Assembly (NCBI RefSeq): GCF_900289045.1
Contig: NZ_LT985188.1
Span: 1,674,001-1,738,000 of the forward strand
From: Micropruina glycogenica
GTDB lineage: Bacteria > Actinomycetota > Actinomycetes > Propionibacteriales > Propionibacteriaceae
Reading direction: 5' to 3'
DNA length: 64,000 nt
The position numbers were made by a program, and so were the translations under genes. Under the pieces are notes generated by a model. The model saw nothing but the letters and a program-made list of their open reading frames with translations. It searched no databases and was not told the DNA's origin. Shown piece after piece: positions 1 through 64,000 of this stretch; position 1 is the stretch's first letter, and the number at the start of each line of letters is the position of its first letter.

Positions 1-382
1 CGTCCACCGTGACGAGCTCTTCGATCGAGGTGAGAAAGTCGTCGACCGGCAGTTCGGGCAGCATCAGCCGACGCGCGGACGCGTTCAAGCGCTCGGCGTT
101 GCGTTCGGGGCGAAACAGCCAGATGGAGCCGTCCGCGTGCCGGTAGGCCTTCAAACCCTCGAAGACCTCTTGGGCGTAGTGCAGTACGGCGGTCGACGGG
201 TCGAGCTGAAACGGCCCGTAGGGCACCACCGCGTCGTCGGACCACCCGCCGTCCTTGCGCCAGGTCGCCACCGCCATGTGGTCGGTGAAGTAGACCCCGA
301 AGCCCGGGTCGGCGTGAATGCCGGCGATCTTCTCGGGTGTGGACGGGGTGTCGGTGGCGGTCAGCGGAAAGCGCAGCGGCAT
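1..382 (-). CDS. ilvE: Branched-chain amino acid aminotransferase (N-terminal part; continues past the window edge)
   Basis: This is a PLP-dependent transaminase that makes the last step of valine, leucine and isoleucine synthesis, swapping amino groups between glutamate and 2-keto acids. The 127 visible residues include GFGVYFTDHM, the conserved stretch HYAQEVFEGLKAYR and a following RPERNAERLN segment, all typical of the fold-type IV BCAT N-terminal domain. The ATG at 382 is chosen because it gives the usual N-terminus. A TATTGT hexamer (390-395, read on the minus strand) lies about 8 nt upstream, so the mRNA may be leaderless. It is divergent from leuB. The catalytic lysine region lies outside the window. 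Confidence 0.93.
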   Translation of the reverse strand, partial: MPLRFPLTATDTPSTPEKIAGIHADPGFGVYFTDHMAVATWRKDGGWSDDAVVPYGPFQLDPSTAVLHYAQEVFEGLKAYRHADGSIWLFRPERNAERLNASARRLMLPELPVDDFLTSIEELVTVD

Positions 383-618
383 GGGCAGGACAATACTCGC
401 CGGGCGCCGGACGCCGTCCCGCCGCGCGACGGTCGTGAAATGACGACGGATTTCGAGGCGCTTGGCGCTCAATCAGCGCCGCCGGCGTCAGAATCGGTCG
501 TCATTCCCTGGAACTACGAGCGGACGGCCGCAACCGACGGAGTCCCTGACCTGGCGGGAGTTGGGGACGGTTCCGAACTCGCGCCACCCGGTTATCCACA
601 GGTTTCGTGAGACTCGCA

Positions 619-656
619 TTCGCTGGCCACCACACCTCTCCTAAGGTGGCCGGGTG
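619..656 (+). promoter_or_regulatory. Putative leuB promoter with an overlapping 7-bp dyad
   Basis: A TAAGGT hexamer (642-647) sits 7 nt before the GTG start at 654, which would place transcription initiation at the start codon (a leaderless mRNA). TTCGCT at 619-624 is in the -35 position with a 17-nt spacer. A dyad GGCCACC (625-631) / GGTGGCC (645-651) overlaps the -10 and could be an operator. Alternatively AAGGTGG is simply the Shine-Dalgarno sequence. The two readings cannot be separated by eye. The rest of the 383-653 gap holds only a small hairpin at 464-480. Confidence 0.4.
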
Positions 657-1706
657 CCACAGAACATCGCTGTCATTCCCGGTGACGGAATCGGGCCCGA
701 AGTCGTCGCCGAGGGACTCAAGGCGCTGAAGGCGACCGTGGGTGCCGACGCCTTCGACTTCACCCACTACGACTTGGGGGCCGAGCGCTGGCAGCGCACC
801 GGCGAAGTGCTGCCCGATTCGGTGCTGGCCGAGTTGGCCCGCGCCGATGCGCTGATTCTGGGCGCGGTCGGCGCGGCGCCGGGGTCGAAGGCGATCCCGT
901 CCGGGCTGCTGGAGCGGGGCCTGCTGCTGAAGTTGCGCTTCGCGTTCGACCACTACGTCAACCTGCGGCCGTCCACCCTCTACCCGGGCATCACCACTCC
1001 CCTGTCGGACGCCGTCGTGGCGCGCGGACCCATCGACTTTGTGGTGGTGCGCGAGGGCACCGAAGGCCTGTACTGCGGCGTCGGCGGCTCGATGCAGACC
1101 GGCACCCCGTTCGAGGTGGCCAACGAGGTGAGCGTGAACACCGCCCGCGGTGTCGAGCGGGTGATTCGTGACGCCTTCGAGCGGGCGATGCGGCGCCGCA
1201 AGAAGGTGACCCTGGTGCACAAGCACAACGTGCTGGTCAACGCGGGCGGGCTGTGGAACCGCATCTTCGGGGCGGTCGCCGAAGAGTACCCCGACGTGAC
1301 CACCGACTACCTGCACGTGGACGCCACCATGATCATGCTGGTGCAGGACCCCCAGCGCTTCGACGTGATCGTCACCGACAACCTGTTCGGCGACATCGTC
1401 ACCGACCTGGCGGCCGCCGTCACCGGTGGCATCGGCCTGGCGGCCTCGGCCAACATCAACCCCACCGGTGAGTTTCCGTCGATGTTCGAGCCGGTGCACG
1501 GCTCGGCGCCCGACATCGCCGGCCAGGGCATCGCCGACCCGACCGCCACGATCTCGTCCATGGCCCTGCTGCTGGACCACCTTGGACGGCGTGACGACGC
1601 CGCCCGCATCGACGCCGCCGTCGATGCCGACATCGCCGCACGCGGAAGCGAGAAGCGCTCCACCAGCGAGGTCGGCGACGCGATCGCTGCACGGGTCAGC
1701 GCCTGA
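654..1706 (+). CDS. leuB: 3-isopropylmalate dehydrogenase
   Basis: LeuB catalyses the NAD-dependent oxidative decarboxylation of 3-isopropylmalate in leucine synthesis (cytosolic). The 350-residue length is normal for the actinobacterial type. Visible motifs are the N-terminal [11 protein letters not shown], the substrate-binding region around [11 protein letters not shown], the catalytic-lysine region [10 protein letters not shown], the metal-binding [14 protein letters not shown] and the cofactor-binding [17 protein letters not shown]. The GTG at 654 is supported by the conserved N-terminus starting two residues later and by AAGGTGG just upstream. It is divergent from ilvE, which acts in the same pathway, and convergent with the P-type ATPase gene. 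Confidence 0.97.
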
Positions 1707-1766
1707 GCACGAAAAGGGGAAGGAACGCGAACACGTCCCTGAACCGTCCCGGTCTGCTCGGGCCTG

Positions 1767-4151
1767 CTAGCTGCGGCTCCAGAACACCAATGGTGCGCCG
1801 AACACTTTGCCGCGAATCCACCACAGGGCCTCGATCAACACCGCACCCACCACGCCCAGCAGCAGCCCGGTGCCCATCGCCGCCCGGTTGCCGATGTCGA
1901 GAAAGAAGATGCTCTGGGTGAACGGCCAGGTGAAGATCAGCAGGTAGGCCAGCAGGCTGAGCATCACCAGCCCCACCCGCCACCACCGGTACGGACGGGC
2001 CACCACCGCAAGCACCCAGGTGGCCGCGACGATCAGGCAGGCCAGGGTGGCGGTGTAGGTCTGCTGCATGGCCACCGCGCTCGGATCGTCGGTGCGCACC
2101 AGCAGGTAGGTGATGAACGTGAGCGTGCCCACCACGATGCCGGCGGGCAGCCCCAACTGCAGCACTCGTCGGACGAACCCGGGCCGGGCCTGCTCGTTGT
2201 TGGGCGCGAGCGACAGCAGGAACGCCGGAATGCCGATGGTGAACCAGCCCGTGATCGTGACGTGAATCGGCAGAAACGGAAACTGCACCCGCCACAGCAC
2301 CACCAGCAGCGCCAACAACGCCGAATAGATGGTCTTGGTCAAGAACAGGTTCGCCACCCGCTCGATGTTGCCGATCACGCGGCGTCCTTCGCCCACCACG
2401 TGCGGCAGGGTGGCGAACCGGTCGTCGAGCAGCACGATCTTGGCCACCGCCCGGGTGGCCGCCGCGCCCGAGCCCATGGCGACGCCCAGGTCGGCGTCCT
2501 TGAGCGCCAGTACGTCGTTGACGCCGTCCCCGGTCATGGCCACCGTGTGGCCCTTCGACTGCAGCGCAGCGACCATCGCCCGCTTCTGGTGCGGCGTGAC
2601 CCGGCCGAACACGTCGGTCTCGTCAACGGCGGTGGCGAATTCGACCGCGTCGGTGGGCAGGGTGCGCGCGTCGACGGCGGTGCCCGACACCACGCCCAAC
2701 GAACGGGTCACGGCCCCCACCGATGCGGCGTTGTCGCCCGAGATCACCTTGAGCTGCACCCGCTGTTCGGCGAAGTACGCCAGGGTTTCGGCGGCGTCGG
2801 GGCGAATCTTCTGGTTCAGCACGATCAGCGCCCGCGGGGTCACCGTACCGGGCGCCAGCGGGTCGTCCACGGGGCGCTCCGCTGTGGCCACCAGCAGCAC
2901 CCGCAACCCCCCGGACGCGATGCGCTCGGCCTCGAGCGCCACCGGCGAACCGGCAGGGGCCAGCACGTCCGGCGCTCCCACCACCCAGTTCTGCGCACCG
3001 CGATCGGGCACCACGAAGGTCGCCCCCGACCACTTCTTGGCCGAGGTGAACGGCAGCTTGGCCAGCACCGGCCAGGCCTGCTGCGCGGCCGGGTACCGGG
3101 CGGCGATCGCCTGCATCGAGGCGTTGGGACGGGCGTCGGCGGCCACCAGTTGCTGCAACGCGGCCGCCACCTCGGCCTCGCCCCCGCCGTCCACCAGCCG
3201 CAGTTCGCCGAACGTCATGCCGTTCTCGGTGAGCGTGCCGGTCTTGTCGGCGCACACCACGTCGACCCGCGCCAGACCCTCGATGGCCGGCAGTTCCTGC
3301 ACCAGGCAGTTGCGCCGGCCCAGCCGGACGACCCCCAACGCGAACGCCACCGAGGTGAGCAGAATCAGCCCCTCGGGCACCATCGGCACCAGCGCGCCGG
3401 CCATGGCCAGCACCGAGCGGCGCCAATCGTTGTGAGCCTGCGTCAACTGCACCACGATCGTGGCCACACCCACCGGAATCAGCACCCAGGTGATCACCTT
3501 CAGAATCGAGTTGATGCCCTGGGTGAGTTCGGACTTCACCAACGTGAACTTGGCCGCCTCGGCGGTCAGTTGCGCCGCGTACGACTCACTGCCCACCTTC
3601 GTGGCCCGATAGGCGCCCGCGCCCGCCACCACGAAACTGCCCGACATCACCGCCGCCCCGAGCGCCTTTTCTTCGGGGTCGGATTCACCGGTGAGCAGCG
3701 ACTCGTCGACCTCGAGGTACTCGGCCTCAACGACCGTGCCGTCGACCACGATCTGGTCGCCCGGGCCCACCTCGATCACGTCGTCGAGCACGATCTCGTC
3801 GCGCGCGTGGTCGCGCGCCACGCCGTCGCGCCTGATTCGTGGACGAGCCTCGCCCACCACGGCCAGGCTGTCGAGGGTGTGCTTGGCGCGCAGTTCTTGA
3901 ATGATGCCGATGGCCGAGTTGGCGATGATCAGCAGCCCGAAGGCTCCGTTGATCCACGATCCGGTGGCCAGCACCAGAGCCAGCAACACGGCCAGGATCG
4001 CGTTGATGCGGGTGAACACGTTGGCCCGCACGATGTCGGCCACGGTGCGGCCCGAGCGGGGCGGCAGGTGATTGAGCTGCCCCTGGGCGATGCGGTCGGC
4101 GACCTCGGCGGCGCTCAGCCCCGGGTCTCGGGCCTGCGTCTGTGTGGTCAC
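1767..4151 (-). CDS. ctpE: P-type cation-transporting ATPase, CtpE-like
   Basis: This is a membrane cation pump of about 795 residues, closest by recollection to mycobacterial CtpE, which has been linked to calcium uptake. Motifs in order: the actuator-domain loop LLTGES, the PMVPEGL segment in the fourth membrane helix, the phosphorylation motif [10 protein letters not shown], a KWSGATF nucleotide-binding segment and the hinge [17 protein letters not shown] hydrophobic C-terminal helix bundle follows. The long ORF can start at 4172, but the GTG at 4151 matches the usual N-terminus ([11 protein letters not shown] before SAAEVADRI). It stands alone: leuB is convergent and the next gene upstream begins a different cluster. 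Ion specificity cannot be read from sequence alone. Confidence 0.9.
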
Positions 4152-4201
4152 CGGGCAAGCCTGCCACACCACTGGTCGGGCCTCGTCACGACCACCCAGG
4201 G

Positions 4202-4522
4202 TCAGTTCGCGTCGCCGCCCGGACGGGCCCAGGCCGGCGGTTCGTAGCTGACGTCGACGCCCGAATCGTTCAGCCGCTCGCTGACTCGGCGCAGTTCGGC
4301 CTCGCTCGGCAACTCGTTGGTCAACCGTAGGAACTCGGCCCCGACGTCGATGCGCTCGGCGGGCACCAGCCCGTCGCGCACGATGCGCTCGGCAAGCTCG
4401 CCGATCTCGTCAGGGCTCAACCGACGCCGCAGCACGGCCAGCAGCGGCACGTAATCCGCTTCGGGAATGCCCTGCGGGTAGCCGCCCTTGAGCCAATTGA
4501 CGATTCGCTCGATACGAGACAT
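4202..4522 (-). CDS. DUF3349 family protein (second copy)
   Basis: This is a small soluble protein of 106 residues. It begins with an amphipathic helix ([17 protein letters not shown]) followed by [18 protein letters not shown], the pattern shared by DUF3349 proteins such as mycobacterial Rv0543c. No catalytic motif is seen and the function is unknown. It lies 12 nt downstream of a paralogue and in the same run as a small membrane protein and the Pit phosphate transporter. That neighbourhood is also found in mycobacteria, which suggests a phosphate-linked role (inference). Confidence 0.8.
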
Positions 4523-4534
4523 GAACTCCGGGCC

Positions 4535-4861
4535 TCAACCCTTCTGGTCAGTCGTCGCCTCCACCGGCGTCGATTGCAGCGGCCACCCACCCTCGGCCAG
4601 CCTGCTCGCGACGCGCCGAATGTCGGTGTCCGACGGTTCCTCCAACGCGGTTTCGCGAATCAGTGTACGGATCTCGTCATCACTGACAGAAGAGCCACGG
4701 GTCTCGCGCAGGCGGTGGGCCAGTTGCTCGACCTCGTCAGCGGTCAGCGTACGCTGCAGAATGCCCAGCAGCGCCACGTAGTCGTGTTGCGGCACACCCT
4801 CGGGGTAGCCGGCGCGCAGCCAGTGCAGGATTCGCTCCAACAGACCGCCCCGATCGCCCAT
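4535..4861 (-). CDS. DUF3349 family protein (first copy)
   Basis: This 108-residue protein is a paralogue of the next gene downstream. It shows the same core: an ILHWLRAGYPEGVPQHDY segment, then a helix ending in LTADEVEQLAHRL and a C-terminal RRVASRLAEGGWP. In the family these are four-helix proteins without a known activity. It is 15 nt downstream of the small membrane protein, so the four genes 4202-6416 probably form one operon led by pit. Confidence 0.8.
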   Translation of the reverse strand: MGDRGGLLERILHWLRAGYPEGVPQHDYVALLGILQRTLTADEVEQLAHRLRETRGSSVSDDEIRTLIRETALEEPSDTDIRRVASRLAEGGWPLQSTPVEATTDQKG

Positions 4862-4876
4862 GACGTGCCCCCGCTA

Positions 4877-5167
4877 CTACTTCTTGATGAACGTCGGAAA
4901 GACGTGCTCGAACGACACCTTGTAGCCGAACCCCGACGAGATGATGATCGCCAGGCCCACGGCGATGACGGCCAGCACCAGGGCGAAGCAGAGCCAGGCC
5001 ACGATCTTCATGGCGGGTTTGCCCGCCTCTCCGGTCACCTCGGCCGCGCCTCCGGCGCCGACCGCGAGAGCGCGCACACCGAAGGCGAAGAGGGCGGGCA
5101 GGCCGGCCCCGACCAGAATCGAGATGGCCACGACCTGGCCGATCGCATTACCGAACAGTTGCAACAT
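4877..5167 (-). CDS. Small membrane protein of the pit operon
   Basis: This 96-residue protein has two predicted membrane helices, about residues 10-38 and 52-78, separated by a short Gly/Ala-rich loop, and ends in a basic tail (FIKK). It resembles the short ORF that lies between pitA and the DUF3349 gene in mycobacteria (Rv0544c position). It is 13 nt downstream of pit, and its start is preceded by AAGGAGAA. It may be an accessory or regulatory subunit of the transporter; this is inferred from position only. Confidence 0.75.
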   Translation of the reverse strand: MLQLFGNAIGQVVAISILVGAGLPALFAFGVRALAVGAGGAAEVTGEAGKPAMKIVAWLCFALVLAVIAVGLAIIISSGFGYKVSFEHVFPTFIKK

Positions 5168-5180
5168 GTCGTGTTCTCCT

Positions 5181-6416
5181 TCAGGCCTTCGTGCTCACGG
5201 TTTCGGTGTCGGCGACGGACGCGCCCGGCTTCACTTCGCTGTGCCACTCGTCGTTGACGTTGCCGGCGTGCACGGCGCTCTTGCGCGAGTGCGCCATCAT
5301 CCAGCCGGTCAGGCCGAGCAGAATCGCGAACACCACCAGGGGGCCGCCGTAGCCGGGAATGCTGTCGCCCAGCCAGAAGCACAGGGCACCGACGATGCCG
5401 GCGGCCGGCAGGGTGATCAGCCAGGCCAGCGCCATGCGTCCGGCCACGCCCCAGCGCACCTCGGCGCCGCGGCGTCCGAGACCTGTACCCAGAATCGAAC
5501 CGGTGGCCACATGGGTGGTCGACAGGGCGAAGCCCAGGTGGCTCGAGGTGAGAATGACCGCGGCCGATGACGCCTCGGCCGCCATGCCCTGCGGCGAACT
5601 GATCTCGACCAGGCCCTTGCCCAGCGTGCGAATGATGCGCCAGCCGCCCATGTAGGTGCCGGCGGCGATCGCGACCGCACAGGCCACCTTGACCCACAGC
5701 GGAACGGTGGTGGTGTCGGTCTGCACGCCGTAGGCGATCAGGCCAAGGGTGATGACGCCCATCGTCTTCTGCGCGTCGTTGGTGCCGTGGGCCAGCGACA
5801 CCAGGCTCGCGGTGCCGATCTGACCCCACCGGAAGCCCCCCTCGGCGTAGCGCTCGGCCACGCCCGCGGTGATGCGGTAGACCAGCCAGGTGCCGATGGT
5901 GGCGACCAGGGCGGCGACCGCCGGCGAGGCGAAGGCGGGCAGAATGACCTTGCCGACCACGCCGTCCAGTTTGGTGCCGTCACCCATCCAGTTCACGCCC
6001 GCGAACCCCAGTGCCGCGGCGGTCGAGCCGATCAGGCCGCCGAAGAGCGCGTGCGACGAACTGGACGGCAGGCCGAGCAGCCAGGTGAGCAGGTTCCACA
6101 GAATGCCGCCGATGAGCCCACAGAAGACGATCATCAGCAGTTCGTGGCCGTTGTTGACCATCAGTTCGGGGTTCGGAGCCCCCGACGAGGTCTGCAGCTT
6201 GACCACCGCGTTGGTCACGGTGAGCGCGACCTCGACCGACAGGAACGCGCCGACCAGGTTGAGGATGGCCGAGAGCGCGACGGCGGTCTTCGGTTTCAGG
6301 GCGCCGGTGGCGATGGAGGTGGCCATGGCGTTGGCGGTGTCGTGAAAGCCATTGGTGAAGTCGAACGCAATGGCCGTGCCGATCACCAGGATCAGCAACA
6401 TCAATTCAAGGTTCAC
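5181..6416 (-). CDS. pit: Inorganic phosphate transporter, PiT family
   Basis: This is a low-affinity symporter that imports metal-phosphate with protons. Its 411 residues hold about 10 membrane helices and both inverted-repeat signatures of the PiT family: AFDFTNGFHDTANAMAT near the N-terminus and VSLAHGTNDAQKTMGVI in the second half. The GTG at 6416 is chosen because the next residues (NLELMLLILVIGTA) align with the usual PitA N-terminus; a TTG at 6422 is also possible. Pho-box-like repeats end 17 nt upstream, so expression probably responds to phosphate. The C-terminal tail is a short cytoplasmic Ser/Thr-rich stretch. Confidence 0.93.
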   Translation of the reverse strand: MNLELMLLILVIGTAIAFDFTNGFHDTANAMATSIATGALKPKTAVALSAILNLVGAFLSVEVALTVTNAVVKLQTSSGAPNPELMVNNGHELLMIVFCGLIGGILWNLLTWLLGLPSSSSHALFGGLIGSTAAALGFAGVNWMGDGTKLDGVVGKVILPAFASPAVAALVATIGTWLVYRITAGVAERYAEGGFRWGQIGTASLVSLAHGTNDAQKTMGVITLGLIAYGVQTDTTTVPLWVKVACAVAIAAGTYMGGWRIIRTLGKGLVEISSPQGMAAEASSAAVILTSSHLGFALSTTHVATGSILGTGLGRRGAEVRWGVAGRMALAWLITLPAAGIVGALCFWLGDSIPGYGGPLVVFAILLGLTGWMMAHSRKSAVHAGNVNDEWHSEVKPGASVADTETVSTKA

Positions 6417-6433
6417 GATCAAAGCGTGGGTGC

Positions 6434-6488
6434 CGTTGGTGAACGAGCGCTGTGAGCAAGGTGAACAACAGGTGTACGAGCGCTGTGT
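6434..6488 (-). promoter_or_regulatory. Array of 11-bp Pho-box-like direct repeats upstream of pit
   Basis: Read on the minus strand, five contiguous 11-mers occur: ACACAGCGCTC, GTACACCTGTT, GTTCACCTTGC, TCACAGCGCTC and GTTCACCAACG. Two begin with GTTCACC, the conserved half of the PhoP-binding direct-repeat unit known from Streptomyces, and all are in 11-bp register. The first and fourth are near copies of each other. The last unit ends 17 nt from the pit start codon, so the array would cover the -35 region of a leaderless or near-leaderless promoter. The assignment to PhoP is inference. Confidence 0.55.
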
Positions 6489-6587
6489 ATTGGCCGAACT
6501 CGAGCCGCCGGTTGCCGAGCCGACGCCGGCTCGTCGCGCGGGTCGAGGCTGCGAAAAGTCGGCGCTCCAACCCGTGCCCGCTCGTCG

Positions 6588-6654
6588 GATTACGTCCGAT
6601 TTCAGGGGCGTCCACGCTCAGTGAGCGTGGACCACCCCACGATCGGACGTAATC
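6588..6654. repeat. Nested 67-bp palindrome
   Basis: The outer arms GATTACGTCCGAT and ATCGGACGTAATC (6588-6600 and 6642-6654) are perfectly complementary over 13 bp. The inner arms GTCCACGCTCA (6610-6620) and TGAGCGTGGAC (6622-6632) are perfectly complementary over 11 bp with a one-base centre. Nine-base spacers separate outer from inner arms. It lies between the pit promoter and the broken channel gene. It could be an operator, a cruciform or a mobile-element remnant. Confidence 0.7.
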
Positions 6655-6768
6655 TCACGACACTGCGCGCCGATCGCTCGGCGCAAACCCCCGACGGCCT
6701 CGGTGGTGCCGCATCGGTGGGTGGACGCGCCCCACCCAAGATCCCGATCAGCGAGCCAGAGGAGCCAC

Positions 6769-7652
6769 ATGCCAACCCCAGTCAGCCCGCCGGCGGGACG
6801 CCCCGCCCTCGCCCACCCGGCCTATGAGCTGTTCGCGGCGGCTCTGTCGCTGCTGGCCATCGTGAACGTGGTGCTCTACCTGCTGATTCCCGACCCGGCG
6901 CTCGACACGATCCTGGCCGTGATGAACGGCTTGTTCAGCGTGATCTTTCTGCTGGACTTTCTGTACCGAGCCCGTCATGCCGAGTCGTTCGGCACCTACT
7001 TCGTGCGCGGCTTCGGGTGGGCAGACCTGCTGTCGTGCCTGCCGGTTCCTCAGCTGAAGCTGCTGCGCCTGTTTCGGCTCTACGGGGTGGGCCGGCGGTT
7101 GCGGGCTGCCGGCGGCACGCTCACCTGGGCCGGCCTGCGGCGCGAGTAGGCCAGCAGCGCCCTGCTGTCGCTGCTGTTGATGGGCGTGCTGGTGCTCGAG
7201 TTCGGCAGTCTGCTGGTGCTGCACTTCGAACAGCGGGCGCCTGGCGCCTCGATCGCCACCGGCTCGGACGCCCTGTGGTACACCCTGGTCACCATCGCAA
7301 CCGTCGGCCACGGCGACGAGTACCCGGTGACCGATCTGGGCCGGCTGGTCGGCGTCGTCATCATCGCACCGGCGTCGGCATCTTCGGCACCCTCGCCGGT
7401 TACCTGGCCGACCTGTTTCTGGCCAACCGCCGCCGGCATTCGCTCATGACGCACGAGCGGGCCAGCGCCACCCTGGCCCTCGACACTCCCCCAGCCGGCT
7501 CGCCACCCGAAGAACCGGACGCCTCGCCGGCCGGCGTCCCCGACCGCACCCGTCGGCTGCAGCAGCTGCGCGCCCAGTCGCAGGCCATGGTGACCGAGTT
7601 GCAGGCGCTGCTTCGGGAGGCGTCGGACGACACTGGGCGAGGGTCCGAGTAG
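6769..7652 (+). pseudogene. Voltage-gated-like potassium channel, broken by a stop and a frameshift
   Basis: The ATG at 6769 follows a good Shine-Dalgarno sequence (GAGGAG). The first part encodes several membrane helices and an arginine-rich segment (LKLLRLFRLYGVGRRLR) typical of the voltage-sensor/ion-transport family. A TAG at 7147-7149 interrupts it in frame. The same frame then continues with the pore helix and filter TIATVGHGDEYP. Near 7370 the frame must change by one base to continue into VGIFGTLAGYLADLF and a soluble tail that ends at 7652. The filter has H where potassium channels usually have Y. With two lesions, a functional full-length product is unlikely unless these are assembly errors. 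Confidence 0.8.
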
Positions 7653-7673
7653 CGAGCGTCCCGTGGAAGAGGG

Positions 7674-7770
7674 AGGGTCTCGACGAGCTCGACCAGCGGC
7701 GGGTCTCGACAAGCTCGACAACAGAGGTCTCGACGAGCTCGACCAACAGAGGTCCCGATGAGCTCGACCG
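7674..7770. repeat. Cluster of four CTCGACNAGCTCGACC repeats
   Basis: Four copies of GGTCTCGACGAGCTCGACC-like units follow one another, with small changes (AAGCTCGACA, CCCGATGAGC). The same unit recurs singly at 13270, 14277 and 49048, in tandem at 27687-27874, and split by the IS110 element at 15718/17125. It is a dispersed intergenic repeat of this genome. The half-sites TCGAC and GTCGA make it partly palindromic. No coding potential is seen here. Confidence 0.85.
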
Positions 7771-7785
7771 GTGATCTGGACGGCA

Positions 7786-7824
7786 GAACGGGCGCCCGTC
7801 CCTTGTGGGGACTGACGCCCGTTC
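7786..7824 (-). terminator. Hairpin downstream of ilvC
   Basis: GAACGGGCG (7786-7794) pairs with CGCCCGTTC (7816-7824), and inside it GTCCC pairs with GGGAC around TTGTG. It begins 34 nt after the ilvC stop. It lacks a clear U-run, so it may act as a weak or Rho-assisted terminator of the ilvBNC operon. Confidence 0.6.
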
Positions 7825-7858
7825 CTCATGCGCCCCGGGTGCGAAGGCGCAGGTCTCA

Positions 7859-8896
<1,038 letters not shown>

Positions 8897-8900
8897 TTAC

Positions 8901-9437
8901 CTAGTTGTTGAGCACGGGCGTGCGGATTCTGTCTGACTTCGACCGGTCGGTGAGCGACTTGCTGCCCCGACCCAGGGCCACCAGGCCCGACTGCACCAGC
9001 TCTCGAATGCCGTACGGACGCAGCATTTCGAGCAGCGCTTCGAGTTTGTCGGGTGAACCCGTGGCCTCGATGGTCAGCGACTCGTTCTGCACGTCGACGG
9101 TCTTGCCGCGGAACAGCTGGACGATCTCGATGATCTGGCTGCGGGTGCTCGGGTCGGCCTTCAGCTTGATCAGCACCAACTCGCGGCGCACCGACGCCTC
9201 TTCGAGTTCGACGATCTTGAGCACCTCGACCAGTTTGTTGAGCTGCTTGGTGATCTGCTCCAGAAACTGGGCGTTCTCGACGCCGACCTGCAGCGTGATG
9301 CGCGACAGCTCGGGACGCTCGGTCGGCCCGACCGCCAGCGACTCGATGTTGTAGCCGCGACGGGCGACCAGGCCCGAGATCCGCGCCAGAACACCGGGCC
9401 TGTTCTCGACCAGCACGCTGAGGGTGTGCGTCCTCAC
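8901..9437 (-). CDS. ilvN: Acetolactate synthase small (regulatory) subunit
   Basis: IlvN binds the catalytic subunit IlvB and gives feedback inhibition by branched-chain amino acids. The 178-residue protein has an N-terminal ACT domain (TLSVLVENRPGVLARISGL) and a C-terminal regulatory domain (ELVLIKLKAD...). The open frame extends upstream to 9554, but that part is translation of a noncoding duplication. The GTG at 9437 matches the family N-terminus and has GAGGTGG 7 nt before it. The duplicated region before it contains a second, apparently unused copy of the same ribosome-binding sequence. Confidence 0.95.
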   Translation of the reverse strand: MRTHTLSVLVENRPGVLARISGLVARRGYNIESLAVGPTERPELSRITLQVGVENAQFLEQITKQLNKLVEVLKIVELEEASVRRELVLIKLKADPSTRSQIIEIVQLFRGKTVDVQNESLTIEATGSPDKLEALLEMLRPYGIRELVQSGLVALGRGSKSLTDRSKSDRIRTPVLNN

Positions 9438-9540
9438 AGTCCCACCTCGCCGGTGTGGCTGGAACTCGCTTCGCTCGTGCGGATTCTCACAAGTCCCACC
9501 TCGCCGGTGTGGCTGGAACTCGCTTCGCTCGTGCAGATTC
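9434..9540 (-). repeat. Tandem duplication of a 53/54-bp segment between ilvB and ilvN, including the ilvN ribosome-binding site
   Basis: Positions 9434-9486 and 9487-9540 are nearly identical; the differences are a one-base indel near one end and one G/A change near the other. Each unit, read on the minus strand, runs from GAATC(T/C)GCACGAGCG through GAGTTCCAGCCACACC to GGCGAGGTGGGACT and then a GTG or TTGTG. The whole ilvB-ilvN gap consists of the two copies. The copy adjoining ilvN supplies its Shine-Dalgarno GAGGTGG. Confidence 0.9.
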
Positions 9541-11289
9541 TCACAGCTCCTCATCCTCCCAGTCGGGCGCCAGGTCTTTGGCGATCTTGATGTCGTCGTT
9601 GCTGGTGCCGGCGGCGACCATCGGCCACACCATCGCGTCTTTGTGCACCACGAACTCGACCACCACCGGACGGTCGGTGATGCTCAAGGCCTTGTTGATC
9701 ACCGCGTCGACCTCGGACGGGTGCTCGGCCCGCAAGCCCACCGCGCCCATGGCCTCGGCCAGCTTCGGAAAGTCGGGCACCCGCAGGGTGTTCAGGTCGG
9801 TGTTGGAGTAGCGCTGGCCGTAGAACAGCGTCTGCCACTGCCGCACCATGCCGAGGCTCTGGTTGTTGATCACTGCGATCTTGATCGGAATGCCCTCCAG
9901 CGCGCAGGTGACCAGTTCCTGGTTGGTCATCTGAAAGCAACCGTCGCCGTCGATGCCCCACACCACCGAGTCGGGCGCGCCCACCTGGGCGCCCATCGCC
10001 GCGGGCACGCAGTAGCCCATGGTGCCGGCGCCGCCGGAGTTGAGCCAGCGGCCCGGCTTCTCGAAGGGCAGCAGGTGTGCGGCCCACATCTGGTGCTGGC
10101 CCACCCCGGCGGCGTAGAAGGCGTCCGGACCGGTCAGCTCACCGATGCGCTTGATCACGTACTCGGGCGACAACATGCCCTCGTGGGTGGGCTCGGTGGG
10201 CACCCGGTACTTGTTCTTGATCGCACCGAGGTAGCGTCGCCAGGCGGTGTAGTCGGGCAGGTCGGCCCCCCGCAGCACGCCGTTGAGTTCGGTGATGACC
10301 GCCTTGACGTCGCCGACGATCGGCACGTCCGCCTGCCGATTCTTGCTGATCTCGGCCGGATCGATGTCGGCGTGAATGATCTTGGCGTTCGGGGCAAAGG
10401 TGTCGAGCTTTCCGGTCACCCTGTCGTCGAAACGAGTGCCGAGGGCGACCAGCAGGTCTGCCCGCTGCAGTGCGCCGACCGCAGCCACGGTGCCGTGCAT
10501 GCCCGGCATGCCCATGTTCAGTTCGTGGCTGTCAGGCAGGGCGCCCCGCGCCATCAGCGTGGTGACCACGGGAATGTTCGTGATCTCGACCAACCGGGCG
10601 AGCTCGTCCGCCGCCTCGGCCTTGATCACTCCCCCACCGACATAGAGCACCGGACGCTCCGACTCGGCGATCAGCCGGGCCGCTTCGCGGATCTGCTTGA
10701 CGTGGGGCTGGGTGACCGGATGGTAACCGGGCAGGTTGATCACCTCGGGCCAGATGAACGGGGCAGTGTTGGTCTGCGCGTCCTTGGCGATGTCGACCAG
10801 CACCGGGCCGGGCCGTCCGGTCTTGGCGATATGGAAGGCGGCGGCGATGGCGGCGGGAATGTCTTCGGCACGGGTGACCAGAAAGCTGTGCTTGGTGATC
10901 GGAAAGGTGATGCCGCGAATGTCGGCCTCTTGGAAGGCGTCGGTGCCGATGGCGGGACTGTTCACCTGGCCGGTGATCGCGACGATCGGCACCGAATCCA
11001 TGTACGCGTTGGCGATGGCGGTGACCAGGTTGGTGGCTCCAGGGCCCGACGTGGCCATGCAGACCCCGACGCGGCCCGTGGCCAAGGCGTAGCCTTCGGC
11101 GGCGTGGCCGGCGCCCTGCTCGTGACGCACCAGAATGTGCCGGATCAGCTTCGACTGGCCGAGCGGATCGTAGGTCGGCAGGATCGTGCCGCCGGGGATG
11201 CCGAAGACGACCTCTACGCCGACCCGCTCCAGGGACTCGACGAGGGCCTCTGCCCCGGTCAGCATCGGTGGTGCCATGGTCTCGGACAT
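9541..11289 (-). CDS. ilvB: Acetolactate synthase large (catalytic) subunit
   Basis: This is the ThDP-, FAD- and Mg-dependent first common enzyme of branched-chain amino acid synthesis. The 582 residues show the ThDP glutamate region ([14 protein letters not shown]), SGPGATN, the FAD domain centre, and the ThDP/Mg motif [16 protein letters not shown]...[13 protein letters not shown]. The ATG at 11289 follows AAAGGGG. An in-frame ATG four codons later is possible. It leads the ilvBNC operon and lies downstream of a leader peptide and intrinsic terminator, so transcription into it is probably controlled by attenuation. Confidence 0.97.
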
Positions 11290-11337
11290 CTCCGTCCCCT
11301 TTCTGCGGGTGGTGGTTGCGGGCTCAGACTTTGCATG

Positions 11338-11368
11338 AAAAAACCCTCGCTGCGTCGGCAGGCGAGGG
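11338..11368 (-). terminator. Intrinsic terminator in the ilvB leader (attenuator)
   Basis: On the minus strand CCCTCGC (11368-11362) pairs with GCGAGGG (11350-11344) around an 11-nt loop and is followed at once by six U (11343-11338). It lies between the leader peptide and ilvB. Just upstream GCGTGTC and GACACGC can pair with each other, a plausible pause or alternative stem. This is the layout of ribosome-mediated attenuation. Confidence 0.8.
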
Positions 11369-11399
11369 TGCGTGTCGGTCGACTAGTCGGCTGACACGC

Positions 11400-11429
11400 T
11401 CACGAAAGTACGAGGTTGAAGATCCGCAC
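11400..11429 (-). CDS. ilvB leader peptide (9 residues, MRIFNLVLS)
   Basis: GTG CGG ATC TTC AAC CTC GTA CTT TCG TGA encodes a nine-residue peptide in which four of the residues are Ile, Leu, Val and Leu, the end products of the pathway. It ends about 30 nt before the attenuator hairpin. No Shine-Dalgarno sequence is visible, and the promoter would start transcription on the GTG itself. Corynebacterium glutamicum ilvBNC is known to be attenuated through a leader peptide lacking a ribosome-binding site, so this arrangement has a precedent. Starvation for a branched-chain amino acid would stall the ribosome here. Confidence 0.75.
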   Translation of the reverse strand: MRIFNLVLS

Positions 11430-11464
11430 GGGAACAGTGTTCGCCGCCGGGGTGATCGTGTCAA
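11429..11464 (-). promoter_or_regulatory. ilvBNC promoter
   Basis: On the minus strand TTGACA (11464-11459), a 17-nt spacer and AACACT (11441-11436) make a sigma-70-type promoter. The expected start, 7 nt after the -10, coincides with the GTG of the leader peptide at 11429, which explains the missing ribosome-binding site. Confidence 0.65.
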
Positions 11465-11543
11465 CTTTCGGACCGGTGTTTCCAGCATTCGGACCGACAC
11501 CTCATGGACTACGGGTGCGCGGGCCCCGGCGGAAGCCACCCCT

Positions 11544-11613
11544 CGTCATCCCGGCGCACGCCGGAATCTCACAACCGCAGCCGGACCCGGCACGACCAGA
11601 TCCCGGCCAAGCC
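11544..11613. repeat. REP-like inverted pair
   Basis: GTCATCCCGGCGCACGCCGG and, 43 nt further on, GATCCCGGCCAAGCCCGGAATGAC form two palindromic units in opposite orientation. They are the same family as the units at 29696-29965. They lie in the gap between the ilv leader and the divergent SpoIID gene (11465-11730), in which nothing else is apparent. Confidence 0.7.
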
Positions 11614-11730
11614 CGGAATGACGACAACTCCCATCGACCGTGGGTCTCAACGCGAGGTTGCGAGTGCGTTGGCGTCTGCCGAGGGCGCGGGTGACCATGG
11701 TCGAAACATCCCCGCATCGAAGGCGATCCC

Positions 11731-13263
11731 ATGGCAGTGACGCGCACCCGCATTCTGGCCCTCGCGGTCGCCTTGACGGGCAGCGTGATGACCGCCCCCG
11801 TCACCCCGACCCAGGCCGCCGACGCAACGGTGAAACCGCTCAATGGCTACGTGGTGGTCACCGGCGCCGGCTGGGGTCACGGCAAGGGCATGTCGCAGTA
11901 CGGCGCCTACGGGGCGGCCGATGCCGGGCTCAGCCACGAGAAGATTCTGGCCTTCTACTACCCCAAGACCACACTGTCGACGCTGAAGTCGGGCAACACC
12001 ATCAGGGTCTGGGTGAGCGCCGACACCGACAAGATGCTCAACGTGATGCCGTCGTCGGGCCAGCGGGTGCGCGACTCGGCCGGGCACACCTACACGCTGC
12101 CGACCGGCTCGAAGTATCGCCAGTGGCGCATCAAGCGGTCGGGCTCGAAGCGGGTGCTGCAGTACCTCAACTCATCCAGCAAATGGGTGACGCGCACCAC
12201 CAAACTCACCTCGTCACGAGTGTGGACGTTCGACAACCCGTCCCGGGGAATCGTGACGGTGCGACTGCCGGGGTCCGTGAGCCGCGACTACCGAGACAAG
12301 GTGGCGCTGCGCTTCTACGGCTCGGGTGCGCGCACGGTGAACACGGTGTCGATGGAGCACTACGTGCGCGGCGTGGTGCCGCGCGAGATGCCCACGTCGT
12401 GGCACAGCGAGGCGGTGCAGGCACAGGCGGTGGCGGCCCGCTCGTACGCGGCGCGTTACCAGAGCAGCCCGCAGACCTCGATCTACGACCTGTGCGACAC
12501 CACCTACTGCCAGGTGTACGGCGGCCAGGACGCCGAAACCAGCGGTGGCAACTCCGCCGTCGCGGCGACCCCCAACCAGGTGCTGCGGTACGGCTCGGCG
12601 GTCGCCTTGACCATGTTCAGCTCGAGCAACGGCGGGCAGACCGCCGATGGTGGCCTGCCCTACCTGGTGGCCAAGGCCGACCCCTACGACGGACGCATGC
12701 GCAATCAGGCCTGGTCGGCGTTCCTTTCGTCGACCCGGCTGCAGCAGGCGTACCCGTCCATCGGCACGTTCAGCGGCCTTCGGGTCAGCGCCCGCGACGG
12801 CGACGGACCCTGGGGCGGGCGGGCCGACACCGTGGTGATCAGCGGCTCCAAGGGCAGCGTCACCGTGTCGGGCGGATCGTTCAAGAGCAAGTTCGGTCTG
12901 AAGGAACGCCTGTTCGGGGTGTTCGCCGGCCTCAAGCCCGGCACGGCCAACAGTGACCGCTGGCAAGACGACGAGGGCGGCACCACCGGACGCCTCGGCG
13001 CCCCGATCGCCAACGAGGTGTCGGTGGCCGGTGGGTTGTTCGCGCGGTTCGCCAAGGGCGACCTGTACTGGTCGAAGGCCACCGGTTCGCGCCTGCTGAC
13101 CGGCGCGTTGGCGAAGGCCTATCGCGACGAGGGCGGCCCGAGCTCGAAGCTCGGCTTTCCGACCGCGGACGGCAAGTCGTCCGGCTCGTCCACCGTGGGC
13201 GTGTTTCAGCACGGGCGCATCACCTGCCCGTCCTCTGGCGACTGTGAGGTCGACCTGAACTGA
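11731..13263 (+). CDS. Secreted SpoIID/LytB-domain protein with C-terminal LGFP repeats
   Basis: This is an exported cell-wall protein of 510 residues. A signal peptide covers residues 1-29 (cleavage after TQA-A). Then come GAGWGHGKGMSQYGAYG and the SpoIID core with SMEHYVRGVVPREMPTSWHSEAVQAQAVAARSYA, whose Glu is the catalytic residue in SpoIID lytic transglycosylases. The motif FSSSNGGQTADGG follows. The C-terminal ~100 residues contain two LGFP-type units (GRLGAPIANEVSVAGG and SSKLGFPTADGK...), known to anchor proteins to the mycolyl/arabinogalactan-type wall. It is monocistronic. It likely remodels peptidoglycan; the exact substrate is not shown. Confidence 0.87.
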   Translation: MAVTRTRILALAVALTGSVMTAPVTPTQAADATVKPLNGYVVVTGAGWGHGKGMSQYGAYGAADAGLSHEKILAFYYPKTTLSTLKSGNTIRVWVSADTDKMLNVMPSSGQRVRDSAGHTYTLPTGSKYRQWRIKRSGSKRVLQYLNSSSKWVTRTTKLTSSRVWTFDNPSRGIVTVRLPGSVSRDYRDKVALRFYGSGARTVNTVSMEHYVRGVVPREMPTSWHSEAVQAQAVAARSYAARYQSSPQTSIYDLCDTTYCQVYGGQDAETSGGNSAVAATPNQVLRYGSAVALTMFSSSNGGQTADGGLPYLVAKADPYDGRMRNQAWSAFLSSTRLQQAYPSIGTFSGLRVSARDGDGPWGGRADTVVISGSKGSVTVSGGSFKSKFGLKERLFGVFAGLKPGTANSDRWQDDEGGTTGRLGAPIANEVSVAGGLFARFAKGDLYWSKATGSRLLTGALAKAYRDEGGPSSKLGFPTADGKSSGSSTVGVFQHGRITCPSSGDCEVDLN

Positions 13264-13294
13264 GTCGCTGGGTCTCGACAAGCTCGACCAACGG

Positions 13295-13597
13295 CTACAG
13301 CTGCACGCCTTCGCGGCGGGCGGCGTCGCTGATGACGTGGGCGAGTTCGATGTCGAGCTGGGTGAGGCCGCCCGCGTCGTGGGTGGTCAACAGCCAGTGC
13401 GTCGTGCGCCAGCGAATGTCGATGTCGGGGTGGTGGTTCATGCTCTCGGCCTGGTCGGCGACCGCCGTGACGATGCGAATCGCGGCCGGAAAGTCGGGCG
13501 CCTCGATGGTGGCGACGATGGCGTCTTCGCTGCGCGACCAGCCGGGCAGTTGCTGCAGTTGCCGGGTGATCTCTTCGTCGTTGAGCAGGCGAGCCAT
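13295..13597 (-). CDS. Pterin-4a-carbinolamine dehydratase
   Basis: This 100-residue enzyme removes water from 4a-hydroxytetrahydropterin, or serves as the orphan form seen in bacteria without aromatic hydroxylases. The family motif ESMNHHPDIDIRWRTTHWLLTTH contains the catalytic HH-P-D. The N-terminal ML/LNDEEITRQLQQLPGW segment is also typical. The ATG at 13597 is the only reasonable start. A 24-bp tandem repeat array lies just upstream. It is convergent with the SpoIID gene. Confidence 0.9.
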   Translation of the reverse strand: MARLLNDEEITRQLQQLPGWSRSEDAIVATIEAPDFPAAIRIVTAVADQAESMNHHPDIDIRWRTTHWLLTTHDAGGLTQLDIELAHVISDAARREGVQL

Positions 13598-13665
13598 GCC
13601 TCATTGTGCAGCATCCGCTTCAGATTCCCTGTGCGGGCCAGCGCATGACGGCCCGATCCAGAATG

Positions 13666-13790
13666 GGGACGGTTCCCTTTCCGGCTCAGGGGACGGTTCT
13701 CCTTCCGGCTCAGGGGACGGTTCTCCTTCCGGCTCAGGGGACGGTTCCCTTTCCGGCTCAGGGGACGGTTCTCTTTCTGGCTCACGCCAT
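13666..13790. repeat. 24-bp tandem repeat array (5 units)
   Basis: Five head-to-tail units of GGACGGTTCTCCTTCCGGCT plus CAGG occur, with C/T changes. The unit length is a multiple of three, so the array keeps an upstream frame open into the HIT gene. It shares the core GGGGACGGTTCTC with arrays at 18967-19250 and 24435-24680. It separates the divergent dehydratase and HIT genes. Confidence 0.9.
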
Positions 13791-13824
13791 TCCGCGGCCC
13801 GGGCCCAGGGCTAGATTGCAGGGC

Positions 13825-14220
13825 ATGGATTGCCTGTTCTGCGCCATCGCGGCCGGTGACATTCCCTCGCGCCAGGTGTATGCCGACGACGCTGCCATCG
13901 CGTTTCTCGACATCAACCCGTTCAAACGCGGGCACACCCTGGTGATTCCGCGCCGCCACGTCGACGACCTGCTGGCCCCCGACGAGGCGCTCACCGAGAT
14001 CGCTCCCGCGGTCAGCGCCACCGCCCGGCTGCTCACCGAGCGGTTGGGTGCTGACGGCGTCAACCTGCTGGTCAACTCCGGTTCGGTGGCCGGCCAGGAG
14101 GTGTTTCACCTGCACGTGCACGTGGTGCCGCGGTACACCGACGACCCCGGACTGCGGGCGCTCACCGATCGCACGCCCGGCATCGATCTCGACGAGGTGG
14201 CCGCCGCCCTCACCGAATAG
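13825..14220 (+). CDS. HIT-family nucleotide hydrolase/transferase
   Basis: This cytosolic 131-residue protein has the histidine triad FHLHVHVVPR near residues 91-100. Its N-terminal MDCLFCAIAAGDIPSRQVYAD carries the two cysteines that bind zinc in many bacterial HIT proteins. Family members hydrolyse AMP-linked or dinucleoside polyphosphate substrates. The frame is open back to 13606 through the repeat array, but the ATG at 13825 matches the family start and lies 5 nt after a GCAGGG sequence. No operon partner is evident. Confidence 0.9.
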   Translation: MDCLFCAIAAGDIPSRQVYADDAAIAFLDINPFKRGHTLVIPRRHVDDLLAPDEALTEIAPAVSATARLLTERLGADGVNLLVNSGSVAGQEVFHLHVHVVPRYTDDPGLRALTDRTPGIDLDEVAAALTE

Positions 14221-14311
14221 TGCCCCACACCACTGGCGGTCGAGCGTGGCGAGACCCTCTGGTGGCTCATGGACGGGTCTCGGCAAGCTCGACCAGCGGC
14301 GCAGCTACCGA

Positions 14312-15088
14312 TCAGGCGGGTGTGACCATGCGCACCGGGAATCCCGCTTCGGCCAGCCCCTGCTTCACCTCGGCGATGCTCAACGTGCCGTAGTGAAACA
14401 CCGACGCGGCCAACACCGCGTCGGCGCCGGCGCGAGCGGCGTCCACGAAATGCTGCACGGTGCCGGCGCCGCCCGAGGCGATCACCGGCACGTCGACCAC
14501 GGCCCGCACCGCCTCGATCATCGGCAGGTCGAAGCCGCCCGTGGTGCCGTCGGCGTCCATCGAGTTGAGCAGAATCTCGCCCGATCCCCGATCGACGGCT
14601 TCTTTTACCCAGGCGATGGCGTCCAACCCTGCCGATTGACGTCCGCCGTGCGTGGTCACCCCGTAGCCGGACGGCTGCCCCGCCTCGCGGCGGGCGTCCA
14701 ACGACAGCACGAGCACCTGGTTGCCGAACCGTCGGGTGATGTCGTCGATGGCCTGCGGACGGTTGATCGCGCCGGTGTTGATGCCCACCTTGTCGGCGCC
14801 GGTGCGCAGCAGCACGTCGACGTCGTCGACGCCACGCACTCCCCCGCCGACGCACAGTGGAATGAACACCGTCTCGGCGGTGCGGCGCACCATGTCGTGA
14901 GTGGTGGCACGCCCCTGCGACGACGCCGAGATGTCGAGAAACGTCAACTCGTCGGCACCCTGGGCGCCGTAGGCGGCGGCCAGTTCGACCGGATCGCCGG
15001 CATCGCGCAGGTTGAGAAAGTTGACGCCTTTCACCACCCGTCCGTCATGCACATCGAGGCAGGGAATCACCCGGATCGCGACGCTCAT
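14312..15088 (-). CDS. hisF: Imidazole glycerol phosphate synthase, cyclase subunit
   Basis: HisF closes the imidazole ring in histidine synthesis, using ammonia channelled from HisH. The 258-residue beta/alpha barrel has the catalytic Asp in [14 protein letters not shown] and the second Asp in [19 protein letters not shown]. The phosphate-binding loops VGGGVRG and IASGGAGT are also present. hisH and the other his genes are not in the window, so it is separated from its usual operon here. A copy of the CTCGACAAGCTCGACC repeat lies just downstream (14277-14300). Confidence 0.96.
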
Positions 15089-15105
15089 GTGGTCAGGCTA
15101 GTGGC

Positions 15106-15708
15106 CTATCGCGTGACCGCGATCGTGACCCGACGGTTGAGCGCCCGCCCCTTGGCCGTTTCATTGGACGCCACCGGGCGGCTCTCGCCGTAGCCCTTGA
15201 CCGCCTGGGTCAGGTTGGGCAGGCGCGTTGCCAGGCCGGCACGGACGGCCTCGGCCCGACGCAGTGACAACCCCCGGTTGTACGCCGCCGTGCCTTTGCT
15301 GTCGGTGTACCCGGCGACGCGCACCGTCGTGGCACCGAGCTCTTTCAACCGCGCCGCGGCCCGGTCGAGGGCGGCGGACGCCTTGCTGTTCAGCGTGGCC
15401 TTGTTGTAGGCGAAGAACACGTCGGCCTTCAAAGTGATCACCGTGCCCTCTTCGGTGACCGACCCGTCGAGGTTGGCGGTGGGAAACGTGAGGTCACGCA
15501 CCTCGCCCTCGATCGGCAGGGCCATTGCCTCGGCCACCACCGGCGAGGTGGACGGGTCGGGGCTCGTTGTCTCTGCGGTTGCCGGCTTCGGGCCGATCAG
15601 GGCCCAGGCCATCAGGGTGGCAATGACGGCGGCGGCCAATACGCGCGATATCAACCGTCGAACTCGCCGAATGGCTTGCAGATCACTGCTCGCGCGTGCC
15701 GAAATCAC
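15106..15708 (-). CDS. Exported OmpA-family peptidoglycan-binding protein (intact copy)
   Basis: This protein of about 200 residues has a basic N-terminus and one hydrophobic export segment (VLAAAVIATLMAWALIG, cleavage near ATA-E). A Ser/Thr/Pro linker and a short conserved domain come next. Then comes the OmpA C-terminal domain: DVFFAYNKATLNSKASAALDRAA and the diaminopimelate-binding signature VAGYTDSKGTAAYNRGLSLRRAEAV. The GTG at 15708 is the likeliest start; TTG at 15711 is possible. It is a paralogue of the frameshifted copy at 17851-18382. Its presumed partner lipoprotein (17144-17746) is separated from it by the IS110 element. Confidence 0.8.
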   Translation of the reverse strand: MISARASSDLQAIRRVRRLISRVLAAAVIATLMAWALIGPKPATAETTSPDPSTSPVVAEAMALPIEGEVRDLTFPTANLDGSVTEEGTVITLKADVFFAYNKATLNSKASAALDRAAARLKELGATTVRVAGYTDSKGTAAYNRGLSLRRAEAVRAGLATRLPNLTQAVKGYGESRPVASNETAKGRALNRRVTIAVTR

Positions 15709-15774
15709 CAACCGTGAAGGTCTCGACAAGCTGTGAGAGTTGGTGGTGGCTGGCCTGGGGCTAGCTGGCAGGGT

Positions 15775-15990
15775 GGTGGGACCGGTTGTTCGTGTGCGGG
15801 TCGTGACCCTTCGACAAGCTGACCGTCCGCAATTGTGCGGGGTGTCTTGGTCGAGATCTGTCCGGCTCGTGCACGGAGAACCGGCCGACCATCCCGGCCC
15901 ACTCGTTGGCCTGATAGAAGCCCGTCCCACCGCTTTGGCGGGGTGACCGATCACAGTAACGCCACGGGTGACTCTTTCCCCGGGATGGCC
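15775..15990 (+). ncRNA. Candidate bridge RNA of the IS110 element
   Basis: Two internal-loop modules can be drawn. Module 1 is closed by CCGGTT (15782-15787)/AACCGG (15879-15884) and CGTGTGC (15791-15797)/GTGCACG (15869-15875). Its apical hairpin is CCGCA-ATTG-TGCGG. One side of its loop reads TCGACAAGCT (15811-15820), identical to the left target plus core. The other side reads TGGTCGAG (15848-15855), complementary to the core plus right target. Module 2 is closed by CCATCCCGG (15889-15897)/CCGGGATGG (15980-15988) and 15901-15910/15961-15969. Its loop carries ATAGAAGC (15914-15921, matching the right end of the element) and TCACAG (15951-15956, complementary to CTGTGA at the left end). Transcript ends are guesses. 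Confidence 0.75.
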
Positions 15991-16047
15991 GCGCCGGTTC
16001 GACCGGCTCGATGCCCAACATCCCGAAAACAGGAGGCTCAGACACCG

Positions 16048-17118
16048 ATGGCCATCGTTGCAGATACCTACACCTATGTGGTGGGTGTGGACACCCACGC
16101 CGCCACTCATCATTACGCGATCGTGGAGACCCGTAGCGGCGGCCAGATCACCCACGGGAAGTTCCCCACCCATGCCGCGGGCTTGTTGCGGGCCGTGGAT
16201 TGGATCAGCCGCCGCACCAGTGTTGACGACAACCCAGCTGTCGACCAGGTGCTGATCAGCATGGAAGGCACCGGCAGTTACGGCGCCCAGGCAGCCGAGC
16301 TGCTCGCCGCACGCGGTTACCGGGTCGTCGACGCACCCTCGCCGAAACGGGCTCGTGGCAGCGGCAAGAACGACCACATCGATGCCCTGGTCGCTGCCCG
16401 CGGCGCGTTACCCAAGGACAGCGAACGGCTCGCCGACCGACGCGCCGGCCATACCCGTGCCGCGCTGCAGATCCTGCTCACCGCCCGCGACAGCATGCGA
16501 CGCGACCGGACCCGTTCCAAGAACCAGCTCACCGCGCTGCTACGCACCCACAACCTCGACATCGATGCCCGCAAGGGAATCAACAAGGTCCACATCAGCC
16601 TCATTGCGGGCTGGCGCAAGCGGCCCACCGACACCACCCTGGCCCGGATCGCCCGCACCGAAGCGCACCGCCTCGCCACCCGCATCCACACCCTGGACGC
16701 CGACCTCGACAGCAACGAGAAAGCCATCAACGCCCTCGTGCGTGAACTCGAACCAACCCTGCTCGACCTGCCCGGCCTCGGACCCATCAACGCCGCCATT
16801 GTGCTCGCCGTCTGGTCTCACCCCGGCCGCATCCATGACGAAGCCGGCTTCGCCAAGATCGGCGGCGTCTGCCCCCTGGAGATCTCCTCGGGCAACTCCA
16901 AGGATCATCGCCTCAACCGCACCGGCGACCGACAACTCAACTCAGCCCTGAACTCCATCGCGAACACCCGCATGCGACACGACGAAACCACCAAGGCCTA
17001 CGTCAAGAAACGCAAACAGCAAGGCCAAACCAAACCCCGAATCCGACGCTGCCTCAAGCGCTACATCGCCCGCCAAATCTTCCGACACCTCAACACGACC
17101 ACCCTTGACAAGACATAG
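16048..17118 (+). CDS. IS110-family DEDD recombinase (transposase)
   Basis: This 356-residue enzyme excises and inserts the element under bridge-RNA guidance. The RuvC-like DEDD domain shows D15 (VVGVDTHAA), E73 (SMEGTGSYG), and D109 and D112 (GKNDHIDALVAA). A coiled middle region leads to the C-terminal transposase domain with LPGLGPINAAIVLA and the serine motif CPLEISSGNSKDHRLNRTGDRQL, where S280 or S281 is the probable nucleophile. The length is normal and no lesion is seen, so it is probably active. The Shine-Dalgarno AGGAGG is at 16031-16036. The stop lies 6 nt before the element's right end. Confidence 0.95.
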   Translation: MAIVADTYTYVVGVDTHAATHHYAIVETRSGGQITHGKFPTHAAGLLRAVDWISRRTSVDDNPAVDQVLISMEGTGSYGAQAAELLAARGYRVVDAPSPKRARGSGKNDHIDALVAARGALPKDSERLADRRAGHTRAALQILLTARDSMRRDRTRSKNQLTALLRTHNLDIDARKGINKVHISLIAGWRKRPTDTTLARIARTEAHRLATRIHTLDADLDSNEKAINALVRELEPTLLDLPGLGPINAAIVLAVWSHPGRIHDEAGFAKIGGVCPLEISSGNSKDHRLNRTGDRQLNSALNSIANTRMRHDETTKAYVKKRKQQGQTKPRIRRCLKRYIARQIFRHLNTTTLDKT

Positions 17119-17143
17119 AAGCGTCTCGACCAGCGTCCGCGCT

Positions 17144-17746
17144 TCATCGTTGAACCGGAACGTCGGTGAACGTGCCCGCCCCTGGAATGGAGACCCCGAC
17201 TGTGGCGACCCCTTCGGGAACGGCCTTGAACGTGGCCGAGAACACCATCGACCCGCCAGGTTGGAGGGTCACGTTGGTGTCGAGCACCGTGCAGACGCAC
17301 ACGCCCTGCGAATCGCGGGCGGGCAGGTAGCGCTGCTTGTTGACTGCATCGATCAGATAGACCCCGTCGGAAGCGCCCCCGTCGCCGGGTACCCCTGTGC
17401 TCGAGCCCGGCACCGTAGCCCCCTGTCCGTCGGTGAAGATGCCGTCGCCGAGAATGGTGGTGACGATCAGGCCATCGTCGGAGGTGTTGGTGAGGGTCCA
17501 GGTCAGGGTGCTCACCCCGCCGGAGACGACCAGTTGATTGACGGCAACAGTGGCTGAGGCACTGCTGTAGCTCGTGGTGCGGCTGGCCAGAACCGGCAAC
17601 TCGGTGGGTGTCGGTCTGGGCGCCTCGGTGGTGGGTGCCGCTGCAGCCGTGGTGGGTGATTCGGTTGTCGAGCTTTGGGGTTGGGTTGGGCCGATGGTGC
17701 AGGCGGCGCAGGTGAGCAGAACGATCAGGCCGGCGATGAGACGCAT
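17144..17746 (-). CDS. Exported lipoprotein-like protein (intact copy)
   Basis: This protein of about 200 residues starts MRLIAGLIVLLTCAAC, a short signal with a cysteine at a possible lipobox, although the -3 residue is not the usual Leu. A Thr/Pro/Ser/Ala-rich linker (about residues 20-50) leads to a beta-rich domain with NQLVVSGGVSTLTWTLTNTSDD and a paired-cysteine motif SQGVCVCTVLD. It resembles an immunoglobulin-like or DUF4352-like extracellular domain, but I do not recognise the family. It is paralogous to the frameshifted gene at 18379-18862 and originally preceded the OmpA-like gene now beyond the IS110. Confidence 0.72.
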   Translation of the reverse strand: MRLIAGLIVLLTCAACTIGPTQPQSSTTESPTTAAAAPTTEAPRPTPTELPVLASRTTSYSSASATVAVNQLVVSGGVSTLTWTLTNTSDDGLIVTTILGDGIFTDGQGATVPGSSTGVPGDGGASDGVYLIDAVNKQRYLPARDSQGVCVCTVLDTNVTLQPGGSMVFSATFKAVPEGVATVGVSIPGAGTFTDVPVQR

Positions 17747-17850
17747 GGGGGGCGGGCTCCTTTCGAGTTGCCACACGCTAACCGCTGCCGCTGCCTCACC
17801 AGCGCGTCAGACCGGGGTTATCCACAGGCTCGCCGAAATTCGTCGCCGAC

Positions 17851-18382
17851 TCATCCGGTGACGGTGATCGTGACCCGACGGTTCAGGGCCCGGCCTTTCG
17901 CGGTCTTGTTGGTGGCCACCGGACGGCTCTCGCCGTAGGCCTTGATGACGCCCGTCAGCCCGTCCAGGCGCTGTTCGAGGCCCGCGAGCACGGCCTTGGC
18001 CCGCCGCTGCGACAACGGCTGTTGTAGGCGGCGGTGCCTTTGCTGTCGGTGTAGCCGCTGACCCTGACGGTGGTGGCCTGCAGCTCGGTCACTCGTGCCG
18101 CGGCCCGGTCGAGCGCAGCCTTGGCCTTGGCGTTGAGGGTGGCCTTGTTGTAGGCGAAGAACACGTCGGCCCGCAGGGTGATCACCTTGCCGTCTTCGGT
18201 CACTGAGCCGTCGACGCTGGCTTGCGGAAACTCGATGGTCAGTACCCGGGCGTCGAATGGCAGCACCGGAAAGCTCACCGCCGTGCTGGGGTCGACCGGC
18301 TCGGTGGTCGGGTCGGCGTGCGCGGTACCTCCCGGTCCACGACCAGGGCGACCACCACGGCGGCGGTGGCGAGAACCCTCAT
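17851..18382 (-). pseudogene. OmpA-family protein, second copy with two frameshifts
   Basis: The ATG at 18382 overlaps the stop of the upstream gene (ATGA) and encodes the signal start MRVLATAAVVVALVV. A one-base loss within about 15 bases is needed to enter GPGGTAHA-DP and the OmpA domain (DVFFAYNKATLNAKAKAAL, SGYTDSKGTAAYN). A second one-base loss near 18017, relative to the intact paralogue, breaks the arginine-binding half. The original C-terminus GRALNRRVTITVTG and stop at 17851-17853 survive in another frame. The two lesions would abolish the product unless they are sequencing errors. Confidence 0.8.
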
Positions 18383-18862
18383 CGCTGAACCTGAACCTCA
18401 CGGAACGTACCTGCGCGCGGAATCACCACGTCGATGGTGGTGACGCCGTCGGGCAGCGCCTTGAACACGGCGTCGAACGACTGCGACGCGCCCGGCCGCA
18501 CGAAGACGCTGGACGGGGCGTAGGTGCACACGCAGCGGCCCTCTGAGTCGCGGGGACGCTCGCCGGCCTTGGCGTCATCGTCGTTGCGCAGGGTCCAGGT
18601 GATGCTGGTCACCCCGTCGCCAACGATCACCTGGTTGAGCATGATCGTGGCCGGGATCTCGCTGAAGTTGACCGACTTCGACGCGAGCACCGGCAGGGCC
18701 TCGGCCGAGGGCGACTCAGTTGGTTGCTCAGTCGCTGCGACCGTGTGGCCGGTCGGTGGCACTCGGCGGCGCGGTGGACGGGCTCGTGCCGGGCACGGTG
18801 CACCCCGAGGCGGTGAGCAGAACGGTGAGGAGGGCAACAACGGTGAGCGACGTCCGGCGCAT
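18379..18862 (-). pseudogene. Exported lipoprotein, second copy with a frameshift
   Basis: The ATG at 18862 opens MRRTSLTVVALLTVLLTASGC, a good lipoprotein signal with ASG-C lipobox. That frame stops at 18728. The homologous body, with NQVIVGDGVTSITWTLRNDDD and the paired cysteines GRCVCTYAP, continues in a different frame to the stop at 18379. Compared with the intact paralogue at 17144-17746, one base is missing or added in the linker around 18730-18790. The stop codon overlaps the start of the next (OmpA) gene, showing the original operon coupling. Confidence 0.8.
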
Positions 18863-18966
18863 GACGGCTCCTCAAGGGGGCTGGGACACGGTGCCGTCCA
18901 CCACCTAGTAGGCGATGCGAGGGACAAACCTCGTCGAGCCCGCAGGCCGCCTGGTGGATCGGGAAC

Positions 18967-19250
18967 CGTTCTCCAACCGGCAAGGGGACGGTTCTCCAAC
19001 CGGCAAGGGGACGGTTCTCCAACCGGCAAGGGGACGGTTCTCCAACCGGCAAGGGGACGGTTCTCCAACCGGCAAGGGGACGGTTCTCCAACCGGCAAGG
19101 GGACGGTTCTCCAACCGGCAAGGGGACGGTTCTCCAACCGGGAAGGGGACGGTTCTCCAACCGGGAAGGGGACGGTTCTCCAACCGTTGGAGAACCGTCC
19201 CCTGACCGACGAGAGAACCGTCCCCCAACCGGCTGAGACCGTCCCCATGG
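18967..19250. repeat. 23-bp tandem repeat array with an inverted end
   Basis: About ten units of GGTTCTCCAACCGGCAAGGG plus GAC follow head to tail, the last ones with GGAAGG. At 19175-19197 the orientation flips (GGTTCTCCAACCGTTGGAGAACC is a palindrome). Two or three inverted, degenerate units (GAGAACCGTCCCC) follow. The 23-bp period leaves all reading frames open, which produces long spurious ORFs. It fills the gap between the lipoprotein pseudogene and helY. Confidence 0.92.
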
Positions 19251-19272
19251 CTGCGGACGCGCGAAGTGCGGT

Positions 19273-22005
19273 TCAGTCTTCCATGGGGGCGGCGTCCACC
19301 ACGCCGCGGCGCACCCTGTCGACCACCTCGCGCGCGGTGTCTCGCAGCGCCCCAGGTCCGGCGGCCTGGGCCACCTGACCGGCGAAGTCGACCACCTGGC
19401 GAGCCCAACGGACGAAGTCGCCTGCGGTAAGGCCCGAATCGTCCAGCACGTCGCCGAGCGGCTGCCCGGACGCCCACGCGAAGACCGGTTCGGCGAAGCC
19501 GATGTCTGGTTCGGGGCCACGTTCGAGCCGATGGTCGCGTTCGGTCAGCCCGACCTGCCGCCAGATGCTGCGCAGCGCGGTCTGCGCCTGCTCGCTGGCC
19601 CGGTCGGGCATGCGGGGCGGACGGCGCTTCTCACCACCCCGCGCCTCGAAGATGAGCGTCGACAACACCGCCGCCAACTGTGGCGCACTCAGTCCGTCGA
19701 ACACACCGGCGCGGATGCACTCGGCACTCACCAGATCGAGTTCGGCATAAATGCGGGCCAGCATGCGTCCGGCGTCGGTGACCTCATCGCCCCCGTCGGT
19801 GAGGTAGCCGAGCGATTCGAGCACCGAGCAGATGCGGTCGAACTTCACCGCGATCGTGTTGGTGCGCCTATCGGCCTGGCGTTGCAGCCCCTCGTTGTCA
19901 CGCTCCAGCCGCAGCGCCTGCTCGGCCCACCGGGCGTGATTCTCGCGGTCGGGGCAGGCGTGGCACGGGTGCGCCTTGAGTTGCCGGCGCAGTTCCGCGA
20001 TGCGGTCGGCGACCTCGCCGTCCATCGCCGAGGGCTGATAGCGAGGGGCCGACAGATCGATCTCGGCCAGCTTCGACCGGAACGCCGCCGACAGGTTGCG
20101 CCTGGACGCCGGTTGCCGGGGGTCGAAGTGCTTGGGCACGCGCATCCGTCCGGCCACGATCGGCGGGGTCGGAAAGTCGACCAACGAGAGCCGCTTGAGC
20201 TGCCGCTCCTCGGTCATCACCATCGGGTGCGGATCGCCCTTGGCCAACCCCGGATCGACCACCACCGCCCAGCCGGTGTGCCGTCCGGCGGGCACCTTGA
20301 GTATGTCGCCGGGTTTCAGTTCGAGCAGCACGCTCATCGCCTCGGCCCGGCGGTCGGCTCTGCGGCTGCGCGCCGCTTCGGCCTCCAGGCCCGAGATCTC
20401 GGCGCGCAACCGGGCGTACTCGGCGAAGTCACCCTGGTCGCACGCAGCCTGGGCCAGATAGCCCTCGATGCGTTCGTTGTTGCGGGCGATCGTGCGGGCC
20501 AGGCCCACCACCCCGCGATCGGACTGGTACTGCGCGAACGACTGCTCCAGCAGCACCCGGGCGCGCTCGCGGCCGACCGCGCCGACCAGGTTGACCGCCA
20601 TGTTGTACGTGGGGGCGAACGACGACCGCAGCGGGTAGGTGCGGGTCGAGGCCAGCCCGGCGACGCCGCGCGGGTCCATGCCGGTCTGCCAGAGCACCAC
20701 GGCGTGGCCCTCGACGTCGATACCGCGGCGTCCGGCCCGTCCGGTGAGCTGGGTGTACTCCCCCGGCGTGATCGGCGCGTGGCTCTCGCCGTTGTACTTG
20801 ACCAGCCGCTCGAGCACCACCGAGCGGGCCGGCATGTTGATGCCCAGGGCCAAGGTTTCGGTGGCGAACACCACCTTCACCAGGCCGCGCACGAACGCCT
20901 CTTCGACGGCCTCTTTGAAGGCGGGCAACAGCCCGGCGTGGTGGGCGGCGATGCCGTGGCGAAAGGCGTCCAGAAAGTGGCCGTAGTCGAGGGCGTCCAA
21001 GTCGGACGGGCTGAGCCCCTCGGTGTGCTCCGCCGCGATCTGTTCGAGTTCGCGCCGCTCGCTCGCGTTCGTCAGCCGGATTCCCGAGTGCATCAGTTGG
21101 CCGACCGCGGCGTCACACCCGGCGCGGCTGAAGATGAAGAAGATGGCCGGCAGCAGGGCTTCGGCATCGAGTCGTTCGACGGTGGCGTCGCGCCTGGGCA
21201 CCAGGGACGAGCGGGGGTTGCGTTTGGCGATCTCGTTGCGCACCCGTCGTCCACGCAGCTTGCGGGAGTCGTCGCGCACGCCGCGGGATTCCTCTTTGGC
21301 CAGGCGGAGCAGCTCGGGGTTGACGTCGACGTGCCCGGCGGGGATCGCCTTGGCGGTGGGGGCCTCGTCGGCGAACAGGTCGTAGAGGCGGCGTCCGGCC
21401 ATGACGTGCTGAAACAGGGGCACCGGACGGCGTTCGGACACCACGATCCGGACGTCGCCGCGCACCTCGTCGAGCCAGGCGCCGAACTCTTCGGCGTTGC
21501 TGACCGTGGCCGACAGCGACACCACCTGGACGGACTCGGCCAAGCCGATGATCACCTCCTCCCACACCGCGCCGCGGAAGCGGTCGGCGAGGTAGTGCAC
21601 CTCGTCCATCACCACGAAGCCGAGGCCGTTCAGGGTGCGCGAGTTGGCATAGAGCATGTTGCGCAGCACCTCGGTGGTCATCACCACCACGGGCGCCTCG
21701 CCGTTGATGGTGGTGTCGCCCGTCAGCAGACCGACGTTGTCGGCACCGTGACGGTCGACCAGATCGTGAAACTTCTGATTGCTCAGCGCCTTGATCGGGG
21801 TGGTGTAGAAGCACTTGGTGCCCCGGTTCAGCGCCAGAAAGACCGCGAACTCACCAACGACCGTCTTGCCGGATCCCGTGGGCGCGGCCACGAGCACGCC
21901 GGACCCCGCCTCGACGTGCCGGCAGGCCTCGACCTGAAACGGGTCGAGCGGAAAGTCGTACCCGGCGGCGAAGGCCGCCAGGGTGGTGTCGGTCTCGCTG
22001 GTCAT
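19273..22005 (-). CDS. helY: Ski2/Mtr4-like DEVH-box RNA helicase
   Basis: This is a large ATP-dependent RNA helicase of about 910 residues, the actinobacterial HelY. Motifs: Walker A LVAAPTGSGKTVVGEF, Ia TPIKALSNQK, DEVH box (VVMDEVHYLADRFRG), motif III LSATVSN, and in the second RecA domain FSRAGCD, the EALFATETLALGINMPARSVVLE-type segment and QLTGRAGRRGID. The C-terminal DSHCT domain follows, with a CHACPDRENHARWAEQ cysteine pair. The ATG at 22005 is preferred to a TTG at 22014. It ends the pafA-to-helY block seen across Actinobacteria. Family members are linked to RNA processing or decay. Confidence 0.94.
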   Translation of the reverse strand: MTSETDTTLAAFAAGYDFPLDPFQVEACRHVEAGSGVLVAAPTGSGKTVVGEFAVFLALNRGTKCFYTTPIKALSNQKFHDLVDRHGADNVGLLTGDTTINGEAPVVVMTTEVLRNMLYANSRTLNGLGFVVMDEVHYLADRFRGAVWEEVIIGLAESVQVVSLSATVSNAEEFGAWLDEVRGDVRIVVSERRPVPLFQHVMAGRRLYDLFADEAPTAKAIPAGHVDVNPELLRLAKEESRGVRDDSRKLRGRRVRNEIAKRNPRSSLVPRRDATVERLDAEALLPAIFFIFSRAGCDAAVGQLMHSGIRLTNASERRELEQIAAEHTEGLSPSDLDALDYGHFLDAFRHGIAAHHAGLLPAFKEAVEEAFVRGLVKVVFATETLALGINMPARSVVLERLVKYNGESHAPITPGEYTQLTGRAGRRGIDVEGHAVVLWQTGMDPRGVAGLASTRTYPLRSSFAPTYNMAVNLVGAVGRERARVLLEQSFAQYQSDRGVVGLARTIARNNERIEGYLAQAACDQGDFAEYARLRAEISGLEAEAARSRRADRRAEAMSVLLELKPGDILKVPAGRHTGWAVVVDPGLAKGDPHPMVMTEERQLKRLSLVDFPTPPIVAGRMRVPKHFDPRQPASRRNLSAAFRSKLAEIDLSAPRYQPSAMDGEVADRIAELRRQLKAHPCHACPDRENHARWAEQALRLERDNEGLQRQADRRTNTIAVKFDRICSVLESLGYLTDGGDEVTDAGRMLARIYAELDLVSAECIRAGVFDGLSAPQLAAVLSTLIFEARGGEKRRPPRMPDRASEQAQTALRSIWRQVGLTERDHRLERGPEPDIGFAEPVFAWASGQPLGDVLDDSGLTAGDFVRWARQVVDFAGQVAQAAGPGALRDTAREVVDRVRRGVVDAAPMED

Positions 22006-22054
22006 CGCGGCCAACCTACCGCGGGCGAGGCGGCCCGGCGATCAAGAAGGCGGC

Positions 22055-22140
22055 TCCCCGTTTTCACGGAACGGTTCCCACGGTTCACGGGACGTTCACG
22101 ATTCACGGGACGGTTCCCACGGTTCACGGAACCGAGAATC
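22055..22140. repeat. Short degenerate repeat of CACGGNACGGTTC units
   Basis: Four to five units such as CACGGAACGGTTCC, CACGGGACGTTC and CACGGGACGGTTCC alternate with their near-inverted forms. It is a shorter, more diverged relative of the GGGGACGGTT arrays. It sits between helY and the lipid kinase gene, so the two genes are not tightly coupled. Confidence 0.65.
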
Positions 22141-22153
22141 GGTCACCAGGTGC

Positions 22154-23050
22154 TCAGCCGAGCACGGTGAGTGCGTTCGGCACGGTCCGGACGGTCAGGG
22201 GCACGTCACCCAGCAACTCGCCGTCGCCGCTGCCGATCAGGCCGTCGCCGTCGACGATCACCTCGCGCGCCCGCAATTGCTCGACCGCGGGGTGCCGCAC
22301 GAACCGGCCCGAATACAGCGAGGGCAGCAGCCGCAGCAGCACGGCCCGCGAGACGGGGTGGATCACGGTGAGATCGAGCAGCCCGTCGGTGACGCTGGCG
22401 CCGGGGCCGGCCCGCATGCCGCCGCCGAAGAACTCCGCGTTGGCCACGAACACCGCCATGGCCGGCAGGCCGCGCCGCTCACCGTCGATGGTGAGCCGAT
22501 AGGCCAACGGGCTGAAGGTGCGCAGCTCGGCCAAGGCCGACCACGCGTACGCCAGTGGCCCGATCGACACCGTCATCGCCGCGGTGCGCAGCGCCACCCT
22601 GGAGTCGAAACCGGACGACACCACGCAGCCCACCCAGCGCTCCGCGCCGTCCGGTTTGGTCACATGAGCGAGATCGACGCTGTGCGTGAGGCCGCGGGCC
22701 AGCGCCTTCACCGCGTCGCGAATCTGCAGCGGCAACCCGAGCCCACGGCAGAGATCGTTGCCGGTACCCGCTGGCAGCACACCCAGCGGTACCCCGGTGC
22801 CCGCGCAGGCGTTGACGCCCAGATGCGCCATTCCGTCCCCGCCCATCACCAGCACGGTCGCGGCGTCGGCGACGGCCTGCCGGCAGGCGGACTCGGCGTG
22901 CTCGACGTCCCGCGACTCGACGATGGTCAACTCGGTGCCGGGCAGCGCCTCACGCAGCGCTGCGCTGACGGTGGGCACCAGGCGTCCGGCCCGGCCTCGT
23001 CCGGCAGTGGGGTTCACCACCAGGGCGCAGCGGCCGGCGACCGCGCTCAC
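22154..23050 (-). CDS. Diacylglycerol/lipid kinase (DagK-like)
   Basis: This 298-residue protein of the DAGK catalytic family phosphorylates a lipid or related substrate at the membrane. It has the N-terminal VVNPTAGRGRAGR, the nucleotide-binding VLVMGGDGMAHLGVNA, and PLGVLPAGTGNDLCRGLG with the GTGND motif. The C-terminal domain ends with a GDGELLGD segment. The GTG start at 23050 overlaps the end of tatC (4 nt), so it is translationally coupled. A sphingosine-kinase-like or undecaprenol-type substrate cannot be excluded. Confidence 0.88.
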   Translation of the reverse strand: MSAVAGRCALVVNPTAGRGRAGRLVPTVSAALREALPGTELTIVESRDVEHAESACRQAVADAATVLVMGGDGMAHLGVNACAGTGVPLGVLPAGTGNDLCRGLGLPLQIRDAVKALARGLTHSVDLAHVTKPDGAERWVGCVVSSGFDSRVALRTAAMTVSIGPLAYAWSALAELRTFSPLAYRLTIDGERRGLPAMAVFVANAEFFGGGMRAGPGASVTDGLLDLTVIHPVSRAVLLRLLPSLYSGRFVRHPAVEQLRAREVIVDGDGLIGSGDGELLGDVPLTVRTVPNALTVLG

Positions 23051-23877
23051 GAACTGGCCACGAGCTCGTCGGCCAGCCGCTTGGCCTTGCGTTTGTCGTT
23101 GAGATGGCAGATGAACTCGGCGGCCAGGAAGAGCAGGCTCATCGGAATCGCGAGGGCCAGCATCGAGAACGGGTCTGTCGAGGGGGTGGCCGCTGCGCCG
23201 AACACGAAGGTGCCGAAGATCACGTAGAGGCGCGCCTTCTTGAGTTGCTGCGCCTTGAGCACGCCGACCAGGTTGGCGCCGACCACGACCACGGGCATCA
23301 AGAACCCGAGGCCGAAGACCAGCATCAACTGCAGCATGAGTTCGAGGAACTTGTCGATCTCGATCAGGTTGGTGATCGGCACCGACTCGGGCGTGAACGA
23401 CATCAGCACCGAAATGCCCTGCGGCAGGATCAGATAACCGACCGCGACGCCGGCCAGAAACAGCGGCAGCGCCGTGCCCACGAACATGAGCGCCCAGCGT
23501 TTTTCGTGCGAGAGCAACGCGGGCACGATGTAGGCCCAGATCTGGTACAGCCAGACCGGCGAGGCGATGATCAGCCCCCCGACCCCGCAGATCTTCATGG
23601 CCAGGGTGAGCGGAGTGGTGACGCCCGACAGCACCATCTGAGTGCTCAGCTCGGGGTTGGTCTGGCTCAGAATCTCTTTGGCCTGCAACCAGGGTTGGGT
23701 CATGAACGTGTAGACCTGGTTGTAGAAGATGGCGATCACGATCATGCCCACCACGATGAACACCATCGAGAACAGCACCCGGTAGCGCAGTTCACGCAGG
23801 TGATCGCCGAGGGACATCACCCCGTCCGGCGAAGCGGGAGGCGGTTTGAGCCACCCGAGGCTGAAGCGTCGGGCCAC
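23047..23877 (-). CDS. tatC: Sec-independent protein translocase TatC
   Basis: TatC is the membrane receptor for twin-arginine signal peptides and works with TatA. The 276-residue protein has six helices. It shows the N-terminal LGDHLRELRYRVLFS with the conserved Glu, the periplasmic PLTLAMKICGVGGLIIASPVWLYQIWAYIVPALLSHEKRW signature and FGLGFLMPVVVV. It is 6 nt downstream of tatA and overlaps the lipid kinase gene. In this window proteins with plausible RR signals are few, so substrates lie elsewhere. Confidence 0.96.
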   Translation of the reverse strand: MARRFSLGWLKPPPASPDGVMSLGDHLRELRYRVLFSMVFIVVGMIVIAIFYNQVYTFMTQPWLQAKEILSQTNPELSTQMVLSGVTTPLTLAMKICGVGGLIIASPVWLYQIWAYIVPALLSHEKRWALMFVGTALPLFLAGVAVGYLILPQGISVLMSFTPESVPITNLIEIDKFLELMLQLMLVFGLGFLMPVVVVGANLVGVLKAQQLKKARLYVIFGTFVFGAAATPSTDPFSMLALAIPMSLLFLAAEFICHLNDKRKAKRLADELVASS

Positions 23878-23883
23878 GTCGGA

Positions 23884-24138
23884 TCAGGCCTGCTGGCCCT
23901 TGTCCTTCGGCTCGGGGACGATCTCGCCCTCGTGCACGATGCCCTCAGGCTCAGGCTGAGCCGGAGGCGCCTCGACAGCGGGCGGGTCGGTCTTCTTCAA
24001 CGACGACGTTTCTTCTTTGAACTCGCGGATCGCCTTGCCGGCGTTCTTGCCGGCACTGGCCAGCCGGCTGCCGCCGAAGACGAGTAGGGCGATGATGGCG
24101 AGGATGACCCATTCCATGCCCCCGGGCAGGCCGAACAT
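23884..24138 (-). CDS. tatA: Sec-independent translocase pore subunit TatA
   Basis: This 84-residue protein has the classic layout: a short N-tail, one membrane helix (WVILAIIALLVFGG), the hinge with SRLASAGKNAGKAIREFKEE amphipathic helix and an acidic/proline-rich tail. The ATG at 24138 with AAAGGAG upstream is preferred to longer starts that read through the repeat array. It is cotranscribed with tatC. Confidence 0.94.
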   Translation of the reverse strand: MFGLPGGMEWVILAIIALLVFGGSRLASAGKNAGKAIREFKEETSSLKKTDPPAVEAPPAQPEPEGIVHEGEIVPEPKDKGQQA

Positions 24139-24179
24139 GTCTGTGCGCTCCTTTGGTTGCGGTGACTCCGCGAGTCTAC

Positions 24180-24356
24180 TCAGTGATCGGGAAGCTGAAC
24201 TTGCGACACCAGCGCCGCCAGTTCCTCGGCCCGTTTGCCCAACATCTGCAGTTCGCTGAACAGGTCGGACGCCTTGTGCGCCAGCCACACCGCGTACGAG
24301 GCGACGGTGATCAGTCCAGCCAGCGCGATACCGCCGAAGATGAGCACCCAGACCAT
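24180..24356 (-). CDS. Small single-pass membrane protein upstream of tatA
   Basis: This 58-residue ORF starts ATG GTC TGG and has one N-terminal membrane helix (VLIFGGIALAGLITVASYAVWLA), followed by a charged heptad-like helix (KASDLFSELQMLGKRAEELAALVSQ). It lies 41 nt upstream of tatA in the same direction. The hydrophobic-then-coiled-coil layout and consistent codon bias suggest a real gene. No strong Shine-Dalgarno sequence is visible. The function is unknown. Confidence 0.6.
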   Translation of the reverse strand: MVWVLIFGGIALAGLITVASYAVWLAHKASDLFSELQMLGKRAEELAALVSQVQLPDH

Positions 24357-24434
24357 GAGGTGAGACTAACCGATCAAACGGGCGGGCGCTTGCCGCGGTT
24401 CGCGGACGCCGGCGGGAACGCCCCCTCAACAGTA

Positions 24435-24680
24435 GGGGGACGGTTCTACGACGTTTGGAGAACCGTCCCCCAACCAGTTGGAGAACCGTCCCCGTCTGGT
24501 TGGAGAACCGTCCCCTTTGCTGGTTGAAGAACCGTCCCCTCACCAGTCGGAGAACCGTCCCCCTGCTGGTCGGAGAACCGTCCCCTCACCAGTTGGAGAA
24601 CTGTCCCCCTGCTGGTCGGAGAACCGTCCCCTCACCAGTCGGAGAACCGTCCCCTTCTGGTTGGAGACCGTCCCTTGGAC
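24435..24680. repeat. Repeat array with GGAGAACCGTCCCC core (about 10 units)
   Basis: GGAGAACCGTCCCC recurs about every 24-25 nt, separated by 9-11-nt variable linkers such as CTGCTGGTC, TCACCAGT or AACCAGT. The first unit is inverted (GGGGGACGGTTCT). It is the reverse-complement orientation of the GGGGACGGTTCTCC core in the 13.7 and 19 kb arrays. It fills the gap between pafC and the small membrane protein. The linkers are too short and too similar for CRISPR spacers. Confidence 0.9.
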
Positions 24681-24683
24681 CCG

Positions 24684-25646
24684 CTACTCGGTCGGGAGCG
24701 CCTGGTACAGCCCCAAGGCCTCGGACGCCGCCGCCCGTGCCGAATCGGCCGCCGTGGGCGGGTCGACCGCCAGCACGTCGGGGCCGAGACGCAGCAGCAA
24801 CGCCCGAAGCCACGCCGGGTCGGCCACCAGCAGCTCGATGCGCCAACCCCCACGGGCTGCGGTGATCGATCGCACCGGGTAGTACTCCGCGATCCAGCGG
24901 GCGTGGTCGGTGACCGTGATGCTGACCAGAGCGGCTTCGGCCCGCACCTCGAGCCAACCCGCGTCGAACGGGGGCGGCTCGCCATGGTCGGCCACGCCAC
25001 CGTCCGCATCGTCGACGGCGGTGACCCGGTCGAGCCGAAACGTACGCCAGTCGCTGCGGTCACGGCTCCACGCTTCGAGGTACACGAAGCCGTCCCTCAC
25101 CGTCAGTCGGTGTGGTTCGACCACCGGACGGGTGGTTTCGGCCCTGGTCAGGCCGTCATAGGTGAGTCGTACCGCCGCACCGTCCGCGATCGCCGCAGCA
25201 AGCCGGTCGCGCACCCCACCCTCGGACGTGGCGACCGCGAACTCCACCCGCCGGCTCTCTTGAGCCCCCGCAACCGTCGACAGCTTGGCCAGCGCCGAGT
25301 CGACGGCATCGCCGGCCTCTCCACCGGCCACCTCACGGACGGCACGCAACGCCACGATCAGGCTGGTCACCTCGTCGATGGTGAAGCGCATCGGCCTCGA
25401 CAGGTACTCGGCGTTGGTCAGCCGAATGCGGCCGTGGGACTGCACGGCGTCCATGTCGATGTCGATCAGGTCGCCGGGCAGACCACCGGGTAGGCCGACG
25501 AACCACAACACCTCAAGATCGGCCAGCAATCGCCGAGGCGTCACCCCGAAGGCGGCCGCCGTCTCGGCCAGGTCGGCATCGGGGTGTGCCTGCAGGTACG
25601 GCACCAGCGCCAGCAACCGCGACACCTGTTCGACCGACGTGCTCAT
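24684..25646 (-). CDS. pafC: WYL-domain transcriptional activator PafC
   Basis: PafC pairs with PafB as the activator of the LexA-independent DNA damage response in Actinobacteria. The 320 residues hold an N-terminal winged helix (VEQVSRLLALVPYLQAHPDADLAETAAAFGVTP), a central region, then a WYL domain with RLTYDGLTRAETTRPVVEPHRL and a C-terminal WCX-like domain. The start overlaps the pafB stop (ATGA), so the two are coupled. Confidence 0.93.
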   Translation of the reverse strand: MSTSVEQVSRLLALVPYLQAHPDADLAETAAAFGVTPRRLLADLEVLWFVGLPGGLPGDLIDIDMDAVQSHGRIRLTNAEYLSRPMRFTIDEVTSLIVALRAVREVAGGEAGDAVDSALAKLSTVAGAQESRRVEFAVATSEGGVRDRLAAAIADGAAVRLTYDGLTRAETTRPVVEPHRLTVRDGFVYLEAWSRDRSDWRTFRLDRVTAVDDADGGVADHGEPPPFDAGWLEVRAEAALVSITVTDHARWIAEYYPVRSITAARGGWRIELLVADPAWLRALLLRLGPDVLAVDPPTAADSARAAASEALGLYQALPTE

Positions 25647-26593
25647 CGGCCACCCCCGGCGATCGTGGTGAGCCGCTCGATCACCTGGCGGCGCAGTTCC
25701 AGCGGTTCAAGCACCAGCACGGCCGCTCCGTAACCGCACAACTCGGCGACGAAGTCGCCCTCTTGCCGGTAGGGCACCCGCCATGCGCTGAAGCCGGACG
25801 GCAGTCCGTCCGGCCTGTCCACCCGCTCACCACGGCGGCGCAGGTCGGGTGCCTGATCACCCCGCACGGCGACCACCGCCGAGGTGTCGGCGGGCGCCGG
25901 TTCGAGTGACCGGGTCAACTGGGCCAGATCGACGTCGGGCAGTTCGTAGGCACCCGGCCTGCCCACCGGCCGCGGTTCGCCTTCGAGCCGGGCCACCTTG
26001 AACATGCGGGGCGCCTGCCGGGTGCGGTCGAGGCCGAGCAGGTACCACGAGCCGCGCCGGTAGGTCAGAATCCACGGTTCGACCTCGCGCGGCAGCCCGC
26101 GGTAGCCGAACGCAACCACAGTGCGGGTCATGGTCGCCTGCCACAGGGGCTCGAACGCTGCCTCTTTGGCGCCGATGCTGGGGCTCAACCCGCTCAGTCT
26201 GGACGCGTCGGGGTCGACCCCCGCAGCACGCAGCTTGGCCAGGGCGCTGACGGTGTGTTCGGCCAGGGTCGCCGTGCCCCACACCTGGCTGGCCAGGCCG
26301 AGCGCGGTCGCCTCGGCGGCGGTGAAGTCGATGGGCGGCAGTTCGAAGTCCTGGCGGCGAATGCGGTAGCCGATCTCGTCGGGAAATAGCGTCGAGTTGC
26401 TGCCCGCCTCGACCGGCACGCCCATGGCTCGCAGGTCGTCCTTGTCGCGCTCGAAGGTGCGTTCGAAGGCGGCGTCCGACAGGCCCCCGTAGCCCTCGAC
26501 CACCTCGCGCAGGTGATTCTTGTCGAGAAACCGGCGAGCCAGCAGCAGGCAGATGGCGAGGTTCATGATGCGCTCTGACTTGCGTGGCGCCAT
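25643..26593 (-). CDS. pafB: WYL-domain transcriptional activator PafB
   Basis: This is the partner of PafC, 316 residues. The N-terminal winged helix (SERIMNLAICLLLARRFLDKNHLREVV) and the FERDKDDLRAMGVPVE segment are typical. The WYL domain includes VAFGYRGLPREVEPWIL and RRGSWYLLGLDRTRQAPRMFKVARLEG. In many actinobacteria pafA lies directly upstream. Here gluQRS and two other genes come between, and pafB has its own upstream region with a long inverted repeat shared with gluQRS. Confidence 0.93.
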   Translation of the reverse strand: MAPRKSERIMNLAICLLLARRFLDKNHLREVVEGYGGLSDAAFERTFERDKDDLRAMGVPVEAGSNSTLFPDEIGYRIRRQDFELPPIDFTAAEATALGLASQVWGTATLAEHTVSALAKLRAAGVDPDASRLSGLSPSIGAKEAAFEPLWQATMTRTVVAFGYRGLPREVEPWILTYRRGSWYLLGLDRTRQAPRMFKVARLEGEPRPVGRPGAYELPDVDLAQLTRSLEPAPADTSAVVAVRGDQAPDLRRRGERVDRPDGLPSGFSAWRVPYRQEGDFVAELCGYGAAVLVLEPLELRRQVIERLTTIAGGGR

Positions 26594-26647
26594 CGATCCT
26601 CCTGCCCGTGCGACGACTCGTCACGAAGGTATCACCGGCTCGCTGAC

Positions 26648-26717
26648 GAAAAGTGCGCGCCAGTGCGCGGCCGAGACCGCGACACGCCGTGGGTTCGATC
26701 ACTGGCGCGCACCTTTC
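26648..26717. promoter_or_regulatory. 18-bp inverted repeat between divergent pafB and gluQRS
   Basis: GAAAAGTGCGCGCCAGTG (26648-26665) and CACTGGCGCGCACCTTTC (26700-26717) are inverted copies with one mismatch, separated by 34 bp. The pair occupies the middle of the 168-bp divergent promoter region. It may bind a regulator at two sites or form a cruciform. No link to a known operator is claimed. Confidence 0.5.
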
Positions 26718-26761
26718 GGCGGCGACCCGGGTTGCCCGGCCAGTACGCAACAATCGACGGC

Positions 26762-27667
26762 ATGGCCGGCCGGTTCGCTCCCTCGCCCACGTCGCCGCTG
26801 CACCTGGGCAACCTGCGCACCGCCCTGGTGGCCTGGCTGGCCGCCCGCAGCTCGGGGCGCAAGATGCTGTTGCGCATCGAAGACCTCGACCAGCAGAGGG
26901 TGTCCGCGGCGCCTGCGGTGGCCAACGCGCAGATCGCCGACCTGCAGTCGCTGGGGCTCGACTTCGACGGCGACGTGGTGTGGCAATCGAGTCGCCTGCA
27001 GCGCTACGCCGCGGCTGTGGCCGGCCTGCCCACCTACGAGTGCTTCTGCACGCGGCGCGAGATCGCCGAGGCGGCGTCCGCTCCGCATGGCGATGGCTAT
27101 CGGCCCTACCCCAGCACCTGCGCCCACCTGAGCGACGCCGAGCGGGCCGAGCGCCGCGAGACGCGTCCGCCGGCCCTGCGGGTGCGGGCCGAGGGCGCCG
27201 TCGAGACGGTCACCGACGGGCTGGCCGGTCAGGTCACCGGGGTCGTGGACGACTTCGTGGTGGTGCGCAGCGACGGCGTGCCCGCCTACAACCTGGCCGT
27301 GGTGGTCGACGACGTCGCCCAGGGTGTCGACCAGGTGGTGCGTGGCGACGACCTGCTGAGCTCGTCACCCCGGCAGGCGTGGCTCACCCGGCGGCTGGGT
27401 GGTTCGGTCGCGCAGTACCTGCACGTGCCGCTGGTGGTGAACGCCGACGGACGGCGGCTGGCCAAGCGCGACCGCTCGGTGACCCTGGCCGACCTGGCCG
27501 CCGATGGCGTGAGCCCCGACCGGGTGCTGACCGGGCTCGCGCGATCACTAGGGCTGGCTGGCGCGACCGAATCGGTGACCCCGGCTCAACTGGTCAACCG
27601 TTTCGACGCCAGGGCGCTACCGCGAGAACAGTGGGCGGTGCCGAGCGACGCCACCGGCTGGAGCTGA
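26762..27667 (+). CDS. gluQ: Glutamyl-Q tRNA(Asp) synthetase
   Basis: This truncated GluRS paralogue attaches glutamate to queuosine in the anticodon of tRNA(Asp). Its 301 residues lack the anticodon-binding domain, as expected. Motifs: APSPTSPLHLGNLRTA (HIGH-like), RIEDLD, the cysteine set YECFCTRREIAEA...CAH for zinc, DDFVVVRSDGVPAYNLAVVVDD, and LAKRDRSV (KMSKS-like). The ATG at 26762 is the family start. It lies on the opposite strand from the paf/tat genes, so it is an insertion in that block. Its presence implies queuosine in the organism. Confidence 0.93.
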   Translation: MAGRFAPSPTSPLHLGNLRTALVAWLAARSSGRKMLLRIEDLDQQRVSAAPAVANAQIADLQSLGLDFDGDVVWQSSRLQRYAAAVAGLPTYECFCTRREIAEAASAPHGDGYRPYPSTCAHLSDAERAERRETRPPALRVRAEGAVETVTDGLAGQVTGVVDDFVVVRSDGVPAYNLAVVVDDVAQGVDQVVRGDDLLSSSPRQAWLTRRLGGSVAQYLHVPLVVNADGRRLAKRDRSVTLADLAADGVSPDRVLTGLARSLGLAGATESVTPAQLVNRFDARALPREQWAVPSDATGWS

Positions 27668-27686
27668 CACCGGAATCGCTGGGTGG

Positions 27687-27874
27687 ATCTCGACGAGCTC
27701 GATCGACGGACATCAGCCGATTGAGCTTGTCGAAACCCCTCACCACAAGGCGGTCTCGGCACGCTCGAACAACCCCTGAGATCTCGACGAGCTCGATCGA
27801 CGGACATCAGCCGATTGAGCTTGTCGAAACCCCTCACCACAAGGCGGTCTCGGCACGCTCGAACAACCCCTGAG
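27687..27874. repeat. 94-bp tandem duplication containing CTCGACGAGCTCGA repeats
   Basis: Positions 27687-27780 and 27781-27874 are identical copies. Each contains ATCTCGACGAGCTCGATCGA, then GATTGAGCTTGTCGAAACCC and GGTCTCGGCACGCTCGAACA. A partial third unit follows (ATCTCGACAGCTC..., up to about 27925). It lies between the convergent gluQRS and the secreted-protein gene. Confidence 0.92.
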
Positions 27875-27931
27875 ATCTCGACAGCTCCATCGCGGACGAT
27901 GCGTTGGTCGAGCATGTCGAGACCCGTTCGG

Positions 27932-28423
27932 CTACTTGCGCATCCATTCATCGATGGCGTAATCGGTGCGCCCATCGGCGGCGGTGAAGTCGGTCCACAC
28001 GTACACCCGCAGGTAGGTGATGCCGCTGTACACATAGGTCTTCACCCAGACGTACTTGGTGGCCCAGCTGTGGGTGTAGATGGCGCGCTGCCAGCCGTCC
28101 GACATCGCGGTGGCTCGTTTGGTGCCCCAGTCGCAGTCGGTCGGCGAGCACTTTCCGAAAGGACGCAGGGTGAAGTAGGTCTCGCCGCCGGTGCAGTGCC
28201 CGCTGGTGTCGCACACGCGCACGTCACCGCAGACGAACCCGACGTTGACGCGGGTGACCGAGTTGGCGGCGGTGTTGATGTTGCGCCAGTTGCCCATCAT
28301 GGCCGGCGTGCTGCACAGCGCATGGGCGGGTGCGGCGGTGGCGATGGTCGCGCCGACTGCCCCGGCCATGGCGATCGTCATGGCGAGCAGCAGCCTGATC
28401 AGCTTGTTTCGGGTGGTGGTCAC
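27932..28423 (-). CDS. Secreted cysteine-rich protein of unknown function
   Basis: This 163-residue ORF has a clear signal peptide (basic MTTTRNKLIR, hydrophobic core, cleavage near PAHA-L). The mature part of about 125 residues has six cysteines (LCSTP, FVCGDVRVCDTSGHC, GKCSPTDCDWG), which probably form three disulfides. It is rich in aromatic residues (SWATKYVWVKTYVYSG, VYVWTDF). I recall similar secreted proteins in other Actinobacteria but no named function. It starts with GTG at 28423. No partner gene is apparent. Confidence 0.72.
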   Translation of the reverse strand: MTTTRNKLIRLLLAMTIAMAGAVGATIATAAPAHALCSTPAMMGNWRNINTAANSVTRVNVGFVCGDVRVCDTSGHCTGGETYFTLRPFGKCSPTDCDWGTKRATAMSDGWQRAIYTHSWATKYVWVKTYVYSGITYLRVYVWTDFTAADGRTDYAIDEWMRK

Positions 28424-28598
28424 CTGAGGTACCCCCTTGCATCACGGACGCCCGGGGTTAGGCGTCTCTCGATGCAGAAGATGACGGACGCACCTTCGCC
28501 GATACCGCGGCAGACTACGCACTCCTACCACCCATGTCTGATGGGCATTCGCGAGCCGCAGCCGAACCCCGTGACCAGCCCGAACGGGCGTCGCCGGC

Positions 28599-29606
28599 CT
28601 AGCCCTGGGCGGCGGCGTACAGAATGTCGACCACGTACACCAGGGTGTCGCCCGCCGTGACCGGCGGATTGTTGCTGCCCTGCGGGTAGTTGTACTCGGG
28701 CGGCAGCACCAGCAGCACCCGCTGACCGACCCGCTTGCCCACCAGGCCCTTCTGCCAGCCGGGAATGGTGCTCGACAGCTTGCCGCCGTCGACGTCGGCG
28801 AACTTGTCTTCGATCACCTTGCCGGTCTTCCACGACACGCCGAGGTAGTGCACGGCGATGATGTCGTTGGCCGTGACTTTGTTGCCCGTGCCCTCGGTGA
28901 GCGGCTGCGCGATCAGCTTGGTCGGCGGGTCGGTGTTGGGCAGGGTGATGACCGGTTTGCCGTCTTTCGCGGTGACGGTGGGCAGCCCTGCGGGTGGGGT
29001 GATGGCCTTGCCGGTGGGGCCGGTGAGCACCGTCTCGACGATGTCGACCACGAAGATCAGCGTGTCGCCGACCTCGATGCCGGCCTGAGCGCTGCCCCCC
29101 TGGCTGTCATAGCCGTCTGAACCCGGCATGGCGACCAGCACGCGGGTGCCGACCTTCTTGCCTTCGAGAGCGATCTTGAAACCGGGCACCACCTGATCGA
29201 GGGCGAAGAGGGTGGTCTGCGAACCGAAGTTGCCGTCGAACACCTTGCCGGTGCGTCCGTTGACGCCCTGGTAGTGCACGAACACGTACGCGGGGTTGGC
29301 CACCGGGCCGTTGCCCTCGGTCATCACCTTCACCCGGGTCTTGTCGATCGCCCAGGGCGCCTTGACCGTGATGGTCGGTTTTTCGCCGAACTTGGGGTTC
29401 TTCACCGTGATGTCGCCGAGGCTGTTGGACGGCTTGATCGTCGAGCTCGGCGTGGCGCTGGGTGACGCAGAGGGCGAGGTCGAAGCCGACGGCGTGGCGT
29501 CGGTCGGCGAGGCCGAAGGAGTCGCGGACGAGCCGCACGCGGCGAGGATCAACAGCGTGGCGGCGCAAGCGACCGCCTGCGCGGCACGGGACACGGCGAA
29601 AGGCAC
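28599..29606 (-). CDS. FKBP-type peptidyl-prolyl isomerase lipoprotein with two FKBP domains
   Basis: This is an extracytoplasmic folding helper anchored by a lipid: the signal ends LLILAACGSS, a good lipobox. A long Ser/Pro/Thr/Ala linker is followed by two tandem FKBP domains. The first has VFVHYQGVNGRTGKVFDGNFG...GFKIALEGKKVGTRVLVAMPG. The second has IAVHYLGVSWKTGKVIEDKF...GWQKGLVGKRVGQRVLLVLPPEYNYP. The start is ambiguous: GTG at 29606 or 29594, with GGGGGG just upstream. Two-FKBP lipoproteins near pafA are common in Actinobacteria. Confidence 0.9.
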   Translation of the reverse strand: MPFAVSRAAQAVACAATLLILAACGSSATPSASPTDATPSASTSPSASPSATPSSTIKPSNSLGDITVKNPKFGEKPTITVKAPWAIDKTRVKVMTEGNGPVANPAYVFVHYQGVNGRTGKVFDGNFGSQTTLFALDQVVPGFKIALEGKKVGTRVLVAMPGSDGYDSQGGSAQAGIEVGDTLIFVVDIVETVLTGPTGKAITPPAGLPTVTAKDGKPVITLPNTDPPTKLIAQPLTEGTGNKVTANDIIAVHYLGVSWKTGKVIEDKFADVDGGKLSSTIPGWQKGLVGKRVGQRVLLVLPPEYNYPQGSNNPPVTAGDTLVYVVDILYAAAQG

Positions 29607-29695
29607 CCCCCGACTGTAGTCGACCCCGCCCAGTGACCCTGACCGCGTCACGGATTCGGGCTGGGCAGCGGGATCTCATCCGCTGCACCGACTGT

Positions 29696-29965
29696 CGTCC
29701 TCCCGGCGGACGCCGGGATCTCACGCATCGCGTCAAGACAAGAGGCGTTCGTCTGCTGACCTGACTACGGGGTGTGCGACCTACCCAGGGCCCGCAACCA
29801 GAGATCCCGGCGTTCGCCGGGATGACTCGGAGGGTGCAATCCGCGACCCCGGCGTCCGCAGGGATGACGATGCCGCGGGACACGCGATCTGCGATCCCGG
29901 CGTCCGCAGGGATGACGATGCGGGACACGCGATCTGAGATCCCGGCGTTCGCCGGCATGACGGAT
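29696..29965. repeat. Cluster of REP-like GATCCCGGCGTNCGCNGGGATGACG palindromes
   Basis: Five units are visible: one inverted at 29696-29723, then four direct at about 29802, 29848, 29896 and 29938. They are separated by short spacers that also repeat (GGGACACGCGATCTG). Each unit is a 20-24-bp imperfect palindrome. They fill the gap between pafA and the FKBP gene. Confidence 0.88.
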
Positions 29966-29996
29966 GTCGCGTCCGCTGAGGATGCAGCGGTGAAGG

Positions 29997-31397
29997 TCAG
30001 TGCGCGGGTGCCGTCCACGACGATGACAGGGCGCGCAGCAGGTCGTCGACGCGCTCATCGACGACCGCGAGGGGGTCGGTGAGCCGGACGGTTCGATCGT
30101 CACGTGTGCCATCGGGCTGGGGCAGGTCGTGTGCGGTGAACTGCGACCAGTCGACGCTGTAGCGGCGCTGTTCCGCCTGGGCTGTGCGAATGAGCCGCCC
30201 ACGCAGCACCGCCCGGGTGTCATGTGGCGGCGCTGCCAGGGCTCGCTCCACGGCGTCGGACGAGGTCAGCCGGGTGGCTGCGCCCCGAGCCTCCAGCAGT
30301 CGGAACAGGCCACGGGGGCGTCCGGTGTCGTCGGTGGTGATGTCGTGAAACGCGAGGTCGACCTGGGCGAGTCGACGGTCGTCCGAGGCCAGCCCGCGGG
30401 TCTCGGCGTAGCGGCGCAGCAACGCTCTCTTGGTGACCCACTCGACCTCGCCGTCGAGGTCGTCGTCGCGGCCCTCGGCCAAAGCGGTGAGCACGCGGCG
30501 CCAGTCGGCGGCGACCGGGCGCTCGCCGGCCAGGGCCAGGTATTCGGCCTGCACGTCCAGCGCGCCGATGGTGCGGCCCGAGGTGAGCCGCAGCACTGCC
30601 CGGGGGTCGCGCGCCACAGCGCGCAGCGAGCCGGCCACGTCGTCGAGTTCGAGAGCAGGCAGCGCATCACCCCTGGTCAGGGCGTCTTCGATGGCGTCCA
30701 GCACGGCGAGCAGGCTGCCCACCTTCAAGGCCGCGGAGGGCTCACTCAGGTTCGAGTCACCCGAAATGACGTGCAGCCGGCGAAACCGGCGCGGGTCGGC
30801 CAGCGGCTCGTCACGGGTGTTGATCAGCGGCCTGCTGCGGGTGGTCATCGACGACAGCTCGTCGTGCAGCACCTCGGCGCGTTGGCTGATCGAGAAGCCG
30901 TCGGGGCTCCAGCGGCCGCTGCCGCACACCACCTGCCGGGTCACCAGGAACGGGGTCAGCACGGTGGCCAGCGCGGGCAGGTCGAGCGCGCGGTCGATCA
31001 GGTAGTTCTCGTGGCAGCCGTAGGAGTTGCCGTGGCTGTCGACGTTGTTCTTGAACAGCCGCAGTTCGACCGGCTCGCCCTGCTCGGCCGCGTCGGCCTC
31101 GGCCCGGCGGGCCAGTCGCGCCACCAGTTCGTCACCGGCCCGCTCGTGCACCAGCAGGTCGTCCACCGTCGCGCACTCGGCGGTGGCGTATTCGGGGTGT
31201 GAGCCGACGTCGAGGTAGAGCCGTCCACCGTTGCGCAGAAACACGTTCGAACTGGCGTGTTCACGTTCGATCGGGGTGAACAGCCATTGGGCGGCCTCTC
31301 CACCGCTGAGCCGGGTGTCGCGAGCGCCGGCGCGCCGGCCGACCAGGCCGTACTCGGTTTCGACCCCGAAGACGCGTCGGGCGCGCTGAGGTGTCAC
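29997..31397 (-). CDS. pafA: Pup-protein ligase PafA
   Basis: PafA links the prokaryotic ubiquitin-like protein Pup to lysines of target proteins, marking them for the actinobacterial proteasome. The 466-residue protein shows the ATP/Mg region FGVETEYGL, SSNVFLRNGGRLYLDVGSHPEYATAEC with the catalytic Asp, FKNNVDSHGNSYGCHENYL, the STRQVVCGSGRW-like segment and NTRDEPLADPRRFRRLHVISGDSNLSE. The sequence pattern favours PafA over the deamidase Dop. The GTG at 31397, 5 nt after rluB, is the likely start. Pup, Dop and proteasome genes are not in the window. Confidence 0.93.
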   Translation of the reverse strand: MTPQRARRVFGVETEYGLVGRRAGARDTRLSGGEAAQWLFTPIEREHASSNVFLRNGGRLYLDVGSHPEYATAECATVDDLLVHERAGDELVARLARRAEADAAEQGEPVELRLFKNNVDSHGNSYGCHENYLIDRALDLPALATVLTPFLVTRQVVCGSGRWSPDGFSISQRAEVLHDELSSMTTRSRPLINTRDEPLADPRRFRRLHVISGDSNLSEPSAALKVGSLLAVLDAIEDALTRGDALPALELDDVAGSLRAVARDPRAVLRLTSGRTIGALDVQAEYLALAGERPVAADWRRVLTALAEGRDDDLDGEVEWVTKRALLRRYAETRGLASDDRRLAQVDLAFHDITTDDTGRPRGLFRLLEARGAATRLTSSDAVERALAAPPHDTRAVLRGRLIRTAQAEQRRYSVDWSQFTAHDLPQPDGTRDDRTVRLTDPLAVVDERVDDLLRALSSSWTAPAH

Positions 31398-31402
31398 GGC
31401 GG

Positions 31403-32146
31403 CTACAGTCCCGCCAAGTCCATCAACGCACCGAGTTCGTCGCGGGTCAGTTCGCGCAGCTCGCCGACCTTCAGCCGGCCGAGGCGCACGGGCCCGATCG
31501 CGGTGCGGGTGAGCCGGTTCACCGGGTGCCCGACGGCCTCGAACATGCGCCGCACGATGCGGTTGCGGCCCTCGTGCAGCACGACTTGAACGATGCTGCG
31601 GGCGCCGCCCCGTTCGATCAGCTTGATCTGCTCGGGCCACACCGGACCGTCGTCGAGCTTGATGCCGCGGCTGAGCCGGCGCAGGGTGACGTTCTCGATC
31701 ACGCCGTCGACCTCGGCCACATAGGTCTTGCTGATCTCGTGGGACGGGTGGGCGATGCGTTGGGCGAAGTCGCCGTCGTTGGTGATCAGCAGCAGGCCCT
31801 CGGTGGGGGTGTCGAGGCGTCCGACGTGAAACAGCCCCTGCCGGCTGCGCTTGCCCAGGTAGTCGGCGATTGTGCTGCGGCCCTGCGGATCGTCCATGGT
31901 CGACACCACGCCTCGCGGCTTGTTGAACAACAGGTAGAGGTGGTGGCGCGGCGGCGGAATGCGCGCCCCCTCGACCCGAATCACGTCGGCGAGCGGATCG
32001 ACGCGCAACCCCTGTTCGGTGACGGTGCGTCCGTTGACCTCGACCAGCCCGTCGTCGATCAACTGCTCGCAGTGCCGCCGCGACCCCAATCCGGCTGCGG
32101 CCAACACCTTCTGCAGCCGGACGCCCTCGTTCGCCGTCTCACTCAT
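31403..32146 (-). CDS. rluB: 23S rRNA pseudouridine synthase, RluB type
   Basis: This 247-residue enzyme has an N-terminal S4 RNA-binding domain (VRLQKVLAAAGLGSRRHCEQLIDDGLVEVNG). The RsuA/RluB/E/F catalytic domain has the active-site Asp in GLFHVGRLDTPTEGLLLITNDG and the C-terminal EGRNRIVRRMFEAVGHPV. It overlaps the end of scpB by 8 nt. The scpA-scpB-rluB order is conserved in Actinobacteria. Confidence 0.94.
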   Translation of the reverse strand: MSETANEGVRLQKVLAAAGLGSRRHCEQLIDDGLVEVNGRTVTEQGLRVDPLADVIRVEGARIPPPRHHLYLLFNKPRGVVSTMDDPQGRSTIADYLGKRSRQGLFHVGRLDTPTEGLLLITNDGDFAQRIAHPSHEISKTYVAEVDGVIENVTLRRLSRGIKLDDGPVWPEQIKLIERGGARSIVQVVLHEGRNRIVRRMFEAVGHPVNRLTRTAIGPVRLGRLKVGELRELTRDELGALMDLAGL

Positions 32147-32810
32147 GTGCAGTCTCCTCGCCGGACGTAGGGGCCTCGACGAGCTCGACGGACGGATCTT
32201 CGGCCAGAGCCCTCAGCTCGGCATCGAGCTCGGACGCGTCCGGCAGGTGGGGGGCGATCGGCGGCAGGTCGTCCAGCCCCGGCAGGCCGAGCCGCTCCAG
32301 AAACTCGCCCGTGGTGCCGAACAGCATCGCGCCGGTCTCGGGGTCGCGGTCGACCTCGTGCACCAGATCGCGGGTGACCAGGGTGCGCAGCACCCCGTCG
32401 ACGTTCACACCGCGGACGGCAGAGACCCGGCTGCGTGAGATGGGCTGCAGGTAGGCCACCACCGCCAGGGTTTCGAGGGCGGCCTGCGACAGCTTGGCGT
32501 GTTGACCCTCGATCAACCACCCGCCGATGAGTTCGGCGTGCTCGGCGCGCGTCCAGTACCGCCAGCCGCCGCCCACGTAGCGCAGTTCGAAGCCACGCCC
32601 GGTTTCGTCGTAGAACTCGGCCAGATGGGCCAGCGCCCGCTCGACCAGGGCAACCGGGGCCCGAACAGCCTGCGCCAGCTCGGCGGTGGGCATGGGCTCG
32701 GTGGCCATCAGCAGCAACGCCTCCAGAGGGGCGGTGATCGCGGCCGGTTCGACGACGGACTCGTCCTCGTCGTCGATCAGCAGCGGCGCGGTGTCGACCG
32801 GATCAGTCAT
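32139..32810 (-). CDS. scpB: Segregation and condensation protein B
   Basis: This 223-residue kleisin-associated winged-helix protein works with ScpA and SMC in chromosome condensation. Visible pattern: LEALLLMATEPMPTAELAQAV, GRGFELRYVGGGWRYWTRAEH, and KLSQAALETLAVVAYLQPISRSRVSAVRGVNVDGVLRTLVTRDLV, the hallmark ScpB stretch. The ATG at 32810 overlaps the scpA stop; longer starts read through scpA in another frame. Confidence 0.94.
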   Translation of the reverse strand: MTDPVDTAPLLIDDEDESVVEPAAITAPLEALLLMATEPMPTAELAQAVRAPVALVERALAHLAEFYDETGRGFELRYVGGGWRYWTRAEHAELIGGWLIEGQHAKLSQAALETLAVVAYLQPISRSRVSAVRGVNVDGVLRTLVTRDLVHEVDRDPETGAMLFGTTGEFLERLGLPGLDDLPPIAPHLPDASELDAELRALAEDPSVELVEAPTSGEETAHE

Positions 32811-33645
32811 CGCTGCCCTCCTGGGTGTCGGTTTCGGTGTCGAACTCGGCGGAGATCTCGATGTCGTCGGCGTCGCCGGCGACCCACCGTACTCGCAACT
32901 CGCCCAGCGGGGTGAGTTGTTCGAACGCGACGGCGCGTTCGCGAAACAGCTCCAGCAGCGCCAGGAACCTCGCCACCACCACGAGGCGCTCCCCTGCATC
33001 GGCCACCAGGTCGCGAAAGCTCGCCGAGCCCAGCTCACGCAGCCGAGCCACCACGATGTCGGCCTGTTCCCGCACGCTGACGTTGGCCTGGTGCAGGTGG
33101 GTGAGCGACACCTGCTCGGCCGGCTGGGGGGTGAGGGCCCGGGCCGCGAGCCAGGCCAGTTGGTCGGCGGTGGCGGTGAAGTCGAGTTCGGGTAGCAGCG
33201 CCTTGAACTGCTCCTCCAAGCCGCCCGGACGGGCGTGGCGCCGACCCTCTGTGGCGAGGGTGACGGCGATCCACTCGCTGACCCGCTTGAAGGCTCGGTA
33301 CTGCAACAGCCGGGCGAACAGCAGGTCGCGGGCTTCGAGCAGGGCGAGGTCTTCGGGGTCGTCCACCTCGCCCTGGGGCAGCAGCCGGGCGGCTTTGAGG
33401 TCGAGCAGGGTGGCGGCGACCACGATGAACTGGGTGGTCTGTTCGAGATCCCACCGACCGGTCCCGTGCTCGGCCTGGCCAGCCTTGACGTGGGCTAGAA
33501 ACTCGTCGGTGACAACGCTCAACGCGACCTCGGTGATGTCGAGCCGGTGCCGTGAGATGAGCTGCAGCAGCAGGTCGAAAGGGCCCTCGAAGTTGGTCAG
33601 CCGAACGGTGAAGCCGGGCACCTGTTCGGTCACGGACGCGGTCAC
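32803..33645 (-). CDS. scpA: Segregation and condensation protein A (kleisin)
   Basis: ScpA bridges the SMC heads. The 280-residue protein has the N-terminal kleisin motif FTVRLTNFEGPFDLLLQLISRHRLDITEVAL, a central region (QFIVVAATLLDLKAARLLP) and a C-terminal winged helix (VVVARFLALLELFRERAVAFEQ). The GTG at 33645 overlaps the preceding stop (GTGA); GTG at 33633 is an alternative. The C-terminus is strongly acidic. Confidence 0.94.
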   Translation of the reverse strand: MTASVTEQVPGFTVRLTNFEGPFDLLLQLISRHRLDITEVALSVVTDEFLAHVKAGQAEHGTGRWDLEQTTQFIVVAATLLDLKAARLLPQGEVDDPEDLALLEARDLLFARLLQYRAFKRVSEWIAVTLATEGRRHARPGGLEEQFKALLPELDFTATADQLAWLAARALTPQPAEQVSLTHLHQANVSVREQADIVVARLRELGSASFRDLVADAGERLVVVARFLALLELFRERAVAFEQLTPLGELRVRWVAGDADDIEISAEFDTETDTQEGSDD

Positions 33646-33932
33646 GATTCGTCGAGTTGGCGAATCAGGTCGCTGTCTTCGCCGGTGGCGTCCAGGTCTG
33701 CCACGGCCAGCGCGACTGCGGCTCTTACTATGCGGCCGCGGTCGACGGCGATGCCGTGCCGGGCACGCAGGGTGAGCCGGGCCTGTTCGAGGGCGACCAA
33801 CTCGTCGGCGCTGACGTACACGGTGATCTTCTCGTCGTGCTTGACCCGTCCGGACGGCCGCGCGTTGCCGTTCGCGGGTTCGGTGGGGCGAAAGAGCTCC
33901 TGCGCGCCGGGGAGCGCTACGCGCCGGGGCAT
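33642..33932 (-). CDS. RHH-like small protein between parA and scpA
   Basis: This 96-residue protein has a basic, disordered N-terminus (about 35 residues). Then EKITVYVSADELVALEQARLTLRARHG and DRGRIVRAAVALAVADL form the strand-helix-helix pattern of ribbon-helix-helix proteins. It overlaps parA by 16 nt and scpA by 4 nt. Its position suggests a ParB-like or modulator partner for the ParA-type ATPase (inference). Confidence 0.7.
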   Translation of the reverse strand: MPRRVALPGAQELFRPTEPANGNARPSGRVKHDEKITVYVSADELVALEQARLTLRARHGIAVDRGRIVRAAVALAVADLDATGEDSDLIRQLDES

Positions 33933-34822
33933 CGTTGCAGCACCTCCCGGGCCAGCATGCGGTAGGCCTCTGCGCCGGGTGAGCTGCTGGCGTAGGTGGT
34001 GATGGGCTCGCCGGCGACGGTGGTTTCGGGGAACTTGATGGTGCGCCGAATGACGGTGTGAAACACCTTGTCACCGAAGGCTTGCACGACCCTTTCGAGC
34101 ACCTCACGCGAATGCAGGGTACGCGCGTCGTACATGGTGCCGAGAATGCCCAGAATCTCTAGTTCGGGGTTGAGCCGGTCTTGCACCTTGCCGATGGTGT
34201 CGTTGAGCAGGGCGAGGCCGCGCAGCGCGAAGAACTCGCATTCGAGCGGCATGATCACCTTGTCGGCGGCGGTCAGTGCATTGACCGTCAACAGGCCAAG
34301 GGACGGCGCACAGTCGATCAGAATGATGTCGTAGTCGCCGCGCACGGCGGTGAGCACCCGCTTCAGGGTCTGCTCGCGGGCCACCTCGCTGACCAGTTGC
34401 ACCTCGGCCGCCGACAGGTCGATGTTGGCGGGCAGAATGTCGAGACCGTCGACCACCGAAGGCGCGATGATGTCGTGCACGTCGTGGTCGCGGGCGAGCA
34501 GCAGGTTGTAGATGCTGGTGTCGAGCGTGTGCGGGTTCACGCCCAGGCCGACCGACAGCGACCCCTGCGGATCGAAATCGACGAGCAGCACGCGGCGTCC
34601 GGTTTCGGTGAGCGCAGCACCGAGGTTGATCGTGGTGGTGGTCTTGCCCACACCACCTTTCTGGTTGCACATGGCGATGATCAGGGCGCGGCCGGTGCCC
34701 TGCGGCGGCTGGGGCTCGGGCAGGTCGGGCAACGGACGTCCGGTGGGGCCGAGTTCGGGCCCGTCGATTTCGATGGACTCGAACAGTGCGTCGGTGCTGG
34801 TGTCGATCACGATTGCCTCCAA
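33917..34822 (-). CDS. parA: ParA/Soj-family ATPase
   Basis: This 301-residue deviant-Walker ATPase has KGGVGKTTTTINLGAAL (signature lysine), the LLVDFDPQGSLSVGLG segment and IILIDCAPSLGLLTVNAL (Walker B). An N-terminal extension of about 48 residues is Pro/Gly-rich. It corresponds to the second ParA homologue found before scpA in Actinobacteria, rather than the origin-proximal ParA. It leads the operon parA-RHH-scpA-scpB-rluB-pafA on the minus strand. Confidence 0.9.
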   Translation of the reverse strand: MEAIVIDTSTDALFESIEIDGPELGPTGRPLPDLPEPQPPQGTGRALIIAMCNQKGGVGKTTTTINLGAALTETGRRVLLVDFDPQGSLSVGLGVNPHTLDTSIYNLLLARDHDVHDIIAPSVVDGLDILPANIDLSAAEVQLVSEVAREQTLKRVLTAVRGDYDIILIDCAPSLGLLTVNALTAADKVIMPLECEFFALRGLALLNDTIGKVQDRLNPELEILGILGTMYDARTLHSREVLERVVQAFGDKVFHTVIRRTIKFPETTVAGEPITTYASSSPGAEAYRMLAREVLQRCPGA

Positions 34823-34876
34823 GTGTCGACAAAGAGGCTAATGGTCATTTCGCGACCGGCCGGACGCCACGCCGGT

Positions 34877-35227
34877 TCAGTGCGATTCGGCTGCCTGCCA
34901 CACCCCCAACTCGTTGCCGCTGGGGTCGGTGAAGTGGAATCGCCGCCCCCCGGGAAACTCGTAGGGCCCTGTGGCGATCGTTCCCCCGGACGGCCTCGAC
35001 CGTCGCGTCGAGGTCGTCGGAGTACAGCAGCACCAGCGGATTGCCGCCGGCCCGGCCATCGCCGGTGGCGTTGAAACCGCTGATCTCGCCGGTGCCGCCG
35101 GGTGCCACGATGCCTGCGTAACCGGGGGCGTCCGCCAGTCGAAGGCTGCGGTGGAGAAGGCCTTGACGGCCGGCAGATCGAGTGCGGTGAACGCGAGGTA
35201 GTCGATCGCGTGATGCGTTGGTGCCAT
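34877..35227 (-). pseudogene. VOC (glyoxalase/bleomycin-resistance-like) protein with two compensating frameshifts
   Basis: It starts MAPTHHAIDYLAFTALDLPAVKAF in one frame. The middle (APGYAGIVAPGGTGEISGFN...LVLLYSDDLDATVEAVR) is in a second frame. The end (GPYEFPGGRRFHFTDPSGNELGVWQ) is back in the first. Joined, these give a normal ~117-residue VOC protein. The breaks are near 35125-35135 and in the C-run at 34980-34988. Either the gene is decaying or two small sequence errors are present. Confidence 0.75.
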
Positions 35228-35332
35228 GCGGCGCACTGTCACTGTGCCCTGTGACAGAACCTTTCAGGCCGCCAGCTCGGCCACCACCAGCCCGCCGCCC
35301 ACGACGTCGGCGCGGCCGTGGGTGGCCGCGCC

Positions 35333-36496
35333 TCAACCGGTGGGGTTGGCCTCGACGCCGTGCGGAAGCCGGGCGACCAGTCGCCATTCGGTGCCTGCTC
35401 GGGTCTGCTCGCTGGTGCCGCCCAGCAGCGCCAGCCTTTCGCGCACGCCGGTCAACCCCATGCCGGGCGCCGCGGCCGACTGCGCGCCCGCGGTGTTGGT
35501 GTAGGTGGCAACCACGTCGTCGCCGTCGTCGCGAATGTCGATGCGGCACAGGGTGCCGGGTGCCGCGTGGCGCACCATGTTGTTCACCGCCTCGACGGTC
35601 ACCGCACTCAGCGCCTGCGCCCGCGCGGCGCTCAGCCGGCCCACACCCACCTCGGACTCGGCGGTGAAGCCCGCGGTGACGAGTCGCTCGACCTGCTGCT
35701 CGACGGTCGCGCGCAGGGTCCCGAGGCTCGCCAGCGGTACACCTGCGGACGGCTCCCGTCCGCGCAACCGGCCCAGAATCTGACGCAGGTCGTGCGCCGA
35801 TGACCGGCACTGCTCAGCGATCCATTCCAAGTCGGTGCGCACCTCGCCGGGTACGTCAGTCTCAGCCAGCGCCAGGTGTGCTCGCATCGCCGTGGCCGAC
35901 AGCGTTTGCGCCACGGTGTCGTGCAGGTCGCGGGCGAGTTCGAGGCGAAACTCCTCCAGGTCGGCCGCGGCCCGCTCACGCTCCTGCTGCAGCAGCCGGT
36001 AGCGCCGATGCCACAGCGCACCCGATCCGACCGCCACGCCGAGGAACACCGCCCAGAGCAGCGATGACCCCCAGTACCGTTCGGGTTCGACGCCCGATCG
36101 AACAATCATCACTGCGAAGAGCAGCCCTGCCACGACGAGCGTCAGAGGTAACCGCCACGACAGGTTCTTGCGATGGGCCGCAAACACGACGATCAGCACA
36201 CCCAGGCCACTGACGCTCGGCCCAGCATCGGGAATCACCAGCCAGACCGCGAGGCCGAGGGCCGCCACACTCGCCCCAACCAGGGGCCAGCGGTAGGCGG
36301 CGGCGGCGCCGGCACACGTCACGATGTCGATCCACAGGTAGTGCGGCCACGGCTCCCCGTAGCTCGCGACCAGCGACACGATCAATAGTGCGCTCGCGAG
36401 CGCCGGCTCAAGCCACAGCGCCTCACCCTTGACAGGACGCTGAGCAGCCACCATGAAGGCAGCGTAGCGAGCCTGCTCCCCACCGATTGGGTTCAT
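35333..36496 (-). CDS. NarL-family sensor histidine kinase
   Basis: This 387-residue membrane kinase has about six membrane segments in residues 30-162. A coiled linker (RRYRLLQQERERAAADLEEF) and the HisKA_3 dimerisation helix with ELARDLHDTVAQTLSATAMR (H192) follow. The HATPase domain has VTVEAVNNMVRHAA (N box) and GMGLTGVRERLALLGG. The ATG overlaps the stop of a 47-codon ORF (ATGA). A matching NarL-type regulator lies at 41065-41694 on the same strand, beyond the bacteriocin genes. It is likely the sensor that controls them (inference). Confidence 0.92.
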   Translation of the reverse strand: MNPIGGEQARYAAFMVAAQRPVKGEALWLEPALASALLIVSLVASYGEPWPHYLWIDIVTCAGAAAAYRWPLVGASVAALGLAVWLVIPDAGPSVSGLGVLIVVFAAHRKNLSWRLPLTLVVAGLLFAVMIVRSGVEPERYWGSSLLWAVFLGVAVGSGALWHRRYRLLQQERERAAADLEEFRLELARDLHDTVAQTLSATAMRAHLALAETDVPGEVRTDLEWIAEQCRSSAHDLRQILGRLRGREPSAGVPLASLGTLRATVEQQVERLVTAGFTAESEVGVGRLSAARAQALSAVTVEAVNNMVRHAAPGTLCRIDIRDDGDDVVATYTNTAGAQSAAAPGMGLTGVRERLALLGGTSEQTRAGTEWRLVARLPHGVEANPTG

Positions 36497-36636
36497 CTAC
36501 GACAGAAGTAGGGCGGCAGCCAGTCGCAGATGCCGTTGATTCGGCGAGCCACTCGCCGCACGGGCACGACGCGTGCGCCCAGGTGCAGCAATGGCATCGA
36601 CGCCACTATCAGTTCGATCACGTTCAGCATTGTCAT
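36493..36636 (-). CDS. 47-residue peptide translationally coupled to the kinase; possible signal peptide precursor
   Basis: An ATG at 36636 follows a strong Shine-Dalgarno region (GAGGAGATAGGAAG). The product has a hydrophobic first half (MTMLNVIELIVASMPLLHLG), a basic middle (RRVARR) and a C-terminus CDWLPPYFCRR with two cysteines seven residues apart. Its TGA overlaps the kinase ATG. Small peptides encoded directly before sensor kinases are often inducers, so it may be the ligand or a processed pheromone. It might instead be a second bacteriocin-like peptide or only a coupling leader. No family was recognised. Confidence 0.55.
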   Translation of the reverse strand: MTMLNVIELIVASMPLLHLGARVVPVRRVARRINGICDWLPPYFCRR

Positions 36637-36706
36637 CTTCCTATCTCCTCGGGGTGTGCTGGACGCGCGTCACGCTACGCACAAATCCCACCGCCATTGC
36701 CGGCCA

Positions 36707-36811
36707 GTCACCAGCGGGTGACACCCAGACACCACGGGCAGAGGGTTCGATCAACTTTCGGAGACTGTTGGCGCTCGCGCGATCAACTTCGGGTGACAGT
36801 CGCTGGCGCGC
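36707..36811. promoter_or_regulatory. Palindrome and 32-bp direct repeat in the kinase/bacteriocin divergent region
   Basis: GTCACC-AGCG-GGTGAC (36707-36722) is a perfect 6+6 palindrome. Downstream CGATCAACTTTCGG (36748) and CGATCAACTTCGGG (36780) start two related ~32-bp units, each continuing into TGTTGGCGCTCGCG or AGTCGCTGGCGCG. They lie between the two divergent small-peptide genes and could be operator sites for the NarL-type regulator. No convincing -10/-35 pair was found by eye. Confidence 0.45.
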
Positions 36812-36840
36812 CGCGTCTGCACTGGGCTGAATGGACACCA

Positions 36841-36860
36841 GCCGCGGAAAGGTCCGCGGC
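36841..36860 (+). promoter_or_regulatory. Hairpin before the bacteriocin ribosome-binding site
   Basis: GCCGCGGA-AAGG-TCCGCGGC is a perfect 8-bp stem with a four-base loop, ending 26 nt before the ATG. The purine-rich ribosome-binding sequence AGGGGGGG (36871-36878) follows. It may stabilise the mRNA 5' end or be part of a regulatory leader. Confidence 0.55.
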
Positions 36861-36886
36861 CTCAACGCCGAGGGGGGGTGAAGAAC

Positions 36887-37051
36887 ATGTGGAGCATCTT
36901 TCTTCGTATCGTCGCTTTGATCGCCAAGTACGGCAAGCGGGCAGTCGATTGGTGCTGGGCAAACCGTAACCGAATCTATGACTGGATTCGCAACGGAATG
37001 GCAGTCGACTGGATCATCAATCGCATTCTGGAAATTCTCGGTCTGCGCTGA
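36887..37051 (+). CDS. Leaderless class II bacteriocin, aureocin A53 / lacticin Q type
   Basis: This 54-residue peptide has no signal or leader. It is cationic (9 Arg/Lys against 4 Asp/Glu) and rich in Trp at positions 2, 22, 24, 33 and 42. From memory, lacticin Q shares the core AKYG..AV.W.WAN...I.DW...G.A.DW....I..ILG, and the present peptide has AKYGKRAVDWCWANRNRIYD, then DWI, VDWIINRILEILGLR at matching positions and nearly equal length. Differences include a Cys at 23 where lacticin Q has Ala. Such peptides fold as four helices, act directly on membranes of other Gram-positives, and need no processing. The five genes downstream match the known transport/immunity set. It has a strong purine-rich ribosome-binding site. 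Confidence 0.88.
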   Translation: MWSIFLRIVALIAKYGKRAVDWCWANRNRIYDWIRNGMAVDWIINRILEILGLR

Positions 37052-37057
37052 CAGATG

Positions 37058-37098
37058 AGGGTGGTTGGCGCTGATCGAAGCAGCACCAACCACCCTTT
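37058..37098 (+). terminator. Strong hairpin after the bacteriocin gene (probable leaky terminator)
   Basis: AGGGTGGTTGG (37058-37068) pairs perfectly with CCAACCACCCT (37086-37096). GCTG/CAGC extends the stem inside the loop, and TTTC follows. It begins 7 nt after the stop. A partial terminator here would favour the short bacteriocin mRNA over the transport/immunity genes, a common design. Confidence 0.65.
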
Positions 37099-37132
37099 CA
37101 GCCCACTGTACTACCCCGAGTTGGAGAGAGCC

Positions 37133-37408
37133 ATGTACCTTCCTCGCATCGACGGCGCCTATCTGGCTGTTGCGGCCGGCGTGCTACTTGTCGTACTGGC
37201 GCACGGGTGGCTGATCCGTCGTCAAGCCAGGTGGCCGAGTCTCGTCGTGCCTGTGCTGTACGTGGTCGGAGTCGGCTACCTGGCCGCCGTCGGCCTGATG
37301 CGCTCACCCCTGGACTACCTGTTCGCAGCGTTCGGCCTGGCAGGGCTCCTGCTCTGGCCGGCCCAGGTGCGACGCACCCCTCAGGAGGTGCGTCGTGTGT
37401 CGCGGTGA
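37133..37408 (+). CDS. Small membrane protein of the bacteriocin cluster (LnqB position)
   Basis: This 91-residue protein has three hydrophobic segments: AYLAVAAGVLLVVLAHGWL, LVVPVLYVVGVGYLAAVGL and YLFAAFGLAGLLLW. They are joined by basic loops, and the tail is basic (RRTPQEVRRVSR). The ATG at 37133 follows GGAGAG; the upstream in-frame start has no support. It occupies the place of the small membrane gene that follows the structural gene in lacticin Q-type clusters. It probably helps immunity or secretion, but sequence homology is not established. Confidence 0.7.
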   Translation: MYLPRIDGAYLAVAAGVLLVVLAHGWLIRRQARWPSLVVPVLYVVGVGYLAAVGLMRSPLDYLFAAFGLAGLLLWPAQVRRTPQEVRRVSR

Positions 37409-37874
37409 CCGGTGGCGCACGCTGCCCGTCGCGGCGGTCGGACTGTGGCGTCTGCACGCGGTGGCATCGGCGGTGATCTTCAGCGCCCTGCTGTGGCTCG
37501 CAGGTTGGTACTGGTGGCCGTCCGACTGGTTGAAGGCACTGGCGTGGATCGGAATCGCCGTGGGTGCCGTGTCGACAGTCGCAGAGCTGATCTGGCTGAT
37601 TCCACGCCGATGGCGCGCCTACCGCTACTGCCTGGACGAGCGCGGCCTACGCCAGCGCGAAGGGGTGCTGGTTGCGCGCAGTCTGACCGTTCCGGCGAAC
37701 CAGATTCTCTTCGTGGACGTCCGTGAGGGCCCTGTTCAGCGTGCCCTGGGTCTGAGCACGGTCCGCATCGGCACGCTCGGCTCGACCCACGACCTCGGCC
37801 CGGTGGGCGCGGAAGAGGCGGCGGCCCTGGCCCAGGCTCACCTCAACCGGACGGTCGATCATGCGCCGCGTTAG
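37395..37874 (+). CDS. bPH2-domain membrane protein, YdbS-like (LnqC position)
   Basis: This 159-residue protein has two adjacent membrane helices (about residues 22-42 and 47-69). One bacterial PH domain of the DUF304/bPH2 type follows: YRYCLDERGLRQREGVLVARSLTVPANQILFVDVREGPVQRALGLSTVRIGTLG. The GTG at 37395 is preceded by AGGAGG at the right spacing and overlaps the previous gene by 14 nt. Single-bPH2 proteins of this kind pair with multi-bPH2 proteins in aureocin A53 and lacticin Q clusters, where they serve secretion and self-protection. Confidence 0.85.
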   Translation: MCRGDRWRTLPVAAVGLWRLHAVASAVIFSALLWLAGWYWWPSDWLKALAWIGIAVGAVSTVAELIWLIPRRWRAYRYCLDERGLRQREGVLVARSLTVPANQILFVDVREGPVQRALGLSTVRIGTLGSTHDLGPVGAEEAAALAQAHLNRTVDHAPR

Positions 37875-39267
37875 CCCCCGCCTCATCGCGCTGCGGGCGG
37901 TCGACGCGGTCAAGGTCTACGTGCCCTTCATGTTGCTGCAGGGCGGCGTGGCCGAACGCCTGCCGCAATGGCTTCACCTGCCGTGGACGCTGCTCGTGAT
38001 CTACTACTCGGCCACCCGCGTTCAGGTACTGCTCTTCGACTGGTTGACCACTCGCTTCGCCGTCACCGGCGACGGCATCAGCCTGCAAACCGGTTGGCCC
38101 ACTCGGCAGGTCGCCTTCGCCCGGTGGTCAGAGATCAGCGCGCTGTCGATCGACCAAGACCTGTCGCACCGCCTGATCGGGGCGAGCCGGATACGCGCAG
38201 TGATCGGCGCAGAGGGCCGCGAGGATCTGCTGCTGGAGGCAATGGACGCCGATCAGGTCGCCCGGGTGCGAGCCCTCTACGCAGAGCACTCGGCCTCGGG
38301 CCGTGCAGCGGCAGCGGCCGCAGAGTCACCCACTGCGTCGGCGGCCGGCACCGTGCCCGGCACGTTGATCTACTCGGCGTCGCTGCGCGACAAGGCCCTG
38401 ATCTCACTGACCCATGCCAAGTTCCTGCTCATCATCCCTTTCGTGCTCGGCGCCTACAACGACCTCGCCGAGCCACTGCGCCTGCCCAGCGGCACCGGGT
38501 TGATCGAGCAGGTGCTGAGCGGCGACCCGACGGTGCTCGCGGCCGCCGTCGCCCTGGCGTTCGCTTTCGGCTTCGTGCGGGCGTCGATCACCTTTCACGA
38601 GTTTCGGGTGAGCCGTGAAGGCTCCCGCTTCGTGAGCACCGGCGGCCTGTTTCACCATCAGGCGCGCGAGGCCGACCTCAGTCGAGTCGTGGGCGTTCGG
38701 TTGTCGCAGAATGTGCTGATGCGAGTGGTCGGCTGCAGCCGGCTCAGCCTCGTGGTCGACAACGCGCGTGGCGAGTTTCGTACGTTCGTCGTGCTGCCGG
38801 TTGCCACCAACGATCGGGCTCGCGGGCTGGCCCACGAACTCATGTCGGCCGATTGCGAGGTGGCCGCGCCCCCTCGGCCTCGGCCCGGCCTGAGCATCTG
38901 CGCCGCAACGGTGAGCACGTTGGTCAGCGTCATGCTGCTCTGGCACGGCTTGCCCTGGTTCGCCGCCTCGACGCTGGCCCTGGGTGTCGTACTGGCCGAC
39001 CGCTGGTACGCCGCCTTTGCGCCCGTCGCGCTGGGCAGCCTGAGCCATCGTCGAGGCTGGCTGGCCACCCGGCACTACCTGTTGCGCTTGTCCAGCGCCA
39101 GGTCGGCGACCAGTTGGCACCTGCCCGCCGGCCTGCGCACGTCATTGTTGCGGGTGACGGTGATGGACCGTCGGCCGGTCGGCCTCTGGGGCGCGCGCAC
39201 CCCCACCACCGAGTGTGACGAGCTGGGCGACCTGATTCTGCTGACCAACCAAGGAGCGAACCGATGA
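37861..39267 (+). CDS. Multi-bPH2 membrane protein, YdbT-like (LnqD position)
   Basis: This 468-residue protein alternates membrane pairs with bPH2 domains. Helices at about 14-60 precede a first domain (RFAVTGDGISLQTGWPTRQVAFARW). Helices at 187-240 precede a second (FRVSREGSRFVSTGGLFHHQAREADLSRVVGVRLSQN). Helices at 344-380 precede a third, weaker one (LGSLSHRRGWLATRHYLL). It overlaps the previous gene by 14 nt and the next by 4 nt. This architecture matches the large bPH2 protein of leaderless bacteriocin clusters (AucE/LnqD type). Confidence 0.85.
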   Translation: MRRVSPRLIALRAVDAVKVYVPFMLLQGGVAERLPQWLHLPWTLLVIYYSATRVQVLLFDWLTTRFAVTGDGISLQTGWPTRQVAFARWSEISALSIDQDLSHRLIGASRIRAVIGAEGREDLLLEAMDADQVARVRALYAEHSASGRAAAAAAESPTASAAGTVPGTLIYSASLRDKALISLTHAKFLLIIPFVLGAYNDLAEPLRLPSGTGLIEQVLSGDPTVLAAAVALAFAFGFVRASITFHEFRVSREGSRFVSTGGLFHHQAREADLSRVVGVRLSQNVLMRVVGCSRLSLVVDNARGEFRTFVVLPVATNDRARGLAHELMSADCEVAAPPRPRPGLSICAATVSTLVSVMLLWHGLPWFAASTLALGVVLADRWYAAFAPVALGSLSHRRGWLATRHYLLRLSSARSATSWHLPAGLRTSLLRVTVMDRRPVGLWGARTPTTECDELGDLILLTNQGANR

Positions 39268-40184
39268 TCGAGATCTGCGGAGTGACCCGCACCTACGCCT
39301 CCACCCGGGCGTTGGACGGGGTGAGCTTCTGTGTGCCCGATGGAGCCGTCACCGGCTTCGTCGGCCCCAACGGTGCCGGCAAGTCCACCCTGATGCGGGT
39401 TGCGACGGGCCTTGAACTGCCTGACTCCGGTTCCGTCGTGGTCGATGGCACCCCACTGGGCGGACGAGCGGCGGGACAGGTGAAGGTGGGCGCACTGCTG
39501 GAGGCGGGGTGGGTGTTGCCGCGTCGAACCGCTCGCGACCACGTGCGCCTGGTCGCCATAGCCCTCGGTCTGCCGGCCTCGCGGGCCGAGCAGGTGCTCG
39601 CATTCACCGGCCTGACCGAGGTGGCCCATCACCCGATCGGCAGCTTCTCACTGGGCATGAAGCAACGCCTCGGCATCGCGACGGCCGTGCTGTCGGAGCC
39701 CCAGACCCTGTTGCTCGACGAACCGGCCAACGGCCTCGACCCCGACGGCGTGGCCTGGCTACGGCGCTTCGTGCGCGAGCTGGCCGGCCAGGGCAAAGCT
39801 GTGCTGATCTCGTCCCATCTGCTCAGCGAACTGGCCCAGACCGTCGACCGGATCGTCATGATCGGGCGCGGCCGCGTGCTGCACGAAGGGCCGTTGGGCG
39901 ACCTTCTCGTGGCCGACCGAAGCGTCAGTTTCGCTTCCTGCGACGACGACGCCTCGCTCGCCGTTCGTTGCCGCGAAGCCGGAGCCGAGGTCGTCAGGCT
40001 GCCCGACGGACGCCTGCGCATCGCCGGTTTGACGGTCATCGAGGTGAGCCGGCTGGCCCGCGACCATGACCTGCTCCTCACCCATCTCTCGGCGGCCATG
40101 GCCAGTCTTGAGGAGCGCTTTGCCGCGATCACCGAACAGCACGTCGACTACCGCGCCGGGCTCCACCCCGCCGCAGCCCGCTGA
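39264..40184 (+). CDS. ABC transporter ATPase of the bacteriocin cluster (LnqE position)
   Basis: This 306-residue ATPase has Walker A GFVGPNGAGKSTLM, the signature GSFSLGMKQRLGIATA, Walker B TLLLDEPANGLDPDG and the switch His in LISSHLLSEL. A C-terminal ~90-residue extension (SVSFASCDDDASLAVRC...) is typical of the CcmA/drug-export subgroup. It is ATGA-coupled to the bPH2 gene and 10 nt before the permease. With the permease it likely pumps the peptide out or removes it from the membrane. Confidence 0.9.
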   Translation: MIEICGVTRTYASTRALDGVSFCVPDGAVTGFVGPNGAGKSTLMRVATGLELPDSGSVVVDGTPLGGRAAGQVKVGALLEAGWVLPRRTARDHVRLVAIALGLPASRAEQVLAFTGLTEVAHHPIGSFSLGMKQRLGIATAVLSEPQTLLLDEPANGLDPDGVAWLRRFVRELAGQGKAVLISSHLLSELAQTVDRIVMIGRGRVLHEGPLGDLLVADRSVSFASCDDDASLAVRCREAGAEVVRLPDGRLRIAGLTVIEVSRLARDHDLLLTHLSAAMASLEERFAAITEQHVDYRAGLHPAAAR

Positions 40185-40194
40185 GGAGGCAATC

Positions 40195-40959
40195 ATGCTG
40201 AGCAACGCCGTCGGTTCCGAACTGATCAAACTGCGCGCTTACCGGCTGACTTACTGGCTGCTGCCGCTGGCTCTGGTGTTCTTGGTGACGGCCGCCGCCT
40301 TCGGGTTCGACTCCGTTCGCCTCTCGGCGGCTGAGGCGGCGCCGCAGTCTGTTCTGATCGACAGCGCGGCGTACGCCTTCGGCCTGGGTTCGCCGCTGTC
40401 AGGGCTGGTGCTGGGTGTGTTCGCTGCGTTGATCGTGACCGCCGATCAGGGCAGCGGCACCATCTACCAGTCGTTGCTGGTGCTGTCGCGCCGTACCGTG
40501 GTGCTGGCCAAGGTGTTGGCCAGTGGTGCGGCGGCCGCGCTGATCACTGCGGTCGGCACCTTCGCCATCGCTGCGGTGGCGCTGGTCATGCTGCCCGGCA
40601 GCCTGGTCGGCGCTCTGGCCGCGGCTCCGGCACTGTGGGTGACGCTGGCGGGCACGCTGGTGAGTCATCTCACCTGGGTGGCCGTCGGCTTGGGCTTCAG
40701 CCTGCTGCTGCAGCGCCAGGCGAGCGCGGTGGGCGCCATGGTGATGCTGCTCTTCGTCGTGCCCATGGTGGGAGCGGCGCTCGTTGCCGCCGGACGCACC
40801 CAGAACTGGCTCGGGTACCTTCCGGCCGGCCTCATGCAGACCGCGACCGGAACCGTCACAGCGCAGCCGGGCCCGACCGCCCTGCTCGCGTGTGTGCTGC
40901 TACTTGGCTGGTGCCTCGCGTTCGTCGAAGCCGGCTGGCTGCGCTTTCGACGCCGCTAG
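40195..40959 (+). CDS. ABC transporter permease of the bacteriocin cluster (LnqF position)
   Basis: This 254-residue ABC-2-type permease has six hydrophobic segments, starting with a cytosolic amphipathic part (SNAVGSELIKLRAYRLTYWLLPLAL). The EMRSGT-like loop TADQGSGTIYQSLLVLSRR is characteristic of permeases that work with CcmA-type ATPases. The ATG at 40195 follows GAGGAGG (40183-40189); the longer frame starting at 40066 lies inside the ATPase gene and is rejected. It is the last gene of the cluster, and a hairpin follows at 41016. Confidence 0.88.
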   Translation: MLSNAVGSELIKLRAYRLTYWLLPLALVFLVTAAAFGFDSVRLSAAEAAPQSVLIDSAAYAFGLGSPLSGLVLGVFAALIVTADQGSGTIYQSLLVLSRRTVVLAKVLASGAAAALITAVGTFAIAAVALVMLPGSLVGALAAAPALWVTLAGTLVSHLTWVAVGLGFSLLLQRQASAVGAMVMLLFVVPMVGAALVAAGRTQNWLGYLPAGLMQTATGTVTAQPGPTALLACVLLLGWCLAFVEAGWLRFRRR

Positions 40960-41015
40960 AACCGTGGGTCTGCGACGGCCACACTGGTCGAGCGCGTCGA
41001 GTATGTCTCGTGGGG

Positions 41016-41034
41016 TCGGCGGACTCCCCGCCGA
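41016..41034. terminator. Hairpin between convergent permease and response regulator genes
   Basis: TCGGCGG (41016-41022) pairs with CCGCCGA (41028-41034) around ACTCC. It lies in the 105-bp gap between convergent genes and has no U-run on either side. It may end transcription from both directions weakly. Confidence 0.45.
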
Positions 41035-41064
41035 ACCAACCGACGACGATGACGTGATCGGGCC

Positions 41065-41694
41065 TCAGCCGACCACGACCCCCCACTCGTGGGCGCGGGC
41101 TGCCAGTTGGGCGCGGCTGCGGCTGTCGGTCTTGCGCAGCAGCCGGCTCACGTAGGTCTTCACGGTGCTGGGGGCCAGATGCAGGGCGTCGCCGATGTCA
41201 CCGTTGTTCAGGCCCTGCCCGACCAGGCCGAGCAACTCGACGTCGGCGTCGTTGAGGTGCTTGGGCCGAGCCCCGACAGTGGTGATGCCGCGAAGAACCT
41301 GAGCGGTCAGCTTGGGTGACACCAGGGCGTCGCCCTCGTAGGCGCTGCGTATCGCTTGAACCAGCAGGGCCGGTGGATCGACCTTGAGCAGAAACCCACT
41401 GGCCCCTGCCGACAACGCGGCCCGCATCGACGATTCGTCGCCCAGCGCGGTGAAACACAACGCCCGAGGCGGGTCGGGCAGAGCGAACACCGCTTTGAGC
41501 AGCTCCAGCCCGTTCAGGTGCGGCATATGCAGATCGGTGATCAGCACGTCCGGGTGCAGCGATTCGACCAGGGCGAGCGCCTTCGCGCCATCGCCGGCAA
41601 TGTCGAGCACCTCGATGTCGGGCACCGGGGCCAGGTATCCGCGAATCGCGCGTTGGGCCAGTGGATCGTCTTCGGCGGCCAGCACCCGAATCAT
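41065..41694 (-). CDS. NarL/LuxR-family response regulator
   Basis: This 209-residue regulator has a receiver domain with acidic pocket AAEDD, phosphoacceptor D54 (DVLITDLHMP), Thr in CFTALGDES and K104 (FLLKVD). The C-terminal LuxR helix-turn-helix follows (LNDADVELLGLVGQGLNNGDIGDALHLAPSTVKTYVSRLLRKTDSRSRAQLA). It is the natural partner of the kinase at 35333-36496. The two would be adjacent if the plus-strand bacteriocin genes were removed. The likely targets are the repeats at 36707-36811. Confidence 0.93.
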   Translation of the reverse strand: MIRVLAAEDDPLAQRAIRGYLAPVPDIEVLDIAGDGAKALALVESLHPDVLITDLHMPHLNGLELLKAVFALPDPPRALCFTALGDESSMRAALSAGASGFLLKVDPPALLVQAIRSAYEGDALVSPKLTAQVLRGITTVGARPKHLNDADVELLGLVGQGLNNGDIGDALHLAPSTVKTYVSRLLRKTDSRSRAQLAARAHEWGVVVG

Positions 41695-41792
41695 GCTGCA
41701 GCCACCGTTCGACCCAGCCTTCGGGTGGTCGCGAATCGGCTGGACCTTGGCGGTCGGGCGCGCTCAGCCCCGGCACTGGCGATCGGCTTCAT
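41691..41792 (-). CDS. Possible 33-residue ORF coupled to the response regulator
   Basis: An ATG at 41792, preceded by GTGAGAGAGACC, opens a 33-codon frame rich in Arg, Ala and Ser. Its TGA overlaps the regulator ATG (ATGA), as for the peptide upstream of the kinase. The composition is not distinctive. It may be only a coupling leader or chance. The rest of the 41793-42014 gap shows no gene. Confidence 0.3.
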   Translation of the reverse strand: MKPIASAGAERARPPRSSRFATTRRLGRTVAAA

Positions 41793-42014
41793 GGTCTCTC
41801 TCACGAGGGGTGTTGAAACCATCCTGCGCCACGACGGGTGCAAATTGCACGAACTCACTCGGCGAAGCCCTCAAATCGGCGGGCACGTTGGTCGAGCCGA
41901 ATGGTCGGCCACCGAAGGGCCGGTATCGGTCGCACACATTTCGAGCGCGCGGCGACCTGATGGTTGCGTTGGCTCATCCCCTCGCCGGCCAGGTCGATCA
42001 GCGATGCACGTGCA

Positions 42015-42944
42015 TCATCGGGCCCGTGGGTGCGCGGTCAGAAACACCTCGCGCAGGTGCTCGACCGTCACCAGCGTGTAGATCTGAGTGGTGGCCACCG
42101 AGGCGTGGCCCAGCAGTTCCTGGACGACCCGCACGTCCGCTCCCCCGTCGAGCAGGTGCGTGGCGAACGAATGCCGCAGGGTGTGCGGGCCGATCTCGGC
42201 GGTGATGCCTGCGCGGTCGGCTTGCTGCCGCAGCAGCCCCCAGGCCGACTGCCGGCTCAGCCGCGCACCGCGGGTGTTCACGAACAGCGCCGGCGTCGAA
42301 CCCCTCGCACCCTGCAGCAGCGCCGGACGACCCCGCACCAGCCAGGCGTCCAGGGCAGCCCGCGCGTACGAGCCGACCGGCACGATGCGCTCTTTGCGCC
42401 CCTTACCGAACAGCCGCAGCCCGGCGTCAGGCTCATGGGCCAGGTGCGTCACGTCGTCGACATCGAGGCTGACCAACTCGGTGATGCGGGCGCCGGTGCC
42501 GTACAGCAGTTCGAGCAGGGCCGCGTCGCGCAGGCCGACCGGCGTGGACACATCAGGGCTGTCGAGCAGGGCCTGCACCTGGTCGAGGGGCAGCGCCTTC
42601 GGCAGCCGCCGTCCGGCCTGCGGCGGCGACACCCCGGTGGCGCGGTTGTCGGCCAGCAGGCCGTCGTCGACGGCGAAGCGGTGCAGGGACTTCACTGCAC
42701 TCAACGCCCGCGCCACGCTGCTGGGCGCCAGCGGCGGGTGCCGCTCGGAGCCCGCGCGCAGCCACGTCGCGAACGCCGCGACATCGGCCTCGGTCACCTC
42801 GGCCAGGTCGGCACGGCCCCACTCGTCGAGAAACTCCCGATAGCGGGCCAGGTCGCGCCGGTAACCGGCGACGGTGTGCTCCGAAGCTCCTCGCTCCACC
42901 GTGAGATGGTCGAGGAACGCGCCGACCACCCGCTGCACGGCCAT
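42015..42944 (-). CDS. xerD: Tyrosine recombinase XerD
   Basis: XerD resolves chromosome dimers at dif together with XerC. The 309-residue protein has the N-terminal SAM-like core-binding domain ([30 protein letters not shown]). The catalytic residues lie in [17 protein letters not shown] (Arg), [14 protein letters not shown] (Lys), [37 protein letters not shown] (His-Arg-His) and the final Tyr. The ATG at 42944 starts 2 nt from the Nudix stop; the longer frame to 43580 is spurious. Its position before parA-scpA matches other Actinobacteria, apart from the inserted island. Confidence 0.95.
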
Positions 42945-42946
42945 GC

Positions 42947-43635
42947 TCAGGCCAGCTTCGCGATCTCGTCCAGAAGGTGCTGACGGATGTCCCGTGCCGG
43001 CCAGGGTAGGTCGGCGGGTCGCAGGTCGTCGAGCCGTCCGCTCTGCCGGGCGGCTTCGAGCGCCAACACCCCGGCTACTAACGAGGGACTCTGAATCTGC
43101 CCTGCGTAGATGCCCTCGACCAAGTCGGCCAAGGGCACCAGCCCGACCTGCATGTGGAGTTCTTCGTGCTCGACCACGAACCCGTCCGGACGGGGCACGC
43201 GGCGCAACCCTCGGGCCAAAAAGAACCGGATCGCCTCGGAGTTGCACCCCGGCGAGGTGAACATGTCGATCAGCAACCGCCAGTCGTCGGCCGCCAGCAT
43301 CGCTTCTTCGGCCAGCTCGCGCTGCGCAGCTGCGAGGAACGACTCGTCGTCGGCGTCGAGCAGCCCCGCCGGCGGCTCGATCAGTTGAAACCCGACCGGG
43401 TGACGATACTGGCGCACCACGACCACGCGATCGTGATCGTCCAGAGCGATCACCGCAACCGCGCCCGGGTGCAGCAGGTACTGCCGGTGCATCTGCTCGC
43501 CGTCGGGCGTGGCCACGGTGTCGTCCACGTAGTCGCTGACCGCACCAACGCCCAGCACTTTGTGCGACACCAGCGGCCACTGTGCAGGACGGTCGACGTT
43601 GTCGCGTGGCCCCAGCACCGGCAGGTCGGCAGTCA

Positions 43636-43636
<1 letters not shown>
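42947..43636 (-). CDS. Nudix hydrolase, ADP-ribose pyrophosphatase type
   Basis: This 229-residue enzyme hydrolyses nucleoside diphosphate sugars such as ADP-ribose. The Nudix box is [22 protein letters not shown], with [19 protein letters not shown] before it, as in the ADPRase group. The start overlaps the pyrG stop by one base (TGATG). The pyrG-Nudix-xerD order is shared with mycobacteria. Confidence 0.92.
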
Positions 43637-47084
<3,448 letters not shown>

Positions 47085-47095
<11 letters not shown>

Positions 47096-48011
47096 TCTGC
47101 TGTTCGCGCTCGGCGACCCCCCGCCAGCCGTCGACGGGCAGGGCGAACTTGCGCACCAGGCGATCGACGAACGGCCGCTCAGAGATGCGAGCCAGTTTCA
47201 GCCGGTGGGTGCCCACCTGCGCGGTAACCACCATGCCGCCGCCGATGTCGGTGGTGCGGCGCCCGTCGCACCACACCACGGCGTTGCATTCGTTGGACGG
47301 CAGCACCTCGATCGAAATGGTGGAATGTGGACCGATCACCAGCGGACGACTGAACAGCGCGTGCGCCGACAGCGGCACCAGCAGCAGGGCGTCGATGTCG
47401 GGCCACATCACCGGCCCGTTGGCCGAGAAGGCGTAGGCGGTCGACCCGGTGGGGGTCGACATGAGCACGCCGTCGGTGCCCCAGCGCGACAGTGCGCGGC
47501 CGTCGACCCGCACCAGCACCTCGATCATGCGCTCGCGGGCCAGCTTCTCGATCGAGACCTCGTTGACCGCGAACGACCGCCACACCTCGGTGCCCGACTC
47601 GTCGGTGACGATGGTGTCGATGGTCATGCGCTCTTCGACGGTGTAGTTGCGCTTCACCACATGGCTGATCAGCGAACCGGCCTGGTGCGACTCGAGCTCG
47701 GCCAGAAACCCGACGTGCCCCAGGTTGACCCCCAGCACCGGTATGTCGAGCGGTAAGGCCCACTCGGCGGCACGCAGAATGCTGCCGTCGCCGCCGAACA
47801 CGATCGCGAGCTCGCTCTGTTTCTCGTTGTCGGGCGAGAGTTGCTCGACGCCCTCGGACGACGCGAACTGCTGCAGTTGATCGCCCTTCACGAGGCTGGT
47901 GATGCCGTGCTGTGCCATGCCCGCGATGAAACCCGCGGCGGCGCTGACCGCGGCCGGGCGTCCCCCGTGCAGGGTGACGGTGACGTAGCGACGACTGGGC
48001 ACGGGTATCAC
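47085..48011 (-). CDS. nadK: NAD kinase
   Basis: This 308-residue enzyme phosphorylates NAD to NADP. The motifs are the GGDG loop in IVFGGDGSILRAAEW, VLGVNLGHVGFLAEL, AVNEVSIEKLARERM (NE/D motif) and GVLMSTPTGSTAYAFSANGP. The GTG at 48011 is used; GTG at 48002 is a close alternative. It is 21 nt downstream of tlyA. Confidence 0.96.
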
Positions 48012-48032
48012 CCTAACCTGGGGCGGCGACAG

Positions 48033-48764
48033 TTACTCGTGGTGCACGAGTTGCACGAAGTACTCGATGTTGCCGGACGTTCCCGGCGTGCCGCTCACGC
48101 CTCGCCAGGCCTCGCGCCAACCCAGCTCGCACGCCCCCGCAACGACGTCGTCGACACAGCGCCGGCGCACGGCGTCGTCACGCACCACACCCCGCGAGTC
48201 GTGGCCGCCGCGGCCGACCTCGAACTGCGGTTTCACCAGCAGCAGGGCGGTGCCCGACGGCTTCAGCACGGTCAGCATCGGCTGCAGCAACAGCCGCAGA
48301 GAGATGAACGACACGTCGCCGACGATCAGGTCGACCGGTTCGCCGTCGAGGTCGGCCAGGGTCAGGTCGCGAAGGTTCAACCCTTCGCGCACCCGTACCC
48401 GAGGGTCGTCGCTGATCGATGCCGCCAACTGGTCGTGGCCGACGTCCACCGCGTACACGGTGTCGGCGCCGCGTTCGAGCACCACCTGGGTGAACCCGCC
48501 CGTGCAGGCGCCCGCGTCGAGCACCCGGCCGGTGACGATGACGCCCGAGGCGTCCAGGGCACCGATCAGCTTGTGGGCCGCGCGCGACACGTAGTGGTCG
48601 CCGCCGGTGAACTGCACGTCGTCGGCGTCGCTGACCGGTTCGGACGGCTTGTGCGCCGGTTGGCCGTTGACGAGCACCCGTCCGGCCTTGATCGCGTCGG
48701 CCGCCTGGCCCCGTGAGCGCGCGAGGCCGCGGCGCACCAGCACCAGGTCGAGCCGAGCGGTCAC
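48033..48764 (-). CDS. tlyA: 16S/23S rRNA 2'-O-methyltransferase TlyA
   Basis: This 243-residue enzyme methylates cytidines in 16S helix 44 and 23S helix 69, and its loss gives capreomycin resistance in mycobacteria. It has an N-terminal S4 domain (RLDLVLVRRGLARSRGQAADAIKAGRVLVNG), VSRAAHKL and an FtsJ-type SAM fold (GRVLDAGACTGGFTQVVLERGA, VGDVSFISLRLLL, VKPQFEVGR). The GTG start overlaps the upstream stop (GTGA). Confidence 0.95.
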   Translation of the reverse strand: MTARLDLVLVRRGLARSRGQAADAIKAGRVLVNGQPAHKPSEPVSDADDVQFTGGDHYVSRAAHKLIGALDASGVIVTGRVLDAGACTGGFTQVVLERGADTVYAVDVGHDQLAASISDDPRVRVREGLNLRDLTLADLDGEPVDLIVGDVSFISLRLLLQPMLTVLKPSGTALLLVKPQFEVGRGGHDSRGVVRDDAVRRRCVDDVVAGACELGWREAWRGVSGTPGTSGNIEYFVQLVHHE

Positions 48765-48928
48765 CGTTGTTCGGAAGCGGGGTTGAGCACCTGCTGCAGC
48801 ACCGTGTGCACCGCCTGCACCCGCTCGGCGTGCTCACCGACCGGCCCGCTGAGGTCGAGCGCGATCAGGGCCTCGTCGATGGCCCGATGCCCGGTGACGG
48901 GGGGCTGCTCAGGGGCGCTACTGGTCAT
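48761..48928 (-). CDS. Small hypothetical protein upstream of tlyA
   Basis: This 55-residue ORF (MTSSAPEQPPVTGHRAIDEA...) has a Pro-rich start, then a helix (LIALDLSGPVGEHAERVQAVHTVLQQVLN) and no membrane segment. Its stop overlaps the tlyA start. A short protein occupies the same position (Rv1693) in Mycobacterium, which supports it as a real gene. The function is unknown. Confidence 0.7.
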   Translation of the reverse strand: MTSSAPEQPPVTGHRAIDEALIALDLSGPVGEHAERVQAVHTVLQQVLNPASEQR

Positions 48929-49097
48929 GGCGCCATAGTAGGAGGTTCGTCATTGGTGCGTGTCGAACCAGGCGCTGGGGGCTCGACGCGCCCGTCCAGC
49001 GTCAACTCGTGGGTTGAGCATGTCGCAACCCGTCTGAAGGTCTCGAGAAGCTCGACCAGCCCTGACTCGCCGGTCTCGACGTGGTCGACCTCGATGG

Positions 49098-49721
49098 TCA
49101 ACGATCGCTGGAGCGCTCCCCCAGCCCGCGGGCGGCCAGCGCATCGCCGGTCGCCTGGGCGAAGCCGACCGCCCGCACCACCACGGGCGTGAGCCGCGCG
49201 ATCCAGTGCCGCTCCAGGCCCCGCGCTCGCGCCGCGTCGCGCACGTCGTAGAAGGCGCCCATCAGGTACGGAATGCTGCGCAGCATCACCCCCACCGACA
49301 ACCCGAACCGCTCGCCGTCGACGAACGGCACCCGGTCGGCTGCGCTCACCAACGCGTCGATCAGCACCGCTGGCCTGGTGGTCACGATGATCAGCCGCGC
49401 AGCCAGCACCGCCAGTAGCACGTTGCCCGGCACCACGAACGCCAGCGCCGGTTGCCCGATCAGCACCTGAAACGCCGCCAGCACGGCGAGCAGCACCAGC
49501 AACCCCCACGACAGGGCGAGGGTGACCCGCGCCGGCAGTCCGGTGAGCAGCAGGCACCCGACGGTCAACGCCAGGGCCGAAGCGGTCACCCACGGCTCCT
49601 GCACGAACAGCGCGGGCAGGGTGAGCACCAGCACCGCGAGGTATTTCCAGCCCACGCCCACCCGATGCCAGGGCGACGTGCCGGGCCGGTAGCTGCCGAG
49701 CAGCGCGTCGGTCGGCCTCAT
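49098..49721 (-). CDS. ECF transporter transmembrane subunit EcfT/BioN
   Basis: This 207-residue energy-coupling transmembrane protein joins the ATPase to a substrate-binding subunit. It has about five helices in residues 25-135, then the C-terminal coupling helices with DVRDAARARGLERHWIARL and DALAARGLG; the two Ala-Arg-Gly motifs contact the ATPase. It overlaps the ATPase gene by 4 nt. With bioY upstream it forms a biotin ECF module. Confidence 0.88.
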   Translation of the reverse strand: MRPTDALLGSYRPGTSPWHRVGVGWKYLAVLVLTLPALFVQEPWVTASALALTVGCLLLTGLPARVTLALSWGLLVLLAVLAAFQVLIGQPALAFVVPGNVLLAVLAARLIIVTTRPAVLIDALVSAADRVPFVDGERFGLSVGVMLRSIPYLMGAFYDVRDAARARGLERHWIARLTPVVVRAVGFAQATGDALAARGLGERSSDR

Positions 49722-50410
49722 GCCAGCAACGCCCGGTAGGCGGCGATCGCGGTCTCGGGGTCGCCGTCGGCCACCACCCGACCGGCGTCGATCACGATGA
49801 CCCTCTCCGACTGAGCCGCCAACTCGAGGTCATGGGTGGCGATGATCACCTGGTGCGGCAGGTCAGCCAGCACCTGCGCCACCAGGTTGCGGTTGCGCAG
49901 GTCGAGCAGCGTGGTGGGTTCGTCGCACACCAGCACCGACGGCTGCACGGCCAGCACGCTGACCAGCGCCGCGAGTTGCCGCTCGCCGCCCGACAGGTCG
50001 TAGATGCTGCGCTCGGCCACGTCGGCCAGCCCGTAGCGGGCCAGCCAGGCGCGGGCCTGGGCCTGCCGGGCCTCCCGGTCACGCACGCGGGAGCGCAAAC
50101 TGAGCTCGACGTCGTCCAGCGGGGTCGGTAGCACGAGTTGGCTCAGTGGGTCGGTGAACGTGAAACCCACCAGGCGGCGCACGGCCGCTGCGTCACGTCG
50201 GGTGTCGTGGCCCTCGACGTCGACCCGCCCTTGCGTGGGCACGATCAGGCCGTTGAGCAGGCGCAGCAGCGTGGACTTGCCCGAACCGTTCGCACCGATC
50301 AGCGCGATGCGGTGCTCGGCCAGGTCGATGCTCACCCCGTCGAGCAGGGTCTTGGTGCCCGGCGGGGTCAGCGCCGGGACGGCGACGGTGACGCCGTGCA
50401 GCGCGATCAC
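49718..50410 (-). CDS. ECF transporter ATPase (BioM-like)
   Basis: This 230-residue ATPase has Walker A ALIGANGSGKSTLLRLLNGL, the Q-loop FTFTDPLSQLVLPT, signature YDLSGGERQLAALVSVLA, Walker B SVLVCDEPTTLLDLRN and the switch His in IATHDLELA. It starts with GTG at 50410, one base after the bioY stop. It drives uptake through BioY-EcfT. Confidence 0.93.
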   Translation of the reverse strand: MIALHGVTVAVPALTPPGTKTLLDGVSIDLAEHRIALIGANGSGKSTLLRLLNGLIVPTQGRVDVEGHDTRRDAAAVRRLVGFTFTDPLSQLVLPTPLDDVELSLRSRVRDREARQAQARAWLARYGLADVAERSIYDLSGGERQLAALVSVLAVQPSVLVCDEPTTLLDLRNRNLVAQVLADLPHQVIIATHDLELAAQSERVIVIDAGRVVADGDPETAIAAYRALLA

Positions 50411-50411
50411 G

Positions 50412-50987
50412 TCACGCGGTCGCCGGCACTCGCTGCGCCAGCAGTGCGGGGAAGGCCCGATGCACCGCGACCGCGATGGCGGCGGCGATCAGGTTCTTCG
50501 CCACGTCGCCGGGCCAGAAGGCGATGTCGATGGCGAACGCCTTGGCGAAGTCGATCTGCATCACGGCCATCAGCCCGATGACGCCGGCCGGGTGAATGAT
50601 CAGCACCGACGCCCCGAAGCCGGCCAGGAACATCCACAGCAGCCGGGGTTGGCGGCCGCCGAACCACTGGGCGAACAGGCCGGCCACCAGGGCGGCGACG
50701 GGAAAGCTGAGCAGGTAGCCGATGCTGGGCTTGCCCAGCACACCCAGGCCGGCGGCGCCGCCGGCGAACACCGGCAGGCCGGCGAACCCGACCACCAGGT
50801 ACAGGGCGGTGGCCGCGAAGCCGCGCCAGGGGCCGAGCACCAGGCCGGCCAGGGCGACGCCGAGGGTTTGCAGGGTGATCGGCACGGGCCCGATCGGAAT
50901 GCCCGGTACCAGCGAGAACGCGGCGATCAGCGCCGCGAAGACGGCGATGAGGGCGAGGTCGGTGGTGGGCTGCTTGCCTGCTGGCAC
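50412..50987 (-). CDS. bioY: Biotin-binding ECF subunit BioY
   Basis: This 191-residue S-component has six hydrophobic segments. It shows the family motifs GIPIGPVPITLQTLGVALAGLVLGPWRG, YLVVGFAGLPVFAGGAAGLGVLGKPSIGYLLSFPVAALVAG and WPGDVAKNLIAAAIA. The GTG at 50987 follows AGGAGCG; longer frames are spurious. bioY-bioM-bioN is a standard biotin importer, so the organism probably takes up biotin. No biotin-responsive operator was identified. Confidence 0.93.
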   Translation of the reverse strand: MPAGKQPTTDLALIAVFAALIAAFSLVPGIPIGPVPITLQTLGVALAGLVLGPWRGFAATALYLVVGFAGLPVFAGGAAGLGVLGKPSIGYLLSFPVAALVAGLFAQWFGGRQPRLLWMFLAGFGASVLIIHPAGVIGLMAVMQIDFAKAFAIDIAFWPGDVAKNLIAAAIAVAVHRAFPALLAQRVPATA

Positions 50988-51118
50988 GGTCGCTCCTGAA
51001 TCGGGCGCGCCTGTCGTGGCGCGGTCGGGGTGAGAATACCGTCGAGTACGTGACCCCGCCCCTCGTCTCGGCGCTGGTCGCCCGACCGAACAGACCTGGC
51101 CGCAGTCGTCCGCTGACG

Positions 51119-51180
51119 TTGCTCGCGTTGAGTGACGTTGCTCGCGTCCGGACGCGAGCAACGAGCGCCGGCGCGAGCAA
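51119..51180. repeat. Four TTGCTCGCG half-sites with a 28-bp perfect palindrome
   Basis: TTGCTCGCG occurs at 51119-51127 and 51138-51146, and its complement CGCGAGCAA at 51153-51161 and 51172-51180. The middle two form the perfect palindrome CGTTGCTCGCGTCC/GGACGCGAGCAACG (51136-51163). The outer sites are 19 bp from the inner ones on both sides. It lies between the HAD gene and bioY and may be an operator, a terminator for the HAD gene or a repeat. Confidence 0.7.
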
Positions 51181-51211
51181 CGTGGTCGCGGGGGTGCCCG
51201 GCGAACGCCGG

Positions 51212-52204
51212 CTACCGCAGCCGGTCGAGCAGCGCCAGCGCCCCGGTGGCGTCCGCGCCGGTGTGCCACACCAGGGTGGCCAACGCCCACAGGGCGTCCA
51301 ACTGAGCGGCCTCGGTGTCGAGCGGGCCCTCGACGACGACCGAGCCGTCGTGCAGCCGCACGGTGGCAGCGCCGCAACTCCGGACGTCCCCCTCGCCGGT
51401 CGCGACGCGCCCCGGTTCGAGCAGCGCCCGCAGGTCCGCCCCGATGAACGTCGGACGGTCCCCCGGCCCCGCCTCTAGCAGGTCGCGCTTTCCGTGGGCG
51501 CCGGTGAACACCAGCAGCGTCGGCATGCCGGCCCGGTTGCCGCCCATGATGTCGGTGTCGATGCGGTCGCCCACGAAGATCGGCCGCTGGGCATGCGTGT
51601 GCCGTACGGCGAAGTCGAGCATCGGCGCGTGCGGCTTGCCGAACACGATGGGCTGCTGGCGCACCGTGCTGCCGACCACGTTCAACTGCGCGCCGAGGCC
51701 AGGCACCAAGCCTCGGTCGGTGGGCCGGTTGAGGTCATCGTTGGTGCCGTACCACGTGGCTCCGCGTTGCACGGCGATGGACGCCTCATCGAGCACCCGC
51801 CAGTCAATGGTGGGGCTGTAGCCCTGCAGTACCGCGTCCGGCTCGTCGTCGGCCGAGTCGGTGGTACGAAAGCCCGCGGCCTCAGCAAGGCGACTCAGGT
51901 TGTTCGTGCCCGCGATCAGCAGCAGACTGCCGGCTGGTAGTTGTTCGGCGAGCACCCCGACGGCCACCTGCGCGCTGGTGATCAGGTCGTCCGGGCCGGC
52001 GGTGAAACCGAGTTCGGTCAGGTGGCGAGCCACCGCCTCGGCGCTGCGGGCCGCATTGTTGGTGACGTACATCACCCGCGCACCGGCCGCGCGGACGTCG
52101 GCGATGCCCTGCACGGCGCCCGGCACCGCGATCGGGCCCAGGTAGATCACCCCGTCGAGGTCGAAGAACGCGACGTCGTGCTGCGCGATGATCGGGGCGG
52201 TCAC
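51212..52204 (-). CDS. HAD-family phosphatase (NagD/PGP-like)
   Basis: This 330-residue HAD hydrolase has the catalytic motif FFDLDGVIYLGP (DxD), motif II YVTNNAARS, a type IIA cap, KPHAPML with the conserved Lys and IFVGDRIDTDIMGGNRAGM (motif IV). The family includes p-nitrophenylphosphatases and 3-phosphoglycerate or glycerol-3-phosphate phosphatases. The C-terminal ~60 residues are extra. It overlaps the TPR gene by 4 nt, matching Rv1692 after Rv1691 in Mycobacterium. Confidence 0.9.
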   Translation of the reverse strand: MTAPIIAQHDVAFFDLDGVIYLGPIAVPGAVQGIADVRAAGARVMYVTNNAARSAEAVARHLTELGFTAGPDDLITSAQVAVGVLAEQLPAGSLLLIAGTNNLSRLAEAAGFRTTDSADDEPDAVLQGYSPTIDWRVLDEASIAVQRGATWYGTNDDLNRPTDRGLVPGLGAQLNVVGSTVRQQPIVFGKPHAPMLDFAVRHTHAQRPIFVGDRIDTDIMGGNRAGMPTLLVFTGAHGKRDLLEAGPGDRPTFIGADLRALLEPGRVATGEGDVRSCGAATVRLHDGSVVVEGPLDTEAAQLDALWALATLVWHTGADATGALALLDRLR

Positions 52205-54129
52205 TGGTCGGCCCCCGGCGTCGCGTCACTATCGTCACCAGCGGACGCTTCGTCGGAGTCGTCGCTGTCGTCGAATTCGATCGTGATGCCCTGCAACTCG
52301 GCCAGCGCCTCGGCGGCCCCCGTCTCGTCGTCGGGGTCGAGCCGCACGGCGGCGGCGTACCACTTCTCGGCGTCCGCGGTGTCGCCCGACTCGGCCAGCA
52401 GGTGCGCGAAGTAGTAGCGCAGCCGGGCTCGAGCACTCTTGGGGCCCCGCGCACCGATCAGTTCGATCTCTTGCCGCAGCAGCCGAATCGCCTCGTCACG
52501 CTGCCCCAACGCCTCACGGGCGCCGGCCTCGACCAGCCTCAGCTCAACCCGTGCGGCGATGGGCGGCGATACTGCCAGGCCCTCTTTGACCAGCTTCAGC
52601 GCCGCCTGCGAACGGCCGAGGCCGCGCTCGCAGTCGGCCATCACGGCCAAGAAGTCGTCGGTGCCGGTCATGCGGCGCAGCGCGCGAAACTCGTTCAACG
52701 CAGCCGCGTACTCGCCGGCCGCGTAGGCGGTGGTGCCGGCGGCCTCGCGGGCCACCGGAAGCCGCGCGGCCCGCCGGCGGGCAGCCTCGGCGTGGGCGTA
52801 GGCGAGTTCGGGGTCGGTGTCGACCAGTTCGGCCGCGGCGGCCAGGTGCGCGGCCACGATCTCGGCCTGCTCGACGCTCAGGCTGCGCAGCTCGGCTTTC
52901 ACCCCGCGCGAGAGCAGGTCGAGGTTGACGTCGGTCGGCGTTTCGGGCTCCCCAGGCTTGGGCGCGAGACCGGGCGGAATCTCGCGGGGCTCACGCGGTT
53001 CGCGGCGATCACGATCGGGCCGAGCGTCGCCGGACGTCCGGCGCCAGGCAACTCCGGCGGCAGCGGCACCAGCCACCGCGGCGCCGCCCCGGCGCGCGGC
53101 GTCTTGGTCAGTGGGAGTCCGACGCCCTGAGTTGCCGGCGCGGTCGCCCCGGTACCGGGAACCGCCGGGGCGGTCACCGGAACGCTCACGGTCGTAGGAC
53201 GGCCGGCTCTGCCCGCCGGAGCGGTCGCCGCCATAGCCCCTCTGGTCAGGTCGCTGCCCACTGTCGCGGTACGAACGCCGCTGGGCCGACGACGCGCCCG
53301 CGTCGCTGCTCCTGGAATCGCGGGCGCTCGAGCGGAAGGGCCTGCGCTCGCCCTGCCCTGCGTCGGATCCCCGGGTCGAACGGTAGGGCCGACCCCCTGA
53401 ATCGTCACCGCCGGATCGATAGGCACGACCCGCGTTCGAGGTGTCTGAGCCACCTCCGGACGAGCCGGTCTGGTCACGGTCACCGGAGCGATACGGCCGC
53501 CGTGCGCCCCGCTGCTGCCCCGACCCGCGATAGGGCCGACGATCACCAGTCGACCCACTGTGGTCACGATCATCGGAGCGATACGGCCGCCGTGCGCCCC
53601 GCTCCTGCCCCGACGCGCGATAGGGGCGACTCTCGCCCGAAGACCCGTCCTGGCCACGGTCATTGGAGCGATACGGACGTCGCTCGCCCGTTGAACCTTG
53701 CCGGCCACGCGTCGAAGTGTCGCTGGAGCGCGGCCGGTACGACCTCTGCTGCCCAGAACCGCCCCCATCACCACCTGAGCGGGGCCGCTGTCGGTCACCC
53801 CCGCTGCCGCCTTTGTCCGGTGCGCGCCTGGCGGCGCCCGCCCCCGGGTCAAATCGGTACGGGCGCTCCGCGCCACCGCCTTCGGTGCCCCCCTTGAACC
53901 CGCCGGAGCGCCCGCCCCCGGTGCCGCCACGACGAGCACGATCGGATGCCGAGCCGCCACCCTGGGTGTTGCGTGGTCGATCCGAGCGTCCGCCCCCGGA
54001 GCCGTACGACGACGACGAGGACCTGGAGCCGGAACCACCGCCACGGCCGGCAGACCGCGGACGGCCGCCGCTACTGCCTCGACCGGGTTGGTTTCGTCCC
54101 TCGCCTGCCGGGCCGCGCTCGTCACTCAC
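52201..54129 (-). CDS. TPR-like protein with a long disordered Arg/Gly/Ser/Tyr-rich N-terminal region
   Basis: This 642-residue protein has two parts. Residues 1 to about 390 are low complexity, with about eleven imperfect RPYRS-DDRD-type units and GGG/SSS runs. Residues from about 400 form helical repeats (ERGVKAELRSLSVEQAEIVAAHLAAAAELVD-type, then YAHAEAARRRAARLPVAREAAGTTAYAAGEYAAALNEFRAL), a TPR-like fold, with an acidic end (DDSDDSDEASAGDDSD). The mycobacterial equivalent has the TPR part. The Arg/Tyr/Gly-rich tail suggests RNA binding or condensate formation (inference). GTG start at 54129, next to the rRNA operon end. Confidence 0.82.
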   Translation of the reverse strand: MSDERGPAGEGRNQPGRGSSGGRPRSAGRGGGSGSRSSSSSYGSGGGRSDRPRNTQGGGSASDRARRGGTGGGRSGGFKGGTEGGGAERPYRFDPGAGAARRAPDKGGSGGDRQRPRSGGDGGGSGQQRSYRPRSSDTSTRGRQGSTGERRPYRSNDRGQDGSSGESRPYRASGQERGARRPYRSDDRDHSGSTGDRRPYRGSGQQRGARRPYRSGDRDQTGSSGGGSDTSNAGRAYRSGGDDSGGRPYRSTRGSDAGQGERRPFRSSARDSRSSDAGASSAQRRSYRDSGQRPDQRGYGGDRSGGQSRPSYDRERSGDRPGGSRYRGDRAGNSGRRTPTDQDAARRGGAAVAGAAAAGVAWRRTSGDARPDRDRREPREPREIPPGLAPKPGEPETPTDVNLDLLSRGVKAELRSLSVEQAEIVAAHLAAAAELVDTDPELAYAHAEAARRRAARLPVAREAAGTTAYAAGEYAAALNEFRALRRMTGTDDFLAVMADCERGLGRSQAALKLVKEGLAVSPPIAARVELRLVEAGAREALGQRDEAIRLLRQEIELIGARGPKSARARLRYYFAHLLAESGDTADAEKWYAAAVRLDPDDETGAAEALAELQGITIEFDDSDDSDEASAGDDSDATPGADQ

Positions 54130-54179
54130 CCCTTAAGTCTGCCGTGGCGGCCACGCCGGACGCAAAACCCTGCGTACGC

Positions 54180-54224
54180 AAAACACCCCCGTGTTGACCA
54201 TTGCTGGCCACCACGGGGGTGTTT
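54180..54224 (-). terminator. rRNA operon terminator
   Basis: On the minus strand AAACACCCCCGTG (54224-54212) pairs perfectly with CACGGGGGTGTTT (54193-54181), with an 18-nt loop and a UUUU end. It begins 7 nt after the 5S gene. It also shields the convergent-free TPR gene start just beyond. Confidence 0.88.
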
Positions 54225-54230
54225 ATAAAG

Positions 54231-54347
54231 TCCGGCGACGTCCTACTCTCCCACAGGGTCCCCCCTGCAGTACCATCGGCGCTGAGCAGCTTAGCTTCCG
54301 GGTTCGGAATGGAGCCGGGCGTTTCCCGCTCGCCATGATCACCGTAA
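54231..54347 (-). rRNA. rrf: 5S ribosomal RNA
   Basis: About 117 nt. On the minus strand it begins TTACGGTGATCATGGCGAGC and ends GGAGAGTAGGACGTCGCCGGA-like sequence. It has the conserved CCGAACCCGGAAGCTAAGC loop region. The ends are estimated from pairing of the terminal stem. Confidence 0.95.
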
Positions 54348-54424
54348 CAACTATGGAGTTTTGATCGGAGTTCCCGACCGTTGCTCGGGAACCGCACAGT
54401 GGACGCGTAGCACCTTTGTAGGAA

Positions 54425-59370
<4,946 letters not shown>

Positions 59371-59646
59371 TTTCAGCACGGCCGGAGCCGTAAAGCTGAT
59401 CAAGGATTGTTTGACACTGACAGGATCCATTGCTGGATCTATCAATAATCAAAGGAATCTCGTCGTGTGAGGCGAGCCCCACACGGACGGGATGTTCGTT
59501 CGCACACCCTGCGTGAGGGTGTACTTTCATTGACTTTCAAGCACGCTGTTGAGTTCTCAAGTTTCGGGTGCGCACCGCGCTTTGGCCTCTCGACCGCCGC
59601 TTGGGGCAACTCGACATACTTTACTAGGGCTTGTGCTCGGTGTCAA
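59371..59646 (-). promoter_or_regulatory. rRNA operon promoter and leader
   Basis: On the minus strand TTGACA (59646-59641), a 17-nt spacer and TAAAGT (59623-59618) make a near-consensus promoter, with a start near 59611. The ~240-nt leader contains AACTTGAGAACTCAACAGCGTG, the conserved actinobacterial antitermination/processing element. The remaining gap to tyrS (59647-59888) holds no recognisable gene. Confidence 0.8.
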
Positions 59647-59888
59647 ACTGAGCTATCTTGCCCTTTCCACCCCGCGACAGGCACCGGGTCTTGGTGGCTC
59701 CTGGCATGGAGGCACACCGTTCCCGTACTGGTTTGGGTTGGGTTGGCCTTCCGATTCGGCCGGCCTGGATCTCTCCTGGCCGTCCGTGTCACCGAGAAGG
59801 CTTGGTAAACATTACGGAGTTCGGCGCAGCGGGTCAAATCGACCATGACGCCCGGGCGTGTCGACTGCTTGGCTAGGGGTTTTGCTCA

Positions 59889-61157
59889 TTACGCCACGGT
59901 GACGGCCCCCACCGTCCGTCGGCCGCGGCGCAGCACCACCACACCGCCCGGCAGCACGTCGTCGGCGGTGAGTTGCGCGTTGGCGTCGATGACCTTGGTG
60001 TTGTTCAGGTAGGCGCCACCCTCGGCGATCGCCCGTCGGGCGGCCGACTTGCTGGCCACCACACCCGAGGCCTCGAGCGCGTCCACCACGCTGGGCAACT
60101 CCCCCGTCGGCAAGGCCGCTGCACCCAGTTCCTTGGCAACCGCAAGCAGGGTGTCTGCCGAGAGCTGGGCCAGCTCTCCCCGTCCGAAGATGGCCTGGGC
60201 AGCCTCGTTGGCGGCCTCGCGCTCGGCCGGCGAATGCACCAGGTCGGTGATGTCGTCGGCCAGGGAGTGCTGGGCGATGCGCAGGTGTGGCGCCTCGGCG
60301 CTGCGTGCCGCGATGTCGTCGATCTCGTCGCGCGGACGCTCTGAGAACACCTTGAGGTAGTCGACCACCTTGGCGTCTTCGGCGTTGAGGAAGAACTGGT
60401 GGAACGCGTACGGCGAGGTCATCGCCGCATCGAGCCACACCGTTCCCGACTCGGTCTTGCCGAACTTGGTGCCGTCGGCTTTGGTCAGCAGCGGGGTGGC
60501 CAGCGCGTGCACTCTGGCCCCCTCGCTGCGGCGGATGAGTTCCACGCCCGCGGTGATGTTGCCCCACTGGTCGGAGCCGCCGGTTTGCATGGTGCAGCCG
60601 TGGCGCCGGAAAAGCTCCCGGTAGTCCAGCGACTGCAGCAGCACGTAGCTGAACTCGGTGTAGCTGATGCCCGACTCCAGCCGCGCCTTGACGACCTCGC
60701 GGTCGAGCATGCGGTTCACCGGGAAGTGCTTGCCGACGTCCCGCAGAAAGTCGAGGGTGGACAGATCGGCGGTCCAGTCGTAGTTGTTGGCCAGAATGGC
60801 GCCGTTGGTGCCGTCGAACGAGATCAGCCGGCTGACCTGTTCACGGATGCGCTCCACCCACGTGGCGACCTGTTCCTTGGGGTTCATGGTGCGCTCGCCG
60901 GCCTGCTTGGGGTCGCCGATCAGACCGGTACTGCCGCCGACCAGCAGAATCGGACGGTGCCCGGCCCGCTGCATGGCCCGGGCCAGCATGATCTGCACCA
61001 GGTTGCCCATGTGGATGCTGGGTGCGGTGGGGTCGAAGCCCACGTAGAAGGTGACCGGACCTTCGGCGAGGTGGGCGCGCAGGGCGTCCGCGTCGGTGGA
61101 GTGCGCGATCAGCCCACGCCAGGTCAACTCGTCGAATACGTCGGTCACGGTGGGCAA
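59889..61157 (-). CDS. tyrS: Tyrosyl-tRNA synthetase
   Basis: This 422-residue class I synthetase (TyrRS type 1) has YVGFDPTAPSIHMGNLVQIMLA (HIGH-like), the tyrosine-binding YTEFSYVLLQSLDYRELFRRHGCTMQTGGSDQWGNI, KADGTKFGKTESGTVWLD (KMSKS-like KFGKT) and a C-terminal S4 domain (VASKSAARRAIAEGGAYLNNTKV). No T-box leader was noticed upstream. The rRNA operon lies directly downstream, between tyrS and the TPR/HAD genes that follow it in mycobacteria. Confidence 0.96.
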   Translation of the reverse strand: MPTVTDVFDELTWRGLIAHSTDADALRAHLAEGPVTFYVGFDPTAPSIHMGNLVQIMLARAMQRAGHRPILLVGGSTGLIGDPKQAGERTMNPKEQVATWVERIREQVSRLISFDGTNGAILANNYDWTADLSTLDFLRDVGKHFPVNRMLDREVVKARLESGISYTEFSYVLLQSLDYRELFRRHGCTMQTGGSDQWGNITAGVELIRRSEGARVHALATPLLTKADGTKFGKTESGTVWLDAAMTSPYAFHQFFLNAEDAKVVDYLKVFSERPRDEIDDIAARSAEAPHLRIAQHSLADDITDLVHSPAEREAANEAAQAIFGRGELAQLSADTLLAVAKELGAAALPTGELPSVVDALEASGVVASKSAARRAIAEGGAYLNNTKVIDANAQLTADDVLPGGVVVLRRGRRTVGAVTVA

Positions 61158-61309
61158 GCTTAACGGTGGTTGCCCTGGCTGCCCGCGGCCGGCAGGCGGT
61201 GCGGGACGGTCGGCGTCCCCCCGGGCAGCAGCGACCGGGCACCGGTGGCCCTTGCCGACGACCTGCGACGGGCCAGGCGCTCCCGCCGCCCAGTCATGCC
61301 GTCATGAGG

Positions 61310-62881
61310 TCAACGAAGCGCCGGTTGCACGTCTTCGAGCAGGATGCGCAGCAGCTCGTCGGCGTGCTCGAAGGCGACCGAGTGCCCGGCGTTCGCGATG
61401 TCGTACCAGCGCTTGCTCGGCGCATCCAGAGCATCGAACCACTCCCGGGCCGGCTGGGTGCGGCCGCGCAACTCATGGTCGCCGGCCAGGATGTACACCG
61501 GCACCTGCAGCCGGGTCGCGTCGCGGCGCAGATCGATGTCTTGCAGCTGCGGATACAGCACGGCGAAGCTGTCCAGCAGGCCACGCAGCACGTTGATCTT
61601 CTCGACCGGCGCATACTCCGAGCCCAGCACCCCGTAGGGTCCGACACCGCTGGCGGCTCCGCGGCGCAGGTAGCCGGCGGGCGGTGTGTAGGCACCTTCG
61701 ATCAGCCCGTAGTGGCTCATGATCGTGGCGTAATCGAAGACATTGCGGTACGGCGGTGGGCCCATCGCGGCAAGCCGGGCCACCAGCTCACCGTTGCCGG
61801 TGCCCATTGCGTGCGTCACCAGGTCGGCATAGATCAGCCGGTCGGTCGCCAGCGGGGCGACCATCTGGCCGCTGCCCAGGAACGCGTGGAACAACTCCGG
61901 CGCCTGGCTGACCGCCATGATGCCCAGCAGGCTTCCCCAGGACTCACCCAGTAGGTACACCTTCGGCCCGCCGTAGCGGTCGATCAGCCAGCGCGCCAGC
62001 TCAACGGTGTCCGAAACAGCCCGCTGCCGGGTGTGTGTGGCGACGTCCAGGGCCGGGTAGGACTTTCCGGCGCCGCGCTGGTCCCAACCCACCACCAGGA
62101 AGTCGCGGGTCAACGGCTCCAGCAGCACCCGTGAGAAGGCCAGGTCACTCTGGCCCGGTCCGCCGCTGAGGTAGAGCAGAACCGGCAGGTCGGCGCTGGC
62201 TCCCCGGACCTGGATCCACTGTTGCTCGCCGCCGAGGTCCACCGTGATCAGCTCGCTGACCGAGCCCGGGATCGGCCGCCCGTCGGCGGTGGTCAGAGCA
62301 GGGGACGATGCCTGGAGCGCCAACGATCCAGCCACCAGCGCGAGCGCCGCGGTGACCGCGGTCAGGCCGATCGGGCGACGTGATCGGGACCGTGTGGCCC
62401 AGGCCGCACCCACCGCGATCGCGGTGCCGCCCAGTAGCCATGGCAGCACCCGGCCCAGGACGTAGGCGAGGGGACCGAAGGCGGAACCGAGCTCGAGCGG
62501 GCCGGTGGACGGCAGGCCGGCGCGGGTCCGGATGAGCTCGAAGGCGACCAGATAGCCGGCCGGCGCGGCCAGCATCGACCACCGGGATCGGCTGACGACG
62601 CCGGTGAGGATGCCGATCGCGACCCCACCCGCGATCAAGGCCAGGCTCCCGGAGGCGGTCACCGGCCCGCGCGGCTGCAGCACACCGACGGCCAGCCCGG
62701 CGACACCGCCGCCGGCAAGGGCCACCAAGGCCCTGACCCAGGCGTGAGCGGTGGTACGCGTCCTCGCGACAGGTACCGTTCCGGGACTGCGTCCGGCCGA
62801 GGTGCCCGGCCGGGGCGACGGATCGTCCATGGGCGCCGTCGAAGCGCTCGGACGTTGCGGTTGGTTCGGTTTGATGCTCAT
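61310..62881 (-). CDS. Membrane-anchored alpha/beta hydrolase (proline iminopeptidase-like)
   Basis: This 523-residue protein starts with a Pro/Ser-rich cytosolic stretch of about 45 residues. Four to five membrane helices follow (residues 47-190). The S33-type hydrolase domain has the oxyanion loop LSGGPGQSD (239-246), VGWDQRGAGKS, nucleophile S314 in LLGESWGSLLG, D468 in ILAGDHEL and H500 in NAGHSVAF. The domain would face outward if helices pair evenly. A peptide or ester substrate is likely but unknown. It is divergent from a sensor kinase. Its GC and codon use look like the neighbours. Confidence 0.83.
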   Translation of the reverse strand: MSIKPNQPQRPSASTAPMDDPSPRPGTSAGRSPGTVPVARTRTTAHAWVRALVALAGGGVAGLAVGVLQPRGPVTASGSLALIAGGVAIGILTGVVSRSRWSMLAAPAGYLVAFELIRTRAGLPSTGPLELGSAFGPLAYVLGRVLPWLLGGTAIAVGAAWATRSRSRRPIGLTAVTAALALVAGSLALQASSPALTTADGRPIPGSVSELITVDLGGEQQWIQVRGASADLPVLLYLSGGPGQSDLAFSRVLLEPLTRDFLVVGWDQRGAGKSYPALDVATHTRQRAVSDTVELARWLIDRYGGPKVYLLGESWGSLLGIMAVSQAPELFHAFLGSGQMVAPLATDRLIYADLVTHAMGTGNGELVARLAAMGPPPYRNVFDYATIMSHYGLIEGAYTPPAGYLRRGAASGVGPYGVLGSEYAPVEKINVLRGLLDSFAVLYPQLQDIDLRRDATRLQVPVYILAGDHELRGRTQPAREWFDALDAPSKRWYDIANAGHSVAFEHADELLRILLEDVQPALR

Positions 62882-62945
62882 GACTTCAGGGTGCGCCGCA
62901 GGTCGGCCGTACCGCGTCGGGCCGGCGCCCGGTTCCTGGCGCCAT

Positions 62946-62964
62946 ACCCGGGTCGCACCCGGGT
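62946..62964. promoter_or_regulatory. Twin ACCCGGGT palindromes in the hydrolase/kinase divergent region
   Basis: ACCCGGGT-CGC-ACCCGGGT forms two identical 8-bp palindromes 11 bp apart, one helical turn, and a related ATTCCCGGGAT lies at 62973-62983. It is midway between the divergent starts and may be an operator for the regulator paired with the kinase at 63046. No promoter boxes were assigned. Confidence 0.4.
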
Positions 62965-63045
62965 GCAGAGGTCATTCCCGGGATGGACGCCGCTGTCATT
63001 CCGCAGATCGTTGTGAGGTCCGTACAGCCCGGATAGCTTGCCAGG

Positions 63046-64000
63046 ATGAGGACCTGGCACGACCTGCAGCAGTTGGACGCCGAGCGTCCTTGGCTGCTGG
63101 ATTGCGGGCTCGCCCTCGGCATCGCCTCCGCCGCCATGCTCTCGGCCGGCACGGCCGCCACGCCGCTGCAGCTGGGCCTGATCGTCGCCATCTCAGCCGG
63201 CTACGCGCTGCGCCGCAGAGCGCCGCTGCCCGTGCTGGTCGTCTCCGGGGCGCTGGTGGCAACGATGATCGCGCTGGGCTACACCACCGCGGTGATCGGC
63301 GCCGGGCTCTTCCTCGCCGCCTACACGGTGGCCGCGCACCGCCCGCTGCGGACGACGCTGATCGGCGCCGGCTACTGTCTCACCGTGCTCGTGGCGATCG
63401 CCGCGGCCTTTCCGGAACGGATGCCGTGGGAGGGGTTCGGCACCAACGTCGCCCTGTTCGTCGGTGCGTTCACGCTGGGCCGCGCCGGCCAACTGCACCG
63501 CCGCACCGCCCGGTTGGAGGCGGAGCGGGCCGAACTGGCGTCATGGAAGCAACAGGAGGAGACCCGGCACGCCGTCACCCAGGAGCGGTTGCGCATCGCC
63601 CGGGAGCTGCACGACGTGGTGGGTCACTCGCTCGGCGTGATCGCCCTGCAGGCCGGCGTCTGCGCCCGGATCGTGGACTCCGATCCCGCAGAGGCGCGTT
63701 CGGGACTGCTGGCCATCGCCGAGCGCAGTCGCAGCTCGCTGCGCGAGGTGCGACACATCCTCAGCGCCATTCGCGAGACGGACGAGCCCGACTGCCCGGC
63801 GCCGGGGCTGGCCGACACCCACACCCTGTTCTCCGGGTTCTCCGACGCCGGCCTGCGGCTCGAGGTGGAACGTCTCGGCGAGCCGTGGCCGCTGCCCACC
63901 GCTCTCGACCACACCGCCTACCGGGTGGTGCAGGAGGCGCTCACGAACGTGGTCCGGCACGCCGGCACCGACCGCGCCTGGGTGCGGATCCGGTTCGAAC
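63046..64000 (+). CDS. NarL-family sensor histidine kinase (continues past the window edge)
   Basis: At least 318 residues. The ATG at 63046 follows AGCTTGCCAGG. The membrane part has four to five helices (residues 17-148), without a large extracellular domain. The coiled linker RRTARLEAERAELASWKQQEETRHAV and the HisKA_3 helix RLRIARELHDVVGHSLGVIALQAG (H189) follow, then the start of the ATPase domain (AYRVVQEALTNVVRHAG). The response regulator should follow just outside the window. It may regulate the divergent hydrolase. Confidence 0.9.
   Translation, partial: MRTWHDLQQLDAERPWLLDCGLALGIASAAMLSAGTAATPLQLGLIVAISAGYALRRRAPLPVLVVSGALVATMIALGYTTAVIGAGLFLAAYTVAAHRPLRTTLIGAGYCLTVLVAIAAAFPERMPWEGFGTNVALFVGAFTLGRAGQLHRRTARLEAERAELASWKQQEETRHAVTQERLRIARELHDVVGHSLGVIALQAGVCARIVDSDPAEARSGLLAIAERSRSSLREVRHILSAIRETDEPDCPAPGLADTHTLFSGFSDAGLRLEVERLGEPWPLPTALDHTAYRVVQEALTNVVRHAGTDRAWVRIRFE

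Follow-up and report, generated by a model that had tools for sequence, protein, structure and literature searches.

A candidate Cys-loop peptide and histidine kinase system flanking a leaderless bacteriocin operon in Micropruina glycogenica

Genes and features of the locus

We analyzed a bacteriocin locus of Micropruina glycogenica, a wastewater bacterium, in a 64,000-nt stretch of its DNA (the window, to which all positions refer; Table 1). A first-pass annotation had described a complete aureocin A53/lacticin Q-type cluster at 36887-40959. All six ORFs were located as it had given them, with gene order and contents correct, but the conserved locus is wider and includes a kinase and a 47-aa ORF on the left and a response regulator on the right. 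These flanking genes had been overlooked.

Table 1. Positions of genes and other features at the M. glycogenica locus.
Feature	Position	Strand	Evidence
HisKA_3 (HPK7-type) histidine kinase, multi-helix membrane N-terminus; candidate peptide receptor	35333..36496	-	PF07730 9.9e-14
47-aa Cys-loop peptide ...INGICDWLPPYFCRR; candidate signal precursor	36493..36636	-	AGGAG before ATG; counterparts by related kinases
Shared divergent promoter, peptide-kinase operon/bacteriocin operon	36637..36886	.	sequence
AAGTTGATC box 2, candidate response-regulator site, 32 bp from box 1	36749..36757	-	
AAGTTGATC box 1, candidate response-regulator site	36781..36789	-	
Aureocin A53/lacticin Q-type leaderless bacteriocin, 54 aa	36887..37051	+	profile, fold
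Strong stem-loop directly 3' of bacteriocin stop	37057..37097	+	z -6.0
Small membrane protein with two helices (91 aa); candidate immunity factor or transport helper	37133..37408	+	two hydrophobic segments
Single-domain bPH2 membrane protein	37395..37874	+	PF03703 8.7e-12
Multi-domain bPH2 membrane protein, 468 aa	37861..39267	+	PF03703 1.9e-13, two stretches pass
ABC transporter ATPase	39264..40184	+	PF00005 6.8e-28
ABC-2 type permease	40195..40959	+	PF12679 1.8e-9
LuxR/NarL-type response regulator, convergent with permease	41065..41694	-	PF00072 1.8e-19, PF00196 2.7e-9

Profile matches, predicted fold and gene content bear out the assignment to the aureocin A53/lacticin Q type. The 54-aa peptide matched both PF11758 (3.9e-19, 68.7 bits; cut-off 25) and NF033881 (5.1e-22, 77.2 bits; cut-off 27), which disposed of the possibility that no profile would recognize it, and a PDB sequence search retrieved lacticin Q (1.1e-17), whose residue 4 onward aligned with residue 5 onward of the ORF. 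The ORF corresponds to the mature peptide, with neither leader nor signal sequence, and is in this sense leaderless. It contains 5 Trp and has a net charge of approximately +5 (counted from the sequence); its ATG is preceded by a Shine-Dalgarno-like GGGGGTGA. The AF2 model (pLDDT 93) had the expected four helices (2-15, 17-25, 27-35 and 40-51), and its top Foldseek match was lacticin Q (TM 0.80, rmsd 1.4, with an E-value of only 6.9e-3). Accessory bPH2 and ABC genes, a usual but not universal trait of the family, were also present in the cluster. Two further suggestions of the annotation fared less well. Cys23, thought to be unique and able to dimerise, was dropped as a special feature, since this residue was not conserved: of six aligned peptides, three have Cys in this column and the remaining three have Ala, Val or Leu. 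Novelty in this lineage did not hold either, as such clusters have been published for Actinomycetota, Propionibacteriaceae included, and one occurs on a Corynebacterium jeikeium plasmid.

Among the accessory genes, three of the five junctions overlapped (37395/37408, 37861/37874 and 39264/39267) and the other two did not, which is less than the nearly complete overlap described before. The larger bPH2 protein, previously given three domains, does belong to the bPH_2 family, but the third domain was not confirmed. As to whether the bPH2 proteins are general YdbST proteins, this was ruled out for the single-domain protein: its score was 64-72 bits against the corresponding protein of a Parageobacillus aureocin cluster but ~30 bits against the YdbS-like protein of its own genome. 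The multi-domain protein gave a divided result: it scored 55 bits with the Parageobacillus counterpart versus 43 with its own YdbT-like protein, whereas in reverse the Parageobacillus protein scored 37 bits with the window's protein versus 57 with the YdbT-like protein of the window genome. Homologues of the multi-domain protein were present in four bacteriocin loci (L007-L010). The best NCBIfam match of the ABC ATPase was galliderm_ABC, below the cut-off of that family.

The open frame of the small membrane protein begins at 37055, but ATG 37133 (MYLPRIDGAYLAV...) is the more likely start judging from sequence comparison, because the frame from 37055 crosses the strong RNA hairpin and because 37133 is where the alignments with the homologues of L007, L009 and L044-L046 start; with the L008 homologue the alignment already starts at residue 2, since the two loci share the hairpin sequence. 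Homologues were found in bacteriocin loci L007, L008 and L009 and also, with 34-39% identity, between kinase and regulator in L044, L045 and L046, whose genomes had no PF11758 match in the profile search. None of 200 shuffles was as good as the stem-loop. Its GTGGTTGGCGCTG/CAGCRCCAACCAC-like arms were found again in L007 and L008, and inverted repeats with other sequence were seen by eye in L009 and L010. The stem-loop is a candidate attenuator or mRNA-processing element that would set the peptide above the accessory genes.

A family of Cys-loop peptides beside HisKA_3 kinases

The kinase has hydrophobic segments ahead of its core. A second Micropruina genome (L007) contained an identical eight-gene arrangement in which kinase and regulator also bracket the operon, the regulator orthologue occupying the same place with 78% identity. 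Six aureocin-type loci were compared, and kinase and regulator were each present in 5/6. At L008, regulator and bacteriocin occurred without a kinase or motif ORF within 16 kb, and a kinase with a motif ORF was located ~100 kb away in that genome (L250). Kinase, regulator and bacteriocin were all present at L010, where the sole motif ORF appears fortuitous. The 18 kb examined at L043 yielded no regulator; an ORF there matched PF11758 at 0.065, below cut-off.

The 47-aa ORF lies directly ahead of the kinase, overlaps its start by 4 nt and ends in CDWLPPYFCRR, with a Cys-x3-Pro-x3-Cys loop. A small candidate precursor gene linked to a kinase and a regulator, as peptide-pheromone two-component systems require, is present here. 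Similar small ORFs, defined by a C-terminal C-x2-hydrophobic-Pro-x2-4-C motif that was first noticed on three kinases, adjoined 15 of 19 close kinases (14 by pattern and L025 by eye). We counted motif ORFs of at least 33 aa with a stop at -900..+100 nt of the estimated kinase start; these were present by 33/50 related Propionibacteriaceae kinases versus 2/77 distant ones (Fisher 1.2e-15, with a motif refined during the search and related loci that are not independent). The second batch of family kinases alone gave 12/20 (1.3e-8), and no motif ORF was found for 17 of the 50 family kinases. When genome contigs were scanned with the kinase, a single Micropruina record came up; most of the other matches were distant kinases, which were taken as controls. 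Two motif matches in set A (L023 and L031) look like chance.

That the 47-aa ORF is a chance ORF was rejected after comparison with random windows, distant kinases and the strict-motif background. A loose motif occurred in 3.9% of random windows and by 7/76 distant kinases; the strict motif had 39 matches in 1204 kb (0.13 per 4.1 kb), of which L060 looks genuine. A profile search blind to kinases detected 8 new matches at E<0.01, five of them within ~0.8 kb of a related kinase, including one identical to a training row. Several genera carried the motif, and in one genus all seven loci examined had it beside the kinase. Presence of the peptide follows the kinase tree (10 changes versus a shuffled mean of 32.4, with labels partly assigned by eye), suggesting that peptide and kinase were inherited together. 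The compared pairs show purifying selection (pN/pS 0.44-0.64 in five pairs and 0.18-0.67 in ten).

Five representative peptides had no match at curated Pfam or NCBIfam cut-offs. When 394 genomes were searched class-wide with the profile, 56 had a match at E<=0.05, among them the genome of the window; the best other match (0.001) lacked the C-terminal part, and from E-values alone we claim no evidence outside the family. None of the open-access literature that our search covered describes these peptides. Sec-like N-termini were seen by eye in several homologues, and the window's peptide and most g1 and g4 homologues had no clear signal peptide.

The two boxes were the sole exact matches in the genome to the pattern derived from the window. 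The box was present in 9 of 17 upstream regions of these peptide genes (10 sites, all on one strand, at -153..-82) versus 3.7% of random windows, and absent from the other eight with up to 1 mismatch allowed.

A possible signaling circuit and its alternatives

These data point, with somewhat better than even probability, to a peptide-pheromone circuit, based on a new family of peptides, that controls the leaderless bacteriocin. The + strand operon would produce the 54-aa membrane-active bacteriocin, whose export and tolerance are probably helped by the bPH2 proteins, the ABC pair and the small membrane protein, and the stem-loop probably keeps the peptide in excess over these helpers. From the 47-aa precursor, a C-terminal loop, probably closed by a disulfide, would be released outside the cell. 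The adjoining polytopic kinase may read the loop and phosphorylate the LuxR-type regulator, which could then bind the two boxes in the shared promoter and raise expression of both the signal operon and the bacteriocin.

Pairs of the HisKA_3/LuxR type often serve as stress sensors, and this one may instead sense envelope or self-damage and raise immunity and export, the Cys-loop peptide being a kinase accessory rather than an intercellular signal, exported or membrane-bound and acting, for example, as a redox or ligand-binding helper. The common inheritance and 4-nt overlap of peptide and kinase agree with this, as does LiaS, which was among the weak NCBIfam matches, far below cut-off; the small membrane protein homologue between kinase and regulator in three PF11758-free genomes resembles an induced immunity gene. 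Several homologues, however, have the usual build of a signal precursor, that is, a signal peptide (by eye), a variable linker and a conserved C-terminal loop, and the loop is more conserved than the remainder in L019/L027, in which the last 13 residues are identical and the N-termini differ. We regard such a sensor as unlikely.

In another reading, the bacteriocin cluster is an ordinary one whose neighbouring kinase, regulator and small ORF have nothing to do with it. Kinase and motif ORF are missing at L008, and g4 kinase-regulator-peptide modules occur at other places, in genomes mostly without a PF11758 match. However, two Micropruina genomes have the kinase on one side of the operon and the regulator on the other, the regulator stays by the bacteriocin in 5/6 loci despite changed gene order, and the only exact box matches of the genome lie in the shared promoter, which makes coincidental proximity quite improbable. 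Very improbable is that the Cys-loop peptides are themselves antimicrobials that the kinase-regulator pair regulates or protects against: they are short, often aromatic and disulfide-capable, that of the window is cationic, and the G127 kinase and motif ORF adjoin radical SAM, M50 peptidase and ABC genes, but the predicted loop has just 8-10 residues, other members do not have cationic C-termini (for example, ...CDLFPWLPGC), and the gene listings, in which neighbours were not systematically annotated, revealed no exporter gene shared by the modules.

A peptide-pheromone circuit would give the flank more weight than the bacteriocin, whose operon is itself one more member of a published family. 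PF11758 matches occurred in only 5 of 198 family genomes; therefore, most peptide-kinase modules have an output other than this bacteriocin type. We tentatively propose, at slightly below even probability, that Propionibacteriaceae possess undescribed exported Cys-loop signals, each with its own HisKA_3 kinase, and that one of them switches on the Micropruina bacteriocin. If true, the loops would be species-specific, sometimes with several systems per genome, and the motif beside kinases in several genera would carry the question beyond Micropruina. A short synthesisable peptide, probably disulfide-closed and encoded beside its presumed receptor, means that the proposal can be tested directly in an environmental type strain that grows in culture.

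Comparison with known systems

In the lacticin Q cluster (lnqQBCDEF), the accessory genes are of bPH2 and ABC types, and the same types were seen in a Parageobacillus aureocin-family plasmid. The Micropruina operon resembles lacticin Q and aureocin A53 in peptide family, fold, leaderless state and these accessory genes. The TetR-family activator LnqR controls lacticin Q (PMC6131525, consulted in part), whereas the Micropruina operon has a kinase and a small Cys-loop ORF on one side and a LuxR-type regulator on the other; according to the same part of that paper, leaderless bacteriocins have no common control scheme. In the parts consulted, Hourigan et al. 2024 (PMC11580447) reported 97 such peptides in Actinomycetota, and arachnicin was synthesised from a Propionibacteriaceae genome; arachnicin and arcanocin share peptide family, phylum and PH-domain and ABC genes with the Micropruina locus, and arachnicin also the bacterial family. 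The main text of that paper mentions one response regulator, in Brevilactibacter, and no kinase, pheromone or Micropruina. On plasmid pKW4 of Corynebacterium jeikeium K411, a peptide 50% identical over 48 residues is likewise accompanied by an ABC ATPase and a PH-domain protein; this locus is plasmid-borne, and no kinase or response regulator was annotated in the stretch examined.

The ComQXPA quorum-sensing system of Bacillus has a small ComX precursor with a modified Trp beside an HPK7/HisKA_3 polytopic kinase, a NarL/LuxR-type regulator and, adjoining ComX, the isoprenyl transferase ComQ. The Micropruina kinase and regulator are of the same types, but no ComQ-like domain was present among the nine genes scanned (35333-41694) and, in place of the modified Trp, the Cys-loop peptides have two conserved Cys residues, with Sec-like N-termini in several homologues. 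The agr system (AgrBDCA) also combines a small precursor, with a cyclic C-terminal region, and a polytopic kinase, as is proposed here for Micropruina; the kinase and regulator are of other families here (HisKA_3 and LuxR), and the nine genes scanned contained no AgrB domain. Complete ComQXPA was found in bacilli and clostridia, according to the part consulted of a 2022 survey (PMC8895600), and a review on actinobacterial quorum sensing (PMC4748050), in the part consulted, names no peptide signal with a sensor kinase. If true, the signal family tentatively proposed for Propionibacteriaceae would be a first of the peptide-pheromone two-component kind for these Actinomycetota.

The aureocin-type bacteriocin and its operon

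All six ORFs of the cluster described in the first-pass annotation were found in their places (features are listed in the table), and its assignment of the 54-residue peptide to the aureocin A53/lacticin Q type was borne out by strong profile matches to Pfam Bacteriocin_IIi (3.9e-19, 68.7 bits, cut-off 25) and NCBIfam aureocin_A53 (5.1e-22). Among sequences of solved structures, the peptide matched lacticin Q at 1.1e-17. The match is far beyond chance. The anticipated four-helix fold also appeared in an AlphaFold2 model (mean pLDDT 93) computed from this bacteriocin and one Micropruina homologue. Foldseek ranked lacticin Q (TM 0.80), aureocin A53 and epidermicin at the top, with E-values all at or above 0.001, as is possible for so short a chain.

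PF11758 was present in 5 of 198 Propionibacteriaceae genomes and in 4 of 391 genomes of an order sample that partly overlaps the family set; in the phylum sample (396 genomes) it occurred in the own genome only. A sixth, diverged aureocin-like peptide of 58 residues was detected by tblastn in genome G139 (locus L043); it scores 13.5 bits, under the Pfam cut-off. The suggestion that the cluster might be new in this lineage is not supported: according to Hourigan et al. 2024 (PMC11580447), 97 such peptides are already published from Actinomycetota and synthetic arachnicin and arcanocin are active, and one such peptide is annotated on a Corynebacterium jeikeium plasmid. The operon therefore adds a member to a known type. 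The possibility that the bPH2 proteins are of the general YdbST kind fell away for the single-domain protein, which is closer to bPH proteins of other aureocin clusters, including that of Parageobacillus, than to the own YdbS-like protein; in the multi-domain comparison, the Parageobacillus counterpart was itself closer to the YdbT-like protein of Micropruina.

Features of the bacteriocin region and other parts of the window
Feature	Position	Strand	Remarks
Glyoxalase-type gene (by eye)	34845-35810	-	Apparently split across two reading frames
HisKA_3 kinase	35333-36496	-	Divergent from bacteriocin operon
Cys-loop peptide, 47 aa	36493-36636	-	4-nt overlap with kinase start; good ribosome site; C-terminus ICDWLPPYFCRR
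Inverted repeat GCCGCGGA/TCCGCGGC	about 36840-36861		Just 5' of bacteriocin ribosome site
Bacteriocin, 54 aa	36887-37051	+
Hairpin	37057-37097		Directly 3' of bacteriocin stop codon; -30.8 kcal/mol (63-nt piece); z -6.0
LuxR-type response regulator	41065-41694	-	Converges on bacteriocin operon
rRNA operon (5S, 23S, 16S)	54230-59366	-	Ordinary; low-G+C dip

Flanking kinase and regulator, and a Cys-loop peptide

The gene order is identical in the second Micropruina genome (L007), whose regulator is 78% identical, and varies among the six aureocin-type loci (window, L007-L010 and L043). A kinase was nearby in five of them (all except L008). Five had a related regulator, which was not found in L043, and four had a Cys-loop ORF, absent from L008 and L010. 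About 100 kb off in the L008 genome, L250 combines a kinase with an ORF that bears the Cys-loop motif (motif ORF). PF11758 found no match in the genomes of L044, L045 and L046 (G041, G008 and G044), where a homologue of the small membrane protein, possibly an orphan immunity gene, lies between kinase and regulator; at L045, an iron-sulfur assembly gene (Pfam) adjoins the kinase. Kinase neighbours in the g4 genomes (L044-L049, L051-L054) tend to similar sizes, which suggests that these loci occupy one fixed chromosomal place.

First counterparts of the 47-aa ORF were seen at L007 and L009. All 19 best-matching kinase loci (E below 1e-47) were inspected, and in 15 the kinase was closely preceded by a Cys-loop ORF of the same orientation (exceptions L021, L023, L028 and L031), counting L025, which has a longer tail and was scored by eye. 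When these 15 peptides were aligned, the two cysteines were the only invariant columns. Five pairs gave pN/pS of 0.44-0.64; the L019 and L027 peptides have identical last 13 residues and different N-termini. A profile from the 15 rows, searched independently of kinases in the 198 family genomes, found all training rows again; at E<=1 it matched 167 genomes, noise for the most part. Five of eight additional matches (E<0.01) lay within about 0.8 kb of a related kinase (G053, identical to a training row, G125, G129, G122 and G126), and in several newly found peptides a short linker joins an N-terminus like that of a signal peptide to the loop, for example MKSLLASIVAVAVLGSGVIPIAAIQGDSLPPWLCNLFPMFCRR. 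Once the pattern Cys-x3-Pro-x2-4-Cys was settled, twenty further kinase regions, hand-picked across genera, were fetched; 13 contained it somewhere, among them all seven loci of genus g9 (L236-L242, genomes of 2.2-2.8 Mb). In these seven, the HisKA_3 kinase gene has upstream of it an ORF for a signal-peptide-like peptide resembling MKKIITG...VPAQA...GLCTIYPNWC, whose terminal loop is of the type C-x2-hydrophobic-P-x-W-C (pN/pS 0.18-0.67, ten pairs from five peptides). Five representative Cys-loop peptides, including that of the window, had no Pfam or NCBIfam match at cut-off, and from a profile search of 394 class genomes, judged from the hits as a set, we claim no match outside the family.

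In a formal count, a locus was positive if Cys-x2-hydrophobic-Pro-x2-4-Cys stood near the C-terminus of an ORF whose stop lay -900 to +100 nt from the estimated kinase start. Positives numbered 21 of 30 first-batch and 12 of 20 second-batch loci, compared with 2 of 77 distant kinase loci (two of the 79 controls, with too little upstream sequence, were left out). Fisher p was 1.2e-15 for all loci and 1.3e-8 for the second batch only, values that exaggerate independence because the loci are related. The control positive L060 is itself from Propionibacteriaceae and looks genuine, the L023 and L031 positives resemble chance, and L026 and L029, with a Cys loop lacking Pro, were scored negative. On the kinase tree, with labels assigned partly by eye (37 of 129 positive), motif presence changes 10 times versus 32.4 with shuffled labels; thus, the Cys-loop peptide travels with its kinase.

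The 13 pattern-bearing regions of the second batch also include L235 (about 2692742-2694149), a second system in the own genome, where another HisKA_3 kinase accompanies a signal-peptide-like, divergent Cys-loop ORF whose product ends in GVCDLFPFWPGC. At L232 (G127:C28, 3290-9460), a kinase has a motif ORF nearby (L032, ...SPCIFAPWLSGCPR), and its neighbours include radical SAM/SPASM, M50 peptidase and ABC genes, a RiPP-like setting.

Putative regulatory elements and other DNA features

The sequence AAGTTGATC, with at most one mismatch, occurs within 300 nt 5' of the peptide genes in 9 of 17 loci; all ten sites lie between -153 and -82 in the same orientation as the gene, and 3.7% of random single-strand windows contain it. 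In the window, the 250-bp region shared with the bacteriocin promoter contains it twice without mismatch, at a distance of 32 bp, and a longer pattern derived from these copies matches exactly nowhere else in the genome. An exact copy also precedes the bacteriocin of L010 by about 150 nt; the sole motif ORF of that locus resembles chance.

Arms of the hairpin that follows the bacteriocin gene are nearly unchanged in L007 and L008; by eye, L009 and L010 also have inverted repeats after the bacteriocin, of a different sequence. The leaderless bacteriocin LsbB is regulated by a terminator-type element 3' of its gene (cited in PMC6249370), and by analogy the hairpin may play a similar role. The repeat 5' of the bacteriocin also forms a hairpin, not clearly above shuffles (z -1.9). 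In L007, from a MAG, none of ATG, GTG or TTG precedes FLRIL in the bacteriocin frame (about 7551, minus strand), reflecting either an unusual start codon or an assembly fault. Elsewhere in the window (67.6% G+C), there is one rRNA operon; the own genome is one contig of 3,844,677 bases, and Micropruina glycogenica Lg2T is described (PMC5974061) as having a genome of 3.84 Mbp with a G+C content of 68.3% and a single rRNA operon. The 121-aa piece of the apparently split glyoxalase-like gene had no Pfam match.

A candidate signalling circuit

In the literature searched, we found neither a linkage of the bacteriocin to a peptide-kinase-regulator module nor the Cys-loop peptide family; the main text of Hourigan et al. 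(PMC11580447) mentions one response regulator and neither kinase nor pheromone. Read parsimoniously, peptide, kinase and regulator would be a three-component peptide-signal circuit, in which the Cys-loop peptide is the candidate signal and the bacteriocin operon one output. Chief among the alternatives is a stress-sensing or self-sensing unit made up of peptide and kinase. As a peptide-signal circuit, the system would resemble ComX-ComP-ComA in its small precursor, HPK7 kinase and NarL-type regulator, but a ComQ domain is absent from the genes scanned here and the loop has two cysteines. It would work in a comparable way, without being a member of ComQXPA or agr.
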